From positions 62,001 to 126,000 of the forward strand of contig NZ_JACJOO010000057.1 in assembly GCF_014695575.1 (NCBI RefSeq): a DNA stretch of 64,000 nucleotides, read 5' to 3'. Positions 1-64,000 of the stretch are shown one piece after another (the stretch's first letter is position 1; each line of letters starts with the position of its first letter). The position numbers were made by a program, and so were the translations under genes. Under the pieces are notes generated by a model, which made no database searches, was not told the DNA's origin, and saw only the letters and a program-made list of their open reading frames with translations. The DNA comes from Leptolyngbya sp. FACHB-8 (lineage in GTDB: Bacteria > Cyanobacteriota > Cyanobacteriia > Elainellales > Elainellaceae).

Positions 1-2
1 TG

Positions 3-590
3 CAATCTGCTCGTATTGTTTCCAGGCTGACGGATGCATTGGAGGGATGTCGGCGGGCGATCGCCACCACTGGCCGTGATGACACGACTCTGAACATTAC
101 CCTGGAAGGCCCTCGTGCTGTACTGCCCTGGCTCGTGGAAGCTGTCGATGGCCCAACCGCTCTCCTATTTGGTCGGGAAGACCGGGGGCTGACCAACGAG
201 GAAATTAATCGGGCACAGCGGTTCCTTTACATTCCCAGTGATGCGGCTTATACCTCGCTGAACCTGGCGCAAGCTGTGGCCCTCTGCTGCTACGAGCTGC
301 GAATGGCGTTGCTAGAACCTGCCCCTATTGCAGCGGCTCCGGTCGGCACGCATAACCCGGCCTCCCACGATCGCTTAGATCAGTATTTTCAAGATTTAGA
401 GTCCCTATTATTAAAAATTGGCTATCTTTACCCACATACAGTAGCCAGCCGCATGAAAAAAATTCGCCAGATCTACAATCGAGCGCTACCCTCTGATAAT
501 GATGTGGCCCTTTTGCAAGGCATGATCAGCCAAATGCGCTGGGCGTTGCAGCAAAGCCATCCCCGTAACGAGTCAATGCAGGATGAATAA
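3..590 (+). CDS. TrmJ/SpoU-family RNA 2'-O-methyltransferase, 5' end cut by window
   Basis: C-terminal part of a SPOUT-class RNA methyltransferase; members methylate the 2'-OH of a tRNA or rRNA ribose using S-adenosylmethionine. The frame is open to the window edge, so the first visible ATG/TTG is not the real start. The knotted SAM-binding segment is clear: LLFGREDRGLTNEE, then IPSDAAYTSLNLAQAVA, matching motifs 2 and 3 of the family. The last 60 residues are the helical extension typical of TrmJ (LLLKIGYLYPH, MKKIRQIYNRA). The exact target nucleotide cannot be read from sequence. The next gene is about 125 bp downstream on the same strand and no strong terminator separates them. Confidence 0.85.
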   Translation, partial: QSARIVSRLTDALEGCRRAIATTGRDDTTLNITLEGPRAVLPWLVEAVDGPTALLFGREDRGLTNEEINRAQRFLYIPSDAAYTSLNLAQAVALCCYELRMALLEPAPIAAAPVGTHNPASHDRLDQYFQDLESLLLKIGYLYPHTVASRMKKIRQIYNRALPSDNDVALLQGMISQMRWALQQSHPRNESMQDE

Positions 591-716
591 TTTGACGAAT
601 CTCCCCCATGCTGGTGATAATTTGCGGATAATTTCAGAGTGGTGGGTTGCATCTAATCAGTCATACTGGCTCTGGAAGCTTGATTTGCTTGTTCTTGAGA
701 TGCGTTAGAGGTGTTG

Positions 717-2312
717 ATGTCAATGGAATCTGGAAAACCCTCACGCCCTCCCCGTCGCCGCCGTCCTGGTCGTCGACCTCCCACATCCTCCAGCGCCCCT
801 GCGAATGAGAATGGGCGACGCAGCTCTCAGAACGGTTCGGGCAGTTCATCTTCGGACCTCTTTCGGTTGCCGTCAGCTTCAGCCGATAGCAATCGTAGCG
901 ATACTCCAGCCCCGTTGGTGCGGCGGCGTTCGTTGCGATCGCCCCGACCTGACTCCCAACTGAACCTGCGCCGTCTGCTAGACGAGCCAACCGGGCGCAA
1001 TGGCTCTAGCGCTCGTCGTCGCCCCTCTGAAGAGAATGGAGCTTTAACACGGTTACGCCCAGTGCAGCCCGTCCTGTCCAAGAAAACGAGCCTGCCACCT
1101 ACCGTTATTCCCATTCAGGCGCGTCCCGTGCGCCCTCAGTCACCTGCTGAAGCGGTGATCTCGCCGCCCAGCCCTCGGCGGCGACGACGGCGATCGCAGA
1201 AACCCGCCACGCCCCTGCTCTACATCACTCGTCTGCTAATCTTTGGAGTGGGTGTTGGGGCGATCGTCGGCACCATCCTTTCTATCTGGACGCCAGCCCA
1301 ATCTTCCTTTACCGCCGCCGGTACCGTTCCCGGTTCTGCTGCGGCATCGGAGGCCGCGAAGCAGCCTTCTGACCTGGGAGAAGGGATGTTCCGTCTGGAT
1401 GGAGCTCCCCCTTCCACTGTTCCGGCTCCCGTAGCCGCTCGCTTGAAGCAACCGATTAATGAGCTGGCGTCGGCAATCCAGCCCCTGGTCACCCAGTCAC
1501 CCGATCTGAAACCCGGCATCTTTATCGTGGATTTAGACACCGGTAATTATGTTGATATCAATGGCGATAAGGCAATTCCGGCTGCCAGTACGATTAAGGT
1601 GCCTATTCTGGTGGCCTATCTGCAGGATGTAGATGCCGGAAAGGCCCGTCTGGACGAAGCCATGACCATGAAGCCGACGGATATTACGACGGGTTCTGGC
1701 GAATTTCAATACCTGCCTCCAGGTTCCAGCTTCTCCAGTTTAGAAACGATTACCAAGATGATCACCATCAGCGATAACACGGCCACTAACATGGTCCTGG
1801 AGCGAGTGGGTGGGGCGCAGATGCTGAACCAACGGTTTCGCACATGGGGGATGATCCAAACGGTGATTCGCAACCCCCTGGCCGACTTAGCTGGAACCAA
1901 TACCACCAGCGCTCGGGATCTCTCGCTGCTGCTGATGGCCGTTACTCAGGCTGATTTTCTGTCCTTGCGCTCGCGCGATCGCCTCATGGAAATCATGCAA
2001 GGCACTGTGACGGATACCCTGATTCCCGCTGGTACGGGCCCCAATGCGGTTGTTGCCCACAAGACCGGTACCATCGATTCGATGGTTGGTGACACGGGTA
2101 TTGTAGATTTGCCCAACGGCAAACGCTACGTCATCACCGTACTGGTGCAACGCCCGACAGATGACGGACGAGCCCAAGAACTGGCCCGTCAAGTTGCCCG
2201 GGTTGCTGCCGAATACTTTGGTAAAGCGGCTCCGGCCCCGGGTGCAGCCTCAGCCCCAGCGGCCGCTCCAGCGACGCCGGCAACAATGCCCGCTACGACG
2301 GCTCCTCAGTAG
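717..2312 (+). CDS. Class A beta-lactamase-fold serine hydrolase, membrane-anchored
   Basis: 531 residues. About 160 N-terminal residues are Arg/Pro/Ser-rich and disordered-looking, followed by one membrane segment (LLYITRLLIFGVGVGAIVG) that would place the C-terminal enzyme in the periplasm. The penicillin-recognising fold shows all three active-site boxes: S291-T-I-K294 (nucleophile box), S352-D-N and K449-T-G-T. The ExxLN box with the deacylating Glu of true class A beta-lactamases is not apparent; the equivalent stretch reads NPLADLAGTNTTSARD, so a DD-peptidase-like or unknown role is as likely as resistance. The C-terminus is an Ala/Pro tail. The frame opens at GTG 711; ATG 717 has AGAGG five bases upstream, and ATG 723 is a further possibility. 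Confidence 0.8.
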   Translation: MSMESGKPSRPPRRRRPGRRPPTSSSAPANENGRRSSQNGSGSSSSDLFRLPSASADSNRSDTPAPLVRRRSLRSPRPDSQLNLRRLLDEPTGRNGSSARRRPSEENGALTRLRPVQPVLSKKTSLPPTVIPIQARPVRPQSPAEAVISPPSPRRRRRRSQKPATPLLYITRLLIFGVGVGAIVGTILSIWTPAQSSFTAAGTVPGSAAASEAAKQPSDLGEGMFRLDGAPPSTVPAPVAARLKQPINELASAIQPLVTQSPDLKPGIFIVDLDTGNYVDINGDKAIPAASTIKVPILVAYLQDVDAGKARLDEAMTMKPTDITTGSGEFQYLPPGSSFSSLETITKMITISDNTATNMVLERVGGAQMLNQRFRTWGMIQTVIRNPLADLAGTNTTSARDLSLLLMAVTQADFLSLRSRDRLMEIMQGTVTDTLIPAGTGPNAVVAHKTGTIDSMVGDTGIVDLPNGKRYVITVLVQRPTDDGRAQELARQVARVAAEYFGKAAPAPGAASAPAAAPATPATMPATTAPQ

Positions 2313-2401
2313 AGCTTCCCGGCATCACTTTATGTCGCGAATGAATCCCGTCTTCTACAATGGGGGTGTTGCGAGCGCAAAACCTTCAGTCGATTCAAAT
2401 T

Positions 2402-2632
2402 ATGGAACTAACAACCGTTAACGTCGAAAAAGTATTGGATGAGCTTCGCCCATATCTGATGTCGGATGGAGGCAACGTCGAGCTGGTTGAGCTGGATGGT
2501 CCCGTTGTTCGTCTGCGTCTCCAGGGTGCTTGTGGCTCCTGCCCTAGCTCCGCCATGACCCTGAAGATGGGCATCGAGCGCAAGCTACGCGAATCTATTC
2601 CCGAGATTGCCGAAGTCGAGCAAGTATTCTAA
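2402..2632 (+). CDS. nfu: NifU C-terminal domain (Nfu) iron-sulfur scaffold
   Basis: A 76-residue single-domain Nfu protein. Such proteins assemble a labile Fe-S cluster on a CxxC motif and hand it to apoproteins; in cyanobacteria this short form is the housekeeping scaffold linked to photosystem I cluster supply. The motif is C44-G-S-C47 in GACGSCPSS, followed by the family block [21 protein letters not shown]. An upstream in-frame start at 2360 would add 14 residues unlike the family, so ATG 2402 is preferred. A 29-bp perfect-stem hairpin lies 17 bp after the stop. Confidence 0.93.
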
Positions 2633-2648
2633 TTTCACTTGCCAACCT

Positions 2649-2709
2649 ATAACCTCATTTGCGCGGAAGGCAGCACGTATCGTGCTGCCTTCCGCGCAAA
2701 TGAGGTTAT
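2649..2709. terminator. Perfect 29-bp hairpin after nfu
   Basis: Left arm 2649-2677 and right arm 2681-2709 are exact reverse complements with a 3-nt loop (TAT). It sits just downstream of nfu and probably ends its transcript, though the stem is far longer than a normal intrinsic terminator and has no T-run after it. Confidence 0.7.
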
Positions 2710-2728
2710 GGGTGCATAACCCTGGTTA

Positions 2729-2779
2729 CTTGAAAAGGTGTTTTTTGTACTCTTGGGCACAAAAAAACACCTTTTCAAG
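2729..2779. terminator. Second hairpin between nfu and GH57 gene
   Basis: Near-perfect inverted repeat with arms of about 20 bp (one A/T-run length difference) around a 10-nt loop; T-run on one arm, A-run on the other. It follows the 2649-2709 hairpin in the same nfu/GH57 gap, giving a tandem terminator-like arrangement. Confidence 0.6.
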
Positions 2780-2943
2780 CAAATTCGGAGGGAAGGGTGT
2801 AGGGTGTGGGATAGTTATAACGTTTTGTCACATTCTCGATTTTTTGAAACAATCGAGAACATTGCAAGAGATACGCGATCGCCCGTTCTCAAAACCGGAT
2901 TTCGCTTCCTTCTGCCCATTTACTTATCCATCGTTTTGCTCCC

Positions 2944-5178
2944 ATGCCTCATCCTCTCTACGTTGCGTTTATTTGGCATCAGCATCAACCCCTCTACAAA
3001 AGTCGGGCTGTGGGTCAGTATCGCCTTCCCTGGGTGCGCCTCCACGGGACGAAGGATTATCTGGATTTGATCCTAATTTTGGAAAAGTTTCCCAAACTGC
3101 ATCAGACGGTGAACCTGGTGCCATCTCTGATTCAGCAGATTGAGGATTACGTAGAAGGAACGGCCTTCGACCCGTATTTGACGCTGGCTCTGTCTGAAGC
3201 GGATGCCCTCAACCCAGAGCAGAAGCAGTTTGTGGTCGAGCACTTTTTTGACGGCAACCACCACACGCTGGTCGACCCCCATCCCCGCTATGTCGAATTA
3301 TTCAAGCAACGGCAAGACAAGGGCGGGGATTGGTGTATCGAAAACTGGTCGCCGCAGGATTTCAGCGATCTTTTAGCCTGGCATAACCTGGCCTGGATTG
3401 ATCCGATGTTTTGGGATGATCCTGAAATCGCTGCCTGGCTGAAACAAGACCGTGGCTTTACCTTGAGCGATCGCCAACGCATCTACTCTAAGCAACGAGA
3501 GATCATGTCCCGCATCATCCCGCAACATCGCCACATGCAGGAGACGGGTCAACTCGAAATTACGACCACTCCCTACACCCACCCCATCCTGCCCCTCCTC
3601 GCCGATACGGATTCCGGAAGGGTAGCTGTACCCGATATGGTACTGCCCCAAAACCGCTTTCAATGGGAGGAGGACATCCCCCGCCATCTAAAGCGGGCAA
3701 GGCAGATGTACCGCGATCGCTTTGGCTGCGAACCTCGCGGGTTGTGGCCTTCAGAACAGTCTGTCAGTCCTGCCATCCTGCCTTATATAGCCGAGCAGGG
3801 TTTTAATTGGATTGTGTCTGATGAAGCGGTGCTCGGCTGGACGCTGAATCACTTCTTCCACCGTGACCAACATGGCACTGTGCAGGAACCCGAGTTAATG
3901 TATCGTCCCTACCGTCTAGAAACACCTCAGGGAGATCTGGCAATTGTCTTCCGAGATCATCGTTTGTCGGATTTGATTGGATTCACCTACGGAGCGATGC
4001 CAGCGGAAAAGGCAGCAGCTGATATGGTAGGGCAGTTGGAGGCGATCGCTCAGCAGCTCATCTCTCACCAGTCTGAAGGCACTACGAGCTTAGAGCAACC
4101 CTGGCTGGTGACGATTGCCCTTGACGGTGAGAACTGCTGGGAGTTCTACCCCGAAGATGGAAAGCCTTTTCTGGAAGACCTTTATAGTCGCTTGAGTGAG
4201 CACGAAGATATTCGTCTCGTCACTGTGTCAGAATTTCTAGAGCAATTTCCCCCAACGGAAAGTTTGCCTGCCAACAAGTTACATAGCGGCTCCTGGGTTG
4301 ATGGCAGCTTCACGACCTGGATCGGCGACCCTGCTAAAAATCGTGCCTGGGATTTGCTGACTGAAGCACGTCAGGTTCTTGCCAACCACCCTGAGGCAAC
4401 CGAAGAGAACAACCCCGAAGCTTGGGAAGCGCTGTATGCGGCTGAAGGTTCTGATTGGTTCTGGTGGTTCGGCGAAGGGCACACCTCGAACCAGGATGCC
4501 ATGTTCGATCAACTTTTTCGGGAACACCTTGCTGCCCTATACATGGCCTTGAATGAGCCTGTTCCGACCGAAGTGCGCCGCCCTGTGGAAGACCACACAG
4601 TCCATGGCGATCATGCCCCTCAAAGCTTTATTCACCCCTTAATCGACGGGCGCGCTGATGAGCAGGATTGGGATAAAGCGGGACGCATTGAGGTGGCCGG
4701 AGCTCGAGGTACCATGCATCGCAGCAGCAAAATTCAGCGCCTCTGGTATGGGGTTGATCACCAAAGCTTCTATTTCCGCTTGGATTTTGCGGCTGGCAGT
4801 CGGCCGGGTGTAGACTTCCCCTCAGAACTGCATCTGCTATGGTTTTACCCCGACCGTACTACCTTCAATGCCCCGGCTCCCTTGGCCGAACTGCCAGACG
4901 AAGCCCCGATGAATTACCATTTTCGCCATCACCTGGGAATTAATTTGGTGACGGGCGATCGCTGGCTTCAGGAGGCAGGGGAGTACTTCCAATGGCATTC
5001 CTGTCCCACTACGGCACAAGTAGCTATAGACACGTGCCTGGAAGTCGCTATTCCTTGGGCTGACCTCCAGGATATAGAACCTGACTGGGCTCTAAGGGTT
5101 GTGGTGATTCTTGCAGAGGACGGCCACTATGTCAGCTATCTTCCTGAGAATGCCCTGATTCCTGTTGAAGTGCCATAA
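2944..5178 (+). CDS. Glycoside hydrolase family 57 protein
   Basis: 744 residues. GH57 enzymes act on alpha-glucans (alpha-amylase, amylopullulanase, 4-alpha-glucanotransferase or branching activities) by a retaining mechanism. Motif 1 is HQHQP at residues 12-16; the nucleophile motif GLWPSE gives E271; the acid/base motif LDGENCWE gives D394. After the barrel and its helical C-domain (to about residue 550) comes an extra beta-rich domain of roughly 180 residues (WYGVDHQSFYFRLDF, LEVAIPWADL) resembling DOMON/CBM9-like modules attached to cyanobacterial GH57 proteins. No signal peptide, so a cytoplasmic role in glycogen turnover is inferred. Which GH57 activity it has cannot be told. Confidence 0.9.
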   Translation: MPHPLYVAFIWHQHQPLYKSRAVGQYRLPWVRLHGTKDYLDLILILEKFPKLHQTVNLVPSLIQQIEDYVEGTAFDPYLTLALSEADALNPEQKQFVVEHFFDGNHHTLVDPHPRYVELFKQRQDKGGDWCIENWSPQDFSDLLAWHNLAWIDPMFWDDPEIAAWLKQDRGFTLSDRQRIYSKQREIMSRIIPQHRHMQETGQLEITTTPYTHPILPLLADTDSGRVAVPDMVLPQNRFQWEEDIPRHLKRARQMYRDRFGCEPRGLWPSEQSVSPAILPYIAEQGFNWIVSDEAVLGWTLNHFFHRDQHGTVQEPELMYRPYRLETPQGDLAIVFRDHRLSDLIGFTYGAMPAEKAAADMVGQLEAIAQQLISHQSEGTTSLEQPWLVTIALDGENCWEFYPEDGKPFLEDLYSRLSEHEDIRLVTVSEFLEQFPPTESLPANKLHSGSWVDGSFTTWIGDPAKNRAWDLLTEARQVLANHPEATEENNPEAWEALYAAEGSDWFWWFGEGHTSNQDAMFDQLFREHLAALYMALNEPVPTEVRRPVEDHTVHGDHAPQSFIHPLIDGRADEQDWDKAGRIEVAGARGTMHRSSKIQRLWYGVDHQSFYFRLDFAAGSRPGVDFPSELHLLWFYPDRTTFNAPAPLAELPDEAPMNYHFRHHLGINLVTGDRWLQEAGEYFQWHSCPTTAQVAIDTCLEVAIPWADLQDIEPDWALRVVVILAEDGHYVSYLPENALIPVEVP

Positions 5179-5179
5179 C

Positions 5180-5267
5180 TACAGTGCTTTTCAAGTGCTT
5201 AAAACCTGGTTGTTTTTATGAGAGCCGTGCAGCGCGTAGCGCGGCTCTCATAAAAACGCAACCAGAT
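5180..5267. repeat. Family C palindromic element, copy C5 (right end diverged)
   Basis: Begins TACAGTGCTTTTCAAGTGCT, as in other family C copies, then has the inner hairpin TTTTTATGAGAGCC/GGCTCTCATAAAAA. The usual right end (GCGCAAAGCGCTGTA) is replaced by another small hairpin at about 5271-5299. It lies between GH57 and the convergent TPR gene, where it could also end transcripts. Confidence 0.7.
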
Positions 5268-5407
5268 TGGAAAAGAGGAGTACGAAGCACTCCTCTTTTT
5301 TAAAGTAGATAACTATGAGTATGAAACCAGGAGCTGTTTTAAAAGTCATTTTTTCGTTCTAGAAGCGCACGAAAAAGTGACCCTTTCAGACAGCTCTAAA
5401 GTACGTC

Positions 5408-5812
5408 CTAGAACAATTTGCGTGATAGCAAACCACCTAAGCCAGGCTTCTCGGGTTTGGCGGGTGGCTTCTGATCGGCTTTCGCCTCAACCAGCTTTTG
5501 ACATTCGAGGGCGAGGGCGTCCTGAGAGTTGATTTGCAGGGCTTGACGCACACTGATTGCTGCCATTCCGACCAGTCCCTTTGCAAGGTTTACCTTTGCC
5601 ATCCAGGCATGATATTCACTTTGGGTTGGGTCGTTTTTAATGGCGTCTCGTAACTCGGCTACGGCTTCGTTATAGCGCTTCATTTTGAACTGTTCCTGCG
5701 CCCGTTGCAGATGTCCCCGAGCACGTTCTTGCGCTGCAAAAGGCACTTTCATAACTATTGCAGGAGACGAATTATTGGGTTGAGAAGAACGAGGGGTAGA
5801 TGACATTTGCAT
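5408..5812 (-). CDS. Small TPR-repeat protein
   Basis: 134 residues. A Ser/Pro-rich start is followed by two tetratricopeptide-like helical repeats at about residues 33-106 (AQEQFKMKRYNEAVAELRDA, HAWMAKVNLAKGLVGMAAIS). The tail is Lys/Pro-rich and ends GLGGLLSRKLF. TPRs mediate protein-protein contacts; the partner is unknown. No signal peptide or membrane segment. It is monocistronic, convergent with the GH57 gene and followed upstream by the longest gene-poor stretch of the window. Confidence 0.7.
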   Translation of the reverse strand: MQMSSTPRSSQPNNSSPAIVMKVPFAAQERARGHLQRAQEQFKMKRYNEAVAELRDAIKNDPTQSEYHAWMAKVNLAKGLVGMAAISVRQALQINSQDALALECQKLVEAKADQKPPAKPEKPGLGGLLSRKLF

Positions 5813-6389
5813 AGTTCCTGGAACTCCTGAAAAGATTTAGTTAAGTGCACTCGTGGTGGCTAAATCATTTACATAAACCACCCGCATTATTGAATAAAAG
5901 TAACGCATTATGGGCGTTATCTTAAAACAACCCAAAGCAGATCAAACATCAACAGGGTAAGAAACAGAAATCATCCCTTATTTCTACAACAACTTATGAC
6001 GCGTTGTTAAAGAAAATATTCAACTTCAAGAGAGAAAAGGATGGCCGGATACGCTGTCCAGAGTACAGCAAAACTTGCCGTTTAACGAAACCCTCTGAAA
6101 AGGTATTCAGTGCTATTAAGGATATAAATTTCAACCTCAAGAAGACATCGGGATAAATTCTGATCTAGCGTTATTCAAGCCTCACTCGAAAAAAATGGGT
6201 AGGGAAAACTTACGGGCTTTCTAAACTGATGAGGTGATAAATTTAACACGGCTTACCTGGTATCCAAGCGAGTCTCAATTCGTACTCTTCTAAAGTCAAA
6301 ACAAGGGTAGAAATACGTATTGTTTTCAAAAGCTTCCTCCCGTATTCAGGCCGTATTTCAGCCATACGGCTGCTTGTTAAAGAAGGGCG

Positions 6390-6448
6390 ATAAAACACAA
6401 AAGGCTGTGCTGCCTATAAAGCTTATGGCACAGCCTTTTGTGTTTTAT
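6390..6448. repeat. Perfect 21-bp-arm inverted repeat in gene-free DNA
   Basis: Arms 6390-6410 and 6428-6448 (ATAAAACACAAAAGGCTGTGC and its reverse complement) pair perfectly around a 17-nt loop. The nearest genes are about 580 bp and 650 bp away, so it is not an obvious terminator of either. Confidence 0.7.
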
Positions 6449-6549
6449 TAGCAAAGCCGTTCTTCTCCTTGAAAATACGCAAATTCGATTGAATAGTACG
6501 GCACTTAATCGACTTTGATATAGAAATTTTAGATATAACTATCACCAGC

Positions 6550-6637
6550 GGGTGCATCCCAGTTTTGTTAATGTGGCGGGCGAAGCCCGCCACATTAACA
6601 AAACTGGGATTTCAATCTGCAAAAGTGGGATGTACCC
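6550..6637. repeat. Family D palindromic element, copy D1, with 8-bp direct flanks
   Basis: Starts GGGTGCATCCCAGTTTTG and ends GTGGGATGTACCC, with an inner hairpin ATGTGGCGGGC-GAA-GCCCGCCACAT. It is bordered by TCACCAGC (6542-6549) and TTACCAGC (6638-6645), a 7/8 direct repeat in the same position as the exact 8-bp flank of copy D2. This is the signature of transposition. Confidence 0.85.
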
Positions 6638-7099
6638 TTACCAGCTATCTTGTATCAAAAGGAGAGAGGTAGAGCTTCGCTCCTTCTGATACAAGCTTGG
6701 TGCTCTCGAGGCTCTTAGTAACAAAGTTTCTAGCCCGGTAATTCACTTCGGTAGAACCAGGTTTTTCCGGATTCTCCGTTTAATCTGCGTAAGGGTCGAT
6801 AGCAGTATCAAGGTTTTTCAATTGTCTCGTTGATAAAGCATGAGGAACATCTAACAAGTTTTGTAGACCAAATAAATGGTGCTGATCCTTGATGGAGCTT
6901 CTATCACCGAATGTGTCAAGATTTAAGGTTCTTGACAACTTGTAGGTAATTTCACGCAGTTCTTCACTTGAAATATATAGATTTAAAGCCTGTGGCGCTT
7001 ATAAAAGAGTCCAATCATTCACAATAACTTGCATTTCACGTTCCGGCTGAGCTTGGGAACCGCTCGAAAAATGAGGTAGCAAACGTGACATAGACACCT

Positions 7100-7642
7100 A
7101 TGACCGACTCTCCCGTGCGTTCCCCTCAGTCTATTGCTCCTACGGTTTCTACCTCTTCCTCGGCACTGCCTCCTCGTGAGCAGCCCACCCTAATCTACAA
7201 ACTCAGTGCAACCGATTTCCTGAGAGAGTACGAGAATGGGAAAAAAACCTTTACTCGTCTTCTGGTTAAGGATGGTAAGTTCTTTGTTCAAGCACCTACC
7301 TTAAGTGGAGGTAACCTGCAAGGAGCCTGGTTATGGGAAATTGGGCTTTCCCGCGCATTGCTGAAGCGAGTCAATTTTAGTGATGCAAAGTTGTACCGTG
7401 CTGATTTGAGTGGTGCTGATATGACGGAAGCTAACCTGTGGAAGGCTGACCTACGGAAGGCGAACTTAATTCGCACAAATCTCAGTGGTGCGTTTCTGGG
7501 TGGTGCTAGCTTGCAGGAGGCTCGTCTGAATGGTGCAAATCTCAGTCGTGCTGACCTGCGAGGCGCTGACCTGACGAATGCTGACTTATCCGGAGCGATT
7601 CTGGATCAAACAATTATGCCGGACGGGACAATCCATAACTAA
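7100..7642 (+). CDS. Pentapeptide-repeat protein
   Basis: 180 residues. After a Ser/Thr/Pro-rich start and a short globular part (residues 30-75), residues 75-170 are pentapeptide repeats of the A(D/N)Lxx type (LYRADLSGADMTEANLWKAD), which fold as a right-handed quadrilateral beta-helix. Such proteins are abundant in cyanobacteria and mostly of unknown function. The 3' end overlaps the convergent amidotransferase gene by 29 bp, so the two stops lie inside each other's coding sequence and no terminator separates them. Confidence 0.85.
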   Translation: MTDSPVRSPQSIAPTVSTSSSALPPREQPTLIYKLSATDFLREYENGKKTFTRLLVKDGKFFVQAPTLSGGNLQGAWLWEIGLSRALLKRVNFSDAKLYRADLSGADMTEANLWKADLRKANLIRTNLSGAFLGGASLQEARLNGANLSRADLRGADLTNADLSGAILDQTIMPDGTIHN

Positions 7643-8348
7643 GCCCCTGGGCTGCCCGAACAAATGCTCGAAAGATCCGTTGCTGATGAGGGTCTTTCTC
7701 AGCAGATAGCTCGGGATGCCACTGAACAGCGATCGCCCACGGATGCGACCCATGCTCTATCGCCTCGATCAGTCCATCGGGAGCATAGGCTGCTACTCTC
7801 CACCCCGGGGGAATTGTTGTAATGGCTTGATGGTGCCACGATACGATCTCGATCGACAGGCTACCCACTAAAGCTGCCATCTGGCTTCCCGCTACAAGGC
7901 TTACCCCATGGCGTGTCGGAATGGGGGTTTCAGCCTGTAGAACCAGATGGGACACCTCGCTTCCAAACCGTTCGGGTACATGGGGAACAAGGGCTACACC
8001 ACTGGCCACACTTAACACTTGTAATCCCCGACAAATTCCTAAAATAGCCCGCTCGCTCTGGAGCGCCCGACGGGCTAAGTCTAATTCGAACTGGTCGCGC
8101 TCCAAATCGATACGGGCCAGGGTGGGATGACTTGTTCCGTTGTAGTGCTGGGGGTGCAGGTCACCGCCTCCCGTAAACAATACCCCATCCAGATGAGCTA
8201 ATAGACGATCGCTCTTTTCTTCACCCGGAGTCAATAAAACTGGAATGCCGCCCGCTCGCCGGACGGCATTGATATAGGCAATGTTCAGTTGAATGTTGCC
8301 CGTTGCATCCTGCCCGGGCGTGGTAATGCCAATCAATGGAGCTGCCAT
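7614..8348 (-). CDS. Class I glutamine amidotransferase-like hydrolase (peptidase C26, PuuD type)
   Basis: 244 residues from ATG 8348 (MAAPLIGITTPGQD). The frame extends upstream to 8429 but those 27 residues do not resemble the family. The nucleophile elbow is GICRGLQ (Cys), the oxyanion region is FTGGGDLHPQHY, and the His-Glu pair is in VQWHPELSAEKD. Family members hydrolyse gamma-glutamyl amides such as gamma-glutamyl-GABA in polyamine breakdown; the substrate here is inferred only from family membership. Convergent 29-bp overlap with the pentapeptide gene. Confidence 0.85.
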   Translation of the reverse strand: MAAPLIGITTPGQDATGNIQLNIAYINAVRRAGGIPVLLTPGEEKSDRLLAHLDGVLFTGGGDLHPQHYNGTSHPTLARIDLERDQFELDLARRALQSERAILGICRGLQVLSVASGVALVPHVPERFGSEVSHLVLQAETPIPTRHGVSLVAGSQMAALVGSLSIEIVSWHHQAITTIPPGWRVAAYAPDGLIEAIEHGSHPWAIAVQWHPELSAEKDPHQQRIFRAFVRAAQGLSYGLSRPA

Positions 8349-8455
8349 AATTGCAGAGAGACGAATCAGGAATACACACAGGCTACCCAGAGGTACCGAA
8401 TGGGCAATCGTTGTATTTGCTGAAGTCATGCGAGCTTCCCTTCGGAAAACCCGTA

Positions 8456-8538
8456 GAGCACTACGCGATTAGAACCAGGAAGTTTATTTTTGAAAAACCG
8501 TACTCAGCGCCGCTTTTCAAAAGTAAATTGTCCTAACC
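8456..8538. repeat. Family G inverted repeat, copy G1
   Basis: Begins near GCACTACGCGATTAGAACCA and contains the stem TTTTTGAAAA ... CTTTTCAAAA. A second copy, clearly similar but diverged, is at about 50899-50977. In both places a family C element or remnant is the immediate neighbour. Confidence 0.5.
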
Positions 8539-8546
8539 CAGTTGCC

Positions 8547-8651
8547 TACAGCGCTTTTCAAGCGCTTAAAATCTCATTGTTTTTGTGAGAGCTGCGTGGA
8601 GTCAGGCTCTCACAAAAACAACCGTGGCTGATTCAAGCGCAAAGCGCTGTA
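8547..8651. repeat. Family C palindromic element, copy C1
   Basis: 105 bp. Ends are TACAGCGCTTTTCAAGCGCT and CAAGCGCAAAGCGCTGTA. The inner hairpin is built from TTGTTTTTGTGAGAGC and its complement. TA borders both ends. Lies 13 bp beyond the stop of the cyclo-ligase gene, so it may also act as its terminator. Confidence 0.85.
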
Positions 8652-8663
8652 AGGCTATAAACT

Positions 8664-9266
8664 TTATGCTCCAATTTGCGTTGATGAAGAGCCGCTCATG
8701 AATAGCCCAGCTTCCGTGCAAATACCATGCAGCTTTCGATCCCATGGGGCGACAGGAAGCTTGGGAAGACGGGCGAATTCAAACACAATACCGATGGTGG
8801 GAATGTTTAACCAGGCAGGAGAGCTGAGCATACGATCGTAAAAGCCGCCACCATAGCCCAGGCGATAGCCGCGTACGTCACAGGCAACTGCCGGAATCAG
8901 AATCAAATCAACTTCATGGGGAGAAATAACAGGGGCTCGGGGGTGGGGCTCGGTGATGCCGTAGGCACCCTGCTGGAGGGGGAGGATGGCATTCGGTGCC
9001 CAGCGATGCCATGTGAGAGTTTTGCCCTCACAACGTGGAAATCCCCAACGTTTCGGTAGAAAAAGAAGGGGTCTTAATTCGGGTTCTTTCCGAAAGCTGA
9101 AGAAGGCCAGCACAGTTTGCGCCTGCTGGAAGGTGGGCCAGTTTTGTAAGTGCACGCAGAGGCGATCGCTCTTTTCATGCCAAAGATCTGGGTGCATGGC
9201 CTGTCTGGCCCGGAGAAGCGATCGTCGAAGGTCAGCCTTTTGAGATTGCGGATCCGCTGCGTTCAC
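8664..9266 (-). CDS. 5-formyltetrahydrofolate cyclo-ligase
   Basis: Converts 5-formyl-THF to 5,10-methenyl-THF with ATP, salvaging the inactive folate store. Recognised by the substrate/ATP-binding motif GYRLGYGGGFYDR, by LILIPAVACD before it, and by FSFRKEPELRPLL. The frame runs to TTG 9365, but that start lies inside repeat F1 and the extra 33 residues are unlike the family. GTG 9266 gives VNAADPQSQKADLRRSLL, a 200-residue protein of normal length; the exact start stays uncertain. Confidence 0.85.
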   Translation of the reverse strand: MNAADPQSQKADLRRSLLRARQAMHPDLWHEKSDRLCVHLQNWPTFQQAQTVLAFFSFRKEPELRPLLFLPKRWGFPRCEGKTLTWHRWAPNAILPLQQGAYGITEPHPRAPVISPHEVDLILIPAVACDVRGYRLGYGGGFYDRMLSSPAWLNIPTIGIVFEFARLPKLPVAPWDRKLHGICTEAGLFMSGSSSTQIGA

Positions 9267-9359
9267 TGCGATGAAACTGTCGTAGGGTAAGGGATTGACA
9301 GCCTTTGACAACCACTTTACCTGAAAATTTGGCGGTCGGCTTAATTCACACTTTTTTGT

Positions 9360-9471
9360 CAGCAATTCTCATTTTGAAATCAGGCCCGAAAACCGTTCGG
9401 GCATTAAAGCCAAGAGTTCACGCCCGTAGGGCGTGAACTCTTGGCTTTAATGCCCATACTGAGAACTGCTG
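9360..9471 (+). repeat. Family F element, copy F1, with exact 9-bp direct flanks
   Basis: Ends are CAGCAATTCTCATTTTGAAA and CATACTGAGAACTGCTG. Inner hairpin 2 is the long stem TTAAAGCCAAGAGTTCACG around loop GTA; hairpin 1 (CCCGAAAACCG-TTCGGG) is shortened relative to copy F2. CTTTTTTGT occurs at 9351-9359 and again at 9472-9480, immediately outside both ends: a 9-bp target-site duplication. Confidence 0.9.
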
Positions 9472-9477
9472 CTTTTT

Positions 9478-9514
9478 TGTGATGTAGAGTGACCTCAGTT
9501 CACCCTACATCACA
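9478..9514. terminator. Short hairpin TGTGATGTAG/CTACATCACA
   Basis: Arms of 10 bp with partly paired centre (AGTGACCTCAGTTCACC). It abuts the F1 flank and precedes the long hairpin that ends the ABC-transporter gene. Confidence 0.5.
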
Positions 9515-9520
9515 GATTTA

Positions 9521-9597
9521 GGGTCCTTACAGAGATAACTGTTTGGAAGAGTAAGGCAGAACCTCACTCTTCCAAACAGTTATCTCTGTAAGGACCC
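9521..9597. terminator. Perfect 32-bp-arm hairpin abutting the ABC-transporter stop
   Basis: Arms 9521-9552 and 9566-9597 are exact complements (GGGTCCTTACAGAGATAACT and onward). The right arm ends directly before the stop codon of the minus-strand ABC-transporter gene (9598), so it very probably terminates that transcript. Confidence 0.75.
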
Positions 9598-11325
9598 TCA
9601 GGTATCAAACTGCTGAGCATAGTAGCGGGCATAACGTCCGCCTGCATCTAGCAGTTCGGCATGGGTGCCTGACTCGACCACCTGGCCTTGTTCTAACACC
9701 AGAATGCGATCGGCCCGGCGAACAGTGGCAAGGCGATGAGCAATGATGAAGACGGTGCGATCGCGCATCAATCGCTCTAGCGCTTCCTGCACCAGCGCTT
9801 CTGATTCAGCATCCAGAGCGGAAGTTGCTTCATCCAGAATCAGGATTCTAGGATTAAGCAGGACGGCGCGGGCGATCGCAATCCGCTGACGCTGTCCACC
9901 CGATAGATTCATACCCCGCTCTCCGACCCAGGTGTCGTAGCCGTCGGGGAACTGACGGATGAAGGAGTGGGCATTGGCAATCTTTGCCGCTTCTTCGACC
10001 CGCTCCAGCTCAAATACTTTTTGACCAAAAGCTATATTTTGGGCGATCGTGCCGGAGAACAGAATGGTTTCCTGAGGAACCAGCCCAATCTGGCGACGCA
10101 AGCTTTGAAAGGTTACCTGACGGATGTCCGTACCATCGATGAGAATTTGGCCCGATTGAGGATCGTAGAACCGCAGCAGCAAATTGACTAATGTGGATTT
10201 TCCGGCTCCTGATGCACCGACAAGGGCGATCGCCTCTCCCGGAAACGCTAGTAAACTCAGATTACGCAGCGTTGGTTGATGGGCTTCATATCCAAAGGTG
10301 ACCTGGCGATACTCCACCTTGCCGCTAACTCGGGGGAGGGCGATCGCATTGGGTGCTTCCACCACCGACGGCTGCATATCTAATAATTCAAAGATGCGAT
10401 CGACGGAGGCTTGCCCTTGCTTAAACTCGTTGTAGTTCTCTGTCAGGTGGGCAATGGGATCGATCAGCATGGCTACCGCTACGACGTAGCTACCAAATTC
10501 CTGCCCGGTCAGGTTGCCCAGGCTAATCTGCCATCCCCCCAGCAACAGCAGCAGCAATACACTCAAGGCATAGAGGAATCCGACGACGGGAAACTGCACC
10601 GATCGCAACCAGGCTGCCCGATACTTTGCCCGCCGATTTCGCTCCGCTTCTCGGGCAAACCGGGCAATCTCGTACTCCTCAGCGGCAAAGGCACGAATTA
10701 GACGAATGCCGCTAAATACTTCTGTTAATAGGGATGACAAGTCAGAGATTAAGCTCTGGCTTTTGCGGGAAAACACGAGCATCTGTTCTCCAAACCAACC
10801 GATGAGCCATCCCATAAAGGGCACCAGCACCAGGCTAGCGACGGTGAGTTGCCAGTTGAGGTACACCATGTAGCCAAACACGGCGATCAACTGCAAAATG
10901 CAGGGCGTAAAGTCATGGAAGACTTTATTGACCACCTCTCCGATGCGATCAATGTCTTCGGTTAAGCGATAGGTGAGATCTCCAGTTTGCTTGCGTTCGA
11001 AGTAACTGGGACTGAGGGTTTGGAGGTGGGCATAGGTGTGGTTGCGCAGGTCGAGGGCGATCGCCAGCGCCGCTCTAGCCATTAAAGAATCCTGGCCATA
11101 CTGTGCGGTTTTTTGCACTAAAAATATCCCGGCTACCACCAGTGACCAGCGAGCCAGCGGCCCCACTTGCCCCTGCACCAACAAGCCCAGCATTTTTCCG
11201 GCTAACCAGGCAAGCAACGGCCAGGCAGCAGTAAAAACAGCGGTGCAGCCCAAAGCAAACGCAATGGTTCGCCAGTGTGGGCGAAGGTAAGGGAGAAGCC
11301 TTAAATAACTCGAACGCTGTTTCAA
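9598..11325 (-). CDS. ABC-type exporter, fused permease and ATPase (MsbA-like)
   Basis: 575 residues in the usual half-transporter order: six membrane helices (residues about 15-300) then a nucleotide-binding domain. Walker A is GASGAGKST, the Q-loop is in LVPQETILFSG, the signature is LSGGQRQR, Walker B is ILILDEATSALD and the switch His is in IIAHRLAT. It must act as a homodimer or with a partner half. The family (MsbA, LmrA, HlyB-type) exports lipids, drugs or peptides; the substrate is not visible and neighbours give no hint. Confidence 0.92.
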   Translation of the reverse strand: MKQRSSYLRLLPYLRPHWRTIAFALGCTAVFTAAWPLLAWLAGKMLGLLVQGQVGPLARWSLVVAGIFLVQKTAQYGQDSLMARAALAIALDLRNHTYAHLQTLSPSYFERKQTGDLTYRLTEDIDRIGEVVNKVFHDFTPCILQLIAVFGYMVYLNWQLTVASLVLVPFMGWLIGWFGEQMLVFSRKSQSLISDLSSLLTEVFSGIRLIRAFAAEEYEIARFAREAERNRRAKYRAAWLRSVQFPVVGFLYALSVLLLLLLGGWQISLGNLTGQEFGSYVVAVAMLIDPIAHLTENYNEFKQGQASVDRIFELLDMQPSVVEAPNAIALPRVSGKVEYRQVTFGYEAHQPTLRNLSLLAFPGEAIALVGASGAGKSTLVNLLLRFYDPQSGQILIDGTDIRQVTFQSLRRQIGLVPQETILFSGTIAQNIAFGQKVFELERVEEAAKIANAHSFIRQFPDGYDTWVGERGMNLSGGQRQRIAIARAVLLNPRILILDEATSALDAESEALVQEALERLMRDRTVFIIAHRLATVRRADRILVLEQGQVVESGTHAELLDAGGRYARYYAQQFDT

Positions 11326-11386
11326 ACCACTACCAAGATGCTTGCTTAGCTAGGCTATCAGGTTTCGCCCTCAAAACCCTACCGCC

Positions 11387-11435
11387 AAAAACGATGAGAG
11401 GGTGAGAGCACAGCTCTCACCCTCTCATCGTTTTT
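11387..11435. terminator. Intrinsic terminator of the DedA gene
   Basis: Perfect 22-bp stem (AAAAACGATGAGAGGGTGAG and onward), 5-nt loop, with A-run and T-run ends, so it can terminate from either side. It ends 7 bp from the dedA-like stop codon and lies upstream of the ABC gene start. Confidence 0.85.
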
Positions 11436-11442
11436 GACTGAC

Positions 11443-12051
11443 TTATGGATGATTTGTGCGTTGCTGACGCCGCCAGATCCAGAGGCCAAACCCGATCCCT
11501 AGCGACAGAAGCACAATTTTGGAAACGGGGCCCAGATAATGGTCAACCTCGTCGTAGTTCTCGCCAAGAGCATAGCCCAACCAGGTCAACAACGTTGTCC
11601 AAATGACAGTTCCAATGGTGGAGTAAAGCAGGAACAGGGGGAAGTTCATCCCGGCTAGCCCAGCAGGCAACGAGATTAAGGTCCGTACCCCTGGCACCAG
11701 ACGACCCAGAAATACGGCTTTACCGCCGTGTCGGTTGAACCAGTTGACTGCCTTGTCAATATCTTTGCTAGAAACCGTGATCCATTTGCCATAGCGATCG
11801 GCCCATGCTTTGAGCCGGGCTTCTCCAAAGAAGTACCCTACGAAGTACCAGGGGAAGGCTCCTAACACGGTGCCTATGGTGCCAGCGGCGATCGCTGGTA
11901 AAAATCCCATTTTGCCCTGACTGATGGTAAAGCCCGCTAACGGCATAATCAACTCAGACGGAATTGGGGGGAACAGGTTTTCCAGAAACATCAACATGCC
12001 AATCCCCAGGTATCCCAGAGATTCCATCATTTGCGTAATCCATTCAGTCAT
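11443..12051 (-). CDS. DedA-family inner-membrane protein (VTT/SNARE-associated domain)
   Basis: 202 residues with several membrane segments. Family marks are ENLFPPIPSELIMPLAGF near the start, FGEARLKAWADRYGKW, and FLGRLVPGVRTLISLPAGLAGM with its conserved Arg. Bacterial DedA proteins include lipid-carrier and phospholipid flippases needed for envelope stability. Which lipid is moved here is unknown. Its start (12051) is about 200 bp from the ahcY stop, on the same strand. Confidence 0.9.
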   Translation of the reverse strand: MTEWITQMMESLGYLGIGMLMFLENLFPPIPSELIMPLAGFTISQGKMGFLPAIAAGTIGTVLGAFPWYFVGYFFGEARLKAWADRYGKWITVSSKDIDKAVNWFNRHGGKAVFLGRLVPGVRTLISLPAGLAGMNFPLFLLYSTIGTVIWTTLLTWLGYALGENYDEVDHYLGPVSKIVLLSLGIGFGLWIWRRQQRTNHP

Positions 12052-12185
12052 AGCGTCAGTGGGGCGATGGGTAGAAGAGTCAAGGTTGAGTCAATCCTAG
12101 GTACTTTAAGGAACCTGAATGGACAGGTTATCGAGTTTTCATAAAAACTTTTTGAGGTTTGCATCTGCTGTAAATCCTTATTGAA

Positions 12186-12211
12186 GAAGGGCCGAATTCT
12201 CGACCCTTCTC
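12186..12211. terminator. Probable terminator of ahcY
   Basis: Stem AGAAGGGyCG ... CGACCCTTCT with a GAATTCT loop region, about 45 bp past the ahcY stop. In the gene's direction it is followed by a weak T-rich stretch. Confidence 0.5.
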
Positions 12212-12257
12212 CAAAAGATTTAGTCGTGCGGGCTGAGCACACAACCCATACGCTTGA

Positions 12258-13532
<1,275 letters not shown>

Positions 13533-14172
13533 TTAGGGGAACCGTCTTAAGAAATCTTGAGAATTTGCTTTCACTAGCCTACCCATCTTCGTCCAATCCG
13601 ACAAATGATCTACACCGTTAGCAGCGAATATCCTGCTAAAGAATGAGGCTGATGGTGAATTCAGCGAATTTTTAACTCATGCCCACAGAAGTGCCAGTTT
13701 GTAAGCTATCTCAGGGTTTGCTACAGCTTCAAATGGGCTAACTCAGAGGATGGTTTTTTTGAGGTTTGTAAAATCGTTGACCTTACCTCTTGAGAAGTCC
13801 GGGAAGCTGCGGTTGTTGCTACCCTTTGGAATATTTAACCTGTAACTAGGTTTTGGGAACGCATCCGGAATTACCGTCTACGGCGGTGTAGAACAGAACC
13901 GTTCACGGTTTTAGGGGGTTTACTGTCAAATCCCTGGAGAAACCGAAAAAACTCTAGTTAGGAAATTACGACCCTGTCTGCTTGGGTTAACCTCGCTAGA
14001 ATATAAGGTAGGAAGAATCTTTTTAGCTGGTGGCACGTCTGTCCTGGCTAGGAGCCGCCCCACCCCATCCATTTGAGCTCTGGCTCTAAACGTGGGTATC
14101 TTCTAACCCCGTGTGAATCAACTGATTTATCACGGTAGAGGTTGGCTCCATTGTCCTCTCGCATACAGCTTT
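13533..14172. other. Long divergent intergenic region between ahcY and a small membrane protein gene
   Basis: About 640 bp with no coding frame of substance. A promoter-like TAGAATATAAGG stretch is at about 13998-14010. The following 150 bases contain short GC-rich inverted segments and could be a structured 5' leader or small RNA, but no known RNA family was recognised. Confidence 0.4.
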
Positions 14173-14373
14173 ATGGAATCTGGTAGTCAAGTCGAGACTT
14201 TTACTGAACCTCCTCCGCATCGTCTTGCAAACATCGCAGGTACGCTGATCGCCCTGGTGACGTTAATTCTACCTGTAGCGGCGATCGCCTACTACTCCAC
14301 CAGTCCACCCCCTGTTTCCACCCCTAATACGATCTCGCCAACGTCGGCTCCTGCCACCCACCAAGGTCTATAG
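14173..14373 (+). CDS. Small single-pass membrane protein
   Basis: 66 residues from ATG 14173. A short polar start is followed by one membrane helix (IAGTLIALVTLILPVAAIAYY) and a Pro/Ser/Thr-rich tail. An upstream start at 14113 would add 20 residues with no signal-like features. No function can be assigned. It sits 235 bp before the pyrophosphatase gene on the same strand. Confidence 0.6.
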   Translation: MESGSQVETFTEPPPHRLANIAGTLIALVTLILPVAAIAYYSTSPPPVSTPNTISPTSAPATHQGL

Positions 14374-14607
14374 GGTTTGAGAACCACCTCTGGATTTAGA
14401 GGCATTCGATCCATCCCCGTGAGGGCAGTGTTTCATGCGGTATTTAAGCGAAACATCAGCGGATCAAATGTCCTCTTTTACAAGTTAATTCCCGTCTTCC
14501 CATAAAATGCTATTCGGGTAGGCTGGTTTTTATGGCTGTGGCTGGTTATCCTGTCACAGCTTTTGGCTGGTCATACTCAACCGAAGCACAGAAGACGGAG
14601 AGTTATT

Positions 14608-15120
14608 GTGGATTTATCGCGCATTCCGGCTCAACCGAAACCGGGTTTAATTAATGTCCTGATCGAGATTCCTGCGGGCAGCAAAAATAAGTATGAGTTT
14701 GACAAAGACCTGGGCGCGATGGCCCTGGATCGGGTGCTCTACGGCTCCCTGATGTATCCCTTTGATTATGGCTTTGTGCCCAACACTCTGGCTGACGACG
14801 GCGATCCCCTGGATGGCCTGGTAATTATGGATCAGCCCACCTTTCCGGGTTGCGTGATTGCAGCACGTCCTATTGGAATGCTGGAAATGGTTGATGGCGG
14901 CGATCGCGACGAGAAAATTCTCTGCGTTCCCGACAAAGACCCCCGCTATGCCCAGGTCAAGACCCTAGCGGATGTCGCTCCTCATCGGCTTGAAGAGGTT
15001 GCCGAATTCTTCAGAACTTACAAGAATCTGGAGAAGAAAGTGACCGAAATTCTGGGGTGGAAAGATGTTGATCTAGTTATGCCCCTGGTCGAGAAGTGTG
15101 TAAAAGCTTACCAAGCTTAA
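14608..15120 (+). CDS. ppa: Inorganic pyrophosphatase, family I
   Basis: 170 residues. Hydrolyses pyrophosphate to phosphate, pulling biosynthetic reactions forward; Mg-dependent and cytoplasmic. The signature [10 protein letters not shown] with its metal-binding aspartates is present, as are [16 protein letters not shown] and [11 protein letters not shown] 14608 is chosen because GGAG lies 7 bases upstream and homologues start (M/V)DLSRIP; the frame extends upstream to 14563 without family similarity. A hairpin follows at 15134-15166. Confidence 0.95.
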
Positions 15121-15133
15121 TCCAATGGGGTCT

Positions 15134-15166
15134 GGCGGATGAGACTTTGTAACAATCTCATCCGCC
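15134..15166. terminator. Terminator-like hairpin after ppa
   Basis: GGCGGATGAGA paired with TCTCATCCGCC around an 11-nt loop, 13 bp past the ppa stop. Confidence 0.7.
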
Positions 15167-15330
15167 GGCACCGTGAAATAAACACCATTTCTGCCAGAAT
15201 TGCTATGCTAGAGAATCTGGGATATCTTCATCGCGTCTTCAGCCCGGGTTGGATGACAATCCCAGGCATCAGGGAACTCTATAGCCAGGGGACAACTTGC
15301 CCTGCCCACTACGATTAGGCCGATTCCCAA

Positions 15331-16248
15331 ATGTTAGGTTTTGACCCGACCAACGCTGAAGCCAACACTGGTTCAACGACCTCCTTCAATCCGGTGCCGG
15401 ACGACTTTCAAGTTCGGTTTTGGGGTGTGCGAGGCAACATTCCAACGCCCGGTGTAGAAACTACACGGTTTGGGGGTAATACCTCTTGCGTAGAAGTTGT
15501 GGTAGCTGGCCAGCGCCTCATTTTTGATGGCGGTACGGGATTACGGCTTCTAGGTAAGTACCTCCGGCCACGATCGCCCGTCTCGGCCCACATCTTTTTC
15601 ACCCACACCCACTGGGATCGCATCCAGGGGTTCCCGTTTTTCATGCCCGCCTTTGTGGAGGGGAATCAGTTCAGCATCTATGGAGCTGTGGGGCCAAATG
15701 GCGCATCCATTAAGCAGCGGCTCTGTGACCAAATGTTGATTCCCAACTTTCCGGTGCCACTTCAGGCAATGCAGGCTAGTTTGCAATTTCACGATATTTC
15801 GGCTGGTTCGATTATTCCCATTGATGGGGTAACAGTGGAAACAATTTCCCTTAACCGGCCCCATGGTGCTTTGGGTTATCGGATCGCCTGGGATGGCCAT
15901 TCTGTGGTCTATGCCACTGACACGGATCATGAATCGGGTGCGCTGGACCAGGGGCTACTCTATCTGGCTCATGAAGCCGATGTACTAATATACGATGCTT
16001 TCTATACAGAGCATATTTACAAAGGGGATCAAGGGGCAGAGCATCGCCCAGCCATGTGGCAAGCAGGAATTGAGTTAGCGATCGCCGCTAACGTCAAAAA
16101 GGTGGTCTTATTCCATCATGACCCGGAGCACGACGACCAGTTCCTGGAGCAGGTTGAAAAGGATATTCAGCAGCAGTTTCCTAATGTTCTTCTAGCTCGG
16201 GAGGGGATGACCATTCCTCTAGTTAAGACTCAGGGGAAATCCGATTAG
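15331..16248 (+). CDS. MBL-fold metal-dependent hydrolase
   Basis: 305 residues with the beta-lactamase-like fold of PF12706-type phosphodiesterases and related hydrolases (VRFWGVRGNIPTPG, FGGNTSCVEV, IFDGGTGLRLLG). The usual HxHxDH signature reads HTHWDRIQG, so the second-site His is Arg. Later ligands appear in NRPHGALGYRI, YATDTDHE and VLFHHDPEHDD. The changed signature suggests an altered metal site or a subfamily with one metal. Substrate unknown. The N-terminal 25 residues before the fold are low-complexity. Confidence 0.8.
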   Translation: MLGFDPTNAEANTGSTTSFNPVPDDFQVRFWGVRGNIPTPGVETTRFGGNTSCVEVVVAGQRLIFDGGTGLRLLGKYLRPRSPVSAHIFFTHTHWDRIQGFPFFMPAFVEGNQFSIYGAVGPNGASIKQRLCDQMLIPNFPVPLQAMQASLQFHDISAGSIIPIDGVTVETISLNRPHGALGYRIAWDGHSVVYATDTDHESGALDQGLLYLAHEADVLIYDAFYTEHIYKGDQGAEHRPAMWQAGIELAIAANVKKVVLFHHDPEHDDQFLEQVEKDIQQQFPNVLLAREGMTIPLVKTQGKSD

Positions 16249-16340
16249 CTCATTAACTCAGTGGCAGGTTGGATTTAGTCGAACAACACTGTATCGCTGT
16301 CAAAGTTTGGAGCGACGGCTCCTTATATTGTTGGTGCTAC

Positions 16341-16468
16341 GTAACCTCAGTTCGGGTTAAGGGTGTTTTCGAGTGCCGCGCAACGCGCGGCACTCGAAAA
16401 CGCTCATTTTGGCGTGCGCTTTGCGCACGCCAAAATGAGCACTTCAGCTTATCCCGAACTGGGGTTAC
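16341..16468. repeat. Family A double-hairpin element, copy A1
   Basis: 128 bp. Ends AACCTCAGTTCGGG and CCCGAACTGGGGTT. Two consecutive perfect hairpins lie inside: GTTTTCGAGTGCCGCGC with loop AAC, and GCTCATTTTGGCGTGCGC with loop TTT. ACGT borders both ends, consistent with a 4-bp duplication. It is between two convergent genes. Confidence 0.9.
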
Positions 16469-16556
16469 GTATCGTCAATATGAGAAGTCCTGTTTTTAGC
16501 CCCGCAGGGATTCACGCCCTCAAAAACTGCCTCATGTAGGAGGTCTAATAATGGCG

Positions 16557-16591
16557 AAAAAAAACAGGGGTGAATTTCACCCCTGTTTTTT
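16557..16591. terminator. Bidirectional intrinsic terminator
   Basis: AAAACAGGGGTGAA paired with TTCACCCCTGTTTT, with A-run and T-run ends; 17 bp from the stop of the minus-strand gene at 16609. Confidence 0.85.
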
Positions 16592-16608
16592 ATGTGAAAC
16601 TAACTGCC

Positions 16609-17037
16609 TTAACTTTGAGGCTTAATTTGCTTGGCCATATCTAGGAATGGATTCAGGCTGGGGCCAGGACGGCGACGGCTTGAAGTCCCATTCACGGAAA
16701 AATTGGTGGCAAAGTTGGTAGGTTGAGGTTCAGCTACAGCGACGGGCTTGGTTGCAGCAACCGTGGGAGCGGGATTAGCAACCTTCCCATTCGTGCTGGC
16801 CGCAGCAGGAGCTGCTTTAGCTTTTGCTGCAGGCTTTGCCTCGGCCTTGGCCGGAGCAGGCTTTGCCTCGACTTTAGCGGGAGCAGGTGCTTTTGCTTCC
16901 GTAGAAGCACCTGCGGCTGTATCTGCTTCCAGGAAATATTCTGATTTCTTACCTAAACCGATGAGCTTGAAGAGGCCCCCAAAAATTGCCCCCAGGACGG
17001 CAAAAAGACCACCGAATAGTTTATTGATAAAACCCAT
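16609..17037 (-). CDS. Ala/Pro/Lys-rich protein with hydrophobic N-terminus, unknown function
   Basis: 142 residues. The first 30 (MGFINKLFGGLFAVLGAIFG) are a glycine-rich amphipathic or membrane-inserting helix. Residues 40-100 are repetitive Ala/Pro/Lys (APAKVEAKPAPAKAEAKPAA), and the end is Arg/Pro-rich (SSRRRPGPSLNPFLDMAKQI). Low-complexity linker proteins of this kind recur in cyanobacteria. No enzymatic motif. Not recognised beyond that. Confidence 0.65.
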   Translation of the reverse strand: MGFINKLFGGLFAVLGAIFGGLFKLIGLGKKSEYFLEADTAAGASTEAKAPAPAKVEAKPAPAKAEAKPAAKAKAAPAAASTNGKVANPAPTVAATKPVAVAEPQPTNFATNFSVNGTSSRRRPGPSLNPFLDMAKQIKPQS

Positions 17038-17329
17038 TTGTTTGACTGCTCCAAATGCTACGCTACCAGGTCACGGATCAGATTCAACCGCTGTTTCAAT
17101 CAGCAATTCGTTCAAGTGCTTATTACGCCGGAGGGACATTGATGAGCAGATGCGTCCCTAAGGCCGCTGCATCCCAAACCAGGGTGACTCATAATGTCTC
17201 AGCTATTCCTTATTATCCCTATCAAGGGACAGGTTGGATGAACTGACTTAGGAGATTTTCGGATGAAGTTTTTCGAAGCGATCGCCGTTATTCATGTGGT
17301 ATGAGACTTAAGCACAGTTGTTAACCTTA

Positions 17330-17385
17330 ATTCGAGATAAGCCAAGAGCCCATTTTGGCGTACACTCCGAACACGCCAAAATGGG
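17330..17385 (-). repeat. Degenerate half copy of family A (A5)
   Basis: Reads GTTAACCTTAATTCGAGATA, matching the reverse complement of the family A right end, followed by the hairpin CCCATTTTGGCGT/ACGCCAAAATGGG, which corresponds to hairpin 2. The other half is absent. Confidence 0.55.
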
Positions 17386-17430
17386 CCGCTCGCATCTGTA
17401 GGGTTTAGATCAAGTTTGTGGGGTGGACGT

Positions 17431-17559
17431 CAGCAATTCTCAGTATGGGTATCAAAGCCAAGAGTTCACGCCCTACGGGCGTGAACTCTTGGCTTTGATA
17501 CCCGAAAACCGCGCGAAGGCGCGCGGTTTTCGGGCCTGATTTCAAAATGAGAATTGCTG
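17431..17559 (-). repeat. Family F element, copy F2, full length, with exact 9-bp direct flanks
   Basis: 129 bp, inverted relative to F1. Both inner hairpins are intact: GATACC/TCAAAGCCAAGAGTTCAC stem and CCCGAAAACCGCGCG stem. GGTGGACGT stands at 17422-17430 and again at 17560-17568, directly outside the ends: a perfect 9-bp target-site duplication. Confidence 0.92.
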
Positions 17560-17606
17560 GGTGGACGTAGGGGTAAGGTAGGGGTGTTTTACTTTCATTA
17601 GATGCT

Positions 17607-18647
17607 TTAGTCCGGCGATCGCTGGGGCGATTCTGCAGGAATAATGGTTAGGCTCTGCCGGGTTGCGTCACGTATCACGGTAAGAGTAGCCGGTTGATCG
17701 ACTTGCTCCTCAGTGAGGCAGCGGTGTAAGTCGTCAATGCCCGTTACACGTTGGGTGTTGAACCCGATGATGATATCGCCCAGCCGTAACCCAGCTCGTT
17801 GAGCGGGGCTGTTGGCTTCGATGGAGGAGATGCGAACGCCGCTCTCGAAGGTGAGGTCAAGCAATCGCACGAGCCGACGAGGAAGCGAAATATTTTGGCC
17901 ACCCACCCCAATGTAGCCCCGACGAATACGTCCGTTTTGAATGAGCTGACCAGCCACGTAACGGGCTGTGTTGACGGCGATCGCAAAGCAAATCCCCTGT
18001 GCTGGAAGGATAATGGCGGTGTTCACACCAATAACCTCGCCTCGAGAATTAACTAAGGGGCCACCAGAGTTACCGGGGTTCAAAGCTGCATCGGTTTGAA
18101 TGATGTTGTCAATCAGGCGGCCAGTACGGGAACGGAGCGATCGCCCCAGAGCGCTCACAACTCCGGCGGTCAGGGTAGCCTGGAAGCCATAGGGGTTACC
18201 GATGGCGATCGCCATCTGCCCTACTCGTACTTGATCAGAATCTCCCAGCGTAACAGGCACCAGCGTTGGCGCATGAACTCGAATGACCGCCAAATCTGTT
18301 TCTGGATCGCTGCCCACTAGATCAGCAGCACCCCGCTGTCCGTCGGGTAGGGTGACTTCCAGACGGCTTGCTCCTTGAACAACGTGGCTATTGGTGAGAA
18401 TGTATCCGTCTGGTGTAAGCACAAACCCCGAACCATTGCCAGCGAGGCCACTTCGCTGCCCACGCCGTCCCCACACCTCAATGTTCACAACGGATGGACT
18501 GACGGTTTCGGCAACATTGACTACGGCCTCAGAGTAGGCATCCAACAAGGGGCCGTCGTTCACTCGGGGTAGCTGTGCCGGACCATGAGACTCGGAGCCA
18601 GAATTTGAGACGAACTGCAAACCAGTCATGTGATTGCTCCCTGGCAC
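17607..18647 (-). CDS. HtrA/Deg-like serine protease (S1C) with PDZ domain
   Basis: 346 residues. The trypsin-like triad is His in TNSHVVQG, Asp in DPETDLAVI and Ser in NPGNSGGPL. One PDZ domain follows (residues about 240-340; GVRISSIEANSPAQRAGLRLGD). Deg proteases degrade or refold damaged proteins. No signal peptide or membrane anchor is seen, unlike typical HhoA/HhoB/HtrA of cyanobacteria, so a cytoplasmic location is inferred. The start may be M1 or M7 (MTGLQFVS). Confidence 0.9.
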   Translation of the reverse strand: MPGSNHMTGLQFVSNSGSESHGPAQLPRVNDGPLLDAYSEAVVNVAETVSPSVVNIEVWGRRGQRSGLAGNGSGFVLTPDGYILTNSHVVQGASRLEVTLPDGQRGAADLVGSDPETDLAVIRVHAPTLVPVTLGDSDQVRVGQMAIAIGNPYGFQATLTAGVVSALGRSLRSRTGRLIDNIIQTDAALNPGNSGGPLVNSRGEVIGVNTAIILPAQGICFAIAVNTARYVAGQLIQNGRIRRGYIGVGGQNISLPRRLVRLLDLTFESGVRISSIEANSPAQRAGLRLGDIIIGFNTQRVTGIDDLHRCLTEEQVDQPATLTVIRDATRQSLTIIPAESPQRSPD

Positions 18648-18772
18648 GATGAGAAGGGTGTTTCCATTGTGCCGAGCGCCCTCAACATTGGGGGTGCAAG
18701 AATGGTACGGTCGTCTCTCCTGACAGGAACGGAAATCGCGACTTGAGCGTTAAAGAGTCTGCTGGGAAATGT

Positions 18773-19801
18773 CTACAGGTTTTTGGTTTCTAACGCGTGG
18801 GGCAGAACTTCACCCTCTTCTGGAAAAACATTGATAGAAAACATGCTCTGCAACGCCGTTAAGTAGGGCGAAAATGTTTTGTAGTTTTCGGGGTTAAGGC
18901 GCCGTTGCAATTCCTGATTTAAACCTTCAACTAATTGACGCACTAAATTCCACTGCACCTTTAGTGGGGGATAGAGCATGACACAAAGCGGAAAGAGTTC
19001 TTCCTGAACACTCGTCATGCTTTCTTCCAGTACACACAAACAAAGGTAAATTTGGAACATTTCGATGTCCCGAATGCTGGAAGTTTTGACGACGGTATTG
19101 CTCAAATAGCCACTATAGGTTCGATAGCTAGAATTTTGCTCCGCTACATGGGCTGCAATAAACTCAGCAATGCGAGTCGATAGGGGCAGAAGCTGCCGTA
19201 CTGCGAGCAATGCAGGCGCATTTAAGGAATGTTGAGCGGCTGCATCATAGGCTCTTTGTAGGGGCATATAAAGGTGATCATCCATCACCTTGAAGTAGTC
19301 AGCAATGAAGATTCGTTCCACAGGGGTCAATTCCTCAAGAAGGAATTTGCCTGTGAAATGAAACTGCATACTTAGAAACCCTAAAAGCCGGGGGTCAACC
19401 GCCGTATGATGCTGACGAACTTGACCGCATTGAGGTGAAATAATGACGGAAAACTTTTCAGGGGTGATGTGATTCTGATAGTTTTCACATGCTTTTTCAA
19501 ACAGTTGGTGGGAGTCTTCAGCAATACGCCAGGGATTAATATGGCTGGGGTCAATCCGATGTCTCGCAATCTCTTTGATAAGAAGATTCTCAGTTTTTGT
19601 CCAGGCCTGGGAACTGCAAAATCTGAGGCGATCGCGCAGTTTAGCCGCAATCCTGGTGCGATCGCCTACAGGAGGCGATCGATCTTCGCGCTCTGAAGGG
19701 TCACACAGGTTTTCGATATATTTTTTTGCCCAAAGGCCAGCTAAAGACTGATGGTCGGTCGAATTAAACCCTGGCTGCATAAAAACCTTCGTTATATTCA
19801 C
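18773..19801 (-). CDS. Conserved-looking protein of unknown function
   Basis: 342 residues, predicted largely helical, no signal peptide or membrane segment, no motif I recognise. Features include a Cys-containing hydrophobic helix (IYLCLCVLEESMTSVQEELFPLCVMLYPP) and a hydrophilic start. Codon use and HIP1 sites resemble the neighbours, so it is probably a resident gene. Upstream, 490 bp hold the family B element B1. Confidence 0.65.
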   Translation of the reverse strand: MNITKVFMQPGFNSTDHQSLAGLWAKKYIENLCDPSEREDRSPPVGDRTRIAAKLRDRLRFCSSQAWTKTENLLIKEIARHRIDPSHINPWRIAEDSHQLFEKACENYQNHITPEKFSVIISPQCGQVRQHHTAVDPRLLGFLSMQFHFTGKFLLEELTPVERIFIADYFKVMDDHLYMPLQRAYDAAAQHSLNAPALLAVRQLLPLSTRIAEFIAAHVAEQNSSYRTYSGYLSNTVVKTSSIRDIEMFQIYLCLCVLEESMTSVQEELFPLCVMLYPPLKVQWNLVRQLVEGLNQELQRRLNPENYKTFSPYLTALQSMFSINVFPEEGEVLPHALETKNL

Positions 19802-19976
19802 TTAGAATGAATGCTGAATTTTGGGCAAATCCCAATGGTTTTTAGGATTATACCGAGACTAGGTGTGATCTTCGTTACATGCCTCCTATTAAGAATTACA
19901 ACTTTAGAGGCGATCACTACATTTATCTCATCAGATTTATCATATACGTTCTGCTACGTGACCAAAACCTAGAACT

Positions 19977-20077
19977 CTAGTAGGCTACGGCCTAAGTTCG
20001 TTGCCTATTTTTTGTGGTGGGGTGCGAAGCACCCCACCACAAAAAATAGGTTGTACACTTCTGCCTCAGCATACTAG
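19977..20077. repeat. Family B palindromic element, copy B1
   Basis: 101 bp, CTAG at both ends. Inner hairpin TTTTTTGTGGTGGGGTGC-GAA-GCACCCCACCACAAAAAA is perfect. Outer sequence (TAGGCTACGGCCTAAGTTCG) matches the right ends of B2-B4, so B1 is inserted in the opposite orientation to them. It lies between two minus-strand genes. Confidence 0.85.
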
Positions 20078-20097
20078 TATTAAGCAGCAGAAATTAA

Positions 20098-20146
20098 CCT
20101 CTGTTTGAAGCCGGGGGATCAAAGCATCCCAGCTTTAAACAGGGGC
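20098..20146. terminator. Imperfect hairpin downstream of ald
   Basis: CCTCTGTTTGAAGC faces GCTTTAAACAGGGG with a GGGGATC/GATCCC-like centre. About 145 bp past the ald stop; may end that transcript, or be an eroded repeat. Confidence 0.4.
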
Positions 20147-20290
20147 AAACTAGGTCGTTGAGTATTAGCTGTTTACCATGCTGCTTTTGACAAGTCAGCC
20201 TGTCAAAATCGCATAGTAGATGACGAGATACAGTAGGGAGTGGCCTAAAATTGCCAACCCCTATCTGCCCAGATTACCTCTACATCCTTA

Positions 20291-21379
20291 CTACTGAGCT
20301 AGATCAGGGAATACCTGCTGAACAGCAGGATGAACCAGCTCATGGTGCCGAACGTTAAGCCCTCCGGCTAAGGATGCATCCATCTCCAATGCTTTGACAC
20401 CGTAGTTGGCTAACTTCACGACATAGGGAAGGGTGCTGTTATTTAGCGCCTGAGTCGCTGTCCAGGGAACGGCTCCCGGCATGTTGGGCACTCCGTAATG
20501 GACGACATCCGAAACCGTGTAGGTTGGGTTGCTGTGGGATGTAGGGTGCAGGGTTTCTACACAACCACCTTGATCGACCGCCACATCCACAATGACCGAG
20601 CCAGGTCTCATTTGGCTAACCAGTTCTTTTGAGAGCAGGATCGGGGCCCGACGACCAGGCACCAGGACTGCACCTACAACCAGATCCGCTGTTCGAACCG
20701 CCGGTTCAATGGCGGCAGGGCTGCTGTAGAGCAACTCGACCCGAGACCCAAATAGGGTTTCCAGGTAGCTTAGCCGTTCGACATTAATGTCAAAAATTTG
20801 CACTCGGGCACCCATGCCAACGGCAATGCGAGCGGCTTCTGTACCCACAACGCCACCCCCCAGTACGACAACATGGCCTGCTTGTACTCCGGGTACGCCT
20901 CCCAATAATACGCCCCGACCCCCTTGCTGGCGCTCCAGGTAGCGGGCTCCAAACTGGACTGAGAGCCGGCCGGCAATGATGCTCATGGGAGTGAGCAGGG
21001 GTAGAGTGTGATTGGGAAGTTCGACGGTTTCGTAGGCGATCGCCGTGACCCCAGCCCGCATCAGTTGCTCGGTCAGTTCGCGAGTTGCAGCCAGGTGCAG
21101 ATAGGTAAATAACAACTGATCCTTTTGCATATAGCCATATTCATCGGGCAATGGCTCCTTCACTTTGACCACCATCTCGCGGTTCCAGGCACTTTCGGCG
21201 GCAGGAACGATGGTGGCACCGATTGCTTCATAATCTTCGTCTTTAAAACCAGAGCCGAGACCCGCGTTGGTTTCTACAAAAACGCCATGCCCGGCTTCAA
21301 CCAATGCGCGAGCGCTAGCCGGGCTTAATCCTACGCGAAACTCCTGGTCTTTAATCTCTTTGGGGACACCGATTTCCAT
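20291..21379 (-). CDS. ald: Alanine dehydrogenase
   Basis: 362 residues. NAD-dependent interconversion of L-alanine and pyruvate plus ammonia, linking nitrogen and carbon metabolism. Start [20 protein letters not shown] with the pyruvate-binding Arg, active-site regions [11 protein letters not shown] and YLHLAA, and the dinucleotide loop [13 protein letters not shown] are all typical, as is the C-terminal [15 protein letters not shown]-like stretch. Normal length. Divergent from hli, with a palindrome in the shared intergenic region. Confidence 0.95.
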
Positions 21380-21565
21380 AGCAGACCTCGATGATGTGTA
21401 AAACTGGCTCTACTTCTAGCTTAGGCATAATTTCGCAGCCCTTCTTCACCCAAGGGATTGAGCCATATCCATGAGCCAGTAATCTCATACCGATGGGAAT
21501 AGACAGAGTCGGGTGGGTGCTGTACTCCCGCCTGGCTCTGTATGTCAACCACTAAAGTTTTCGGG

Positions 21566-21616
21566 CCAGGGCTTTTCCGAGGGGCGAGCAAAGCGCACCC
21601 CTCGGAAAAGCCCTGG
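21566..21616. repeat. Perfect 21-bp-arm palindrome between divergent ald and hli
   Basis: CCAGGGCTTTTCCGAGGGGyG pairs with its complement around the loop AGCAAAGCG. Both flanking genes point away from it, so it cannot be a simple terminator for either. Confidence 0.75.
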
Positions 21617-21731
21617 CTCCGACATCAGCTTACCTATGGCTGTAGCTCCATTATGTAAAAGGGACTACATGGGCTTGACGATTCTCCCAACCCTTCTACA
21701 ATAAGAGGGAATGTAAAGTTTTGTAATAAAG

Positions 21732-21908
21732 ATGACTCAGTCTACTCCTCAACCCACTGTCACTCCTACTCTAGACGTTCCTAAGTTCGGGTTCAATGAC
21801 TACGCCGAACGGTTAAATGGTCGTGCAGCTATGGTTGGTTTTGTCATTACTCTGATCATTGAATATGTAACGGGACAAGGGCTTATGTCCTGGCTGGGTC
21901 TCCTCTAG
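21732..21908 (+). CDS. High-light-inducible protein (Hli/Scp)
   Basis: 58 residues, a one-helix member of the chlorophyll a/b-binding superfamily. Hlips bind chlorophyll and carotenoid, and protect photosystem II assembly intermediates under excess light. The hallmark is NDYAERLNGRAAMVGFVITL, with the chlorophyll-ligating Glu and Asn/Arg, followed by the hydrophobic helix and a typical GQGLMSWLGLL end. The polar Thr/Pro-rich N-terminus precedes KFGFNDY. Too short for many gene finders. Hairpins follow at 21955-21983 and 21995-22063. Confidence 0.93.
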   Translation: MTQSTPQPTVTPTLDVPKFGFNDYAERLNGRAAMVGFVITLIIEYVTGQGLMSWLGLL

Positions 21909-21954
21909 AGATTTAGTTGTTATGGAAGGGCGATCGCCCTCTGTCCAGCTATTT

Positions 21955-22063
21955 GTGAGAGCGTCGGCGTGGTCCACGCTCTCATAGTTGTTTTAGGACT
22001 TATACATTTTTATTATGTGGAGTGTATGAAGCACACCCCACACAATAAAAATGTATAAGTCCT
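21955..22063. terminator. Tandem hairpins after hli
   Basis: First stem TGAGAGCGT ... ACGCTCTCA (21955-21983). Second, near-perfect stem AGGACTTATACATTTTTATT (21995-22063) with loop ATGAAGC. They separate hli from the MerR gene on the same strand. Confidence 0.7.
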
Positions 22064-22163
22064 ATGTCTACGAATACGGCTGAGCCAATGAATTTTGGGG
22101 CTGAACGCTATAGTTTTAGAAAGGTCAAGAAGCCTGCATCTCTCAGCTATAGAGCACACGCCA

Positions 22164-22598
22164 ATGGTTTCCCTCTCTTCCCCCACAAACCCTCTTCTCA
22201 AGGTCGGAGATGTCGCCGAACGCACGGGCCTTCCCTCTAAAACGATCCGCTACTACGATGACATTGGTTTGCTGAGTCCGACGGTTGAACGCTCAGAAAC
22301 AGGTTATCGGCTGTTTTCGACGGATGTATTAAATCGGCTAGCTTTTATTAAACAGGCTCAGGCTCTGGGGCTGAGTCTGGCTGAAATTCACCATATTTTA
22401 GAGATTCGCGATCGCGGCGAGTTGCCCTGTGGTGAAGTACGCCAGCACCTGGAGGCAAAGGTTGATGCGATCACACGGCAAATTGAGGCACTCATATTGT
22501 TGCGGGCTGAGTTGCAAGGCATTTTGTCGGGTTGGGACGAGCATCCATCGGGCGATCGCCTGGCTCACACCATTTGCCCTAACTTACAAAAGGATTAA
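22164..22598 (+). CDS. MerR-family transcriptional regulator, metal-sensor-like
   Basis: 144 residues from ATG 22164; the frame runs upstream to 22095 without similarity. Winged helix-turn-helix at residues 12-50 (LKVGDVAERTGLPSKTIRYYDDIGLL), dimerisation coiled coil at about 90-122. Two cysteines (C89 in LPCGEV, C138 in TICPN) are placed as in heavy-metal-responsive MerR proteins such as ZntR and CadR, suggesting a metal or redox signal; this is inferred. MerR proteins twist promoters with a long spacer; no target gene is adjacent. Confidence 0.85.
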   Translation: MVSLSSPTNPLLKVGDVAERTGLPSKTIRYYDDIGLLSPTVERSETGYRLFSTDVLNRLAFIKQAQALGLSLAEIHHILEIRDRGELPCGEVRQHLEAKVDAITRQIEALILLRAELQGILSGWDEHPSGDRLAHTICPNLQKD

Positions 22599-22617
22599 CT
22601 GGCCTACAAATCTTCTT

Positions 22618-22718
22618 TACAGCGCTTTGCGCTTGCAGCAGCCACGGTTGTTTTTGTGAGAGCCGCGCGGAGCGCGGCTCTCACAAAAACAACCAGATTT
22701 TAAGCGGTTCTCGCTTTA
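22618..22718. repeat. Family C palindromic element, copy C2
   Basis: Left end TACAGCGCTTTGCGCTTG; inner hairpin GTTGTTTTTGTGAGAGCCGC with loop GGA; right end eroded (TAAGCGGTTCTCGCTTTA). Between convergent MerR and leuS genes. Confidence 0.8.
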
Positions 22719-22720
22719 GA

Positions 22721-22755
22721 AAACAAGAGGGGTGGCATTGCCACCCCTCTTGTTT
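22721..22755. terminator. leuS terminator overlapping its stop codon
   Basis: AAACAAGAGGGGTGG (22721-22735) and its complement (22741-22755) flank the loop CATTG. The inner arm reaches the leuS stop codon at 22754-22756. Read on the minus strand the stem runs into a T-rich end. Confidence 0.8.
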
Positions 22756-25333
22756 AGTTCACAACGAAGTTTACAAGTTTACCCGGTACGACGATCACCT
22801 TCTTGATCTCCTTCCCGGCGATGTACTTCTGAGCTAATTCAGATTCAGTAGCGAGTTTCTCCAGGTCGTCCTTGCTGGCCGTAGCAGGTACCTGAACTGT
22901 TCCTCTCGTTTTACCCATCACCTGAATCACTAAAGAAATTTCATCCACCACCAGGGCTTCCGGATCAACCTGAGGCCAAGGAGCGAGATGAACCGATTCT
23001 GTATGGCCCAGCCCATGCCATAGTTCCTCAGCAATGTGAGGGGCAAAGGGAGCCATCAACACAATCAAGGTTTCGATAGCTTCAGCGTAAACAGGGGAAT
23101 CCTTGCAGCTTGCATCTGCCAGAGCATTGCTCAGTTTCATCAATTCCGACACAGCGGTGTTGAACTGGTAATCACCATCTATGTCTTCGGTGATTTCCTT
23201 AATGGCCGTGTGGACAGCGCGCCGCACATCCTTTTCTGGTTTCGTGGTTGCTACGGGAGTTGTACGAGGGGGCTGGTTTTCGCTGTATTCCGTTACTAGG
23301 CGCCAGACGCGATTGAGGAAGCGGGATTGGCCTTCCACGTCGGCATCATCCCATTCCAAATCCTTTTCAGGAGGAGCTTTGAACAGGATAAACATACGCG
23401 CCGTATCAATGCCGTACTTCGCAATCACATCCTCCGGTGCAACCCCATTGCCCTTGGATTTGGACATAGTGGCGTAGAGCCGTTCTAGAGGATCGCCGGT
23501 TTCGGGGTCACGGGGGTCATTGGGGTCAGTGACGCGATCGGAGGGAATCCACTGGTCTTTACCACTGCGTTTGGGGTTGCGGTAGGTGAGGCCCTGCACC
23601 ATGCCCTGGGTCAGCAGACGTTGAAAGGGTTCATCGAAGTTGAGGAGGTTGCGATCGCGCAAAAACTTCGTAAAGAACCGCGAATACAGCAAGTGCAAAA
23701 TCGCGTGCTCAATCCCACCCACATACTGATCCACCGGCATCCAGTTGTTTGCCTTAGAGGGATCGAACACCTGTTTCCCATTCCGCGCATCGGTGTAGCG
23801 CAGGTAGTACCACGAAGAATCGATAAAGGTGTCCATCGTGTCAGTCTCCCGCTTGGCTGCTGTGCCACAGCACGGACAAGACACATTCACCCACTCTTCC
23901 AGCTTGGCCAGAGGAGATCCGCCTCGTCCTGAGAACTCCACGTTCTCTGGCAACAGCACGGGCAGGTCGGCATCAGGGACGGGTACAATGCCACAGCTTG
24001 GGCAGTGAATCACGGGAATGGGTACACCCCAATAGCGCTGCCGGGAAATCAACCAATCCCGCAAGCGGTAAGTGGCGGTTCCCTTCCCCTTGCCGTTGGA
24101 CTCCAACCACTGAATGGCCGCCTCCACACTCTGGCCTTTGCCCTTTCCGGCAGGTGTTCCATCCAACGGGCCGGAGTGAACCATCACACCGTCACCGGGC
24201 CAAGCCTCTGCCATGGTATCGCCATCTAATTCCTGCCCTTCTGGCTGAACGACAACTTTCACCTTCAGGTCAAATTTGCGGGCAAAGGCAAAGTCACGTT
24301 CGTCGTGAGCCGGAACCGCCATGATGGCACCTGTGCCATAACCCATGAGCACATAGTCTGCAATCCAGACGGGAATCTTCTCGCCGTTGACGGGGTTGAT
24401 GGCATAGCTGCCCGTCCACACCCCCGTTTTCTCGCGATCCTCCATCATGCGATCGACTTCGCTCTTCGTAGAGGCTTCTTTCTGGTAAGCCTGTACCGCT
24501 GCCAATTGCTCAGGAGTGGTCAGCTTTTCCACCAGAGGATGCTCGGGAGAGAGCACCATAAAGGTGGCGCCCCAGAGGGTATCGGGGCGGGTGGTAAAGA
24601 CGGTGAGGTCATCCCCTGATTCCGTGGTGAAGGTGACTTCGGCCCCCGTAGATTTGCCAATCCAGTTTTCTTGCATTAATTTGACGCGATCGGGCCAGCC
24701 ATCAAGCGTCTTCAGGTCTTGCAACAATTGCTCGGCATAGGCGGTGATTTTGAGGAACCACTGGCTCAGCAAACGCTTCTCTACCAGAGCCCCGGAACGC
24801 CACGATCGCCCTTCACTATCTACCTGCTCATTGGCGACCACGGTTTGATCCACTGGGTCCCAGTTCACCGCTGCTTCTTTGCGGTAGGCCAGACCTGCCT
24901 TCAGGAATTCGATAAAAATCCACTGGGTCCAGTGGTAATAATCGGGAGCACAGGTAGTCACTTCCCGATCCCAGTCATAGGAAAGACCTAGCCGCTTGAG
25001 CTGGCCTTTCATGGTTTCGATATTTTGGTACGTCCATTTAGCGGGATGAACGCCGCGATCGATCGCAGCATTCTCCGCGGGCAAACCAAAGGCATCCCAA
25101 CCCATGGGATGCAACACACGATAGCCCTGCATCCGGCGAACACGGGCAATCACATCCGTGATGGTGTAGTTACGGACGTGACCCATGTGCAGGTTGCCAG
25201 AGGGGTAGGGAAACATGGACAGGGCATAGAACTTCGGCTTATCGGAATCTTCCACGGCCCGATCGAGCCCCTGTTCCGCCCAAACGGCCTGCCATTTTTC
25301 CTCAATCGTTGCGGGGGTGTAGCGCGACTCCAC
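22754..25333 (-). CDS. leuS: Leucyl-tRNA synthetase
   Basis: 859 residues, class I synthetase charging tRNA-Leu. The HIGH motif is H49-M-G-H52 in [13 protein letters not shown]; the KMSKS loop is TMSKSKGNG near residue 622. The editing (CP1) domain is present ([28 protein letters not shown]), as is the Cys-rich zinc insert [10 protein letters not shown] with a second CPCCG. Full length. The terminator stem begins at its stop codon. Confidence 0.97.
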
Positions 25334-25415
25334 GAACGTCTCTCCTCTAGTGGACTCTCAATGATACATTTCTAGGCTATTGTGACACACTCAGGACGCC
25401 CATAAATTCGTGTGA

Positions 25416-25475
25416 GGTTGCATCCCAGTTTTGCGAGTGCTGTGGTTATGCCCACGGCACTCGCAAAGCCAGGTT
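25416..25475. repeat. Truncated family D element, copy D4
   Basis: Starts GGTTGCATCCCAGTTTTG like D1; inner stem GCGAGTGC-TGTGG ... CCACGGCACTCGC. The right end is missing, and the next gene's stop codon is only about 10 bp further. Confidence 0.6.
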
Positions 25476-25484
25476 TTGAATTCA

Positions 25485-27872
25485 TTAGGTCGCCTGTTGA
25501 GGCACCAACAGGGTAAAGTGCGTCCAACCATCCTCGCTTTCAACGGTGATGGTAGTTTTTAGTTGCTCGGCCAGTTTTTGCACCAGCGCTAATCCCAAGC
25601 CCGTTCCCCCATGCTTATACCGATCGACCTGGAGAACCCGATAGAACTTTTCAAAGATGTGGGGAAGTTCGCTGGCTGGAATCTCAGCCTGGTTTGAGAG
25701 CCGAAACTGAATCCCTGGGATGCCGGATGGGGTCGTCATGCCACCTGTAACTTCCAAGTGAATGCCAGATTCAACGGGGGTATATTTGCAGGCATTGTTC
25801 AGCAGTTCAGCCAAGATGCGCTGCAAGATTTGGGGGTCGGAGGCCAGGATAGGCAGCTCCGGCGGGCAGTGAATGGAGAAGGTTTGGCGGTAAGTTTGCA
25901 TACGGGTACGGAAGGGGTCGACGACCTTGAGTGCCCAGCTTGGTAAGTGGATGGGTTCTACAGCGATCGCCGACACTGACTCCTCCAACCGCTGCAAATC
26001 CAGCAGGTCGTTAATCAAATCCGCTTCACGGGCCAACTCGCTTTCCAAAATCTTCAGGTATTGCTGCTTCTTCTCCTGGCTCGTCGAGAGTTGCAGCATG
26101 TGCAGCGCCATTTTGAGATTGGCGATGGGAGTTCGCAGTTCATGGGAAACGGTGCTGAGAAATTGGTCTTTCAGTTGATTGAGTCGTTCTAACTCCTCAA
26201 CTTGGGCTTTGGCGGCACGGTAGAGGCGGGCCTGGCGGATGGCGATCGCACACTGGTTCGCCACCTGTTGCACTAACCGAATATCGGAATCATTGAACAC
26301 ATACCCCTTCTCGTGGAGCAACCACAGGTCGCCCAGCACCGTCTGGTCGATACCCTCAGAAGAATCAGGATCGACGAAGATGGGACAGGCCAGCATAGCC
26401 AGCGATCCCCGCATCGGGTTGGGGTAGAGAGAACAAAATTGGAACGACAACCCATCCTTGAGCTGGCGGTAAATGTCGGGGGAATCTTCCATCCGCGACA
26501 CTTTGCCGTAGGAAGCCGGGATTGAGTCGGTGTACTCGTACAGGATGGTGGAGGTGTTTTCGTCCAGGTTGTAGAGGGCCGCGTTACAACCGGACAGCTC
26601 CAACACGACCGTCAGTTCCTGCACTGCTGCCTGTAGAATCTGGTTCTCATCGAGGGAGTCACGCACCTTGTCAGTAATGCGCTTCAACATCGATTCGTAC
26701 TTCAGCACCCGCCCAATCTGCTCAGTGCGTCGTTGAACTTCTTCTTCTAAATTGGCGTTGAGTTGTTGTGCCCGCTCATACATGCGGGAATGGTGCAGGG
26801 CGATCGCGACCTGATCCCCCAATTGCCGCAGCAGGTCGATCTCAAACCCCTGCCACACCCGCATCGATTCGCACTGATGCACCGACAACACTCCCAGCAG
26901 ATGCCCCTCACGGGTAATGGGCACTGTTACCATTGCCTGAATTTGCTGTCGTTGTAGAAGTTTGACCATTTCCATAAGGTTGGGCAATGTTGCCACATCA
27001 TCCAACACCCAGGGTTCTCCCAAAGCTTCGAGCTGGGTTGCCAGATCAACGGCGAGGGGTTGCAGGTCGGCTCCCAGCAGCGAATCCCACCCGGGTTTGA
27101 CGGCTTCGGCGATCGCCTTCAAACTACCCGACTCGTCACTGTAGATCACGACCCGATCCGCCTGTAACACCCGTATCACTTCGGTAACGGTGTTGTGCAA
27201 AATCTGTCGTGGGTCAAGGGATTGGCGGATTCGTTGAATCACCAAATTGGTCAGGTGTTCTCGCTCAATGCGCTGGTGCAGGTCAAACTCGGCCTGCTTG
27301 CGCTGAGAGGCATCCCAGACCTGCCAGTGTAAGGGCTCCTCAGCATCACCTACCGTCCGAATACGGAAGACCCCATAGACCGCACGATCCAACTCAGAGC
27401 GCAAACACATCTCTAACTCACAGTGCCCCCCCTGTTGCTGCAAGTGGGCCAGATTGGTTTTGAGCACGGGCTGGGCGTCTATGGTGATGAGCTCGGTGAG
27501 CGATCGCCCCGACCATTCATCGGCCTTCAAACCGAAAAACCGTAGGGCTTCCTGGTTGACCCGCAAAAGTTGGCCTTCCCAATCGGTAACCAGATAGGCC
27601 ATCGGCGCATCGTCAAAGAGCCGCTGATAGGCCACTCGCTCGCGCTCCTGGTGATCGGCGCGGGCCACCAGGTCAGAGTAGTTGTGATACAGCTTAAGAA
27701 TGGTTTGCTGGAGTGCCGCGAGGGTGGTTTTGAAGACCGCTTTCTCGGGCGATCGCAGTATCGCCTTATCACCATTGGGAAAGCCTGTTTCCAAATCTAG
27801 CTCCCCTAGTTTCACGTCAGACGTGTCGGGAACAGCCATGCGAGGAGATTGAGGGTTCTCTGGTTTTCTCAC
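25485..27872 (-). CDS. Multi-sensor histidine kinase (PAS-GAF-GAF-HisKA-HATPase)
   Basis: 795 residues, soluble. A PAS domain (about 70-190; APMAYLVTDWEGQLLRVNQE) is followed by a GAF domain (about 205-365; QADRVVIYS, VTVPITREGHLLGVLSVHQC), a coiled coil, a second GAF-like domain (about 395-545) and the kinase core. The phospho-acceptor His is in FLSTVSHELRTPIANLKM, the N box is ELLNNACKYTP, and the G boxes are in HGGTGLGLALVQKL. The first GAF lacks an obvious bilin-attachment Cys-His pair. No response regulator is adjacent, so it is an orphan kinase; its signal is unknown. Confidence 0.9.
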   Translation of the reverse strand: MRKPENPQSPRMAVPDTSDVKLGELDLETGFPNGDKAILRSPEKAVFKTTLAALQQTILKLYHNYSDLVARADHQERERVAYQRLFDDAPMAYLVTDWEGQLLRVNQEALRFFGLKADEWSGRSLTELITIDAQPVLKTNLAHLQQQGGHCELEMCLRSELDRAVYGVFRIRTVGDAEEPLHWQVWDASQRKQAEFDLHQRIEREHLTNLVIQRIRQSLDPRQILHNTVTEVIRVLQADRVVIYSDESGSLKAIAEAVKPGWDSLLGADLQPLAVDLATQLEALGEPWVLDDVATLPNLMEMVKLLQRQQIQAMVTVPITREGHLLGVLSVHQCESMRVWQGFEIDLLRQLGDQVAIALHHSRMYERAQQLNANLEEEVQRRTEQIGRVLKYESMLKRITDKVRDSLDENQILQAAVQELTVVLELSGCNAALYNLDENTSTILYEYTDSIPASYGKVSRMEDSPDIYRQLKDGLSFQFCSLYPNPMRGSLAMLACPIFVDPDSSEGIDQTVLGDLWLLHEKGYVFNDSDIRLVQQVANQCAIAIRQARLYRAAKAQVEELERLNQLKDQFLSTVSHELRTPIANLKMALHMLQLSTSQEKKQQYLKILESELAREADLINDLLDLQRLEESVSAIAVEPIHLPSWALKVVDPFRTRMQTYRQTFSIHCPPELPILASDPQILQRILAELLNNACKYTPVESGIHLEVTGGMTTPSGIPGIQFRLSNQAEIPASELPHIFEKFYRVLQVDRYKHGGTGLGLALVQKLAEQLKTTITVESEDGWTHFTLLVPQQAT

Positions 27873-28303
27873 AACTGGCCTCCGTTAGTAGGGAGCATCT
27901 CGTTGAGCCGACTTAACCCCTGGCAGCACCCCATCATTTCTTGCGATGCTAAAAGGAGCAATTGGAGACTGAAGACGTCACGGTAGATAACAGATTGCAT
28001 TCTGTGGTCGCGGTAGAACCATCTGTTGTGCCTATGCAATCCCCTGGAGAAGCATGAAGTTCACTGAGGAATTATATGGCGATAAATCTGGATTGAGATG
28101 CGCTGAGTATGAACAATGAACCCAAGTACATTTCCGGATGACACATCCGTTAATAAGGCTCAAACAATTCGAGCCCTACCCTATCATACGCTCCCATTTC
28201 TAAACTAAAGGTCAAGTGTAAACAAGGACTGTTCTAAGCCTCTTGAAGTGCCCATTTCTATAGAGATGCCTTTTTTGGAGAGTGGCGCGCGAAATATAGA
28301 GCT

Positions 28304-28373
28304 TTGTTCGTTAGAACATCAAGAGCGAATAGGCGCACTGCCCCATTTGCTCCTGATGTCCTAACGAACACAA
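28304..28373. repeat. Imperfect inverted repeat next to B2
   Basis: GTTCGTTAGAACATCAAGAG faces CTCCTGATGTCCTAACGAAC across a 26-nt AT/GC mixed loop; two single-base mismatches. B2 begins 3 bp beyond, so the two may be nested insertions or one composite. Confidence 0.5.
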
Positions 28374-28375
28374 CA

Positions 28376-28476
28376 CTAGTACGCTGAGGCGGAAATCCAT
28401 CACCTATGTTTTTATGTAGGGTGCTTCGCACCCTACATAAAAACATAGGTTGCGAACTTAGGCCGCAGCCTACTAG
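28376..28476. repeat. Family B palindromic element, copy B2
   Basis: 101 bp with CTAG at each end. Left outer sequence TACGCTGAGGCGGAAATCCA, right GCGAACTTAGGCCGCAGCCTA. Inner hairpin TTATGTAGGGTGC-TTC-GCACCCTACATAA: loop TTC is the reverse complement of GAA in B1, B3 and B4. Confidence 0.88.
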
Positions 28477-28518
28477 ATACCACACTTAAAAAGAATATGT
28501 AGACAAAAAATAAAAGAA

Positions 28519-28543
28519 GCGGCCCTGGTTAACCAGGAGCCGC
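28519..28543. terminator. Intrinsic terminator of acsF
   Basis: GCGGCyCCTGGTT/AACCAGGaGCCGC stem. On the minus strand it is followed by a T-rich run (complement of AAAAAATAAAA at 28506-28514). Confidence 0.85.
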
Positions 28544-28575
28544 TCTATGCAGGAATTCAAAGCGAATTGTGCAAA

Positions 28576-29652
28576 TTAGCGCACACTGCCCTCAAGACGA
28601 GCGGTATCGATAGGCTTCATGAGGTAGAGGCGCAACATATCAACCCCAATCGAGACGATATGGGGCACACTCTTCAGTAACTTCACAACTTTAGAACCGG
28701 GCTGGGAGTTAACCTCCACCAGCTCCATGTTGTGAGCAGCGGCATCGTCCATCAGACGAATGAAATCGGGGTGCTCAACGTTCAAAACGAGAGGAAAGAC
28801 GCGGCCTGCGTTTTCATTGGTCTTCTTGATGACATGGATGTCATAGTCACGGGCATTCAGGCCCAGAGACGCATAGAATCCAGAACGCTGCAAGTCGTTC
28901 AAGTACATGGTGGCAAACACCGACAACAGGAAAAACCGGCACCAGAGGCGCGCTTTCCAGTCGTTCAGGATGCTGGGCTGGGCCCGCATAATTGCGTCGA
29001 AGAAGTCGCCATGACGGTTTTCGTCCTGACACCAGTTTTCAAAGAACTGGAAGATAGGATAGATGCGATTTTCGGGGTGAGATTCAAGGTGGCGATAGAT
29101 GGTGATGTAACGCCAGTACCCGATTTTCTCAGACAGGTAGGTCGCGTAGAAGATGAACTTGGGCTTGAAGAAGGTGTAACTGCGGCTCTTCGTCAGGAAG
29201 CCCAGATCCAGCGACAGGTTGAAGTCTGACAATGCTTTGTTCAGAAAACCTGCATGGCGCGCTTCGTCGCGCGACATGAGGTTGAAGCACTCGGCCAGCA
29301 CCGGGCTTTTGTCTTTTAGACGACGGCCCAGTTCTTTATAGAGCAGGAAGCCGGAAAATTCAGCGGTGCAGGAGCGCTCTAAAAACTCAACAAACAGCCG
29401 GCGGGTTTCCTCATCCATGGAATCCCAGGACTGATCAAAGAGTTCATTCCGTACAAAGTGATGGCGGTTATAGTCGATCCGGAATTCTTCCAGAATGGCT
29501 AGCAACTCATCCTCGTTGACGGAGATGTCCATTTTGGCCATCTCGTCAAAGTCCGTAGTGTAAAAGCGGGGAGTGAGGATGGTTTCCTTGGCAGGAACCT
29601 TAACCCCCGGACGGATTTCATCAAATTCGGGCTTTCTGAGGGAATCTACCAT
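28576..29652 (-). CDS. acsF: Mg-protoporphyrin IX monomethyl ester oxidative cyclase (aerobic)
   Basis: 358 residues. Oxygen-dependent di-iron enzyme that forms the fifth ring of chlorophyll from Mg-protoporphyrin monomethyl ester. The ferritin-like di-iron ligands are visible as LVAxE-type sites: [19 protein letters not shown] and [15 protein letters not shown] (ExxH pairs). Start [35 protein letters not shown] is typical of cyanobacterial enzymes. No ycf54 or other chlorophyll gene is adjacent. Terminator directly downstream. Confidence 0.96.
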
Positions 29653-29894
29653 TGCTACTCGTAGGGTGCTTGCTAATGCGTTACCGCTTTTTCAAATAGG
29701 ATAAGGCTGAACCTAGCCTATAGTCATTATTTCACGTCCATCAGTCTATCAGGCTCTAATCGTGTAATTCATCGGGACTTTGTTAAGAGTTGCAACTCTT
29801 AACGATCGCCTGTTGAGCCATGTTCAGATTTATTACGGCGTGGAAAGGGCATAGGGCTTAGCCTCATGCCCCTTCTGTACCTCTGGCTGCGGAA

Positions 29895-29992
29895 CTATAC
29901 GCTGAGGCGGAAATCCATCACCTATGTTTTGTGTGGGGTGCGAAGCACCCTACACAAAACATAGGTTGCGAACTTAGGCCGCAGCCTACTAG
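29895..29992. repeat. Family B palindromic element, copy B3
   Basis: 98 bp, left border CTA, right border CTAG. The stem carries one G-T mismatch (GTGTGGGGTGC against GCACCCTACAC), midway between the A-T pairing of B2 and the G-C pairing of B4. Confidence 0.88.
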
Positions 29993-30043
29993 GCATCGAA
30001 ATGATTGGGTGTAGTGCTTAACGCCACACAGGTAGTGTTCTAG

Positions 30044-30102
30044 ACATGTAGATGGGTGGTGAAAGGGCCACTTCATGCCCCTTTCACCACCCATCTACAT
30101 GT
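30044..30102. terminator. Long hairpin downstream of the M48 protease gene
   Basis: ACATGTAGATGGGTGGTGAA stem, 24-bp arms, loop of about 11 nt; 25 bp past the M48 stop codon (30127 end of gene). Confidence 0.75.
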
Positions 30103-30126
30103 TTGAAACTGGCCTGTTACACACAA

Positions 30127-31956
30127 TTATTTTGATTGAGATTCTTCGGGCTGTCCTACAACTTCGCGAAGGCGCTGGCGCACCTGTTCGTGGCGCTCTA
30201 CGCCTTCATAGGCAAAGATGTTATAGCGACTGCGTTCAATCTGTACAGCCATGTTGCGCAGGCGTTCGTCCGTATCAGGATGAGTAGAGAGCCATTCCAG
30301 AATGACGTCGGGATTTTCTCGTTCCAGGGTTTCCATCATTGTGTGCAAGCCATCGGCAGCATACCCAGCGGTAGCTAGGAGACGTGTACCGAAGGCATCC
30401 GCTTGGCGTTCCATATCACGGCTGTAGCGCAGCAAGGCCAGGTCTGCAATGATGCCGCCATAGGGTAGGAGTTGGATTGTATTACCTGCCAGGGTTGACT
30501 GCATCATCAGCTCGAAGCCGTGAGACAGCACAGTGTGCGCCAGTTCATGAGCGATGAGGCCAGCCAATTCAGCTTCGGAGTTGCTGTTGAGAATGGCTCC
30601 TGAAAAGATGAAAATCTTTCCGCCTGGAAAAGCGAACGCGTTCAATTCTTCGTTGTCGACCACAAAGAATTCGTATTCAAACTCGTCCCGCCCGGTCATC
30701 TCGGCTAACCGTCGGCCAATCTCATTGACGTAATTCACCACCATTTCGTCTTCTACCAGTTCCAACTGGTCAGCGGCCTGGTTGGAGAAGGCTTCGCCCA
30801 TGCCATCTTCCCCTTCCAGCAGCATCAGGTTGGTTTGTAGAGTGGTGAGTGGGCCGTAAAGGTTGCCTGTCACGACAAAGCTAAGGGCACTGGTGAGGGT
30901 GTTGGCGATCGCATTCAACGCCATATCCTCTCGCAGGTCGTCCTTGAACTCATCTAGATACTCACTGGCTTGAGCATCAAATTCAGCTGCTATTGGATCT
31001 TCGGAATTTAGCAGGGCAAACTGCCGGGCCGCAATGGAGGCTTCCAGTAAATGGTCTGTGCGGGCCAGGACAGAAATCCTGGTCCGCGTAAGTTCGGGAT
31101 TGTCGCCAAACTGCCCGGCTGCCTGTTCTATAGCACTCAAGGCATCCTCCGGGCGCTCGCGCTCCAGTAGTGCCTCAGCATACCGAATCTGTCCGGGAAT
31201 AAATTCGGGCTGTTGTTGCACCAACAGCTCCAGTCCTACCATTTCACGGCTGTCCTGTCCGCGTGCTTGCCCTTCCTGGGCCTCACGCCAGTACACAGTT
31301 CCTTCAGGAGATAGCAGGGCGGGGTCTGAGAAGGGTTGCACTTCCGGAGCAGGAGAGGCGATCGCCGTTCCAGGAGTTTTCGCTTTGCGATAGAGCCGTT
31401 CTGCTTCGTCGTAACGACCTGCCAACCAGAGGCGATCGCCCTCAATCAGCAATTGCCGCCGAGTTGCTGCATCTAATGCTGCTTCGTCGGGTGGTTTGGT
31501 ATCAGAGGGGGCTGGGCCTGGTGGTGTTGTGGCCGCAGGCTCTGAAGGGGACTCCCGAGTTGATGGTGCTGCGGCCGCAGGCTCTGAGGGGGACTCCGGA
31601 ATTGGTGGTGCTGTTGGAAGATCTGAAGGAGATTCCAGTGCAGGCGTTGCTGCGGTTGCTGTCGGGGGCGTTGCCAAAATATCCCAAGATTTTGCAACGG
31701 GTTGAGCTGTTGGAGTGCTCAGTTTTTCCGCCGCAATAGGACTTGTCTCAATTTCTGTTGACTCGTCAGAATCGACCCACAACTTAGGCCCGTCTGATGC
31801 AATAGCCTCAAACTTGGCAACAGACTGAGGGCCAGAGGTCGTTGGAGAAGGTTGTAGGGCCAAGCTGGGAACGGCGATCGCCCAGACTAACGCCCCCAGG
31901 AGAGGGTGGCTCCAGTGGAGCGATCGCTGCCAATCAATAACTCCCATCCGATTCAT
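30127..31956 (-). CDS. Secreted M48-family metalloprotease with proline-rich and TPR-like regions
   Basis: 609 residues. A hydrophobic segment near the start (PLLGALVWAIAVPSLALQ) acts as signal or anchor. Residues 60-160 are Pro/Ser/Ala-rich repeats (ESPSEPAAAAPSTRESPSEP). A helical TPR-like part follows (DRLWLAGRYDEAERLYRKA, YAEALLERERPEDALSAIEQ). The Zn-protease domain is last: HELAHTVLSHG gives the two His ligands and RDMERQADAFG the third Glu. Similar to BepA/YfgC-type periplasmic proteases that combine M48 and TPR domains, but with the domain order reversed (TPR first). An outer-membrane quality-control role is inferred. Confidence 0.85.
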   Translation of the reverse strand: MNRMGVIDWQRSLHWSHPLLGALVWAIAVPSLALQPSPTTSGPQSVAKFEAIASDGPKLWVDSDESTEIETSPIAAEKLSTPTAQPVAKSWDILATPPTATAATPALESPSDLPTAPPIPESPSEPAAAAPSTRESPSEPAATTPPGPAPSDTKPPDEAALDAATRRQLLIEGDRLWLAGRYDEAERLYRKAKTPGTAIASPAPEVQPFSDPALLSPEGTVYWREAQEGQARGQDSREMVGLELLVQQQPEFIPGQIRYAEALLERERPEDALSAIEQAAGQFGDNPELTRTRISVLARTDHLLEASIAARQFALLNSEDPIAAEFDAQASEYLDEFKDDLREDMALNAIANTLTSALSFVVTGNLYGPLTTLQTNLMLLEGEDGMGEAFSNQAADQLELVEDEMVVNYVNEIGRRLAEMTGRDEFEYEFFVVDNEELNAFAFPGGKIFIFSGAILNSNSEAELAGLIAHELAHTVLSHGFELMMQSTLAGNTIQLLPYGGIIADLALLRYSRDMERQADAFGTRLLATAGYAADGLHTMMETLERENPDVILEWLSTHPDTDERLRNMAVQIERSRYNIFAYEGVERHEQVRQRLREVVGQPEESQSK

Positions 31957-32015
31957 AACAACCTTCCTCGATTGGTGGGCTGCTAATTCCTAAGTACCGT
32001 ATATCCAGTGCCGGT

Positions 32016-32052
32016 GAAAATTTTGAGGAGCCAAAAGCTCCTCAAAATTTTC
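32016..32052. terminator. Terminator after the DUF2996 gene
   Basis: GAAAATTTTGAGGAGC/GCTCCTCAAAATTTTC perfect stem, loop CAAAA, ending 64 bp past the DUF2996 stop. Confidence 0.8.
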
Positions 32053-32115
32053 TTGGCCAGGTAGACGGACTACAGAGATTGATGTTCCCTAAATAAGGAA
32101 CTTCTTTGACTAGGT

Positions 32116-32583
32116 TTAGTTCACCGTTAACCACTTCTGGCCGTTCAACCGTTGAATGGTGTAAAGCACCATCAGATCCAGAGTGATCTTGCGCTCATCA
32201 ATCATGAAAGACTCCATCTGGCTGGGATTTGAACCCTTGTCTGCCCAGCAGAAAAACTTCTGCCCACTAATGTCTTCCTTGATAAAGCCAATGCGGAACT
32301 GCCGCTGGCCTCCCTTCATATGGCCAATCACTTGCCAGCAATCCACATCCGTGAGGCCTTTAATCGGAACGGGTTGCTTTTCAAACTTCAGATCCAGGTC
32401 GTTGACGGCAAACTTTTGCAGAGTTTGGGTCAGAGCTGGCAAAAAGTGCTGAGTGATAAACTCAGCAAAAGGTTTGTCTTCAACCGCTGGCGGCTTTTCC
32501 TTCTTAGGCTTTGCAGCGGTAGCAGCGGGCTTTTCCGCTTTTGCTTCTGCCGGAGCTTCGGTGGGTTTGGTTTCTTCAGACAT
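32116..32583 (-). CDS. DUF2996 family protein
   Basis: 155 residues. The first 50 are Lys/Ala/Pro/Glu-rich and disordered-looking; residues 55-155 form the conserved domain found in cyanobacteria and plastids (PFAEFITQHFLPALTQTLQKF, WQVIGHMKGGQRQFRIGF, ITLDLMVLYTIQRLNGQKWL). Function not established to my knowledge. No signal peptide. Monocistronic with its own terminator. Confidence 0.85.
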   Translation of the reverse strand: MSEETKPTEAPAEAKAEKPAATAAKPKKEKPPAVEDKPFAEFITQHFLPALTQTLQKFAVNDLDLKFEKQPVPIKGLTDVDCWQVIGHMKGGQRQFRIGFIKEDISGQKFFCWADKGSNPSQMESFMIDERKITLDLMVLYTIQRLNGQKWLTVN

Positions 32584-32769
32584 AGCTTACGCTCTCACGG
32601 TTGTATGGGAGTCAGCAGACAAAAAGCGATTGCAACAGAGCTGCAATGCTGGAGTTGCTTCCATAGTACAGGCTTTAACCGGGCAAAAATTCAGCCTCGG
32701 CGGAGGAATCCCTGCAAAGATTTTGATGCTTTTTATAGCCTTACTCACATCTTGCGCCTTTCCAAAACC

Positions 32770-32830
32770 AAATTCCAGAACCCTTACTTTTTCATCGCAA
32801 AGCGCCAAAAGAGTAAGGGTTCTGGAATTT
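32770..32830. terminator. Perfect-arm hairpin between two minus-strand genes
   Basis: AAATTCCAGAACCCTTACT and its complement (19-bp arms) around a 23-nt loop. About 190 bp upstream of the DUF2996 start and about 200 bp beyond the end of the 33034 gene. Confidence 0.65.
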
Positions 32831-32851
32831 GCTACAGGATTTGAGTCTACT

Positions 32852-32956
32852 TACAGCGCTTTGCGCTTGAATCAGCCACGGTTGTTTTTGTGAGAGTCGC
32901 GCTCCGCGCGGCTCTCACAAAAACAACCAGATTTTAAGCGCTTGAAAAACGCTGTA
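32852..32956. repeat. Family C palindromic element, copy C3
   Basis: 105 bp with intact ends (TACAGCGCTTTGCGCTTGAA; GCGCTTGAAAAACGCTGTA). Inner loop is TCC, the reverse complement of GGA in C2. TA borders both ends. Confidence 0.88.
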
Positions 32957-33033
32957 ACCCCATTTAGGGAGAACCGAATCGTTCATTTTTGCGTGCGCGT
33001 CGTGTTGCAAAAATGGGCGTTTTCCAAAATCTT

Positions 33034-33810
33034 TTACTGAAGCACCGCCAGAGGGCTATCAATGCTTTTTGACTGGTAGGTGCTTGGGCTGTATTGATCG
33101 AGATGACGGTAAAGCATGCGGGGCTTTGAGTAGCGGCAAGAGAAAAACTCAACAGCCGCCTGTCCATCATCAAACACTTTCACCTTGGGCCACAGATCTT
33201 TGGGCTGTGCTGTGCGCCAGTTCCAGTTAGCGGCTGGGGCTGCATCGATCAGTTCATGCTGACCCCATTTTTTGCGATCGCCCATCGCCCCAAACTCCTC
33301 CAACTCCCGCCGTAGAATTGATGCCATCAGAAAGGACGCAGGGGTGCGATCGCCTTCAACGGCCTCCATAAAATGTTCCAGAGCCTTTTCCGGCTTAGGC
33401 GGCTGTGCCATGGTTTGCTTTCCCGTCAACGCCTTCTCCAGAATGGTCATGGTACTGTACGCCTCTGGCACCGCCCAGACGACTCCTACTCCCTGCCCCT
33501 GAGAGCGAAATAGGTAGCTCACCAGGCGATAATCTGGCTTCATCTGTAAGCCTGGTAGCTTCAGAAAGCAGGCTCCTGGATTCACCGTGCTGACAAACCA
33601 TTCATCCTGCACGGTAGCGGGAGGATGTTGGGCTAGAGGTGTACCACCAAACGTGAAAACCCCACTCAGTTCGTCCAGGGATTCTGGTTCTGGCATTTCA
33701 TCCGATGTTTGCTCCTCCCCGGTTTGTTCTGTATTGGGTACAGCAAGGGATTGGAGGAGATATTTCTTGACCTTTTGAAGGGATGACAGTGGATATTTTT
33801 TAATGGTCAT
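33034..33810 (-). CDS. Conserved-looking cytoplasmic protein of unknown function
   Basis: 258 residues, no signal peptide or membrane helix. An acidic linker (residues 28-50, EQTGEEQTSDEMPEPESLDE) precedes a mixed alpha/beta part with tryptophan-rich stretches (NWNWRTAQPKDLWPKVKVF) and ends with CRYSKPRMLYRHLDQYSPSTY. No motif recognised. Codon use matches the neighbours, so it is probably resident. Confidence 0.7.
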   Translation of the reverse strand: MTIKKYPLSSLQKVKKYLLQSLAVPNTEQTGEEQTSDEMPEPESLDELSGVFTFGGTPLAQHPPATVQDEWFVSTVNPGACFLKLPGLQMKPDYRLVSYLFRSQGQGVGVVWAVPEAYSTMTILEKALTGKQTMAQPPKPEKALEHFMEAVEGDRTPASFLMASILRRELEEFGAMGDRKKWGQHELIDAAPAANWNWRTAQPKDLWPKVKVFDDGQAAVEFFSCRYSKPRMLYRHLDQYSPSTYQSKSIDSPLAVLQ

Positions 33811-34290
33811 AACCGGGCGGGAATCCTACTCAGGACACGGTTTCTGGGTTTTACCAGGGGGAGTTATCGCTCGGTGCCTGGTGCTGAGGGATCTTGATAT
33901 CCCCGCATGTCTCTTGAAGTTAGAGTGCCCAGACAAAAGCACGGGATTGAAACCAAGCGAAGAATCGTAAGCTTTCTTCGGGACCAGAAGCCTCGGCTAA
34001 TGAAAACTGAAGGAAATTCAGTTTTCGACTGATCCCTTCTAAAACAGGACGGTTGTAAAACTTACAGACATTTCATGTCGCCCATCACTGTATCGCAACC
34101 GACCGGGTCAGCTTCTAAAACCCCAACAAATTTGAATACTTCTCAAAAATCCCGTTTTTCAGAGCCTAGACACTCGAAAAATGTAGCTCGGTTTAGCCTT
34201 GAAAGATTGATGTAGGAGTTTAGCGCCCCCCTGGCCTGTATATTCCTAAATTCACGCTAAGCCTGAGGCATACTGCAGGTTAGGTACGGC
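33811..34290. other. Intergenic region of 480 bp with one marginal small frame
   Basis: Holds an inverted pair GAAAACTGAAggaaaTTCAGTTTTC near 33999-34029. A 46-codon frame at 34075-34215 (MSPITVSQPTGSASKTPTNL...) has no ribosome-binding site and no recognisable similarity, so it is not called as a gene. Otherwise nothing seen. Confidence 0.4.
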
Positions 34291-34698
34291 TTATCTGGGC
34301 ACATCTGCATGATGTGGCGAGGATTCCTTCCAGATAACTCGTACCTGGCCAGGTGCAACCCGATTGCTCTGCTCCTGCATAATGCGCTGAGCTTGTTCCG
34401 GGTCGAAACGGTAATTAAAGTCAGCCTGAAGCTGATTAACGCGAGATTCGAGTTTAGAAACTTCCTGGGTAATTTCTTTGAGCTGGGTTTGCTGTGCTAC
34501 CGCCATCGGGATGAGTTGAGCCAGACCAACACAGGCGGCGATTGCCGCACCCACACTGACCACTAATTTACTCCCCACTTCGAACGCCATTGCGCGATGA
34601 GGATTGGCTCTACGAGCCACCCGCCGTCGCCGCCGAAGCACACCCCCGGGCTGAGAGCCGGGAGCGGGAGGATAGTTTTGAGGGGAACGCGCGTTCAT
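34291..34698 (-). CDS. Single-pass membrane protein with coiled coil
   Basis: 135 residues. A basic, Pro/Arg-rich cytoplasmic start (VLRRRRRVARRANPHR) is followed by one membrane helix (LVVSVGAAIAACVGLAQLIP) and a heptad-like coiled coil (LKEITQEVSKLESRVNQLQADF). The layout resembles FtsL/DivIC-type division proteins, but length and sequence do not prove it. Function unknown. Confidence 0.65.
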   Translation of the reverse strand: MNARSPQNYPPAPGSQPGGVLRRRRRVARRANPHRAMAFEVGSKLVVSVGAAIAACVGLAQLIPMAVAQQTQLKEITQEVSKLESRVNQLQADFNYRFDPEQAQRIMQEQSNRVAPGQVRVIWKESSPHHADVPR

Positions 34699-34939
34699 GG
34701 GGGCAAACCTGACGGAGGAGCGAATGGCATGAAAGCCTACCCCAATATAATGGTTGTCTGTTGCAATCGCGAAAAAAATACATCTCCCATTTACGATCGC
34801 AATGGGTAGTTATTCCTGAAGATAGAATTCGCCGATGCCTTCCCACTCTGGGTTAAAGCCTTTTGCCATTGCTTGGTAGCGGCACAATACCTTAACCCAG
34901 CATGGCCCATCGTGAGGCTATAGCAATGTACAAGTACGT

Positions 34940-35065
34940 TAACCTGAGTTCGGGTTAAGGGCGTTTTCAAGTGCCGCGCAACGCGCGGCACTTGAAAACG
35001 CTCATTTTGGCGTGCGCAAAGCGCACGCCAAAATGAGCACTTCAGCTTATCCCGAACTGAGGTTA
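34940..35065. repeat. Family A double-hairpin element, copy A2
   Basis: Same plan as A1. Hairpin 1 is GTTTTCAAGTGCCGCGC (loop AAC), with a compensated base pair relative to A1 (AAG/CTT instead of GAG/CTC). Hairpin 2 has loop AAA instead of TTT. Flanks do not form a clear direct repeat. Confidence 0.88.
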
Positions 35066-35112
35066 CTTAATCAACAAGCACAGCGCGATAAAGATGAGGC
35101 TGACATTCAAAA

Positions 35113-35147
35113 CGATGGGGTGGAGTACACTGTACCCCACCCCGTCG
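35113..35147. terminator. Hairpin downstream of psaM
   Basis: CGATGGGGTGGAGTAC pairs with GTACCCCACCCCGTCG except at one base. About 100 bp past the psaM stop. Confidence 0.6.
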
Positions 35148-35249
35148 CTTTCAACCAAAGCGAAACCGCTCTAGATTTTGAAATATTTCATGGGAGTAAA
35201 CCCACAAAATAGGATGAAAGAGCCGCCCAGGAAGATCCTGGAAACGGAG

Positions 35250-35345
35250 TTACTTGTATAGCTCGGTGGAGAGGCGGAATGCCATTACCCCAGGCAGTAG
35301 TGCAATAACCAGAGCTGCAAAGATTTGAGTATCTGAAAGAGCCAT
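35250..35345 (-). CDS. psaM: Photosystem I subunit XII
   Basis: 31 residues: MALSDTQIFAALVIALLPGV then MAFRLSTELYK. This is the single-helix PSI subunit near the monomer-monomer interface, helping trimer stability. The N-terminal MALSDTQ and C-terminal FRLSTELYK are diagnostic. It lies alone between unrelated genes, as is common in cyanobacteria, and is shorter than usual gene-calling limits. An AGGAG-like sequence precedes the start on the minus strand (CAGGAGTTTTCACGATG region). Confidence 0.96.
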   Translation of the reverse strand: MALSDTQIFAALVIALLPGVMAFRLSTELYK

Positions 35346-35579
35346 CGTGAAAACTCCTGTATTTAACGATAAATACCCTAGAACGGTTGTCCATTCATGA
35401 GTTGAATGGCACCAACGTACATTAATTTCAGCGATCGCGGCCCCTTCTGGAACATCTTGTTATACAGCTTAATATTTGGCAGAGGCTGAGGATATGGATT
35501 CCGTCAGGGATGATGTGCAATACGCCCAGCGCACCCATCGACCATCCTTCCCCTAACAACCTTCCGAAAGCCTAATTGT

Positions 35580-35613
35580 GGGAGGGTGGGGCGCATACGC
35601 ACCCCACCCTCCC
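35580..35613. terminator. GC-rich hairpin between sasA and psaM
   Basis: GGGAGGGTGGGGCG/CGCACCCCACCCTCCC-type stem with a short ATA-containing loop; one of two hairpins after sasA. Confidence 0.6.
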
Positions 35614-35624
35614 GTAGGCTCTAG

Positions 35625-35676
35625 GAATCTCAGACAAGGTTGTGTGCTACAGCGCGCACAACCTTATCTGAGATTC
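35625..35676. terminator. Hairpin abutting the sasA stop codon
   Basis: GAATCTCAGACAAGGTTGTG and complement with one mismatch; the inner end touches the stop codon of sasA at 35677. Confidence 0.75.
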
Positions 35677-36864
35677 TCAGGAGCGATAAACCGGCAGTGT
35701 AAAGTGAAAACAACTTCCCTGGCTGGGGGTTGAATCTACCCAAATTTGGCCATAGTGGGCACGTACAATACGTTGGCAGAGGGCCAGTCCAATGCCATAG
35801 CCATCTTTTCCGGCGTCCCGCTCCAGGCGAAATTGGTCCTCGAAAATGCGTTCCCGGTTTTCTTCAGGAATACCCGGTCCTGTGTCGCAGACGCTCACCT
35901 GTACCTTTTGAGTGGTGCGATGCAGGATGGCCACCTGCACACTACCGCCTTTAGGGGTGTACTTAATCGCGTTATCTAATAGGTTAATTAATACCTGCCG
36001 TACCTTTTCTGGATCTGCATAAACTGTGGGGAGATCCGTAGGGATATCTGTTTTGATGTGTTGCGCTTTGACTTCAAACTGGTTTTCCAGGTCATTCAAA
36101 ATTCTGAGACAGAGCAACCCCAGGTCTAGCTTTTGGGGTTGAATTTCGAGCTTGCCGCCGCTGCCCTGAGCCGCTTGCAGTACATCAGTAATCATGCGAT
36201 CGATCACTTTCGCCTGGGTGCGAGCATGGCGGATGAGCTGGGCAATGGTTTCTCGGCTCAGACGTTCTTTCCGTTCTTCTGCCTTAATGCCGCTCCGAGT
36301 ATCAAGGCCCAGTTCTAGAGTTTCCAGGGCGATCGAAACTGTGGTCAGAGGGTTCCGGAGGTCGTGAGCCAGCATAGACATTAATCGCTCCCGAAACTGA
36401 AGTTGTTCCTGGAGTTCTTCGTTCTGTTGCTTAAGGCGAAAAATTTCGTCAGAGAGGTGGGTGATCTCGGTCAGGTGAGAGATGGAAGCGGAAGGGGGAT
36501 TATATTCAGGCTTGAGCGTTGTTTCCTGAACGTCCTGGTCTTCCGAAAACTCTTCGGCAGATTGCCGCCAACGCAGCCACCATTGGTCGAGCTGCGCCAC
36601 AATATCACTACCCGCCAAAATATGACGGGGTTCAGGGTGATATTTGATCAGGGCAGGGGTAGCCACTAGCTTGAAATGTTCGACTAGATGGGGCTGCTCA
36701 CCCACATCGATGACCTCTAACCCAAAGGGGTAATCTTGTCCGAGCTCCTTAAGCCGTAGCCGAATCTGCCGGATCTTCTCGTTCGATCCGGGGCGTTTGT
36801 CCACAAACAACAGGAGTTGTAAGGGAACTTCAGAACTATCAGTGGCGACGGGCAACGTTTCCAT
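35677..36864 (-). CDS. sasA: Circadian-output histidine kinase SasA
   Basis: 395 residues from ATG 36864 (METLPVATDSSE). The N-terminal 100 residues are a KaiB-like thioredoxin-fold sensor (LQLLLFVDKRPGSNEKIRQI, LVATPALIKYHPEPRHILAG) that binds KaiC. After an acidic linker and coiled coil comes the kinase: phospho-acceptor H167 in MLAHDLRNPLTT, N box LLDNAIKYTPKGG, G boxes DTGPGIPEENRERIF and GYGIGLAL. In Synechococcus SasA passes the KaiC phase to the regulator RpaA. Neither kai genes nor rpaA lie in this window. Two further ATGs upstream (36879, 36900) are less likely. Confidence 0.93.
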   Translation of the reverse strand: METLPVATDSSEVPLQLLLFVDKRPGSNEKIRQIRLRLKELGQDYPFGLEVIDVGEQPHLVEHFKLVATPALIKYHPEPRHILAGSDIVAQLDQWWLRWRQSAEEFSEDQDVQETTLKPEYNPPSASISHLTEITHLSDEIFRLKQQNEELQEQLQFRERLMSMLAHDLRNPLTTVSIALETLELGLDTRSGIKAEERKERLSRETIAQLIRHARTQAKVIDRMITDVLQAAQGSGGKLEIQPQKLDLGLLCLRILNDLENQFEVKAQHIKTDIPTDLPTVYADPEKVRQVLINLLDNAIKYTPKGGSVQVAILHRTTQKVQVSVCDTGPGIPEENRERIFEDQFRLERDAGKDGYGIGLALCQRIVRAHYGQIWVDSTPSQGSCFHFTLPVYRS

Positions 36865-37816
36865 AGACCTTGAAGTCATTGGATACCAAACTTTCAGCAA
36901 CCTGAACGACTAAGACAATTATCAACGTTGATAGAACCGCAGAACGTGCCAAACATTACCCAGGAGCCTTAGGGCTATTCTATTCCCAAATCACATCTGA
37001 AGCGCCTGGTTAGTTTCGCGGTATCCGGCTTTAGGTTGCCCAAAATGGCGGGTTGCCGCCAAGCAGATCAGAGAGAAGTGGAGAAGTGCCTAGCCAATCC
37101 TCCGTTTTTGGAGGGGCTGATTACTATACCCACTAAATTTCTGAACCTAATCTAGCTTCGGTTATACCTTAAAACTTTTGTCTCTATGCGTAATCATGTT
37201 CACTTTCCTGCATTTTTCGCTAGGGACTCTAAAGCGGAGATTTCCGCATAAGAATTTACCCATCATGTGGGGGCTTTACGCAGTCGCAGGCAAAGCCCCC
37301 ACATGATGGAGGCAATGTCATTCCTGAAAATCTCCCAAGAGTTTGTACTGGTAAGGCATGAAGATGCTGTTCTCGACGTGTGGTTGGCTGTTGTAGCGCA
37401 GAATATGGGCTCAAGCTTTACCGGCTTTTGCCACCCTGTAACTGACCGTAGCATGATGAAGGCTATAGAAGTTTTGGGAAGATGGGAAGGCGTACACTTC
37501 TGGTTTGATAAATTTGTGCGAAGAGACGGTCTGAGATAGAGACGCCAGTGGAGAAATGGGGGAGCATAAGATTAAGGAAGACCTGTTGGATCTTGGGGTC
37601 GATTCATCGATTCGGCACATGTGGGTCAGGGGGCTCAGTCAGAAAACCTGGTAATTTCTACGGTAGGAGCTGGGTTTCGGCTAAACTAAAACGCTTGGAT
37701 AATGTTCGCGATGCCCCTTATGGCTCTATGCTTTTGCGAGGCACTACCAGCGACGAAGCGATAGTAACCTCGCCACTTCAAAACAGGTGTACTCTCATCG
37801 GACGGATTGCAGGGGA
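36865..37816. other. Long divergent intergenic region between sasA and the GT4 gene
   Basis: About 950 bp. No convincing coding frame: a 90-codon frame at 37267-37539 starts inside a palindrome and has no similarity I recognise. The palindrome is at 37261-37308. Likely holds the promoters of both genes. Confidence 0.5.
37261..37308. repeat. Palindrome in the divergent sasA/GT4 region
   Basis: CATCATGTGGGGGCTTT (17-bp arm, one further pair interrupted) against AAAGCCCCCACATGATG, loop ACGCAGTCGCAGGC. Lies about 400 bp from sasA's start and 510 bp before the GT4 start, so a terminator role is unlikely. Confidence 0.7.
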
Positions 37817-39004
37817 ATGAAAATTCTGGTTCTGGCCTGGGAGTTTCCTCCCCGCATTGTGGGAGGGATTGCCCGCCACGTTGCAGAACTATATCCCGAA
37901 ATTACCCGGCTTGGACATCAGGTTCACTTGCTGACGGTGGAATTTGGGCAGGCACCTCACTACGAAGTTGTGGAAGGCATCCATGTGCATCGGGTGCGAG
38001 TGGGACCCGGCCACGACTTTTTCCACTGGGTAGACAATATGAACACCAGCATGGGGCAGCATGGGGGTAAGCTGCTACTGGACGATGGGCCATTTGACCT
38101 GATTCATGCCCATGATTGGCTGGTAGGAGATGCGGCGATCGCCCTCAAACACATTTTCCGCATTCCCCTCATTGCTACCATTCATGCTACCGAGGCAGGC
38201 CGCCACAATGGACTACATAACTCCACCCAGCACTACATCCACGGTAAAGAGTTGCGGCTGGCCCACGAAGCCTGGCGAGTGGTGGTGTGTTCGCGCTATA
38301 TGCAGCGAGAGGTGGAGCGATCGCTCCGCAGCCCCGCCGACAAAATTGATGTGGTCTACAACGGCATTCGTCCTGAGAAGAAACCGGCTCGCGCCACCTT
38401 CGACTATTTGAGCTTCCGCCGGCAGTTTGCCAAGGATGATGAACAGATTGTGTACTACGTGGGCCGGATGACCTATGAGAAGGGAGTGCAGGTCATGCTC
38501 AATGCTGCCCCCCGCATCATCCGAGCCATGGAAGGGCTTGTGAAGTTTGTGATTATTGGCAGTGGTCAGATTGACCCCCTCAAGCAACAGGTGCGGGATT
38601 TGGGAATTTGGGATTACTGCCACTTCACCGGGTTTATGCCCGATGATCAGTTGAATTTGTTTCAGGCGATCGCGGACTGTGCTGTCTTCCCTAGCCTCTA
38701 TGAGCCCTTCGGCATTGTGGTGCTGGAAAGCTTCGCAGCCCAGGTGCCTGTGGTTGTGTCCGATGTGGGTGGCCTGCCCGAGGTGGTACAGCACGGTCAA
38801 ACGGGCATTGTGACCCAGGCTAATAGCCCTGAATCGCTGGCCCGTGGCATTCTGCAAATTCTGGAACAACCTGATTTCGCTAAAACCCTGGTAGATAACG
38901 CCTACATTGACCTTTATCAGCGTTTTAGCTGGGCAGAGTTGGCAGCACAGACCATTGAGGTATACAAGCGGGTTGCCCTGGAGCGGCAACTGGTGGCCTG
39001 GTAG
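37817..39004 (+). CDS. Glycosyltransferase family 4 (GT-B fold)
   Basis: 395 residues from ATG 37817, with AGGGG six bases upstream. Starts MKILVLAWEFPPRIVGGIAR, with the glycine-rich acceptor loop typical of glycogen-synthase-like GT4 enzymes. The nucleotide-sugar site shows the Ex7E signature EPFGIVVLE followed by PVVVSDVGGLPEVV, and YYVGRMTYEKGVQ earlier. Retaining transferases of this group build polysaccharides, glycolipids or glycogen. No polysaccharide cluster is adjacent, so the acceptor is unknown. Confidence 0.9.
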   Translation: MKILVLAWEFPPRIVGGIARHVAELYPEITRLGHQVHLLTVEFGQAPHYEVVEGIHVHRVRVGPGHDFFHWVDNMNTSMGQHGGKLLLDDGPFDLIHAHDWLVGDAAIALKHIFRIPLIATIHATEAGRHNGLHNSTQHYIHGKELRLAHEAWRVVVCSRYMQREVERSLRSPADKIDVVYNGIRPEKKPARATFDYLSFRRQFAKDDEQIVYYVGRMTYEKGVQVMLNAAPRIIRAMEGLVKFVIIGSGQIDPLKQQVRDLGIWDYCHFTGFMPDDQLNLFQAIADCAVFPSLYEPFGIVVLESFAAQVPVVVSDVGGLPEVVQHGQTGIVTQANSPESLARGILQILEQPDFAKTLVDNAYIDLYQRFSWAELAAQTIEVYKRVALERQLVAW

Positions 39005-39006
39005 TC

Positions 39007-39154
39007 TGAACTTCAAGACACCCCGATGTTTCAAAAACAGGGTGCATCCCACTTTTGTAAGTGAAGCGGGCTACGCCCGCTTCACTTACAAAAGTGGATT
39101 TCCAAATTTGCAAAAGTAGGATGCACCCCAAAAACACGCGTGTCTTGAAGTTCA
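39007..39154. terminator. GT4 gene terminator-like palindrome split by element D2
   Basis: Outer arms TGAACTTCAAGACAC (39007-39021) and GTGTCTTGAAGTTCA (39140-39154) are exact complements, now about 120 bp apart. Removing D2 and one copy of its flank leaves a compact stem-loop just after the GT4 stop. The insertion thus disrupted an older hairpin. Confidence 0.75.
39040..39128. repeat. Family D palindromic element, copy D2, with exact 8-bp direct flanks
   Basis: 89 bp. Ends GGGTGCATCCCACTTTTG and AAAAGTAGGATGCACCC; inner stem TAAGTGAAGCGGGC-TAC-GCCCGCTTCACTTA. CAAAAACA lies at 39032-39039 and 39129-39136, immediately outside both ends: an exact 8-bp target-site duplication. Confidence 0.93.
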
Positions 39155-39160
39155 GGGCTT

Positions 39161-39242
39161 ATAACAAGTAAGGTTAAATACCGATGATAAAAAGTGGTGC
39201 GGCGCTTTGCGCCGCACCACTTTTTATCATCGGTATTTAACC
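39161..39242 (+). repeat. Family E hairpin element, copy E1
   Basis: 82 bp. Reads ATAACAAGTAAGGTTAAATA, then the long stem CCGATGATAAAAAGTGGTGC with its complement (loop TTT). The second copy, E2 (53365-53446), is the same length and inverted. Confidence 0.75.
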
Positions 39243-39400
39243 CGACATGATATTACGTATCGATGTTGGTGATGGGGGCGGCGCACTCCACCACTAACAT
39301 TGATGGGGTTGAGGTCGAAAGTACAGGTGAACTCTGCTAGATTTAGCCATAGAAATAGGCATTGCCTATCCCTCCTATTAAGTTCTGGCTGCCCGTCTGG

Positions 39401-40990
39401 ATGAGTGATCCGTCGCCCCACGTTCCCAAATTGCGCCCCTATCAGGTGCAATTGATTAAAGACCTCTATGACAAGCTGGGGGAGGGCTACAAGCGAGTAG
39501 CCGTGATCGCCGGAACGGGAGCTGGGAAAACCATTATTGCGGGGCAAATCTGCGCCCATGCCGAGTCGCGAGGCTGTCGTCTGCTGTTCCTGGTGCACCT
39601 AGATGTGCTGGTGGGGCAGACCTACGAAAAGATGCGAGATTTTGGGTTGCACTGTGGCTTCATCAAAGCTGGTTGGAAGGAAGACCCCAGTGCCCCTATC
39701 CAAATTGCCAGCGTGCAGACCATGGGCAAGCGTACCTGGTGGAAGAAGTGGCACGCTGATGTAGTGCTTTACGACGAAGCCCATACGACTGTCTTTAGCC
39801 GGGTAGGGCAGCAGTTGCTCTATCACACCCATACCGATGCTGTACACCTGGCACTGACCGCAACGCCCTACCGTTTAGGTCAGGATCAACTCGGGGATCA
39901 CATGGAAACCCTGGTTTCCTCCCCGGTACCTTCCGAGTTACAGAAGATGGGTTTCCTGGCACCGATGAAGTACTACGGTATGACCCAGGAGGACCGCGTT
40001 GACCTGGCCGATGTGCGAACGGTAGCGGGGGATTTTGATGAGCGAGATTTAAAGGTGGCGTGCGATCGCCCCGAACTCGTCGAACGCATTGTGGAAGAAT
40101 GGCACCGCCTGGTGCCCGACAAGCGCACGATCGCCTTCTGTGTGGATGTAGAGCACGCCCGTCACGTTGCCGATGCCTTTAACCAGGCCGGGGTGTCAGC
40201 AGCTACTGTAGACGGCAACACTCCGATCAAGGAGCGCCAGCAGCTCTATCATGCTCTGCGAGATAACGAATTGCTGGTCTTGACCTCCTGTAACGTTATC
40301 AGCATTGGCTTTGATGAACCCAGTGTGGAAGCGGGCCTACTGCTCCGTCCCACCCAATCTCGCGCCCTGCACTTTCAGCAGATTGGTCGGGTAATGCGGA
40401 TCTCGCCCAAAACCGGCAAGCTCTACGGCACCATCCTGGATCAGGCAGGCAACCTGGAACGTTTGGGCTTCCCCGAAGATATTCGCGAGTACACCCTGCC
40501 CAACCGAGAGGATGCCGAAAACCAGGGCGTGGGTAGCGCACCCACCAAAATGTGTCCGTGCTGCGGCTTCATCGTGTGGATTTTCGTGATGACCTGCCCG
40601 GAATGTGAGCATCAGTGGGTGAATGAAGCTCCCCTTCCTCTAACCGAGTTGGCAGAAGTTCTCAGTGAGGAGCAAATGGCTATGCTCCAGGAACAGGAGA
40701 TGCTGCGGGTATTCCATGAATTACGCAAACGCCATTTCCGCGAAGGGGCATCCCCAGCCTGGACAACGCGCAAATTCTTCGAACAATTTAACTGTTTGCC
40801 TAAGGATGTGTGGTGCCTGGGATCGATCTTTGGCAAGCATCCCAGCACGGATAACAAGTATGAATACAAGCATTATTTGATGACATTAGCCCAACAACAA
40901 GGCAAATCTATTTCCTGGGTCGTTAGCGAATATCAAAAGGAATTTGGCTCATCCAATTGGCAAGAAATCATTTTTGATCGCATGGCATAA
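39401..40990 (+). CDS. Superfamily 2 DEAD/DEAH helicase, RadD-like, with zinc motif
   Basis: 529 residues from ATG 39401 (MSDPSPHVPKLRPYQ). Q-motif-like LRPYQVQLI, motif I GTGAGKT, motif II DEAH, motif III TATPYR, motif VI QIGRVMRIS. After the helicase core a CPCCGF ... CPECEHQW pair provides four cysteines for zinc, as in E. coli RadD/YejH. The C-terminal 110 residues (EMLRVFHELRKRHFREGAS) also resemble that family. RadD proteins take part in recombinational DNA repair; this role here is inferred. Confidence 0.85.
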   Translation: MSDPSPHVPKLRPYQVQLIKDLYDKLGEGYKRVAVIAGTGAGKTIIAGQICAHAESRGCRLLFLVHLDVLVGQTYEKMRDFGLHCGFIKAGWKEDPSAPIQIASVQTMGKRTWWKKWHADVVLYDEAHTTVFSRVGQQLLYHTHTDAVHLALTATPYRLGQDQLGDHMETLVSSPVPSELQKMGFLAPMKYYGMTQEDRVDLADVRTVAGDFDERDLKVACDRPELVERIVEEWHRLVPDKRTIAFCVDVEHARHVADAFNQAGVSAATVDGNTPIKERQQLYHALRDNELLVLTSCNVISIGFDEPSVEAGLLLRPTQSRALHFQQIGRVMRISPKTGKLYGTILDQAGNLERLGFPEDIREYTLPNREDAENQGVGSAPTKMCPCCGFIVWIFVMTCPECEHQWVNEAPLPLTELAEVLSEEQMAMLQEQEMLRVFHELRKRHFREGASPAWTTRKFFEQFNCLPKDVWCLGSIFGKHPSTDNKYEYKHYLMTLAQQQGKSISWVVSEYQKEFGSSNWQEIIFDRMA

Positions 40991-41019
40991 AGACTCAAGT
41001 ACTCGGCAGCTTAAGTCGA

Positions 41020-41054
41020 CCATGTTGGAAGGTGCTTTGCACCTTCCAACATGG
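41020..41054. terminator. Perfect hairpin after the RadD-like gene
   Basis: CCATGTTGGAAGGTGC with loop TTT and its exact complement; 29 bp past the stop. Confidence 0.8.
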
Positions 41055-41123
41055 GTTGGTTTCCGACGCTAGGACTAGATTGTAGGGTGGAGCAGACTGC
41101 CAACCTGCAATCCTTGCCAGTCG

Positions 41124-41438
41124 TTATTTGGCAGAGGTGTCAGGGGCGATCGCCTCTCGCTTCTGCTGAATGGCCTGGCGAAAACCCAGGACGACCAGAA
41201 TGTTGGCGAGGGTCAGGAAAACCTCTGCACTGCCGTGGAGCCAGTCGACATTCGCGAGTTCATCATGATAGGCGACTTTGGCATAGATTCCCGCAGGGAT
41301 GGTAATGGCAACGAATACCAGAGTCATGTAGAACCCAACCAGGGCAAGCCGTGGGGTTTGCTGGGAACGGGTGAGAAACCAGAGAAATCCGAGATACGGG
41401 AAGAGGGAAAGGGCAAACAGGTTTTCTTTTGCAAACAT
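41124..41438 (-). CDS. DUF3593-like small membrane protein
   Basis: 104 residues with three hydrophobic helices: FALSLFPYLGFLWFLTRS, LVGFYMTLVFVAITIPAGIYA, and VFLTLANILVVLGFRQAI. This pattern, with FPYLxFLwFL near the start and a His-Gly pair (WLHGSAE), matches the cyanobacterial/plastid DUF3593 family. A thylakoid-membrane location is possible. Function unknown to me. Confidence 0.75.
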   Translation of the reverse strand: MFAKENLFALSLFPYLGFLWFLTRSQQTPRLALVGFYMTLVFVAITIPAGIYAKVAYHDELANVDWLHGSAEVFLTLANILVVLGFRQAIQQKREAIAPDTSAK

Positions 41439-41713
41439 TAAAAGTTAAGGCAGATTGTCCATTTCTTAGAATACTGCCTGAGCAAAGGGCCGTTGTCGGC
41501 GTTGCCTATATTAACTGCGCGCCATATATATTCATAGATCCCTAACATAAAGAAAGCTTGATCCTCGCCAGATACATATTCGAAATCGTTCTTGGCAAGC
41601 CTAGCAGGGTGTATCTTTTCCCATGATCCCAAGGATTGCTTGTGAAACACACTCGGTGATCCAGGAATACCTCTAAAATGTTTTGGACTCACTGCATATT
41701 GTAAAGACAGCCT

Positions 41714-44700
41714 ATGCCCCGCCGTAATGACATCCGCAAAATTTTGCTGGTTGGTTCTGGTCCCATTGTGATTGGACAAGCCAGCGAATTTGACTACTCT
41801 GGCACTCAGGCGTGTAAAGCGTTACGGGATGAGGGCTATGAAGTAGTGCTGATTAACTCGAACCCGGCCACCATCATGACCGACCCGGAGATGGCCGATC
41901 GCACCTACATTGAACCCCTCACCCCAGAAATCGTCGAAAAGGTCATCGAAAAAGAACGCCCGGATGCCCTGCTGCCAACGATGGGGGGCCAAACCGCCCT
42001 CAACCTGGCCGTAGCCCTCTCCAAAAATGGCGTATTAGATAAGTATGGTGTGGAGCTGATTGGAGCCAAGCTTCCGGCCATTGAAATGGCGGAAGATCGC
42101 AAACTCTTTAAGGAAGCCATGGAACGGATTGGGGTGGCGGTGTGCCCCTCCGGTTTGGCGGAGACGATGGAAGAGGCGCGGGCGATCGCCCAACAAATCG
42201 GCAAGTATCCGTTGATTATTCGCCCTGCTTTCACCCTGGGCGGTACGGGTGGCGGTATTGCCTACAACCAGGAAGAATTTGAGGAGATCGCTCAGAGTGG
42301 TCTGGATGCCAGCCCTGTCTCGCAAATCCTGGTGGAGCAATCTCTGCTGGGATGGAAAGAGTACGAGCTGGAGGTGATGCGTGACCTGGCCGATAACGTG
42401 GTCATCATCTGCTCCATCGAGAACCTTGATCCCATGGGGATTCACACCGGGGACTCGATCACCGTTGCCCCTGCCCAAACGTTGACGGATAAGGAGTATC
42501 AGCGGTTGCGCGATGCTTCTATCAAAATCATTCGGGAAATTGGGGTAGAGACAGGTGGTTCCAACATTCAATTTGCGGTGAACCCTGTTACGGGTGAGGT
42601 CATCGTCATTGAGATGAACCCGCGTGTATCCCGTAGTTCGGCGCTGGCGTCTAAGGCAACAGGCTTTCCGATCGCCAAGATGGCGGCAAAACTGGCGGTG
42701 GGCTACACCCTGGATGAAATTCCGAACGACATCACCAAGAAGACCCCGGCTAGCTTTGAGCCAACTATCGACTATGTGGTGACGAAGATTCCCCGCTTCG
42801 CCTTCGAGAAGTTTCCCGGTTCGGAGCCGGTCTTGACTACCCAGATGAAGTCAGTGGGTGAGGCGATGGCGATCGGGCGAACCTTCCAGGAGTCCTTCCA
42901 GAAAGCGTTGCGATCGCTGGAAACGGGACGAGCCGGTTGGGGATGCGATCGCGCCGAAAAGCTCCCCAACATTTCCCAAATCCAGGCAGGCTTGCGTACC
43001 CCGAACCCTGACCGGATTTTTACGGTACGCCATGCCATGTCTATGGGTATGAGCGTGGAGGAAATCTACGAACTCACCAGCATCGACCCCTGGTTCCTCG
43101 ACAAGCTCCAGGAAATTTTGGAAACGGAGAAGTTCCTCAAGCGCACACCGCTGAAGGAACTGACCGAGGACAAGATGCGGTATGTGAAGCAGCAAGGGTT
43201 TAGCGATCGCCAAATCGCCTACGCTACCAAGACCACCGAAGACGAAGTGCGGACCTACCGCAAATCCCTCGGCATCATCCCGGTCTACAAAACTGTGGAT
43301 ACCTGCGCGGCCGAGTTTGAAGCCCTCACCCCTTACTATTACTCCACCTACGAAACGCCGTACCAGAACCTGACTGATGGTGACGACCCGATCGCCTCTG
43401 TCGAAACGGAAGTACTGGCTTCCGAACGTCGCAAGGTGATGATTCTGGGGGGTGGCCCGAACCGGATTGGGCAGGGGATTGAGTTTGACTACTGCTGCTG
43501 TCACGCTTCCTTCGCGCTGAGGGATGACGGGTTTGAGACCATCATGGTCAACTCCAACCCAGAGACCGTTTCGACGGACTATGACACGAGCGATCGCCTC
43601 TACTTTGAACCCCTCACGAAAGAGGATGTGCTCAATATTATTGAGGCAGAAAATCCCGAAGGTATCATTATCCAATTTGGTGGTCAGACTCCACTGAAGT
43701 TGGCGGTACCGTTGCAGCAATACCTCAACTCCCTGGAAAGCCCCACCCTCAAAATCTGGGGAACTTCTCCCGATGCCATCGACACTGCTGAAGACCGCGA
43801 ACGCTTCGAGCACATCCTGCGGGAACTAGATATTCGCCAACCCGCTAACGGGATTGCCCGCAGTACCGCTGAAGCGCTCCAGATCGCGAAACAGATTAGC
43901 TATCCCGTCGTGGTGCGTCCCAGCTACGTGCTAGGCGGTCGCGCGATGGAAATCGTCTACTCGGACGAAGACCTGGAGCGCTATATGGCCTATGCGGTGC
44001 AGGTAGAACCCGACCACCCCATCCTGGTTGACCAATATCTGGAGAACGCGATCGAGGTGGATGTGGATGCGATCGCTGATCACACTGGCCAGGTCGTCAT
44101 CGGTGGCATCATGGAGCACATCGAACAGGCCGGAATTCACTCCGGCGACTCTGCCTGCTCTATTCCCACTATCTCTCTTTCCGATGAAGTGCTGACCACC
44201 ATCCGCATCTGGACGGAGAAGCTGGCGAAGGCCCTCAATGTAATCGGCCTAATGAATGTGCAGTACGCGATTCAGGGTACGGCTGATGGGGAAGACAAGG
44301 TCTACATCCTGGAGGCAAACCCCCGCGCATCCCGGACGGTGCCTTTTGTGTCGAAGGCGATCGGCGTACCTCTGGCGAAGATGGCCTCCCGCATTATGTC
44401 GGGCAAAACCCTGCAAGAGCTGGGCTTTACCGAGGAAATTATTCCCAAACATATGGCGGTGAAAGAGGCGGTGCTTCCCTTCTCGAAGTTCTCTGGCACC
44501 GACATCATTTTAGGGCCAGAAATGCGCTCTACGGGTGAGGTGATGGGTATCGATACAGACTTTGGTAAAGCGTTTGCCAAGGCAGAACTGGCTGCATCCC
44601 AGCTACTCCCCCTAAAGGGTACGGTGTTTGTGTCGATGAACGATCGCGACAAAGTATCTGCCGTTCCCGTCGTCCAGGGTCTTATGGAGTTGGGCTTCCA

Positions 44701-45010
44701 TGTGGTAGCAACATCGGGCACACGTCAGGTGTTAAAACAACACGATGTGGATGTGGAACTGGTGCTGAAGGTGCATGAGGGTCGGCCTAATGTGATGGAT
44801 GCCATCAAGAACCACGGCATCCAGTTGATCGTGAACACTCCCCTGGGTCAAGAGGCTCAGTTAGACGATCGCACGCTCCGCCGCGCGGCCCTGGTTTACA
44901 AGGTGCCGACGGTGACAACGATCGCTGGAGCCAAGGCAACGACCGCTGCTATCCGCTCCCTCCAGGCCAACCCGCTCGACGTAAAAGCCATTCAGGATTA
45001 CATCCGGTAA
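41714..45010 (+). CDS. carB: Carbamoyl-phosphate synthase, large subunit
   Basis: 1098 residues. Makes carbamoyl phosphate from bicarbonate, ATP and glutamine-derived ammonia, feeding pyrimidine and arginine synthesis. Two homologous ATP-grasp halves are clear ([20 protein letters not shown] and [19 protein letters not shown]), with Glu/Arg metal-site motifs [16 protein letters not shown] and [18 protein letters not shown]-terminal MGS-like allosteric domain ([14 protein letters not shown]) binds UMP/ornithine in homologues. carA is not in the window. A T-run terminator follows. Confidence 0.97.
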
Positions 45011-45035
45011 GATTGAACTCTAGCTATCAATTCTT

Positions 45036-45073
45036 AAACCCTCTGTTTCTTATTGAAGAAATAGAGGGTTTTA
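45036..45073 (+). terminator. Intrinsic terminator of carB
   Basis: AAACCCTCTgTTTCT ... AGAAATAGAGGGTTTT stem followed by TATTATT; about 25 bp past the stop. A classical terminator, unlike the long palindromes elsewhere. Confidence 0.85.
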
Positions 45074-45124
45074 TTATTGGTACAAGGAATTTATGAGTTA
45101 TGTCAACTCTGTTGATTAACCATA

Positions 45125-45181
45125 AAACCAAAGGCGGGAAGTGTGTAATGCTTCTCATTGCACACTTCCCGCCTTTGGTTT
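45125..45181. repeat. Long palindrome after the carB terminator
   Basis: AAACCAAAGGCGGGAAGTGTG (21-bp arm) and its complement, plus AATG/CATT pairing around a small loop. About 100 bp before the HEPN gene and clearly separate from the carB terminator. Confidence 0.75.
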
Positions 45182-45282
45182 CTTTGACCAGATTTGATAT
45201 TAGACAGGATATTAGGAGAATTATACGGCAAATAAAAACTTAAACTACAATTGTACTACTCATTAAGCTGGATACATAAGAC

Positions 45283-46746
45283 ATGATAGAAGAATCTGTA
45301 ATTCTCCAAAGAATAAGCGGTTTCCTTAATACTCTTAAAGAATTTGTCCTGAACTGTAAAAACACTAGGGCAATCGACTGTGGTAAATACCAAGGAAACA
45401 TTCGCTTGGCCTCTAATGTCGTTGTGGAAGTCAAAGCTACAAATGTTAGCTATGAAGAAGGTAAGCTGAGAAATCTAAAGCTAGAGCAATCAGTACTTTT
45501 TGGTCCACACTGGGGGTCAGTAGAGTATATCTTTGAAGACTGTATTCTAAATTCGGATGAATACCTTACGCTGCTTAATGATTTAGAAAATCTTTATCAA
45601 TTTACAGAAGCTCAGAAGAACTTTCCACTCTTCGTTAGGAGAGTGATAAGAACTTTGCTAGAGGGTGAACAAGATACTGATGAAAAATTAAATGAGCTCT
45701 CAAGTTTATGTTTGAATAGTTTTTATGGAAGACCCTTTAAATATGGATCTGAGAGTTTTATATATGGAATTGAACTTGAGCTGGGTAACATTCAGCTTGA
45801 AGTCCACCAAATCAAAGTAAGGATCAGTAAATTAACTAATGAAGATTTTGAATTTAAGGGCTCGGTTGATGAACTAATTAAATTAGAGAAAGAGAGAAAT
45901 TTTGCTCCAAGAATTCCATTAGCAAAACTAGAAGTAGAGTTTGACGGCTTTTCAAGGGGAGATATATACCCGAAAACGCAAAAAATTATAACTGCTCTTA
46001 GGCTGTTCAGGGTTGGAAGTGTTGATTATAACTGTATGCGAGAGTATTCCAACTCGCTAACGGATGAGGAATTTCTTAGTCTTAATGAGTATGGCTACAA
46101 AACTGCAACGATTAAATACTTTAGTAATGTTGGAAATCTAAATAGGGCCTTCGATACATATCAAATAAAGGAAGAAGAATTACCATCTCTGGAGGCTTTT
46201 TTAGGGATGATATACTTAGAAATTCCACATAACTTTTATGGCGGTGATCTTAAAAAGAATTACTTAAGCATATCATATGACAGATATGTAACTGCTCTGC
46301 TAGATGGTCAGTCTTTGGAATACCGGATAGCGTCTGCAGTTATGGGACTTGAAAGTATCTACCTAACGGAGAGTATGGAGCTAAAGTACCGCTTAAGTGT
46401 CAGAGCAGCGAGAGTTCTGAGCATTTGGTCTGATAAGAATTCCAACTTTAGTCCAGGTAAAATCAAGCTGTTAATAAGTTATGCATATGATATTAGAAGT
46501 GCATTTGTTCATGGTGATGAACCGAATAAAGATTTGCCGAAAAAGATTAAAAACTATGTCCCGGATATAAACCATTTTCTTCTTGTTATTCTTGGGTACT
46601 TACGTATATCCATTGCCCTTCATCTAATGTTAAAAATTAGTAAAAAGGATTTTGTCGCTCAAATTGACAACTCATTAATTGATGATGATTGCTTGTATTT
46701 ATTAAAAGAGAAAATCCTTGCTTTTAAGGAGGTAATACCTGTTTGA
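45283..46746 (+). CDS. HEPN-domain protein (Apea-like), probable acquired gene
   Basis: 487 residues. The C-terminal 150 residues form a helical HEPN-type domain: YRIASAVMGLESIYLTES, YRLSVRAARVLS and the ribonuclease motif R405-SAFV-H410 in YDIRSAFVHGDEP, matching the Rx4-6H signature. This layout, with a long variable N-terminal part, fits the Apea-like HEPN family, whose HEPN relatives include toxins and phage-defence RNases. Visibly AT-richer than its neighbours, with few HIP1 sites, and without a partner gene, so horizontal acquisition is likely. An antitoxin, if any, is not adjacent. RNase activity is inferred. Confidence 0.75.
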   Translation: MIEESVILQRISGFLNTLKEFVLNCKNTRAIDCGKYQGNIRLASNVVVEVKATNVSYEEGKLRNLKLEQSVLFGPHWGSVEYIFEDCILNSDEYLTLLNDLENLYQFTEAQKNFPLFVRRVIRTLLEGEQDTDEKLNELSSLCLNSFYGRPFKYGSESFIYGIELELGNIQLEVHQIKVRISKLTNEDFEFKGSVDELIKLEKERNFAPRIPLAKLEVEFDGFSRGDIYPKTQKIITALRLFRVGSVDYNCMREYSNSLTDEEFLSLNEYGYKTATIKYFSNVGNLNRAFDTYQIKEEELPSLEAFLGMIYLEIPHNFYGGDLKKNYLSISYDRYVTALLDGQSLEYRIASAVMGLESIYLTESMELKYRLSVRAARVLSIWSDKNSNFSPGKIKLLISYAYDIRSAFVHGDEPNKDLPKKIKNYVPDINHFLLVILGYLRISIALHLMLKISKKDFVAQIDNSLIDDDCLYLLKEKILAFKEVIPV

Positions 46747-47129
46747 CAATTTAAGATAAATGAAATTTGGTGGTTAAAATCAATTTCAACATATTTTAGA
46801 AGGAGTATTTGAAAAGATAGATTTTGATTATTCCGCAGTCAACTTCTTGCATGAAGAATTGAGGGAGAGATCACCAGATAAACACCAGTGATGGGGGTTA
46901 GAGGAGGCTGATCGCTTGCTAAAGCTGGAAAAGGGCGCTCGCTTGTTGGGTATGAGGGGACGATCGCTTAGTACCCAGCCTAAAAGTTACTTGGCTGAAA
47001 AGTGCTTCTGTGGAACTATTAGTGAATCTTTTGGGTCGAGGAGGGTAGAGGCGATCGCTCTAATGCAAGCCTCTTAAAGGCGCAAGACCAGGGAGTGAGC
47101 TGATCATTACGATTTCACGAGCAACCACC
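46747..47129. other. AT-rich to mixed stretch after the HEPN gene, possibly decayed coding
   Basis: At about 46787-46891 one frame reads QHILEGVFEKIDFDYSAVNF and onward to a stop without a start codon, suggesting the remnant of a lost gene that arrived with the HEPN gene. The second half is normal GC with GCGATC sites. Confidence 0.35.
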
Positions 47130-47648
47130 ATGCGAAAAATTATTTGTTTAGCAACCTGTATTGGGGTGCAAAGTTTTCTGCTGCTAGCGCCAGCCCTGGC
47201 TCAGGCACCCAGTCGTACCCAAGTACAGATAGGCCCAAGTGAAACATCTCAAGTTATCAACCGAGCTTCACGGGATATCCGGGCTCAGCAGCGTCTTTGG
47301 ACGGGGCAACGCCTGCGCGACTACCGCTATGTCCTGGAAGTGAGTTGCTTCTGCGCTGAAGAAGTGCGGCAACCTGTGGTGATTGAAGTGCGGGATGGGA
47401 TTCCCACCTCTTACACCTATGAGTCGACAGGACAGCCTGCCAACCCTACCTATTTTGAAAACTACAGCACCGTTCCCAAATTGTTTAATTTGGTGCGGGC
47501 TGCACTCTATCGCAACCCCAATTCTTTGAATGTGCAGTTTAATCCAGAGTTCGGGTATCCCACGCAAATTACGATCGATTATTCGGCCATGATGGCTGAT
47601 GAGGAGATTTATCTCACCATTCGTGATTTGCAGCCATTACAGCAATAA
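47130..47648 (+). CDS. Secreted DUF6174-like protein
   Basis: 172 residues with a clear signal peptide (MRKIICLATCIGVQSFLLLA, cleavage near ALAQA). The mature part carries the DUF6174 pattern: WTGQRLRDYRYVLEVSCFCAEEVRQPVVIEVRDG, then TVPKLFNLVRAAL and FNPEFGYPTQITIDY near the end, with the CFC pair. Periplasmic or exported; function unknown. Terminator at 47669-47709. Confidence 0.8.
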   Translation: MRKIICLATCIGVQSFLLLAPALAQAPSRTQVQIGPSETSQVINRASRDIRAQQRLWTGQRLRDYRYVLEVSCFCAEEVRQPVVIEVRDGIPTSYTYESTGQPANPTYFENYSTVPKLFNLVRAALYRNPNSLNVQFNPEFGYPTQITIDYSAMMADEEIYLTIRDLQPLQQ

Positions 47649-47668
47649 AATCCGTTATTGCTGTCAGA

Positions 47669-47709
47669 TGAAACAGCACAGGGAACTACAGTTTCCTGTG
47701 CTGTTTCAT
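47669..47709. terminator. Terminator after the DUF6174 gene
   Basis: ATGAAACAGCACAGGgAAC pairs with TTCCTGTGCTGTTTCAT; about 20 bp past the stop, directly followed by B4. Confidence 0.75.
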
Positions 47710-47711
47710 GT

Positions 47712-47812
47712 CTAGTACGCTGAGGCGGAAATCCATCACCTATGTTTTTGTGTGGGGTGCGAAGCACCCCACACAAAAACATAGTATGCAAACTTAGGCC
47801 GCAGCCTACTAG
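47712..47812. repeat. Family B palindromic element, copy B4
   Basis: 101 bp, CTAG at both ends, loop GAA, stem TTTTTGTGTGGGGTGC fully G-C paired. Nearly identical outside the stem to B2 and B3. Confidence 0.9.
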
Positions 47813-47846
47813 TGATGCATTCTTGTTGTGTGATGTGCTTTATACA

Positions 47847-47951
47847 TACAGCGCTTTTCAAACGCTTGAAATCTGGTTATTTTTGTGAGAGCCGTGCGCC
47901 GCGCGGCTCTCACAAAAATAACCGTGGCCGACTCAAGCGCAAAGCGCTGTA
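47847..47951. repeat. Family C palindromic element, copy C4
   Basis: 105 bp, ends TACAGCGCTTTTCAAACGCT and CAAGCGCAAAGCGCTGTA, inner stem TTATTTTTGTGAGAGCC around a loop of about three bases (GCC). Only 34 bp from B4. Confidence 0.88.
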
Positions 47952-47984
47952 ACAAGAATGCGTTAGACCTGCTCACACTATCAA

Positions 47985-48443
47985 TTAGGGCCTTGACTCA
48001 CCCACTTCTTCCAAAATGGCCCAATCTTGATCGTCGCACTGGCCTACTAATAAAGAGAAGGGACTCGAATACTTCTTTAATGCCGAATAGCGGGTTGCTG
48101 TAATACGGATATTATCTCCTTCTGGGGTATAGGTCACATTGGAGAAGGTGCTGTAATCACCTCTTGCTTTAGCAACTGGCATAGCCGTAATAATTAACGC
48201 CTTCCATTCTGGAGCCTTCATTTCTATCAGGCGCTTTTGTCCATCCGGATAGGTGCGGGTATTCAGCATTCGTCCGCTGTCACAATAAAGGTTCGCTATG
48301 GCCGGATCGTAGGCTAACCCTAGCAATTGATAGTTATTAAAGAGAGCTTGAGCATCTTTTGCCGAAGGCTTTTGGGATGTGGAGGTACAAGCTGCACATA
48401 ACAGGGCGATCGCAAGAACACAAGAATGAGCAATAGTTTTCAT
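47985..48443 (-). CDS. Small lipoprotein of unknown function
   Basis: 152 residues. The signal peptide ends in the lipobox LCAAC, so the mature protein is anchored through its N-terminal cysteine. The rest is a soluble domain (QALFNNYQLLGLAYDPAIAN, YPDGQKRLIEMKAPEWKALI, and VGQCDDQDWAILEEV). No family recognised. It lies downstream of pyrFE on the same strand with about 105 bp between them and may be cotranscribed. Confidence 0.75.
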   Translation of the reverse strand: MKTIAHSCVLAIALLCAACTSTSQKPSAKDAQALFNNYQLLGLAYDPAIANLYCDSGRMLNTRTYPDGQKRLIEMKAPEWKALIITAMPVAKARGDYSTFSNVTYTPEGDNIRITATRYSALKKYSSPFSLLVGQCDDQDWAILEEVGESRP

Positions 48444-48548
48444 TGGAAGCCGATTAGATTGACAGCTAACAGCTAGGTGAACAAGAAGTGAATAGCTTGG
48501 CTAACGTAACTGTGAACAGTATACGTTTCCACGCTCTCCGATTCGTTC

Positions 48549-49988
48549 TTATTCTTCTACTAAAAACTTCGCTTGCTCTGCATCAATCCGTCCTGCCTGA
48601 TAGAGTGTTTTGGTAATTTCAGACATGGTCAGGACGGAGTACCCCCGGAAACCATGGGCCCGCAATCGATCCTTTACACCCCGTTCGTGGTCGAGTAGCA
48701 CCACAATGTCTTTGACTTCCAACCCCACCGATTGAAGCTTCCCGGCTCCTTCTATGGCGCTGTTGCCACTGATAAAAACGTCGTCTACCACGACAACGGT
48801 TTCTCCGGGATGAAAGTTGCCTTCCACAACGCGACGGGTGCCGTGAGCCTTCACTTCCTTACGGGGGTAGATCATGGGGTAGTTGAGGTGCAGGGCTAAT
48901 CCCGTTGCGGTAGGGAGAGAACCGTAGGGAATGCCGGCAATGCGATCAAACTGAAGTGTTTTGAGAATCCCTGCATAGGCGTTGAGCACCTGATGGAACA
49001 GTTGGGGATTAGAAATAATTTTTCGCAGGTCGATATAATAGGGAAAGACTGCACCGGATGCCTGTACAAACTCTCCAAATAGCAGGCAGCCTACGTCAAA
49101 GAGTTGCAGAATCAGATCGACATGAGAATTTTGCTCCGAGGAACTGCCATTGCCAGTCCACAACTCGCAGCTTGAAGCACCCTGCTGAGCCTGGTTGCGT
49201 ATGGCGTTAATTTCAGTTTTGAGCGATCGCATCAATTCCGCCAAATTCTCCTGGCTCAACCAATCTTGTGGTATTGGAATGAGAAGACCATTGCCATTCT
49301 GATTCAGCCCAGCCGTCACAATAGCGTTGACGCTGGCTGCCTCCTGCCAGATGCTACGAGCTAGAATAAGGCGTTCTGGGGCGATCGCTCGAATTTTCGC
49401 GAGCACCTCTGGCTGCGTCGTTCCCACTTCCAACCCAACCTGCTCGGTAGGCCCCCAATTGCGCGCTTCCTCAACAACCTGCAAGTAGAAAGGATTGGTC
49501 GTGTTGGGATGGTGTTGCAGAGCGATCGCGCCAGGATTGGAGGTGTGGCAGAGAACGAAAACGGCTTTGCCGGGATATACCAAAAAAGGGGCGGCTGAAT
49601 CCTGGCCTGTAAAAGGGCTGAGGGTAATGGCGTCGACTTGCCATTCCTCGAATACCGTGTGGGCGAGCGTTGTGCTGGTGTTTAGATCGCCATGTTTAGC
49701 GTCCAAAATGACGGGAATATTTTGAGGAATGGCCTGTAGCACCTTCTGCAATAGCTCTAATCCAGGTGCTCCGAGAGCCTGGTAAAACCCAAGGGTGGGT
49801 TTATAGGCGCAGACAGATTCGGCGGTTTGGTTAATAACCCACAACAACCATTCATATAACCCCTGAAGGTCGTCCTGTCCTGATTTCCTGAAGCGATCGG
49901 GTAGCAGTTCAGGGTTAGGATCGAGACTAACGAAGAGGAGGGATTGGTGGTGGGCGATCGCTGTTTCTAACGCTTCAAAGAAAGCCAT
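48549..49988 (-). CDS. pyrFE: Fused orotidine-5'-phosphate decarboxylase / orotate phosphoribosyltransferase
   Basis: 479 residues carrying the last two steps of UMP synthesis. N-terminal OMP decarboxylase (about 1-285): DAKHGDLNTSTTLAHTVF holds the catalytic Lys/Asp set, followed by ITLSPFTGQDSAAPF. C-terminal OPRT (about 300-479): PRPP-binding VVVVDDVFISGNSAIEG and IAGIPYGSLPTATGLAL. The order decarboxylase-OPRT is the reverse of animal and plant UMP synthase. carB, feeding the same pathway, lies 3.5 kb away. Confidence 0.93.
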   Translation of the reverse strand: MAFFEALETAIAHHQSLLFVSLDPNPELLPDRFRKSGQDDLQGLYEWLLWVINQTAESVCAYKPTLGFYQALGAPGLELLQKVLQAIPQNIPVILDAKHGDLNTSTTLAHTVFEEWQVDAITLSPFTGQDSAAPFLVYPGKAVFVLCHTSNPGAIALQHHPNTTNPFYLQVVEEARNWGPTEQVGLEVGTTQPEVLAKIRAIAPERLILARSIWQEAASVNAIVTAGLNQNGNGLLIPIPQDWLSQENLAELMRSLKTEINAIRNQAQQGASSCELWTGNGSSSEQNSHVDLILQLFDVGCLLFGEFVQASGAVFPYYIDLRKIISNPQLFHQVLNAYAGILKTLQFDRIAGIPYGSLPTATGLALHLNYPMIYPRKEVKAHGTRRVVEGNFHPGETVVVVDDVFISGNSAIEGAGKLQSVGLEVKDIVVLLDHERGVKDRLRAHGFRGYSVLTMSEITKTLYQAGRIDAEQAKFLVEE

Positions 49989-50120
49989 CAGATTCTTATC
50001 GATTGATTGTTCTATTTATATACTCATATTCCATACCTTTAGAAACAAAACTCAGAACTTTGATTTTGCTATTGCTTCACAATTACAAGATCAAGGTTCT
50101 ACAGCATCTTTAAGTTTATC

Positions 50121-50173
50121 CAGGTACGAGAGAGGAGCGTAGAACTTCGTTCTACGCTCCTCTCTCGTACCTG
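50121..50173. repeat. Perfect 25-bp palindrome between divergent pyrFE and a secreted-protein gene
   Basis: Arms 50121-50145 and 50149-50173 are exact complements (CAGGTACGAGAGAGGAGCGT and onward) around loop TTC. Genes on both sides point away from it, so it is not explained as a terminator. Confidence 0.8.
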
Positions 50174-50348
50174 ATGCACTCGGACAACGGTTTCGCCCGG
50201 CGAAACATAGGACAGATGTGTTTTCTGGAATCTTATCTCATAGCAACAGCTCGCAGTCTATGCCTTATGGCTTCTGTCAAAAGGTTATTTTGCTAACGAA
50301 TGGAATGGAGTAGAAGTAAGTATGACAAATTTCGTAGAAACTCTTTCC

Positions 50349-50774
50349 ATGAATACAATTACTAAATTGTTTGCTACTTTGGGACGTCTGGTAGCTGTAG
50401 CTCTTCTCTTTGTCTCGGCAACCGCGTTTGTTTGGCAAGGCGCATTCTTCTCCAATACGGCAGCTGTAGCTGCTCCTGGTAATCCTGTACTTGCGGCGAC
50501 AACGGATGCAGGTGACAAGGTTCAACGGGAGAACAAGGGTTTTGTTCGGGATACGGCTGAGAAGGTAAAGGAAACCGCTAGCAAAAATGCTAGCCGAGTT
50601 GAGCGAGCAGCAGGCGACGACGGTGGCGTTGTTGAACGTAAAGCTCAGCGAGATGCAGCCCGCATTCAACAGAGAGCTGATGAAGATGCGGATCGGACTC
50701 AAAAAGCAATTGACAACAACGTCAATGCTATTGAGCGCACTGTTGACAACATCAAAGACGCGTTCACCAAGTAA
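50349..50774 (+). CDS. Exported helical low-complexity protein
   Basis: 141 residues from ATG 50349 (MNTITKLFATLGRLV); an upstream ATG at 50322 adds nine residues. The signal or anchor segment is VAVALLFVSATAFVWQGAFF, with Ala-rich cleavage region AAVAAPG. The mature part is a charged amphipathic helix rich in Asp, Arg, Ala and Lys (VRDTAEKVKETASKNASRVE, ADRTQKAIDNNVNAIERTVD), recalling apolipoprotein- or LEA-like stress proteins. Function unknown. A classical terminator follows. Confidence 0.65.
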   Translation: MNTITKLFATLGRLVAVALLFVSATAFVWQGAFFSNTAAVAAPGNPVLAATTDAGDKVQRENKGFVRDTAEKVKETASKNASRVERAAGDDGGVVERKAQRDAARIQQRADEDADRTQKAIDNNVNAIERTVDNIKDAFTK

Positions 50775-50803
50775 GAACTAGTCAGTTATCTGCTTTGTTG
50801 AAT

Positions 50804-50847
50804 AGTGGCTGAGAACCTAGCCTAAGCTAGTTCTCAGCCACTTTTTT
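50804..50847 (+). terminator. Intrinsic terminator with T-run
   Basis: AGTGGCTGAGAAC/GTTCTCAGCCACT-type stem with CTAG-containing loop and seven Ts after it; about 30 bp past the stop of the 50349 gene. Confidence 0.88.
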
Positions 50848-50862
50848 AGGCAGTCTGATTCA

Positions 50863-50895
50863 ATACAGCGCTTCGCGTTTGAATTAGCCACAGTT
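50863..50895. repeat. Family C remnant (C6), left end only
   Basis: TACAGCGCTTCGCGTTTGAA followed by TTAGCCACAGTTT, matching the left 30 bp of C2/C3. The remainder is gone and a family G copy follows directly. Confidence 0.55.
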
Positions 50896-50898
50896 TGG

Positions 50899-50977
50899 CA
50901 CTACGCATTTAGCACCAGGAAGGTTATTTTTGAAAAGCTGTGCTCTACTCGTCTCTTCGAAAATAACCCTTCTAATG
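50899..50977. repeat. Family G inverted repeat, copy G2
   Basis: GGCACTACGCATTTAGCACC matches G1 (8456) with scattered differences; inner stem GGTTATTTTTGAAAAG ... CTTCGAAAATAACCC. It ends shortly before the start of the 50994 gene, where it may form part of the leader. Confidence 0.5.
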
Positions 50978-50993
50978 GGATTGCGAAGGCTAT

Positions 50994-51563
50994 ATGAATG
51001 CAAGAATAACCAACAACGTTAACCCTACCTATGACGACGTGTTGGAGTGGGGCTATGACGAAGATTATTACTTTATGGAGCAGGATGAAGACCTTTTACT
51101 TTACGGTCTTGACTATGTGCTTGCCCTGCTGGAGTTAGCGCAAGACCCAGCCTGCCCGAAACAGAGCTATGCGCTGTGCATTATTAGCCAATTTGCGCGG
51201 ATGGCAGCACTCCACCGTAAGCCGCATGACTTGCAGGGTTTAGAGCAGATTATTCATGCCTTGCAATCCACAGAACCTTCTGTGCTGGATTGGCAACACT
51301 ACGTACGTCGCTTGTTGATTTACCAGCAACATCCTCTAATGGTAGGCAAACAAAAGGCTTGGAACATGGCTCAGGACTTGTTACTAGGCATTGGCCGTAT
51401 TGGAACTGTCAAGCAGGAGAAGCATGACAAGGCTGATACTTGGCATTTCTCCTTGACTACCAGCATTCAAGAGCATTTGTTTATTAATAGACGAACGGGT
51501 ATCTATACGTATGAGCGGGCGTATCTGCAACGCAGCAATTCTCATTTTGGAATGAAGTCCTAA
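50994..51563 (+). CDS. Unknown protein whose C-terminus is encoded by a repeat end
   Basis: 189 residues, soluble, helical, with an acidic patch near the start (DYYFMEQDEDLLLYGLDYV). No recognised family. The last codons (about RSNSHFGMKS) lie over a 21-nt match (51533-51553) to the terminal sequence of family F, CAGCAATTCTCATTTTGGAA, so the original C-terminus may have been replaced or extended by an insertion. Downstream hairpin at 51557-51596. Confidence 0.6.
   Translation: MNARITNNVNPTYDDVLEWGYDEDYYFMEQDEDLLLYGLDYVLALLELAQDPACPKQSYALCIISQFARMAALHRKPHDLQGLEQIIHALQSTEPSVLDWQHYVRRLLIYQQHPLMVGKQKAWNMAQDLLLGIGRIGTVKQEKHDKADTWHFSLTTSIQEHLFINRRTGIYTYERAYLQRSNSHFGMKS
51533..51553 (+). repeat. 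Solo end of family F inside a coding sequence
   Basis: CAGCAATTCTCATTTTGGAA plus one more base, identical to the F3 right end (reverse complement, 56869-56889). The rest of the element and the second end are absent. Confidence 0.7.
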
Positions 51564-51596
51564 AACAGTTCATCGTCGGTGGGCTGTTTCAGGACT
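51557..51596. terminator. Hairpin overlapping the stop of the 50994 gene
   Basis: GTCCTAAAACAG against CTGTTTCAGGAC, one mismatch, loop of 16 nt. The stop codon TAA is in the left arm. Confidence 0.6.
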
Positions 51597-51856
51597 CCCA
51601 GGCTTGAAGCTCATAATGAAAGTTGCTGTCTGCAACGATAGTTTCGTAGCCTTGTCCTATGGACTTCCTGATATTTGGGAGCCTTGGTAGAAAAAACTAG
51701 ACGCCAAGACTGTACACGAAGTGCTGACACAGATGTCCGTACAATCATCATGGTTGCTTTGTACAAGTTACTGATTTCTCAGTAAATACTCTATATGCAG
51801 CGAGCTGGACTTAATCAGACGATCTGATGATCTGCTTTTTGGGATCCATTTCAGTT

Positions 51857-53218
51857 ATGGCCAAGGTATCCATTTGGAGCACGATCGCCACTCTTGTACT
51901 GTGCTTCTTTATACTGCAATTTCCTGCCCGGGCTGAACCGCTACATGCTTTGTCTCCTTTGATACCGACTTCTATGAGCGATGTTTCCAGAGCATCCTGG
52001 GAAGAGGTGGAGGATCCATGGGAACCGAGCACAAAGGTTGAGATTGCTAAAATTCGTTCTGGAGTACTGCCGGGTGTTGTGATTGGTGGTCACTATGACG
52101 GTTTACTAAAGATTCGACAACAGCGTTATGTGGCATCTGGACGTCTGGACGAACAGTTGGAGAACTCTGTTTACGATCTATTGGAGAATGAACTGAGTGA
52201 TGCAGGTTTTGAGGTAATGCGATCGCATCCTCACTCCCTCTTCGCAGAAGTCGTTGAGTCCTCAGAACCGGGACGCTTCCTCATCGGCGGAACGATTACT
52301 CAAGAGCATCTCAATTCTTACAGTTCATTTTTTAATGAATATACCAACACTGAACGCAGCATTCGGTGGGAGTTATTCGATCGAGATGCGAATAAAATTG
52401 TGTACCGTCAAGAAATTGACGGGAGCGCCCAGGTAGAAGGAATTGATAATCCTGCTGCAACCTACGAAGCCATTCGTGCAAGTTTCAGGCAGCTTCTGCA
52501 CGAACCCCGCTTTATCTCGGTCCTGAATCATCCTGCACCGCAAGACCCGCCTGTTCCGGCTAAGCCTTACAAAATTGAAGCGATCGCCTCAACCAGCCAA
52601 CCTCTCACCTTGGAGGAGCTGGTCGGACGATCCATTCCCTCTATCGTTGGTATTCGCACCCCAACTGGACGAGGAAGTGGATTTTTGCTCGATTCATCGG
52701 GTTTGATTATGACGAATGAGCATGTCGTTGGTTCAGCCTTCTCGGTCAAAATCAGACTTTATGATGGCACTACCTTGAATGGTCATGTGTTGCGGCGGGA
52801 TACGGTTTCGGATGCTGCCCTGGTGAAACTGGAAGGCGATATGACGAATGTTTCTGGTCTACCCATTTGTCATACCGATGTCGTGCGGGTAGGACAATCG
52901 GTGGTGGCGATCGGCAACCCGCTATCCCTTGCCAATACCGTGACGCAGGGAATTGTCAGTGGTTTTCGACGCAACCCCTCCCGCAGCTTGATTCAAACCG
53001 ATACGGCTGTGAATCCTGGTAACAGTGGTGGACCGCTGCTCAATCGGGATGGCACTGTCATTGGCATTGTGACGGAAAAAATTGCGAGTGAGGGCATTGA
53101 GGGTTTGGGCTTTGCTTTACCCATTGGCGAAGTTTTGCAGCGCTTAAATGTTTCGATAGATCCACCGGCGAATTCAAAACTGGATTCCTGTGGCAACCCA
53201 CTGATGGCCTACAAGTAA
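51857..53218 (+). CDS. Secreted trypsin-like (HtrA-type) serine protease with extra N-terminal domain
   Basis: 453 residues from ATG 51857 (MAKVSIWSTIATLVLCFFIL), a signal peptide ending near ARAEP. Residues 60-235 form an uncharacterised domain (VEIAKIRSGVLPGVVIGGHY, RWELFDRDANKIVYRQE). The protease domain (about 260-450) has His in TNEHVVGS, Asp in VSDAALVKL and Ser in NPGNSGGPL. No PDZ domain follows, unlike classical HtrA. Periplasmic action is likely. It is a different type from the PDZ-bearing protease at 17607. Confidence 0.88.
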   Translation: MAKVSIWSTIATLVLCFFILQFPARAEPLHALSPLIPTSMSDVSRASWEEVEDPWEPSTKVEIAKIRSGVLPGVVIGGHYDGLLKIRQQRYVASGRLDEQLENSVYDLLENELSDAGFEVMRSHPHSLFAEVVESSEPGRFLIGGTITQEHLNSYSSFFNEYTNTERSIRWELFDRDANKIVYRQEIDGSAQVEGIDNPAATYEAIRASFRQLLHEPRFISVLNHPAPQDPPVPAKPYKIEAIASTSQPLTLEELVGRSIPSIVGIRTPTGRGSGFLLDSSGLIMTNEHVVGSAFSVKIRLYDGTTLNGHVLRRDTVSDAALVKLEGDMTNVSGLPICHTDVVRVGQSVVAIGNPLSLANTVTQGIVSGFRRNPSRSLIQTDTAVNPGNSGGPLLNRDGTVIGIVTEKIASEGIEGLGFALPIGEVLQRLNVSIDPPANSKLDSCGNPLMAYK

Positions 53219-53311
53219 CTTGACACGGGCTCTATTGTTATGAAGGCGGCTAATTTTGGGTGAAATGCGCATCCCCCGGGCATCTCACCCAAAACTAGCA
53301 GATTTTGAATC

Positions 53312-53364
53312 GGGTGCATCCCACTTTTGTAAGTGAGGCGGGCGAAGCCCGCCTCACTTACAAA
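53312..53364. repeat. Truncated family D element (D3) at the head of a repeat mosaic
   Basis: GGGTGCATCCCACTTTTG, then stem AAGTGAGGCGGGC-GAA-GCCCGCCTCACTT as in D2. Sequence breaks off right after CAAAAG, where family E copy E2 begins. Confidence 0.8.
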
Positions 53365-53446
53365 AGTTAAATGCTTATGATGAAAAGTGGCGCGGCGCAA
53401 TGCACCGCGCCACTTTTCATCATAAGCATTTAACTTTACTTGTTAT
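53365..53446 (-). repeat. Family E hairpin element, copy E2
   Basis: 82 bp, inverted relative to E1: GTTAAATGCTTATGATGAAA stem, ending TAACTTTACTTGTTAT, the complement of the E1 left end. It sits exactly between fragments of D and C elements. Confidence 0.75.
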
Positions 53447-53447
53447 T

Positions 53448-53487
53448 ACAAAAACAACCGTGGCTGATTCACGTGCAAAGCGCTGTA
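53448..53487. repeat. Family C remnant (C7), right half only
   Basis: ACAAAAACAACCGTGGCTGA then TTCACGTGCAAAGCGCTGTA, equal to the right 40 bp of C1 with one change. The left half is missing, replaced by E2. Confidence 0.75.
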
Positions 53488-53772
53488 CTTAAAAGATGTG
53501 AAGTATGGATATTGCAAGGGTGATTTTTGCTACTGATGGGCACTTTAGAAATTAAGAGTTAGAACCTGCGCTTTAGCGATCGCAGCCTCTCCAACGGATC
53601 CAACAAAATTACCCCCTACGAAGCGACCCTCGCCCCAACCTGCTTCCTAGGGTATTTCCCAGTGCCTTCTCATTTGGCAAGGTAAGTAGAGCAACTTGAG
53701 GCTTTATATCAATCTCTAAATCTTGTTACTGTCTGATCTCCCAATCGTTTATCCAGCCATCTCTTAGAACCT

Positions 53773-56700
53773 ATGTCTGCTTTAACTGCTGTGATTGCAC
53801 CTCATATCGCATCTTCGCCGACCTTCTCAACATTGGTTGCCATCGACCCGAATGTCTCGGATTATGAAATCCTTGTTTCAGGTGTGCTTCCAGATGTCAG
53901 CGTGATTGTGCTTGATGATAAACAGGATGTCATTAACCAAATCACAGCAGCGTTACAACAGCATCCTACAGTTAAAACCCTACACCTTCTGGCTCATGGT
54001 GCCCCTGGCGTGTTATTCGTCGGTAACAAACCATTAAAAATAGAATCCCTTGAACACTACAGAAGGGAACTGCGGTATTGGACGATTGAATCACTATTTA
54101 TTTATGGTTGCCAAGTTGGCCTGGGCAATGTTGGCATGGAATTTTTGCAGAAGCTCCACTGTTTAACAGGAGCTGCGATCGCTGCATCCACCACTAAAAC
54201 TGGAAGTGCAGCACTGGGTGGAAATTGGCGACTGGAGGTGTCGATTGGAACACCACAACCACCTTTGGCATTCGATGAGGCAATACAGCAGCTTTACCCC
54301 GGTGTTCTGGAACTTCTGAATGCGGACGATTATGCTGCCTTAAAAGCCCTCTATCAAAGTACGGGTGGGGAAAATTGGACAGACAATACAGGCTGGAAGG
54401 ATTGGGACTTTAACAGCAACACACCACCGGATGTGAGTGTGGTGAGCCAATGGAAAGGTGTGAGCTTGATGGGCGATCGCGTCACCTCCATTGGCCTAAG
54501 CTCGAATTACCTGAGTGGTACCATCCCTGTTGAATTGGGGACATTGAGTGAACTGCAATCGCTCAATCTTTATGGCAACCAGTTGACTGGCAGCATTCCA
54601 TCGGAGTTAGGTAACCTGGCCAACCTGACACATCTCTATCTCAATAATAATCAACTGAATGGAGAGGTACCCCAGCCACTGGTTAATCAATTCGGTAATA
54701 GCATCACGGATTATGATTTAAGTAATGCACCGTTTGTGACAACGATCGCCAATCAGTCTATTAATGTCAACCAGTCACTCACATTAAATCTGTCGATTAG
54801 TGATATTGACACAGCGGGTAACGATACTAACTTGACACTGAGTGTCACCTCTAATGCCACTGCTTTAATTGATAGCAATGGCATTTCTATTAGCGGAACG
54901 GGGAGCGATCGCGTTCTGACTCTAACGCCAATCGCTGGGCAAGGGGGAAGCGCCACCATCACAATGACACTTCAAGATGGAAATGGTGAAGAAACGGCGA
55001 AAACTTTCACCCTGGATGTGGTCGGGGTGCCGCTTAATGCTCAGGATTATGCAGCCTTGAAGGCGCTCTATGAAAATACGGGTGGAGCCAATTGGACAAA
55101 CAAGAAAGGTTGGAAAGACTGGGACTTTAGCAGTAATACGCCACCCGATATGAGTGTGGTTAGCCACTGGAGGGGGGTAACAGTAACGGGCGATCGAGTT
55201 GTAGCGCTGAGCCTACCTAACAACAACCTGAGCGGTACTATCCCACCTGAGCTGGGCAATCTCAGCAACTTAACCAGCATTAGTTTTGGCTTCAACCATC
55301 TGAGTGGTACTATCCCACCTGAGTTGGGTAATCTCAGCAAGCTGACTAACCTTGCCCTGAGAGGTAACCAGTTAAGTGGTAGCATCCCTCCTGCGTTGGG
55401 CAACCTGATTAATTTGTCTAATCTTGGTTTGAGGGAAAATCAACTCAGTGGCAGCATTCCTGAAGAGTTAGGCAATCTAACCAACTTGGCTAGCCTTCTC
55501 CTGGACAACAACCAGCTTAGCGGCAGCATTCCGACAGCGTTAGGCAATCTGAGTAACCTGCAAAGCTTCAGCCTTAACAATAACAACCTGAGTGGTGTTA
55601 TCCCAACCGAGTTAGGCAACCTCAGCAAACTAGCATTGGTCGAACTTTCTCACAATCAACTGAGTGGTTCCATTCCGACACAACTGAGTAACCTGGCTAA
55701 TCTGGAATATTTTCACCTCAATAACAACCAACTGAGTGGAGAAGTACCAGAGGGTATCGTCAGTAAACTGGGTAACAAGATTGTTGATTACAACCTGGAT
55801 AATGCACCGTTTGTGAGTGCGATCACCCACCAAACGACTACGACAGATAGATCGCTCTGGCTGAATCTATCCATCAGTGATCTTGATACAGGAGGTAATA
55901 ATGATCCGGCAGGATTAACGCTAACGGCTGTTTCCAGTAACACAACCTTAATTGGAGCACGGGGAATTGCATTCTCGGGTACGGGGAGCGATCGCGTTCT
56001 CACCCTTACACCAAATTCTGGGTACACAGGCAATGCAACCATTACCCTAACCCTTCAAGATACGAGTGGTGAAAAGACACAAAAGACTTTCGCCCTGACC
56101 GTTAATATTGGTTCCACTGTCACGTCGCTATTTGATACACCTCACAATAAATTTGTGGTGTCGAATGCTTTGCTGAACCTGAACCCCGAAACCCTTAGAT
56201 CTGGTAGTTCTTTCCTGCTCCGCAATGGTACAGCGAATGCAAACAGGCTCTATGGCACAGGTAGTAAGGATGCTATTTTCGGGCGGGATGGAAATGACCA
56301 AATTTGGGGCCAGGGAGGCCATGACTTCATGGCGGGTGGCAGAGGAAATGACATTATCAATGGTGGTGCAGGAAATGATCTGATCTTTGGGGCCTCGGGT
56401 CGTGACACCCTGGTGGGTGGTACGGGAGACGATATCTTGATCGGTGGTGGAACCGGCGATCGCATCACCACGGGCACAGGTCGAGATAAGGTGGGCTTTG
56501 CGAATTTGACTAGTGGAAATGACATCATCACAGACTTCAATGCAGCAGCAGATGTAATGGTGGTTTCAGCTGCCGCATTTGGGGGTGGGTTACGAGCAGG
56601 CACCCTTGCTGCAACGCAATTTCATGTAGGTAGTCGAGCGATTGGAGCTGAAGATCGGTTCATTTACAATCGTCAAACAGGAAGCCTAATTTTTGATGCG

Positions 56701-56787
56701 GATGGTGCTGGTCGCGGGGGGGCGATCGCCTTCGCAACTCTCAAACCAGGTCTTAGCCTTAGCAGCCAAAATTTCATGGTTGTTTAA
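53773..56787 (+). CDS. Large surface/exported protein: DUF4347, leucine-rich repeats, Ig-like modules, RTX calcium-binding repeats
   Basis: 1004 residues. DUF4347 at about 20-180 (VIVLDDKQDVINQITAAL, LHLLAHGAPG, FIYGCQVG). Then a module appears twice: a plant-type LRR cap (ALKALYQSTGGENWTDNTGW; ALKALYENTGGANWTNKKGW), LRRs of the SGTIPPELGNL type (about 4 in the first copy, 9 in the second) and an Ig/cadherin-like domain (NAPFVTTIANQSINVNQSLT; NAPFVSAITHQTTTTDRSLW). Near the end, RTX nonapeptides (GGRGNDIINGGAGNDLIFG) bind calcium and mark type I secretion. No signal peptide, consistent with RTX export. Likely an adhesin-like surface protein; the ligand is unknown. Confidence 0.9.
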   Translation: MSALTAVIAPHIASSPTFSTLVAIDPNVSDYEILVSGVLPDVSVIVLDDKQDVINQITAALQQHPTVKTLHLLAHGAPGVLFVGNKPLKIESLEHYRRELRYWTIESLFIYGCQVGLGNVGMEFLQKLHCLTGAAIAASTTKTGSAALGGNWRLEVSIGTPQPPLAFDEAIQQLYPGVLELLNADDYAALKALYQSTGGENWTDNTGWKDWDFNSNTPPDVSVVSQWKGVSLMGDRVTSIGLSSNYLSGTIPVELGTLSELQSLNLYGNQLTGSIPSELGNLANLTHLYLNNNQLNGEVPQPLVNQFGNSITDYDLSNAPFVTTIANQSINVNQSLTLNLSISDIDTAGNDTNLTLSVTSNATALIDSNGISISGTGSDRVLTLTPIAGQGGSATITMTLQDGNGEETAKTFTLDVVGVPLNAQDYAALKALYENTGGANWTNKKGWKDWDFSSNTPPDMSVVSHWRGVTVTGDRVVALSLPNNNLSGTIPPELGNLSNLTSISFGFNHLSGTIPPELGNLSKLTNLALRGNQLSGSIPPALGNLINLSNLGLRENQLSGSIPEELGNLTNLASLLLDNNQLSGSIPTALGNLSNLQSFSLNNNNLSGVIPTELGNLSKLALVELSHNQLSGSIPTQLSNLANLEYFHLNNNQLSGEVPEGIVSKLGNKIVDYNLDNAPFVSAITHQTTTTDRSLWLNLSISDLDTGGNNDPAGLTLTAVSSNTTLIGARGIAFSGTGSDRVLTLTPNSGYTGNATITLTLQDTSGEKTQKTFALTVNIGSTVTSLFDTPHNKFVVSNALLNLNPETLRSGSSFLLRNGTANANRLYGTGSKDAIFGRDGNDQIWGQGGHDFMAGGRGNDIINGGAGNDLIFGASGRDTLVGGTGDDILIGGGTGDRITTGTGRDKVGFANLTSGNDIITDFNAAADVMVVSAAAFGGGLRAGTLAATQFHVGSRAIGAEDRFIYNRQTGSLIFDADGAGRGGAIAFATLKPGLSLSSQNFMVV

Positions 56788-56803
56788 GGATCGTGCACTG
56801 ACT

Positions 56804-56889
56804 CAGCAGTTCTCAGTATGGGCATCAAAGCCGAGAGTTCGTGCCCTTGGCACGCGGTTTCGGGCCTGATTCCAAAATGAGAATTGCTG
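56804..56889 (-). repeat. Family F element, copy F3, internally deleted
   Basis: Both ends intact (CAGCAGTTCTCAGTATGGG; CCAAAATGAGAATTGCTG) but half of each inner hairpin is lost, leaving CACGCGGTTTCGGG. Flanks GCACTGACT (56795-56803) and CCACTGACG (56890-56898) share seven central bases, an eroded 9-bp duplication. Confidence 0.85.
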
Positions 56890-56955
56890 CCACTGACGCA
56901 TAGTTTGTTAAATATTGAGTGTGGAATACACCACACTCAACAAGAATGCTCTACC

Positions 56956-57081
56956 TAACCTCAGTTCGGGTGAAGGGCGTTTTCGAGTGCCGCGCGTTGC
57001 GCGGCACTCGAAAACGCTCATTTTGGCGTGCGCTTTGCGCACGCCAAAATGAGCACTTCAGCTTATCCCGAACTGAGGTTA
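56956..57081. repeat. Family A double-hairpin element, copy A3
   Basis: As A1, but hairpin 1 has loop GTT instead of AAC. Hairpin 2 has loop TTT. Outside the AACC/GGTT ends, ACCT occurs on both sides in direct orientation (56953-56956 and 57081-57084), supporting a 4-bp duplication. Confidence 0.9.
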
Positions 57082-57160
57082 CCTATGGGGACTTGCGCAA
57101 GTCTTATAATTGTTAAGGGCAACTGGGTTTCACAGTGCCTTACAGTTATGAGCCGCATGA

Positions 57161-58285
57161 ATGAATCAGTATTTTGCAACAGTGGCGCGGGGGCTAGAAA
57201 CGCTGGCGGCGCAGGAGTTAGAACAATTGGGTGCGAATGCTGTAGAGCCAGGTTTTTGTGGCGTTTCATTCGAGGGCGATCGCACCCTCCTTTACCGCGT
57301 TAACCTCTGGGCTCGGTTACCGTTCCGCATCCTGATGAAACTGCATACATTTCCCTGCCAGGACGCCGAGGATCTCTATCGGGGTATTCAGACAATCGAC
57401 TGGTCGCAGTATCTCACCCCTGATCTGACGTTAGCGGTGAATGCGACGGGCAAAAGTGAGCAGTTGAACCACACCCATTTCACGGCGCTACAGGTGAAAC
57501 GGGCAATCGTCGATCAGCAGCAAGACCGTTTGGGCGATCGCTCCGATGTCAATCTGCAATCCCCAGATGTGCAAATCACTGTACACATTGATCGGGAGGT
57601 CTGTACCGTCAGTCTTGATAGCTCAGGGCAGAGTCTGCATCGTCGTGGGTATCGTCCAGCGGTTGGCTCTGCACCATTGAAGGAGTCGTTAGCAGCGGCG
57701 TTAATTCAACTATCGGACTGGCAGCCTGAGCAGATGTTTTACGACCCGCTTTGTGGCTCTGGCACGTTACCCCTGGAAGCGAGTCTGAAAGCGCTAAATA
57801 TTGCACCGGGGCTATTTCGCGAGCGATATGGGTTTGAAACCTGGCTCGACGCAGATCGATCGCTGCTAGAAAGCCTGGTACAAGAAGCGAAGGATAGCCA
57901 GCGAGAGAGCCTGCCTGCGCCGATCTGGGGTAGCGATCGCGATGAGAATGTGGTTGAACAGGCGATCGCCAATGCAACCACCTGTGGCGTCGTGAACCAT
58001 GTTTATTTTGCGGCGATCGACCTGGAAGATGTTGCCGCGCCGGCCGATAGTGGCGTGCTGTTCTGTAATCCCCCCTATGGCGAACGGCTGGGTCGAGATA
58101 GCGATTTGGGCGCGTTTTATAAACGTTTAGGCGATGTGCTGAAGCAACGCTTCAAAGGCTGGACGGCGTTTGTGCTGAGCGGTAACCGCGCACTCGCACA
58201 GTCGATTGGACTGAAATCGTCTCAGCGGTTTGCGGTTTATAATGGTACGTTGCCCTGCCAGTTGATGAAGTATGAATTGTACTAG
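57161..58285 (+). CDS. THUMP-domain class I RNA methyltransferase (RlmL/RlmK N-half-like)
   Basis: 374 residues. N-terminal ferredoxin-like plus THUMP RNA-binding region (residues 1-160; FATVARGLETLAAQELEQLG, DLTLAVNATGKSEQLNHTHF). SAM-binding Rossmann domain after 165: motif I YDPLCGSGTLPLEA, motif IV NPPYGERLG. In E. coli RlmL methylates G2445 of 23S rRNA (N2). Target assignment here is by family only. 98 bp before the FAD oxidoreductase gene, with a 36-bp-arm palindrome between. Confidence 0.92.
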   Translation: MNQYFATVARGLETLAAQELEQLGANAVEPGFCGVSFEGDRTLLYRVNLWARLPFRILMKLHTFPCQDAEDLYRGIQTIDWSQYLTPDLTLAVNATGKSEQLNHTHFTALQVKRAIVDQQQDRLGDRSDVNLQSPDVQITVHIDREVCTVSLDSSGQSLHRRGYRPAVGSAPLKESLAAALIQLSDWQPEQMFYDPLCGSGTLPLEASLKALNIAPGLFRERYGFETWLDADRSLLESLVQEAKDSQRESLPAPIWGSDRDENVVEQAIANATTCGVVNHVYFAAIDLEDVAAPADSGVLFCNPPYGERLGRDSDLGAFYKRLGDVLKQRFKGWTAFVLSGNRALAQSIGLKSSQRFAVYNGTLPCQLMKYELY

Positions 58286-58292
58286 TTCAATT

Positions 58293-58369
58293 GGGCGTAA
58301 GTTTGCCTACCAGTTGATGCGGTGGGCGTTAAGCGCCCACCGCATCAACTGGTAGGCAAACTTACGCCC
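58293..58369. terminator. Perfect 36-bp-arm hairpin between two tandem genes
   Basis: The longest perfect stem in the window: 58293-58328 pairs exactly with 58334-58369 (GGGCGTAAGTTTGCCTACCA and onward) around TTAAG. It starts 8 bp after one stop and ends 13 bp before the next start codon. Confidence 0.75.
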
Positions 58370-58382
58370 CAAAATATTAAAT

Positions 58383-60002
58383 ATGCTGCGATTAACTGAA
58401 ATTAAGCTGCCGCTTGATCATCCTGAAGACGCCATCAAGGCGGCAATTCTTAAAAAGCTGCAAATTTCCCCCGAGGCATTAACTGGCTACACCATCTTCA
58501 AGCGGAGCCATGATGCCCGTAAGAAGGGGGAGATTTCTCTCGTTTACATTGTGGATGTGGAGACCCCCCAGGAAAAGGCATTGCTGCAACGCCTAAGGAA
58601 AGATCCGCATGTGATGCCAACGCCAGATATGAGCTATAGCCTGGTGGCGCAGGCTCCCAGCAATCTGGCCAGTCGTCCGATCGTGATTGGTACTGGGCCT
58701 TGTGGGATGTTTGCAGGGCTGCTGCTCGCACAAATGGGGTTTCGTCCGATCATATTGGAACGGGGGAAGGCAGTGCGCGATCGCACCGCAGATACCTTTG
58801 CCTTCTGGAAAAAGAAAGACACGTTGAACCCCGAATCCAACGCGCAGTTTGGCGAAGGCGGGGCAGGCACCTTTTCCGACGGCAAACTTTACAGCCAGGT
58901 GAGGGATTCTAATCACTATGGCCGTAAGGTGTTGACCGAGCTGGTGAATTCGGGAGCTAACCCGGAAATTCTCTATATCAACAAGCCCCATATCGGTACC
59001 TTCAAGCTGGTGGGTGTCGTCCAAAGTCTGCGTGCCCGAATTGAGGCTCTTGGGGGTGAAATTCGCTTTCAAAGCCGGGTTGTTGACATTCACATTGAGC
59101 GGGGGCAGGTACAGGGTGTAACCCTTGCCAGCGGCGAGTATATTGCCAGTCAGCATGTGGTATTGGCGGTTGGCCATAGCGCCCGTGACACGTTTCAAAT
59201 GTTGTTCGATCGCGGCGTTTACATCGAGCCGAAACCATTCTCCATTGGCTTTCGCATTGAGCATCCACAACCGTTGATCGATCGCTGTCGATTTGGCGAT
59301 CAGGCGGGACACAAGCTGTTGGGTGCTGCCGATTACAAGCTGGTTCACCACTGTCAAAATGGTCGGTCGGTCTATAGCTTTTGTATGTGTCCGGGTGGTC
59401 TGGTTGTGGCGGCTACGTCTGAGCCTGGGCGGGTTGTCACCAACGGCATGAGCCAATACTCGCGGAATGAGCGCAATGCGAACAGTGCTATTGTGGTGGG
59501 CATTACCCCTGATGATTATCCAGGGCATCCCCTGGCGGGTATTGCGTTTCAGCGACAGTTAGAGGAACGAGCCTTTGAGCTAGGCGGTCGCACGTATAAC
59601 GCACCGGGTCAACTGGTGGGAGACTTTCTGGCGGGTCGTCCTTCTGAAGCGTTTGGGACTGTGCTGCCGTCTTACGCACCGGGGGTGCATTTAGGGGACT
59701 TGAGTACGAGTTTGCCGGAATATGCGATCGCCGCTATCCGTGAAGCTCTGCCCGCTTTTGACAAACAGATCAAGGGCTTCGCCATGGCCGACGCTGTGCT
59801 AACGGGGGTGGAGACGCGCACCTCCTCGCCCATTCGGATCAAGCGTAACGATGAGTATCAGAGTTTGAATACCAAAGGCCTTTTCCCGGCAGGGGAAGGG
59901 GCGGGTTACGCCGGGGGTATCCTTTCGGCTGGTATCGATGGCATCAAAGTTGCAGAGGCCGTTGCGTTGAGTATGGTGCAATTGGTTGGGGCGCGGCGGT
60001 AA
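58383..60002 (+). CDS. FAD-dependent oxidoreductase (COG2509-like)
   Basis: 539 residues. An N-terminal 100-residue region (LRLTEIKLPLDHPEDAIKAA) precedes the FAD-binding Rossmann motif VIGTGPCGMFAGLLLAQMG. Further marks are FGEGGAGTFSDGKLYSQVRD, VVLAVGHSARDTF, CMCPGGLVVAATSEPG and the C-terminal FPAGEGAGYAGGILSAGIDG that completes FAD binding. The family is uncharacterised and also present in chloroplasts. It has no ribosome-binding site between the upstream palindrome and the start. Confidence 0.88.
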   Translation: MLRLTEIKLPLDHPEDAIKAAILKKLQISPEALTGYTIFKRSHDARKKGEISLVYIVDVETPQEKALLQRLRKDPHVMPTPDMSYSLVAQAPSNLASRPIVIGTGPCGMFAGLLLAQMGFRPIILERGKAVRDRTADTFAFWKKKDTLNPESNAQFGEGGAGTFSDGKLYSQVRDSNHYGRKVLTELVNSGANPEILYINKPHIGTFKLVGVVQSLRARIEALGGEIRFQSRVVDIHIERGQVQGVTLASGEYIASQHVVLAVGHSARDTFQMLFDRGVYIEPKPFSIGFRIEHPQPLIDRCRFGDQAGHKLLGAADYKLVHHCQNGRSVYSFCMCPGGLVVAATSEPGRVVTNGMSQYSRNERNANSAIVVGITPDDYPGHPLAGIAFQRQLEERAFELGGRTYNAPGQLVGDFLAGRPSEAFGTVLPSYAPGVHLGDLSTSLPEYAIAAIREALPAFDKQIKGFAMADAVLTGVETRTSSPIRIKRNDEYQSLNTKGLFPAGEGAGYAGGILSAGIDGIKVAEAVALSMVQLVGARR

Positions 60003-60014
60003 TTAATATTGGCG

Positions 60015-60067
60015 TTGCTGAAATGAAACGGGAGGAGAAACGATTGGTTTTCCCTCCCGTTTCAGCA
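60015..60067. terminator. Hairpin after the FAD oxidoreductase gene
   Basis: TTGCTGAAAtgAAACGGGAGG pairs with CCTCCCGTTTCAGCAA with a small bulge; 12 bp past the stop. Confidence 0.7.
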
Positions 60068-60154
60068 ATAGGGGTTGGGAAATACCTGTATGAATACAGC
60101 AACGCCGAATATGGACATAATGAGTAACCCTATAAAATCATTGGGTAATTACTT

Positions 60155-60236
60155 AGTCTCAGTTCGGGTTAAGGGCTTTTTCGAGTGCCGCGCTTCGCGC
60201 GGCACTCGAAAAAGCCCTTAACCCGAACTCAGGTTA
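60155..60236. repeat. Single-hairpin derivative of family A (A4)
   Basis: AGTTCGGGTTAAGGGCTTTT-type arm runs straight through into GAGTGCCGCGC, loop TTC, and back to CCCTTAACCCGAACT. Hairpin 2 and the asymmetric right end of A1-A3 are gone, leaving one 33-bp perfect stem. Confidence 0.85.
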
Positions 60237-60292
60237 TGTATTGTCTGGATTGTTGAATGTTTTATCCGCTGATCGAAAGGGAGTTTGAGTTT

Positions 60293-61234
60293 ATGTCCTC
60301 TTTTGTTGCTGAATCTATTAACTTTCATCTTCCTGAAGTTGCCCCTGGAAGTTTGGATGTGCGCTGGATTCATGGTTCAGTTTCAGCTAAACATAATACT
60401 GATCCGGATATCCAGGTGCATCTCTATAATGAACACACCATGATCATGCGGCAGAACATGGCGGTGCATCCAGAAGCCCCCTTTATGTTTCTGTTGTTTG
60501 GTAACGATCGCGCTATTTTGCTGGATACGGGAGCGACGCGATCGCCTGAATACTTTCCCCTACGGCAAACCGTGGATGCTTTAATTGACCAATGGCTAGA
60601 AAAGTATCCACGAGAAAACTACGCCTTGGTCGTAGCCCATACCCATCTGCACCGCGATCACTATGAAGCAGATCCGCAATTTCTCGACCGGCCCAACACC
60701 GTTATCGTTGGGAAAAGCTTAGCTGAAACAATGGAGTTTTATGGCTTTCAGAATTGGCCACAGGAACAGGTGAGCTTTGACCTGGGAGGGCGACAACTTC
60801 AGGTATTAGCGACCCCAGGGCACGAAGAAGCGGAAGTATCAATCTACGATCCGTATACTCAACTTCTCTTCACCGGTGATTTGTTTTATCCTGGTCGCCT
60901 CTATGTGCGAGACTGGGCTGACTTTGTTGACAGCATCGAGCGGATGATTGCCTTTTGTGAGACACATCCCATCGCTCATATTCTGGGTTGTCATATTGAA
61001 ATGTCCATCTATCCAAAATTGGACTATTTAATTCGTACCAGCTATCAACCCCACGAACGACCTTTAGAAATGACGGTGGAGCAGCTCAAGTCGTTGCGCG
61101 GGGCGATCGCCGAAATTGACGGCAAACTCGGTATCTATATCTTTGACGATTACATCATTTATAACGGTGTACCAGACCGCTATTTCAGCTATGAAAGCAT
61201 CGATCCGAACGTTGAACCTGGTGATCTTTGCTAA
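60293..61234 (+). CDS. MBL-fold metallo-hydrolase
   Basis: 313 residues from ATG 60293, with GGGAG nine bases upstream; the frame extends to 60257. The full metal signature HTHLHRDH is present, with later ligands in ATPGHEEAEVSIY, FTGDLFYPG and ILGCHIEMSI. Similar in layout to glyoxalase-II/lactonase-type hydrolases. C-terminal part ends with a Tyr/Phe-rich segment (YIIYNGVPDRYFSYE). The substrate is unknown. Confidence 0.88.
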   Translation: MSSFVAESINFHLPEVAPGSLDVRWIHGSVSAKHNTDPDIQVHLYNEHTMIMRQNMAVHPEAPFMFLLFGNDRAILLDTGATRSPEYFPLRQTVDALIDQWLEKYPRENYALVVAHTHLHRDHYEADPQFLDRPNTVIVGKSLAETMEFYGFQNWPQEQVSFDLGGRQLQVLATPGHEEAEVSIYDPYTQLLFTGDLFYPGRLYVRDWADFVDSIERMIAFCETHPIAHILGCHIEMSIYPKLDYLIRTSYQPHERPLEMTVEQLKSLRGAIAEIDGKLGIYIFDDYIIYNGVPDRYFSYESIDPNVEPGDLC

Positions 61235-62252
61235 GAGGATGTTTCCCTACAAATTCAGCAGACCCGAAAGACGCACCAGGTATGTTCGATTCGGGTAAGT
61301 CTTGGTTTCGACTTAGTCAAAACGAATATACCTAAAAATCTTTGTATTAAGCTTTTACCTCAGCCTACCATTCTTCGAAAGCTGTTTGAGGTGGTTGATT
61401 TTTGGTGCAACCTAGGTATGAAAAGCCAATCCTTTCAAATAGCCTTTGATAAATAGTTCTTATTTTTCTCCTGCTTTGAAGAAACAAGAAAAGGGGTTTG
61501 GTTTCTGTGCGGTATATCAGAATACTCAGAAAGCCTTGAAATAAGGAAGATGCGAGTAACTAAATGCCCAAGCTCTTCAAAAATCAAGAATTTAAATGTC
61601 TTAATCCCGTATAGTACGGCTAAGTTCCTGATTTTTTGGTGCTTGAAGCTTGTTCAGCACCAAAGATTTTAGAAATGGTGCCTAAAGGTTATATAGTGCT
61701 TAGAGGGAATTTAGATTCCCGATGGGCTAAGAGGGTATTTGAAACACAATCGGTACTTGAAACAGGCTCACCTGTTTCTACCCAGAGACTCAAAGAAGGT
61801 ATATGGCTAACCAACTTAGTAGTTCGCGAAGCTTACTTCTCTCCTGCTTGTCCCTTACCATTCGGGTATGTGGCAGTATTGCCATAGGTGGCATTGTCCT
61901 TAAAATTACCAAATGTAGGCGAACGATAGAGACGCGATTTCAGGGTAAAGCGAATCTACGGATGGCCTTTCAGGCAGCCTATGTTAGCAATTTGCTTGGG
62001 ACCTGTGTTTCCTGAATGGTCTTCTGTTTAGAGGAAATATATTACATCACAGGTTTGCTTACCCTGGTCACCGTTGGAAGGTAGGTGCTGTTCTAGGCGT
62101 GTGATGGGTTGTTGTGAGAGGGGCCGCCTAGTGCCCCCTTCACAACACCACCCACGACTTGCAGCGCGGCAAGGTGCAGACCGAGCTGAATAGCACTTTA
62201 GGGCAGGAAAGCAATTTCTATTTCATTACACCTGTTTTAGAAGATAAACCTG
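61235..62252. other. Gene-free interval of about 1 kb
   Basis: AT-rich, no convincing frame, no tRNA-like fold. An imperfect hairpin lies at about 62103-62152 (GGGTTGTTGTGAGAGGGGCC region against CCCCCTTCACAACAC), reminiscent in loop and stem style of the one at 30044. Otherwise nothing seen. Confidence 0.5.
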
Positions 62253-62633
62253 ATGGCAACGAGGCGCATTCTGTTGATTGACGATGAACCTAGCATTCGC
62301 TTAATGGTTCAAGTTGCACTTAAAGTTACAACTTCCTGGGAAACCCTAATAGTAGAATCCTATCAGGCTGGAGTCGCCCTTGCCGAAACTGAGCAACCCG
62401 ACGCTATTTTGCTGAATGTGATGATGCCTGAAATGGATGACATTATAGCTTCTCAGGAGATACAAACAAATCCAATCATTCGACACATTCCCATAATCTT
62501 ACTTATGACAAGAAGCCAGGCTAATGAACGAGAACGATTTTCCCACTTGGTGATCGCTGGAATTATCACCAAGCCCTTCAGAGTAAGTGAGTTAGCCAGG
62601 CAGATGCGTTCGATTTTGGGCTGGTATGATTAA
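62253..62633 (+). CDS. Single-domain response-regulator receiver with Asn in place of the phospho-Asp
   Basis: 126 residues, CheY-like and without an output domain. The acidic pocket is D10-D11 (LLIDDEPS), the Thr site is ILLMTRS and the Lys site is ITKPFRVSELA. The residue normally phosphorylated is N55 (AILLNVMMPEMDD; codon AAT), so phosphotransfer should fail. It may be constitutively in one state or an interaction module, or a decaying paralogue. The kinase partner is not adjacent; cheB starts 1.2 kb downstream. Hairpin terminator at 62655-62709. Confidence 0.88.
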   Translation: MATRRILLIDDEPSIRLMVQVALKVTTSWETLIVESYQAGVALAETEQPDAILLNVMMPEMDDIIASQEIQTNPIIRHIPIILLMTRSQANERERFSHLVIAGIITKPFRVSELARQMRSILGWYD

Positions 62634-62654
62634 CCTCTGCTGATTTTTAGTACG

Positions 62655-62709
62655 TGTTTGAAAGGTTATTTTCTCGTGCGTTTTGCACAAGAAAATAACC
62701 TTTCAAACA
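62655..62709. terminator. Terminator after the receiver gene
   Basis: TGTTTGAAAGGTTATTTTCT against AGAAAATAACCTTTCAAACA, perfect 20-bp stem, loop of about 14 nt; 22 bp past the stop. Confidence 0.8.
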
Positions 62710-62883
62710 GGTCTCAAATGTCGGAAGTGCACTAAAGATCAACCGAGTTTAATCTTGCCCTCAGTGCAGGACATGCTGCCCTGGATTGGCATCGTCATTG
62801 GAGCGATCGCCAGAATAAGTCATGGTCTTTCCTCAATATTTCTAGAATCAGTGTTGTTTAGGGCTCATGCTGAATCATTGCGA

Positions 62884-63606
62884 TTACATCATGGTGTTCC
62901 CACCAATCAGGCGCTCAAACTCGGCTTTGATCAGTGAATAACACTCACAGCTTGTTGCTTCTAATCCCTCTCGATCCAGAATCGTGATTTTGCCATATCG
63001 ATAAGAAATGAAGCCTGCATTCTGTAACTTAGCGGCCACCTCACTGACCCCCGCCCGGCGCACCCCAAGCATTTGAGATAGAAACTCATGGGTTAGTGCA
63101 AATTGGTTATCTCCGACCCGGTCTTGGGTCAAGAGCAGCCAACGACAACAGCGTTGCTCGATCGAATGCATCCCATTACATACTACAGATTGTGAAATGA
63201 GATTAAACAATGCTTGTGTATAGCGGTGTAGAACGTTATAAAGCACAGTGTCGGGGGTGACATGAGTGCGCATTGCCTCGGCTCGCATTCTCAAAGCATT
63301 ACCCAGAACTTGAACCATTGCCACCCCTGGAATTTGCTTAGCTCCCAGAAATACAGGCAGCCCCACCATGCCTTCATAGCCCACTGTTCCTACTTCGATC
63401 AGATCACCCGCTGCGGTTAGCGACAGTAGCGAGCAAACTCCTTCTAGCGGAAAGTAGACAAACTCAATCGGTTCATTGGGTTGGTATAACTCTTGTTTAA
63501 TTTCTAAGGGAACGGGCTCTAGGTAGAACGCAAGCCGTTCGTATTCTTCTATTGGTAAGCTGGCCAAGAGTCGATTTCTGACAGTATTTGAAAGTCCTTC
63601 ACGCAC
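62884..63606 (-). CDS. Crp/Fnr-family transcriptional regulator
   Basis: 240 residues. A cyclic-nucleotide-binding-like beta barrel (residues 20-135; FVYFPLEGVCSLLSLTAAGD, VGTVGYEGMVGLPVFLG) lacks the cAMP-binding Arg-Ser motif of CRP, so its ligand is unknown. The C-terminal winged helix-turn-helix (about 165-225) has recognition helix VRRAGVSEVAAKLQNAG. Divergent from cheB, with two palindromic sites in between that could be its operators. Confidence 0.88.
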   Translation of the reverse strand: MREGLSNTVRNRLLASLPIEEYERLAFYLEPVPLEIKQELYQPNEPIEFVYFPLEGVCSLLSLTAAGDLIEVGTVGYEGMVGLPVFLGAKQIPGVAMVQVLGNALRMRAEAMRTHVTPDTVLYNVLHRYTQALFNLISQSVVCNGMHSIEQRCCRWLLLTQDRVGDNQFALTHEFLSQMLGVRRAGVSEVAAKLQNAGFISYRYGKITILDREGLEATSCECYSLIKAEFERLIGGNTMM

Positions 63607-63684
63607 TACTTTAATGGTTAGTTAGGTGATCTCTATGCACTGGGATAACACAAAGCTGGTAAGGAGCCCTCTGGCATAGGGAGG

Positions 63685-63772
63685 AGTATAGCTCTCGGTG
63701 CGGTTTGTACGAAAGAGTACAATAGAGGGAGAGAGGAGTGTACGGCTAAGTACAGTCTTTTCATCTGATAAT
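63685..63772. promoter_or_regulatory. Divergent Crp/NtcA-type operator pair and -10 boxes
   Basis: TTGTAC-N6-GTACAA at 63705-63722 and TGTAC-N6-GTACA at 63739-63754, starts 33 bp apart (three helical turns). Both fit GTA-N8-TAC, the NtcA consensus, and the half-site spacing of Crp/Fnr sites. Possible -10 boxes: TATACT for the minus-strand regulator (complement of 63685-63690) and GATAAT for cheB (63767-63772). The sites overlap the expected -35 positions. Confidence 0.6.
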
Positions 63773-63790
63773 TTCCTGGTTCGTACTCTC

Positions 63791-64000
63791 ATGAACTCTC
63801 TCACCTGCATACCGCAATCTCGGATCCTTTCTCATTTTCCGAATATTGCATTTAATGTTGTCGTGTTGGCAACTTCAATAGGTGGGTTAAAAGCGTTGAG
63901 TGCTATCGTGTCTACCTTACCCGCAGATTTCCCGGCTGCTACTCTGGTGGTTCAGCATCTCAGCCCCAGTTTTCCCAGCCAATTAGTTCAAATCTTGAGT
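63791..64000 (+). CDS. cheB: CheB-type protein-glutamate methylesterase, 3' end cut by window
   Basis: First 70 codons only. From ATG 63791: an N-terminal 20 residues, then FNVVVLATSIGGLKALSAIV with the nucleophile Ser in ATSIGG, then LPADFPAATLVVQHLSPSF. This matches the catalytic domain of CheB, which demethylates chemoreceptors. There is no N-terminal receiver, so it is either a stand-alone methylesterase or the start of a CheB-CheR-PAS fusion as found in cyanobacteria; the window end prevents deciding. Confidence 0.85.
   Translation, partial: MNSLTCIPQSRILSHFPNIAFNVVVLATSIGGLKALSAIVSTLPADFPAATLVVQHLSPSFPSQLVQILS

Follow-up and report, generated by a model that had tools for sequence, protein, structure and literature searches.

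D2, a MITE in a palindrome of Leptolyngbya sp. FACHB-8 probably moved by an ISKra4-family transposase

D2 is very probably a MITE that an ISKra4-family transposase (ISMich2 group) moved into a palindrome through a staggered cut. It is real but ordinary mobile DNA and belongs to the ISKra4 family. It has defined ends and target duplications, is mobile in multiple copies, and matches the ISKra4 elements of related genomes in both its ends and its duplication length. The insertion reading is supported by duplications throughout the family, intact target sequences, an element-free locus in a sister species and ISs with matching ends. Together the copies form a MITE family that is complete in its anatomy, has moved recently and is linked to ISKra4/ISMich2 transposases in filamentous cyanobacteria, with uninterrupted targets surviving in the same genome.

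Anatomy of D2 and its insertion site

D2 lies downstream of a glycosyltransferase gene in the 64-kb stretch of DNA analysed here (the window). The features of the site are as follows.

37787..39004, plus strand: GT4-type glycosyltransferase gene, upstream of the D2 insertion
39006..39021: left arm of the outer palindrome (D2 insertion target)
39032..39039: left target duplication of D2, CAAAAACA
39040..39128, plus strand: D2, 89-bp non-autonomous element (MITE), by direct sequence reading
39040..39057, plus strand: left terminal inverted repeat of D2, GGGTGCATCCCACTTTTG
39049..39097: inner hairpin of D2, 23-bp perfect arms with loop TAC
39111..39128, minus strand: right terminal inverted repeat of D2, read on the minus strand as GGGTGCATCCTACTTTTG, one mismatch to the left repeat
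39129..39136: right target duplication of D2, CAAAAACA
39140..39155: right arm of the outer palindrome

The junctions read CAAAAACA / GGGTGCATCCCACTTTTG...CAAAAGTAGGATGCACCC / CAAAAACA. The terminal inverted repeats are 18 bp long and match at 17 of 18 positions. The flanking duplications are identical at all eight positions, for which the chance at fixed ends is ~1.5e-5, and the original prediction of an exact 8-bp duplication around an 89-bp element is borne out in both coordinates and identity. The complementary outer arms that it described are indeed fully complementary (100%), but they are 16 bp long and not 15 bp. When D2 and one duplication are removed, the outer sequence folds into a 16-bp stem with an apical part of 21 nt.

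Copies of the element in the genome

Two further copies occur in the window.

6550..6637, plus strand: D1, a member of the second sub-family, 88 bp long, with duplication TCACCAGC/TTACCAGC at 6542-6549 and 6638-6645
53312..53368, plus strand: third copy, truncated, with the left end and inner hairpin kept and the right end lost

D1 had been described as having the same structure as D2. This likeness is limited to the duplication, which has one mismatch, because the best arms spanning D1 are only 7 bp and no outer palindrome is present. The right end of the third copy is lost where another palindrome (GTTAAAT...ATTTAAC) starts.

Across the 6.93-Mb assembly, the 18-base end matches with at most three mismatches at 73 forward and 68 reverse positions, compared with 0 forward and 1 reverse for a reversed-pattern control. 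At least 54 complete copies were recovered among the matches listed; outside this count fall some unpaired ends and 41 matches of the 141, for the most part weaker ones. These 54 include 25 copies of 89 bp and 12 of 88 bp, the others ranging from 36 to 216 bp. Loss of the 22 bp that separate two copies of CAAAAGTGGG would yield the 67-bp form, and forms of 55/56 bp have no hairpin. The element is present in both orientations. It has no coding capacity and, at mostly 88-89 bp, is too short to encode a transposase. D2 is therefore a MITE on all counts, being short and gene-less, with terminal inverted repeats, a target duplication and dispersal in many copies. D1 and the copies at L139, L143 and L144 are identical in sequence at separate sites, which points to probable recent movement.

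Target duplications and uninterrupted targets

Exact duplications of 8 or 9 bp flank 23 of the 54 complete copies (0.45 expected when right flanks are shuffled among copies); 14 of these are 8 bp and nine are 9 bp. Another 19 copies have a duplication with one mismatch, so that for 42 of 54 the two flanks repeat the same 8 or 9 bp with no more than one mismatch, where shuffling gives an expectation of 0.84. Both lengths occur in both sub-families. The 12 copies with no clear duplication speak against this reading, though the lack would be expected if they are old, truncated or internally deleted.

For an uninterrupted-target comparison, the flanks of copies other than D2 were joined, one duplication was removed, and the result was compared with the genome. 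At least three copies other than D2 split repeats whose uninterrupted versions persist in the same genome. The copy at L117 splits a 36-bp repeat, TATAGCAATGTGCAAG/TGCGTTAAGTACAGCAACGG, with duplication ATGTGCAAG, and this target repeat is intact at 70 places in the genome with at most two mismatches. Across the junction, L026 and L044 share 87% identity in a 91-bp stretch, and the joined flanks of L143 match the window at 30031-30109. No second copy of the outer palindrome around D2, a possible empty site, was found elsewhere in the genome.

The sister-species locus (L076, which seems to be identical to L095, Filamentous cyanobacterium LEGE 07170) keeps the order of the GT4 and helicase-like genes, with an interval of ~130-140 bp that contains neither the element nor the palindrome. 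This interval is not a strict empty site; it agrees with a probable gain of D2 in the present lineage. The original prediction had proposed looking in related strains for an uninterrupted hairpin with a single CAAAAACA. No such version was found, the hairpin being unique to this site in the genome and missing from the sister species; the interval there lacks the element. The proposed 8-bp-staggered insertion stands as an insertion, given the family-wide duplications and intact target repeats, with the amendment that the cut can be offset by 8 or 9 bp across the family.

ISKra4-family insertion sequences in relatives and in this genome

A search had also been suggested for an IS family with the ends of D2 and 8-bp duplications. 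Such a family is found in related genomes as ISKra4, with duplications of 8 or 9 bp. There, ~18-bp ends the same as or closely similar to those of D2 bound ISKra4-family ISs of 1.16-1.22 kb (L048, L069, L046, L052, L071 and L004), with exact duplications at L048 (GTCTCCTG), L069 (AATAGATC) and L071 (AGTAGAGCC). Their transposases score 227-250 bits against NCBIfam NF033572 (ISKra4), for which the cut-off is 205 bits. At L004, the end identity extends a few bases beyond the inverted repeat (GGGTGCATCCCAGTCTTGTAAGTG, against GGGTGCATCCCACTTTTGTAAGTG in the MITE). Overlapping open reading frames in the -1 register are present at L048/L069, L046, L052 and L071. Members of the ISMich2 group have two open reading frames joined by a -1 frameshift (PMC3942029), and the ISs in relatives appear to share this arrangement, the frameshift being predicted.

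This transposase group has inverted repeats of 18-39 bp and duplications of 8 or 9 bp (PMC3942029), and the mixed duplications seen here match that range better than a fixed length of 8 would. D2 resembles the ISMich2 group (p-MULT 4; PMC3942029) in its inverted repeats of the 18-bp class ending in C and in its 8/9-bp duplications, and differs in having no transposase gene and in its length (89 bp against ~1.2 kb). It is also like other bacterial MITEs, including the cyanobacterial Nezha (PMC10969869), in being short, gene-less, bounded by inverted repeats, flanked by duplications and present in many copies. A particular feature of D2 is its inner hairpin beside one end. REP and REPIN palindromes, mobilized by RAYT, are similar as small multi-copy palindromic repeats, but D2 differs from them: its inverted repeats are of the conventional kind and it has duplications of 8-9 bp, features that indicate a DDE transposase. 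The review of bacterial MITEs (PMC10969869) does not mention ISKra4, and a literature search for the end sequence GGGTGCATCCC returned nothing related.

Transposase searches of the present genome covered the ISKra4 family. No complete ISKra4 transposase is assembled, by either the family model or a single-protein search, and a search with an ISKra4 alignment profile gave only one fragment at a contig end. An ISKra4-type IS is nonetheless most likely present in unassembled form, since four contigs, C42, C55, C71 and C77 (L172, L173, L175 and L176), terminate inside one. Three of them stop 134 bp into the left IS end, and the fourth stops within the right end, which codes for the transposase C-terminus (...HRCAYLNG). 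This resident IS is a candidate for the current driver of the MITE; its ends, GGGAGCATGTCACCTTTG / GGGAGCATGTCACTTTTT, depart from those of the MITE at 4 of 18 bases, and a parent IS with exactly the ends of D2 was not found in this genome's assembly.

In the proposed mechanism, the ends of D2 (GGGTGCATCCCACTTTTG, inverted) would serve as recognition sites for an ISKra4-family transposase of the ISMich2 group, whose members are Mutator-like DDE transposases. Acting in trans, this enzyme would carry D2 into a palindrome already present 3' of the GT4 gene, with a target cut staggered by 8 bp, and gap repair would then leave CAAAAACA at both sides of D2. We infer both the family that moved D2, ISKra4 and not another using the same ends, and the IS that supplied the transposase.

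Evolution of the inner hairpin

Among 28 distinct copies of 88/89 bp, the inner 24-bp stem has changed on both sides at ten positions while 98.5% of cells remain paired, and double-changed cells number 50 against 12 expected. The outer eight terminal pairs show zero two-sided changes. In the larger sub-family, the arms carry 17 two-sided changes, 16 of which restore pairing, and nine one-sided changes; the terminal repeats carry 25 one-sided changes and no two-sided ones. The loop is seen both as GAA and as its reverse complement TTC in each sub-family. In the window, arm co-variation falls at 39049-39097 (D2) and 6556-6610 (D1).

Template switching between inverted repeats leaves arm homogenisation with spacer inversion as its published signature (PMC8604942). 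Because the copies show this signature, template switching is the preferred explanation of the joint arm changes and loop inversion, and would account for them in place of selection on the hairpin. It seems unlikely that the hairpin, instead of merely being carried along, persists because it serves some function, such as one in transposition or in RNA. These near-identical copies with co-varying arms offer a handy natural record of arm homogenisation and loop inversion.

Alternative explanations

The great stability of the D2 hairpin (-57 kcal/mol, z -12), together with inner arms that keep their complementarity through double changes, could suggest a fixed structural repeat, such as a terminator, an mRNA-stabilising hairpin or a REP-like sequence, retained for an RNA function and with an incidental direct repeat. 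Yet the hairpin has no T-tract 3' of it, no Rfam match was obtained with the whole 64-kb window searched, and the only terminator-like sites among promoter and terminator signals belong to a neighbouring hairpin at 39194-39220, outside D2. The occurrence of the element in both orientations and the element-free sister locus also argue against such a repeat. As the sole explanation it is refuted by the duplications and the uninterrupted target sites, and overall it is extremely improbable; a secondary RNA role of D2 is possible. Only a little less improbable is mobilization by a different family that makes 8-9-bp duplications (IS256, ISH6, IS1595 or IS66), with ISKra4-like ends arising by convergence. 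The lack of an assembled intact parent in this genome, where ISKra4 was the family searched for, and the four differing bases in the resident ends would fit this origin, but the ISs of relatives with such ends encode ISKra4 transposases above the curated cut-off, and convergence does not sit well with the identity past the inverted repeat at L004.

Movement by an ISKra4-family transposase, which we prefer, leaves the question of the palindrome itself. The perfect 16-bp inverted repeat around D2, and a few other copies that lie within or adjoin hairpins, might indicate that the element targets palindromes and that its location is part of the mechanism. There is no enrichment, however: spanning arms of 10 bp or more were seen at 3 insertion points among 53 and at 13 of 212 nearby control positions. 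An encounter between D2 and a palindrome is also to be expected, because the window alone contains 52 inverted repeats of at least 15 bp. The landing of D2 in a hairpin is the chance expectation for a genome with so many palindromes, and targeting is very improbable.

Other repeat families

Several other repeats were noted. A second palindromic family, GTTAAATnnnnATGATnAAAAGTGG..., is found at 39161-39253, by D2, and at 53363-53437, by the truncated third copy; a palindrome of this type is terminator-like on both strands at 39194-39220. The 36-bp repeat TATAGCAATGTGCAAGTGCGTTAAGTACAGCAACGG occurs at 70 places in the genome (e.g. L149-L158), many of them identical. A further family resembling MITEs is bounded by CCTCAGTTCGGGATAAG / CCTGAGTTCGGGTTAAG and has members at 16345-16464, 34943-35062, 56959-57078 and 60157-60233, and at L028 (1303-1518). 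The L028 copy is nested in a D-type MITE. This family also seems to generate 8-bp duplications, since TTACAAAA flanks the nested copy on each side. Additional palindromes of ~100 bp, of the CTAGTAGGCTGCGGCCTAAGTTC type, are located at 19977-20077, 28376-28476 and 29898-29988.
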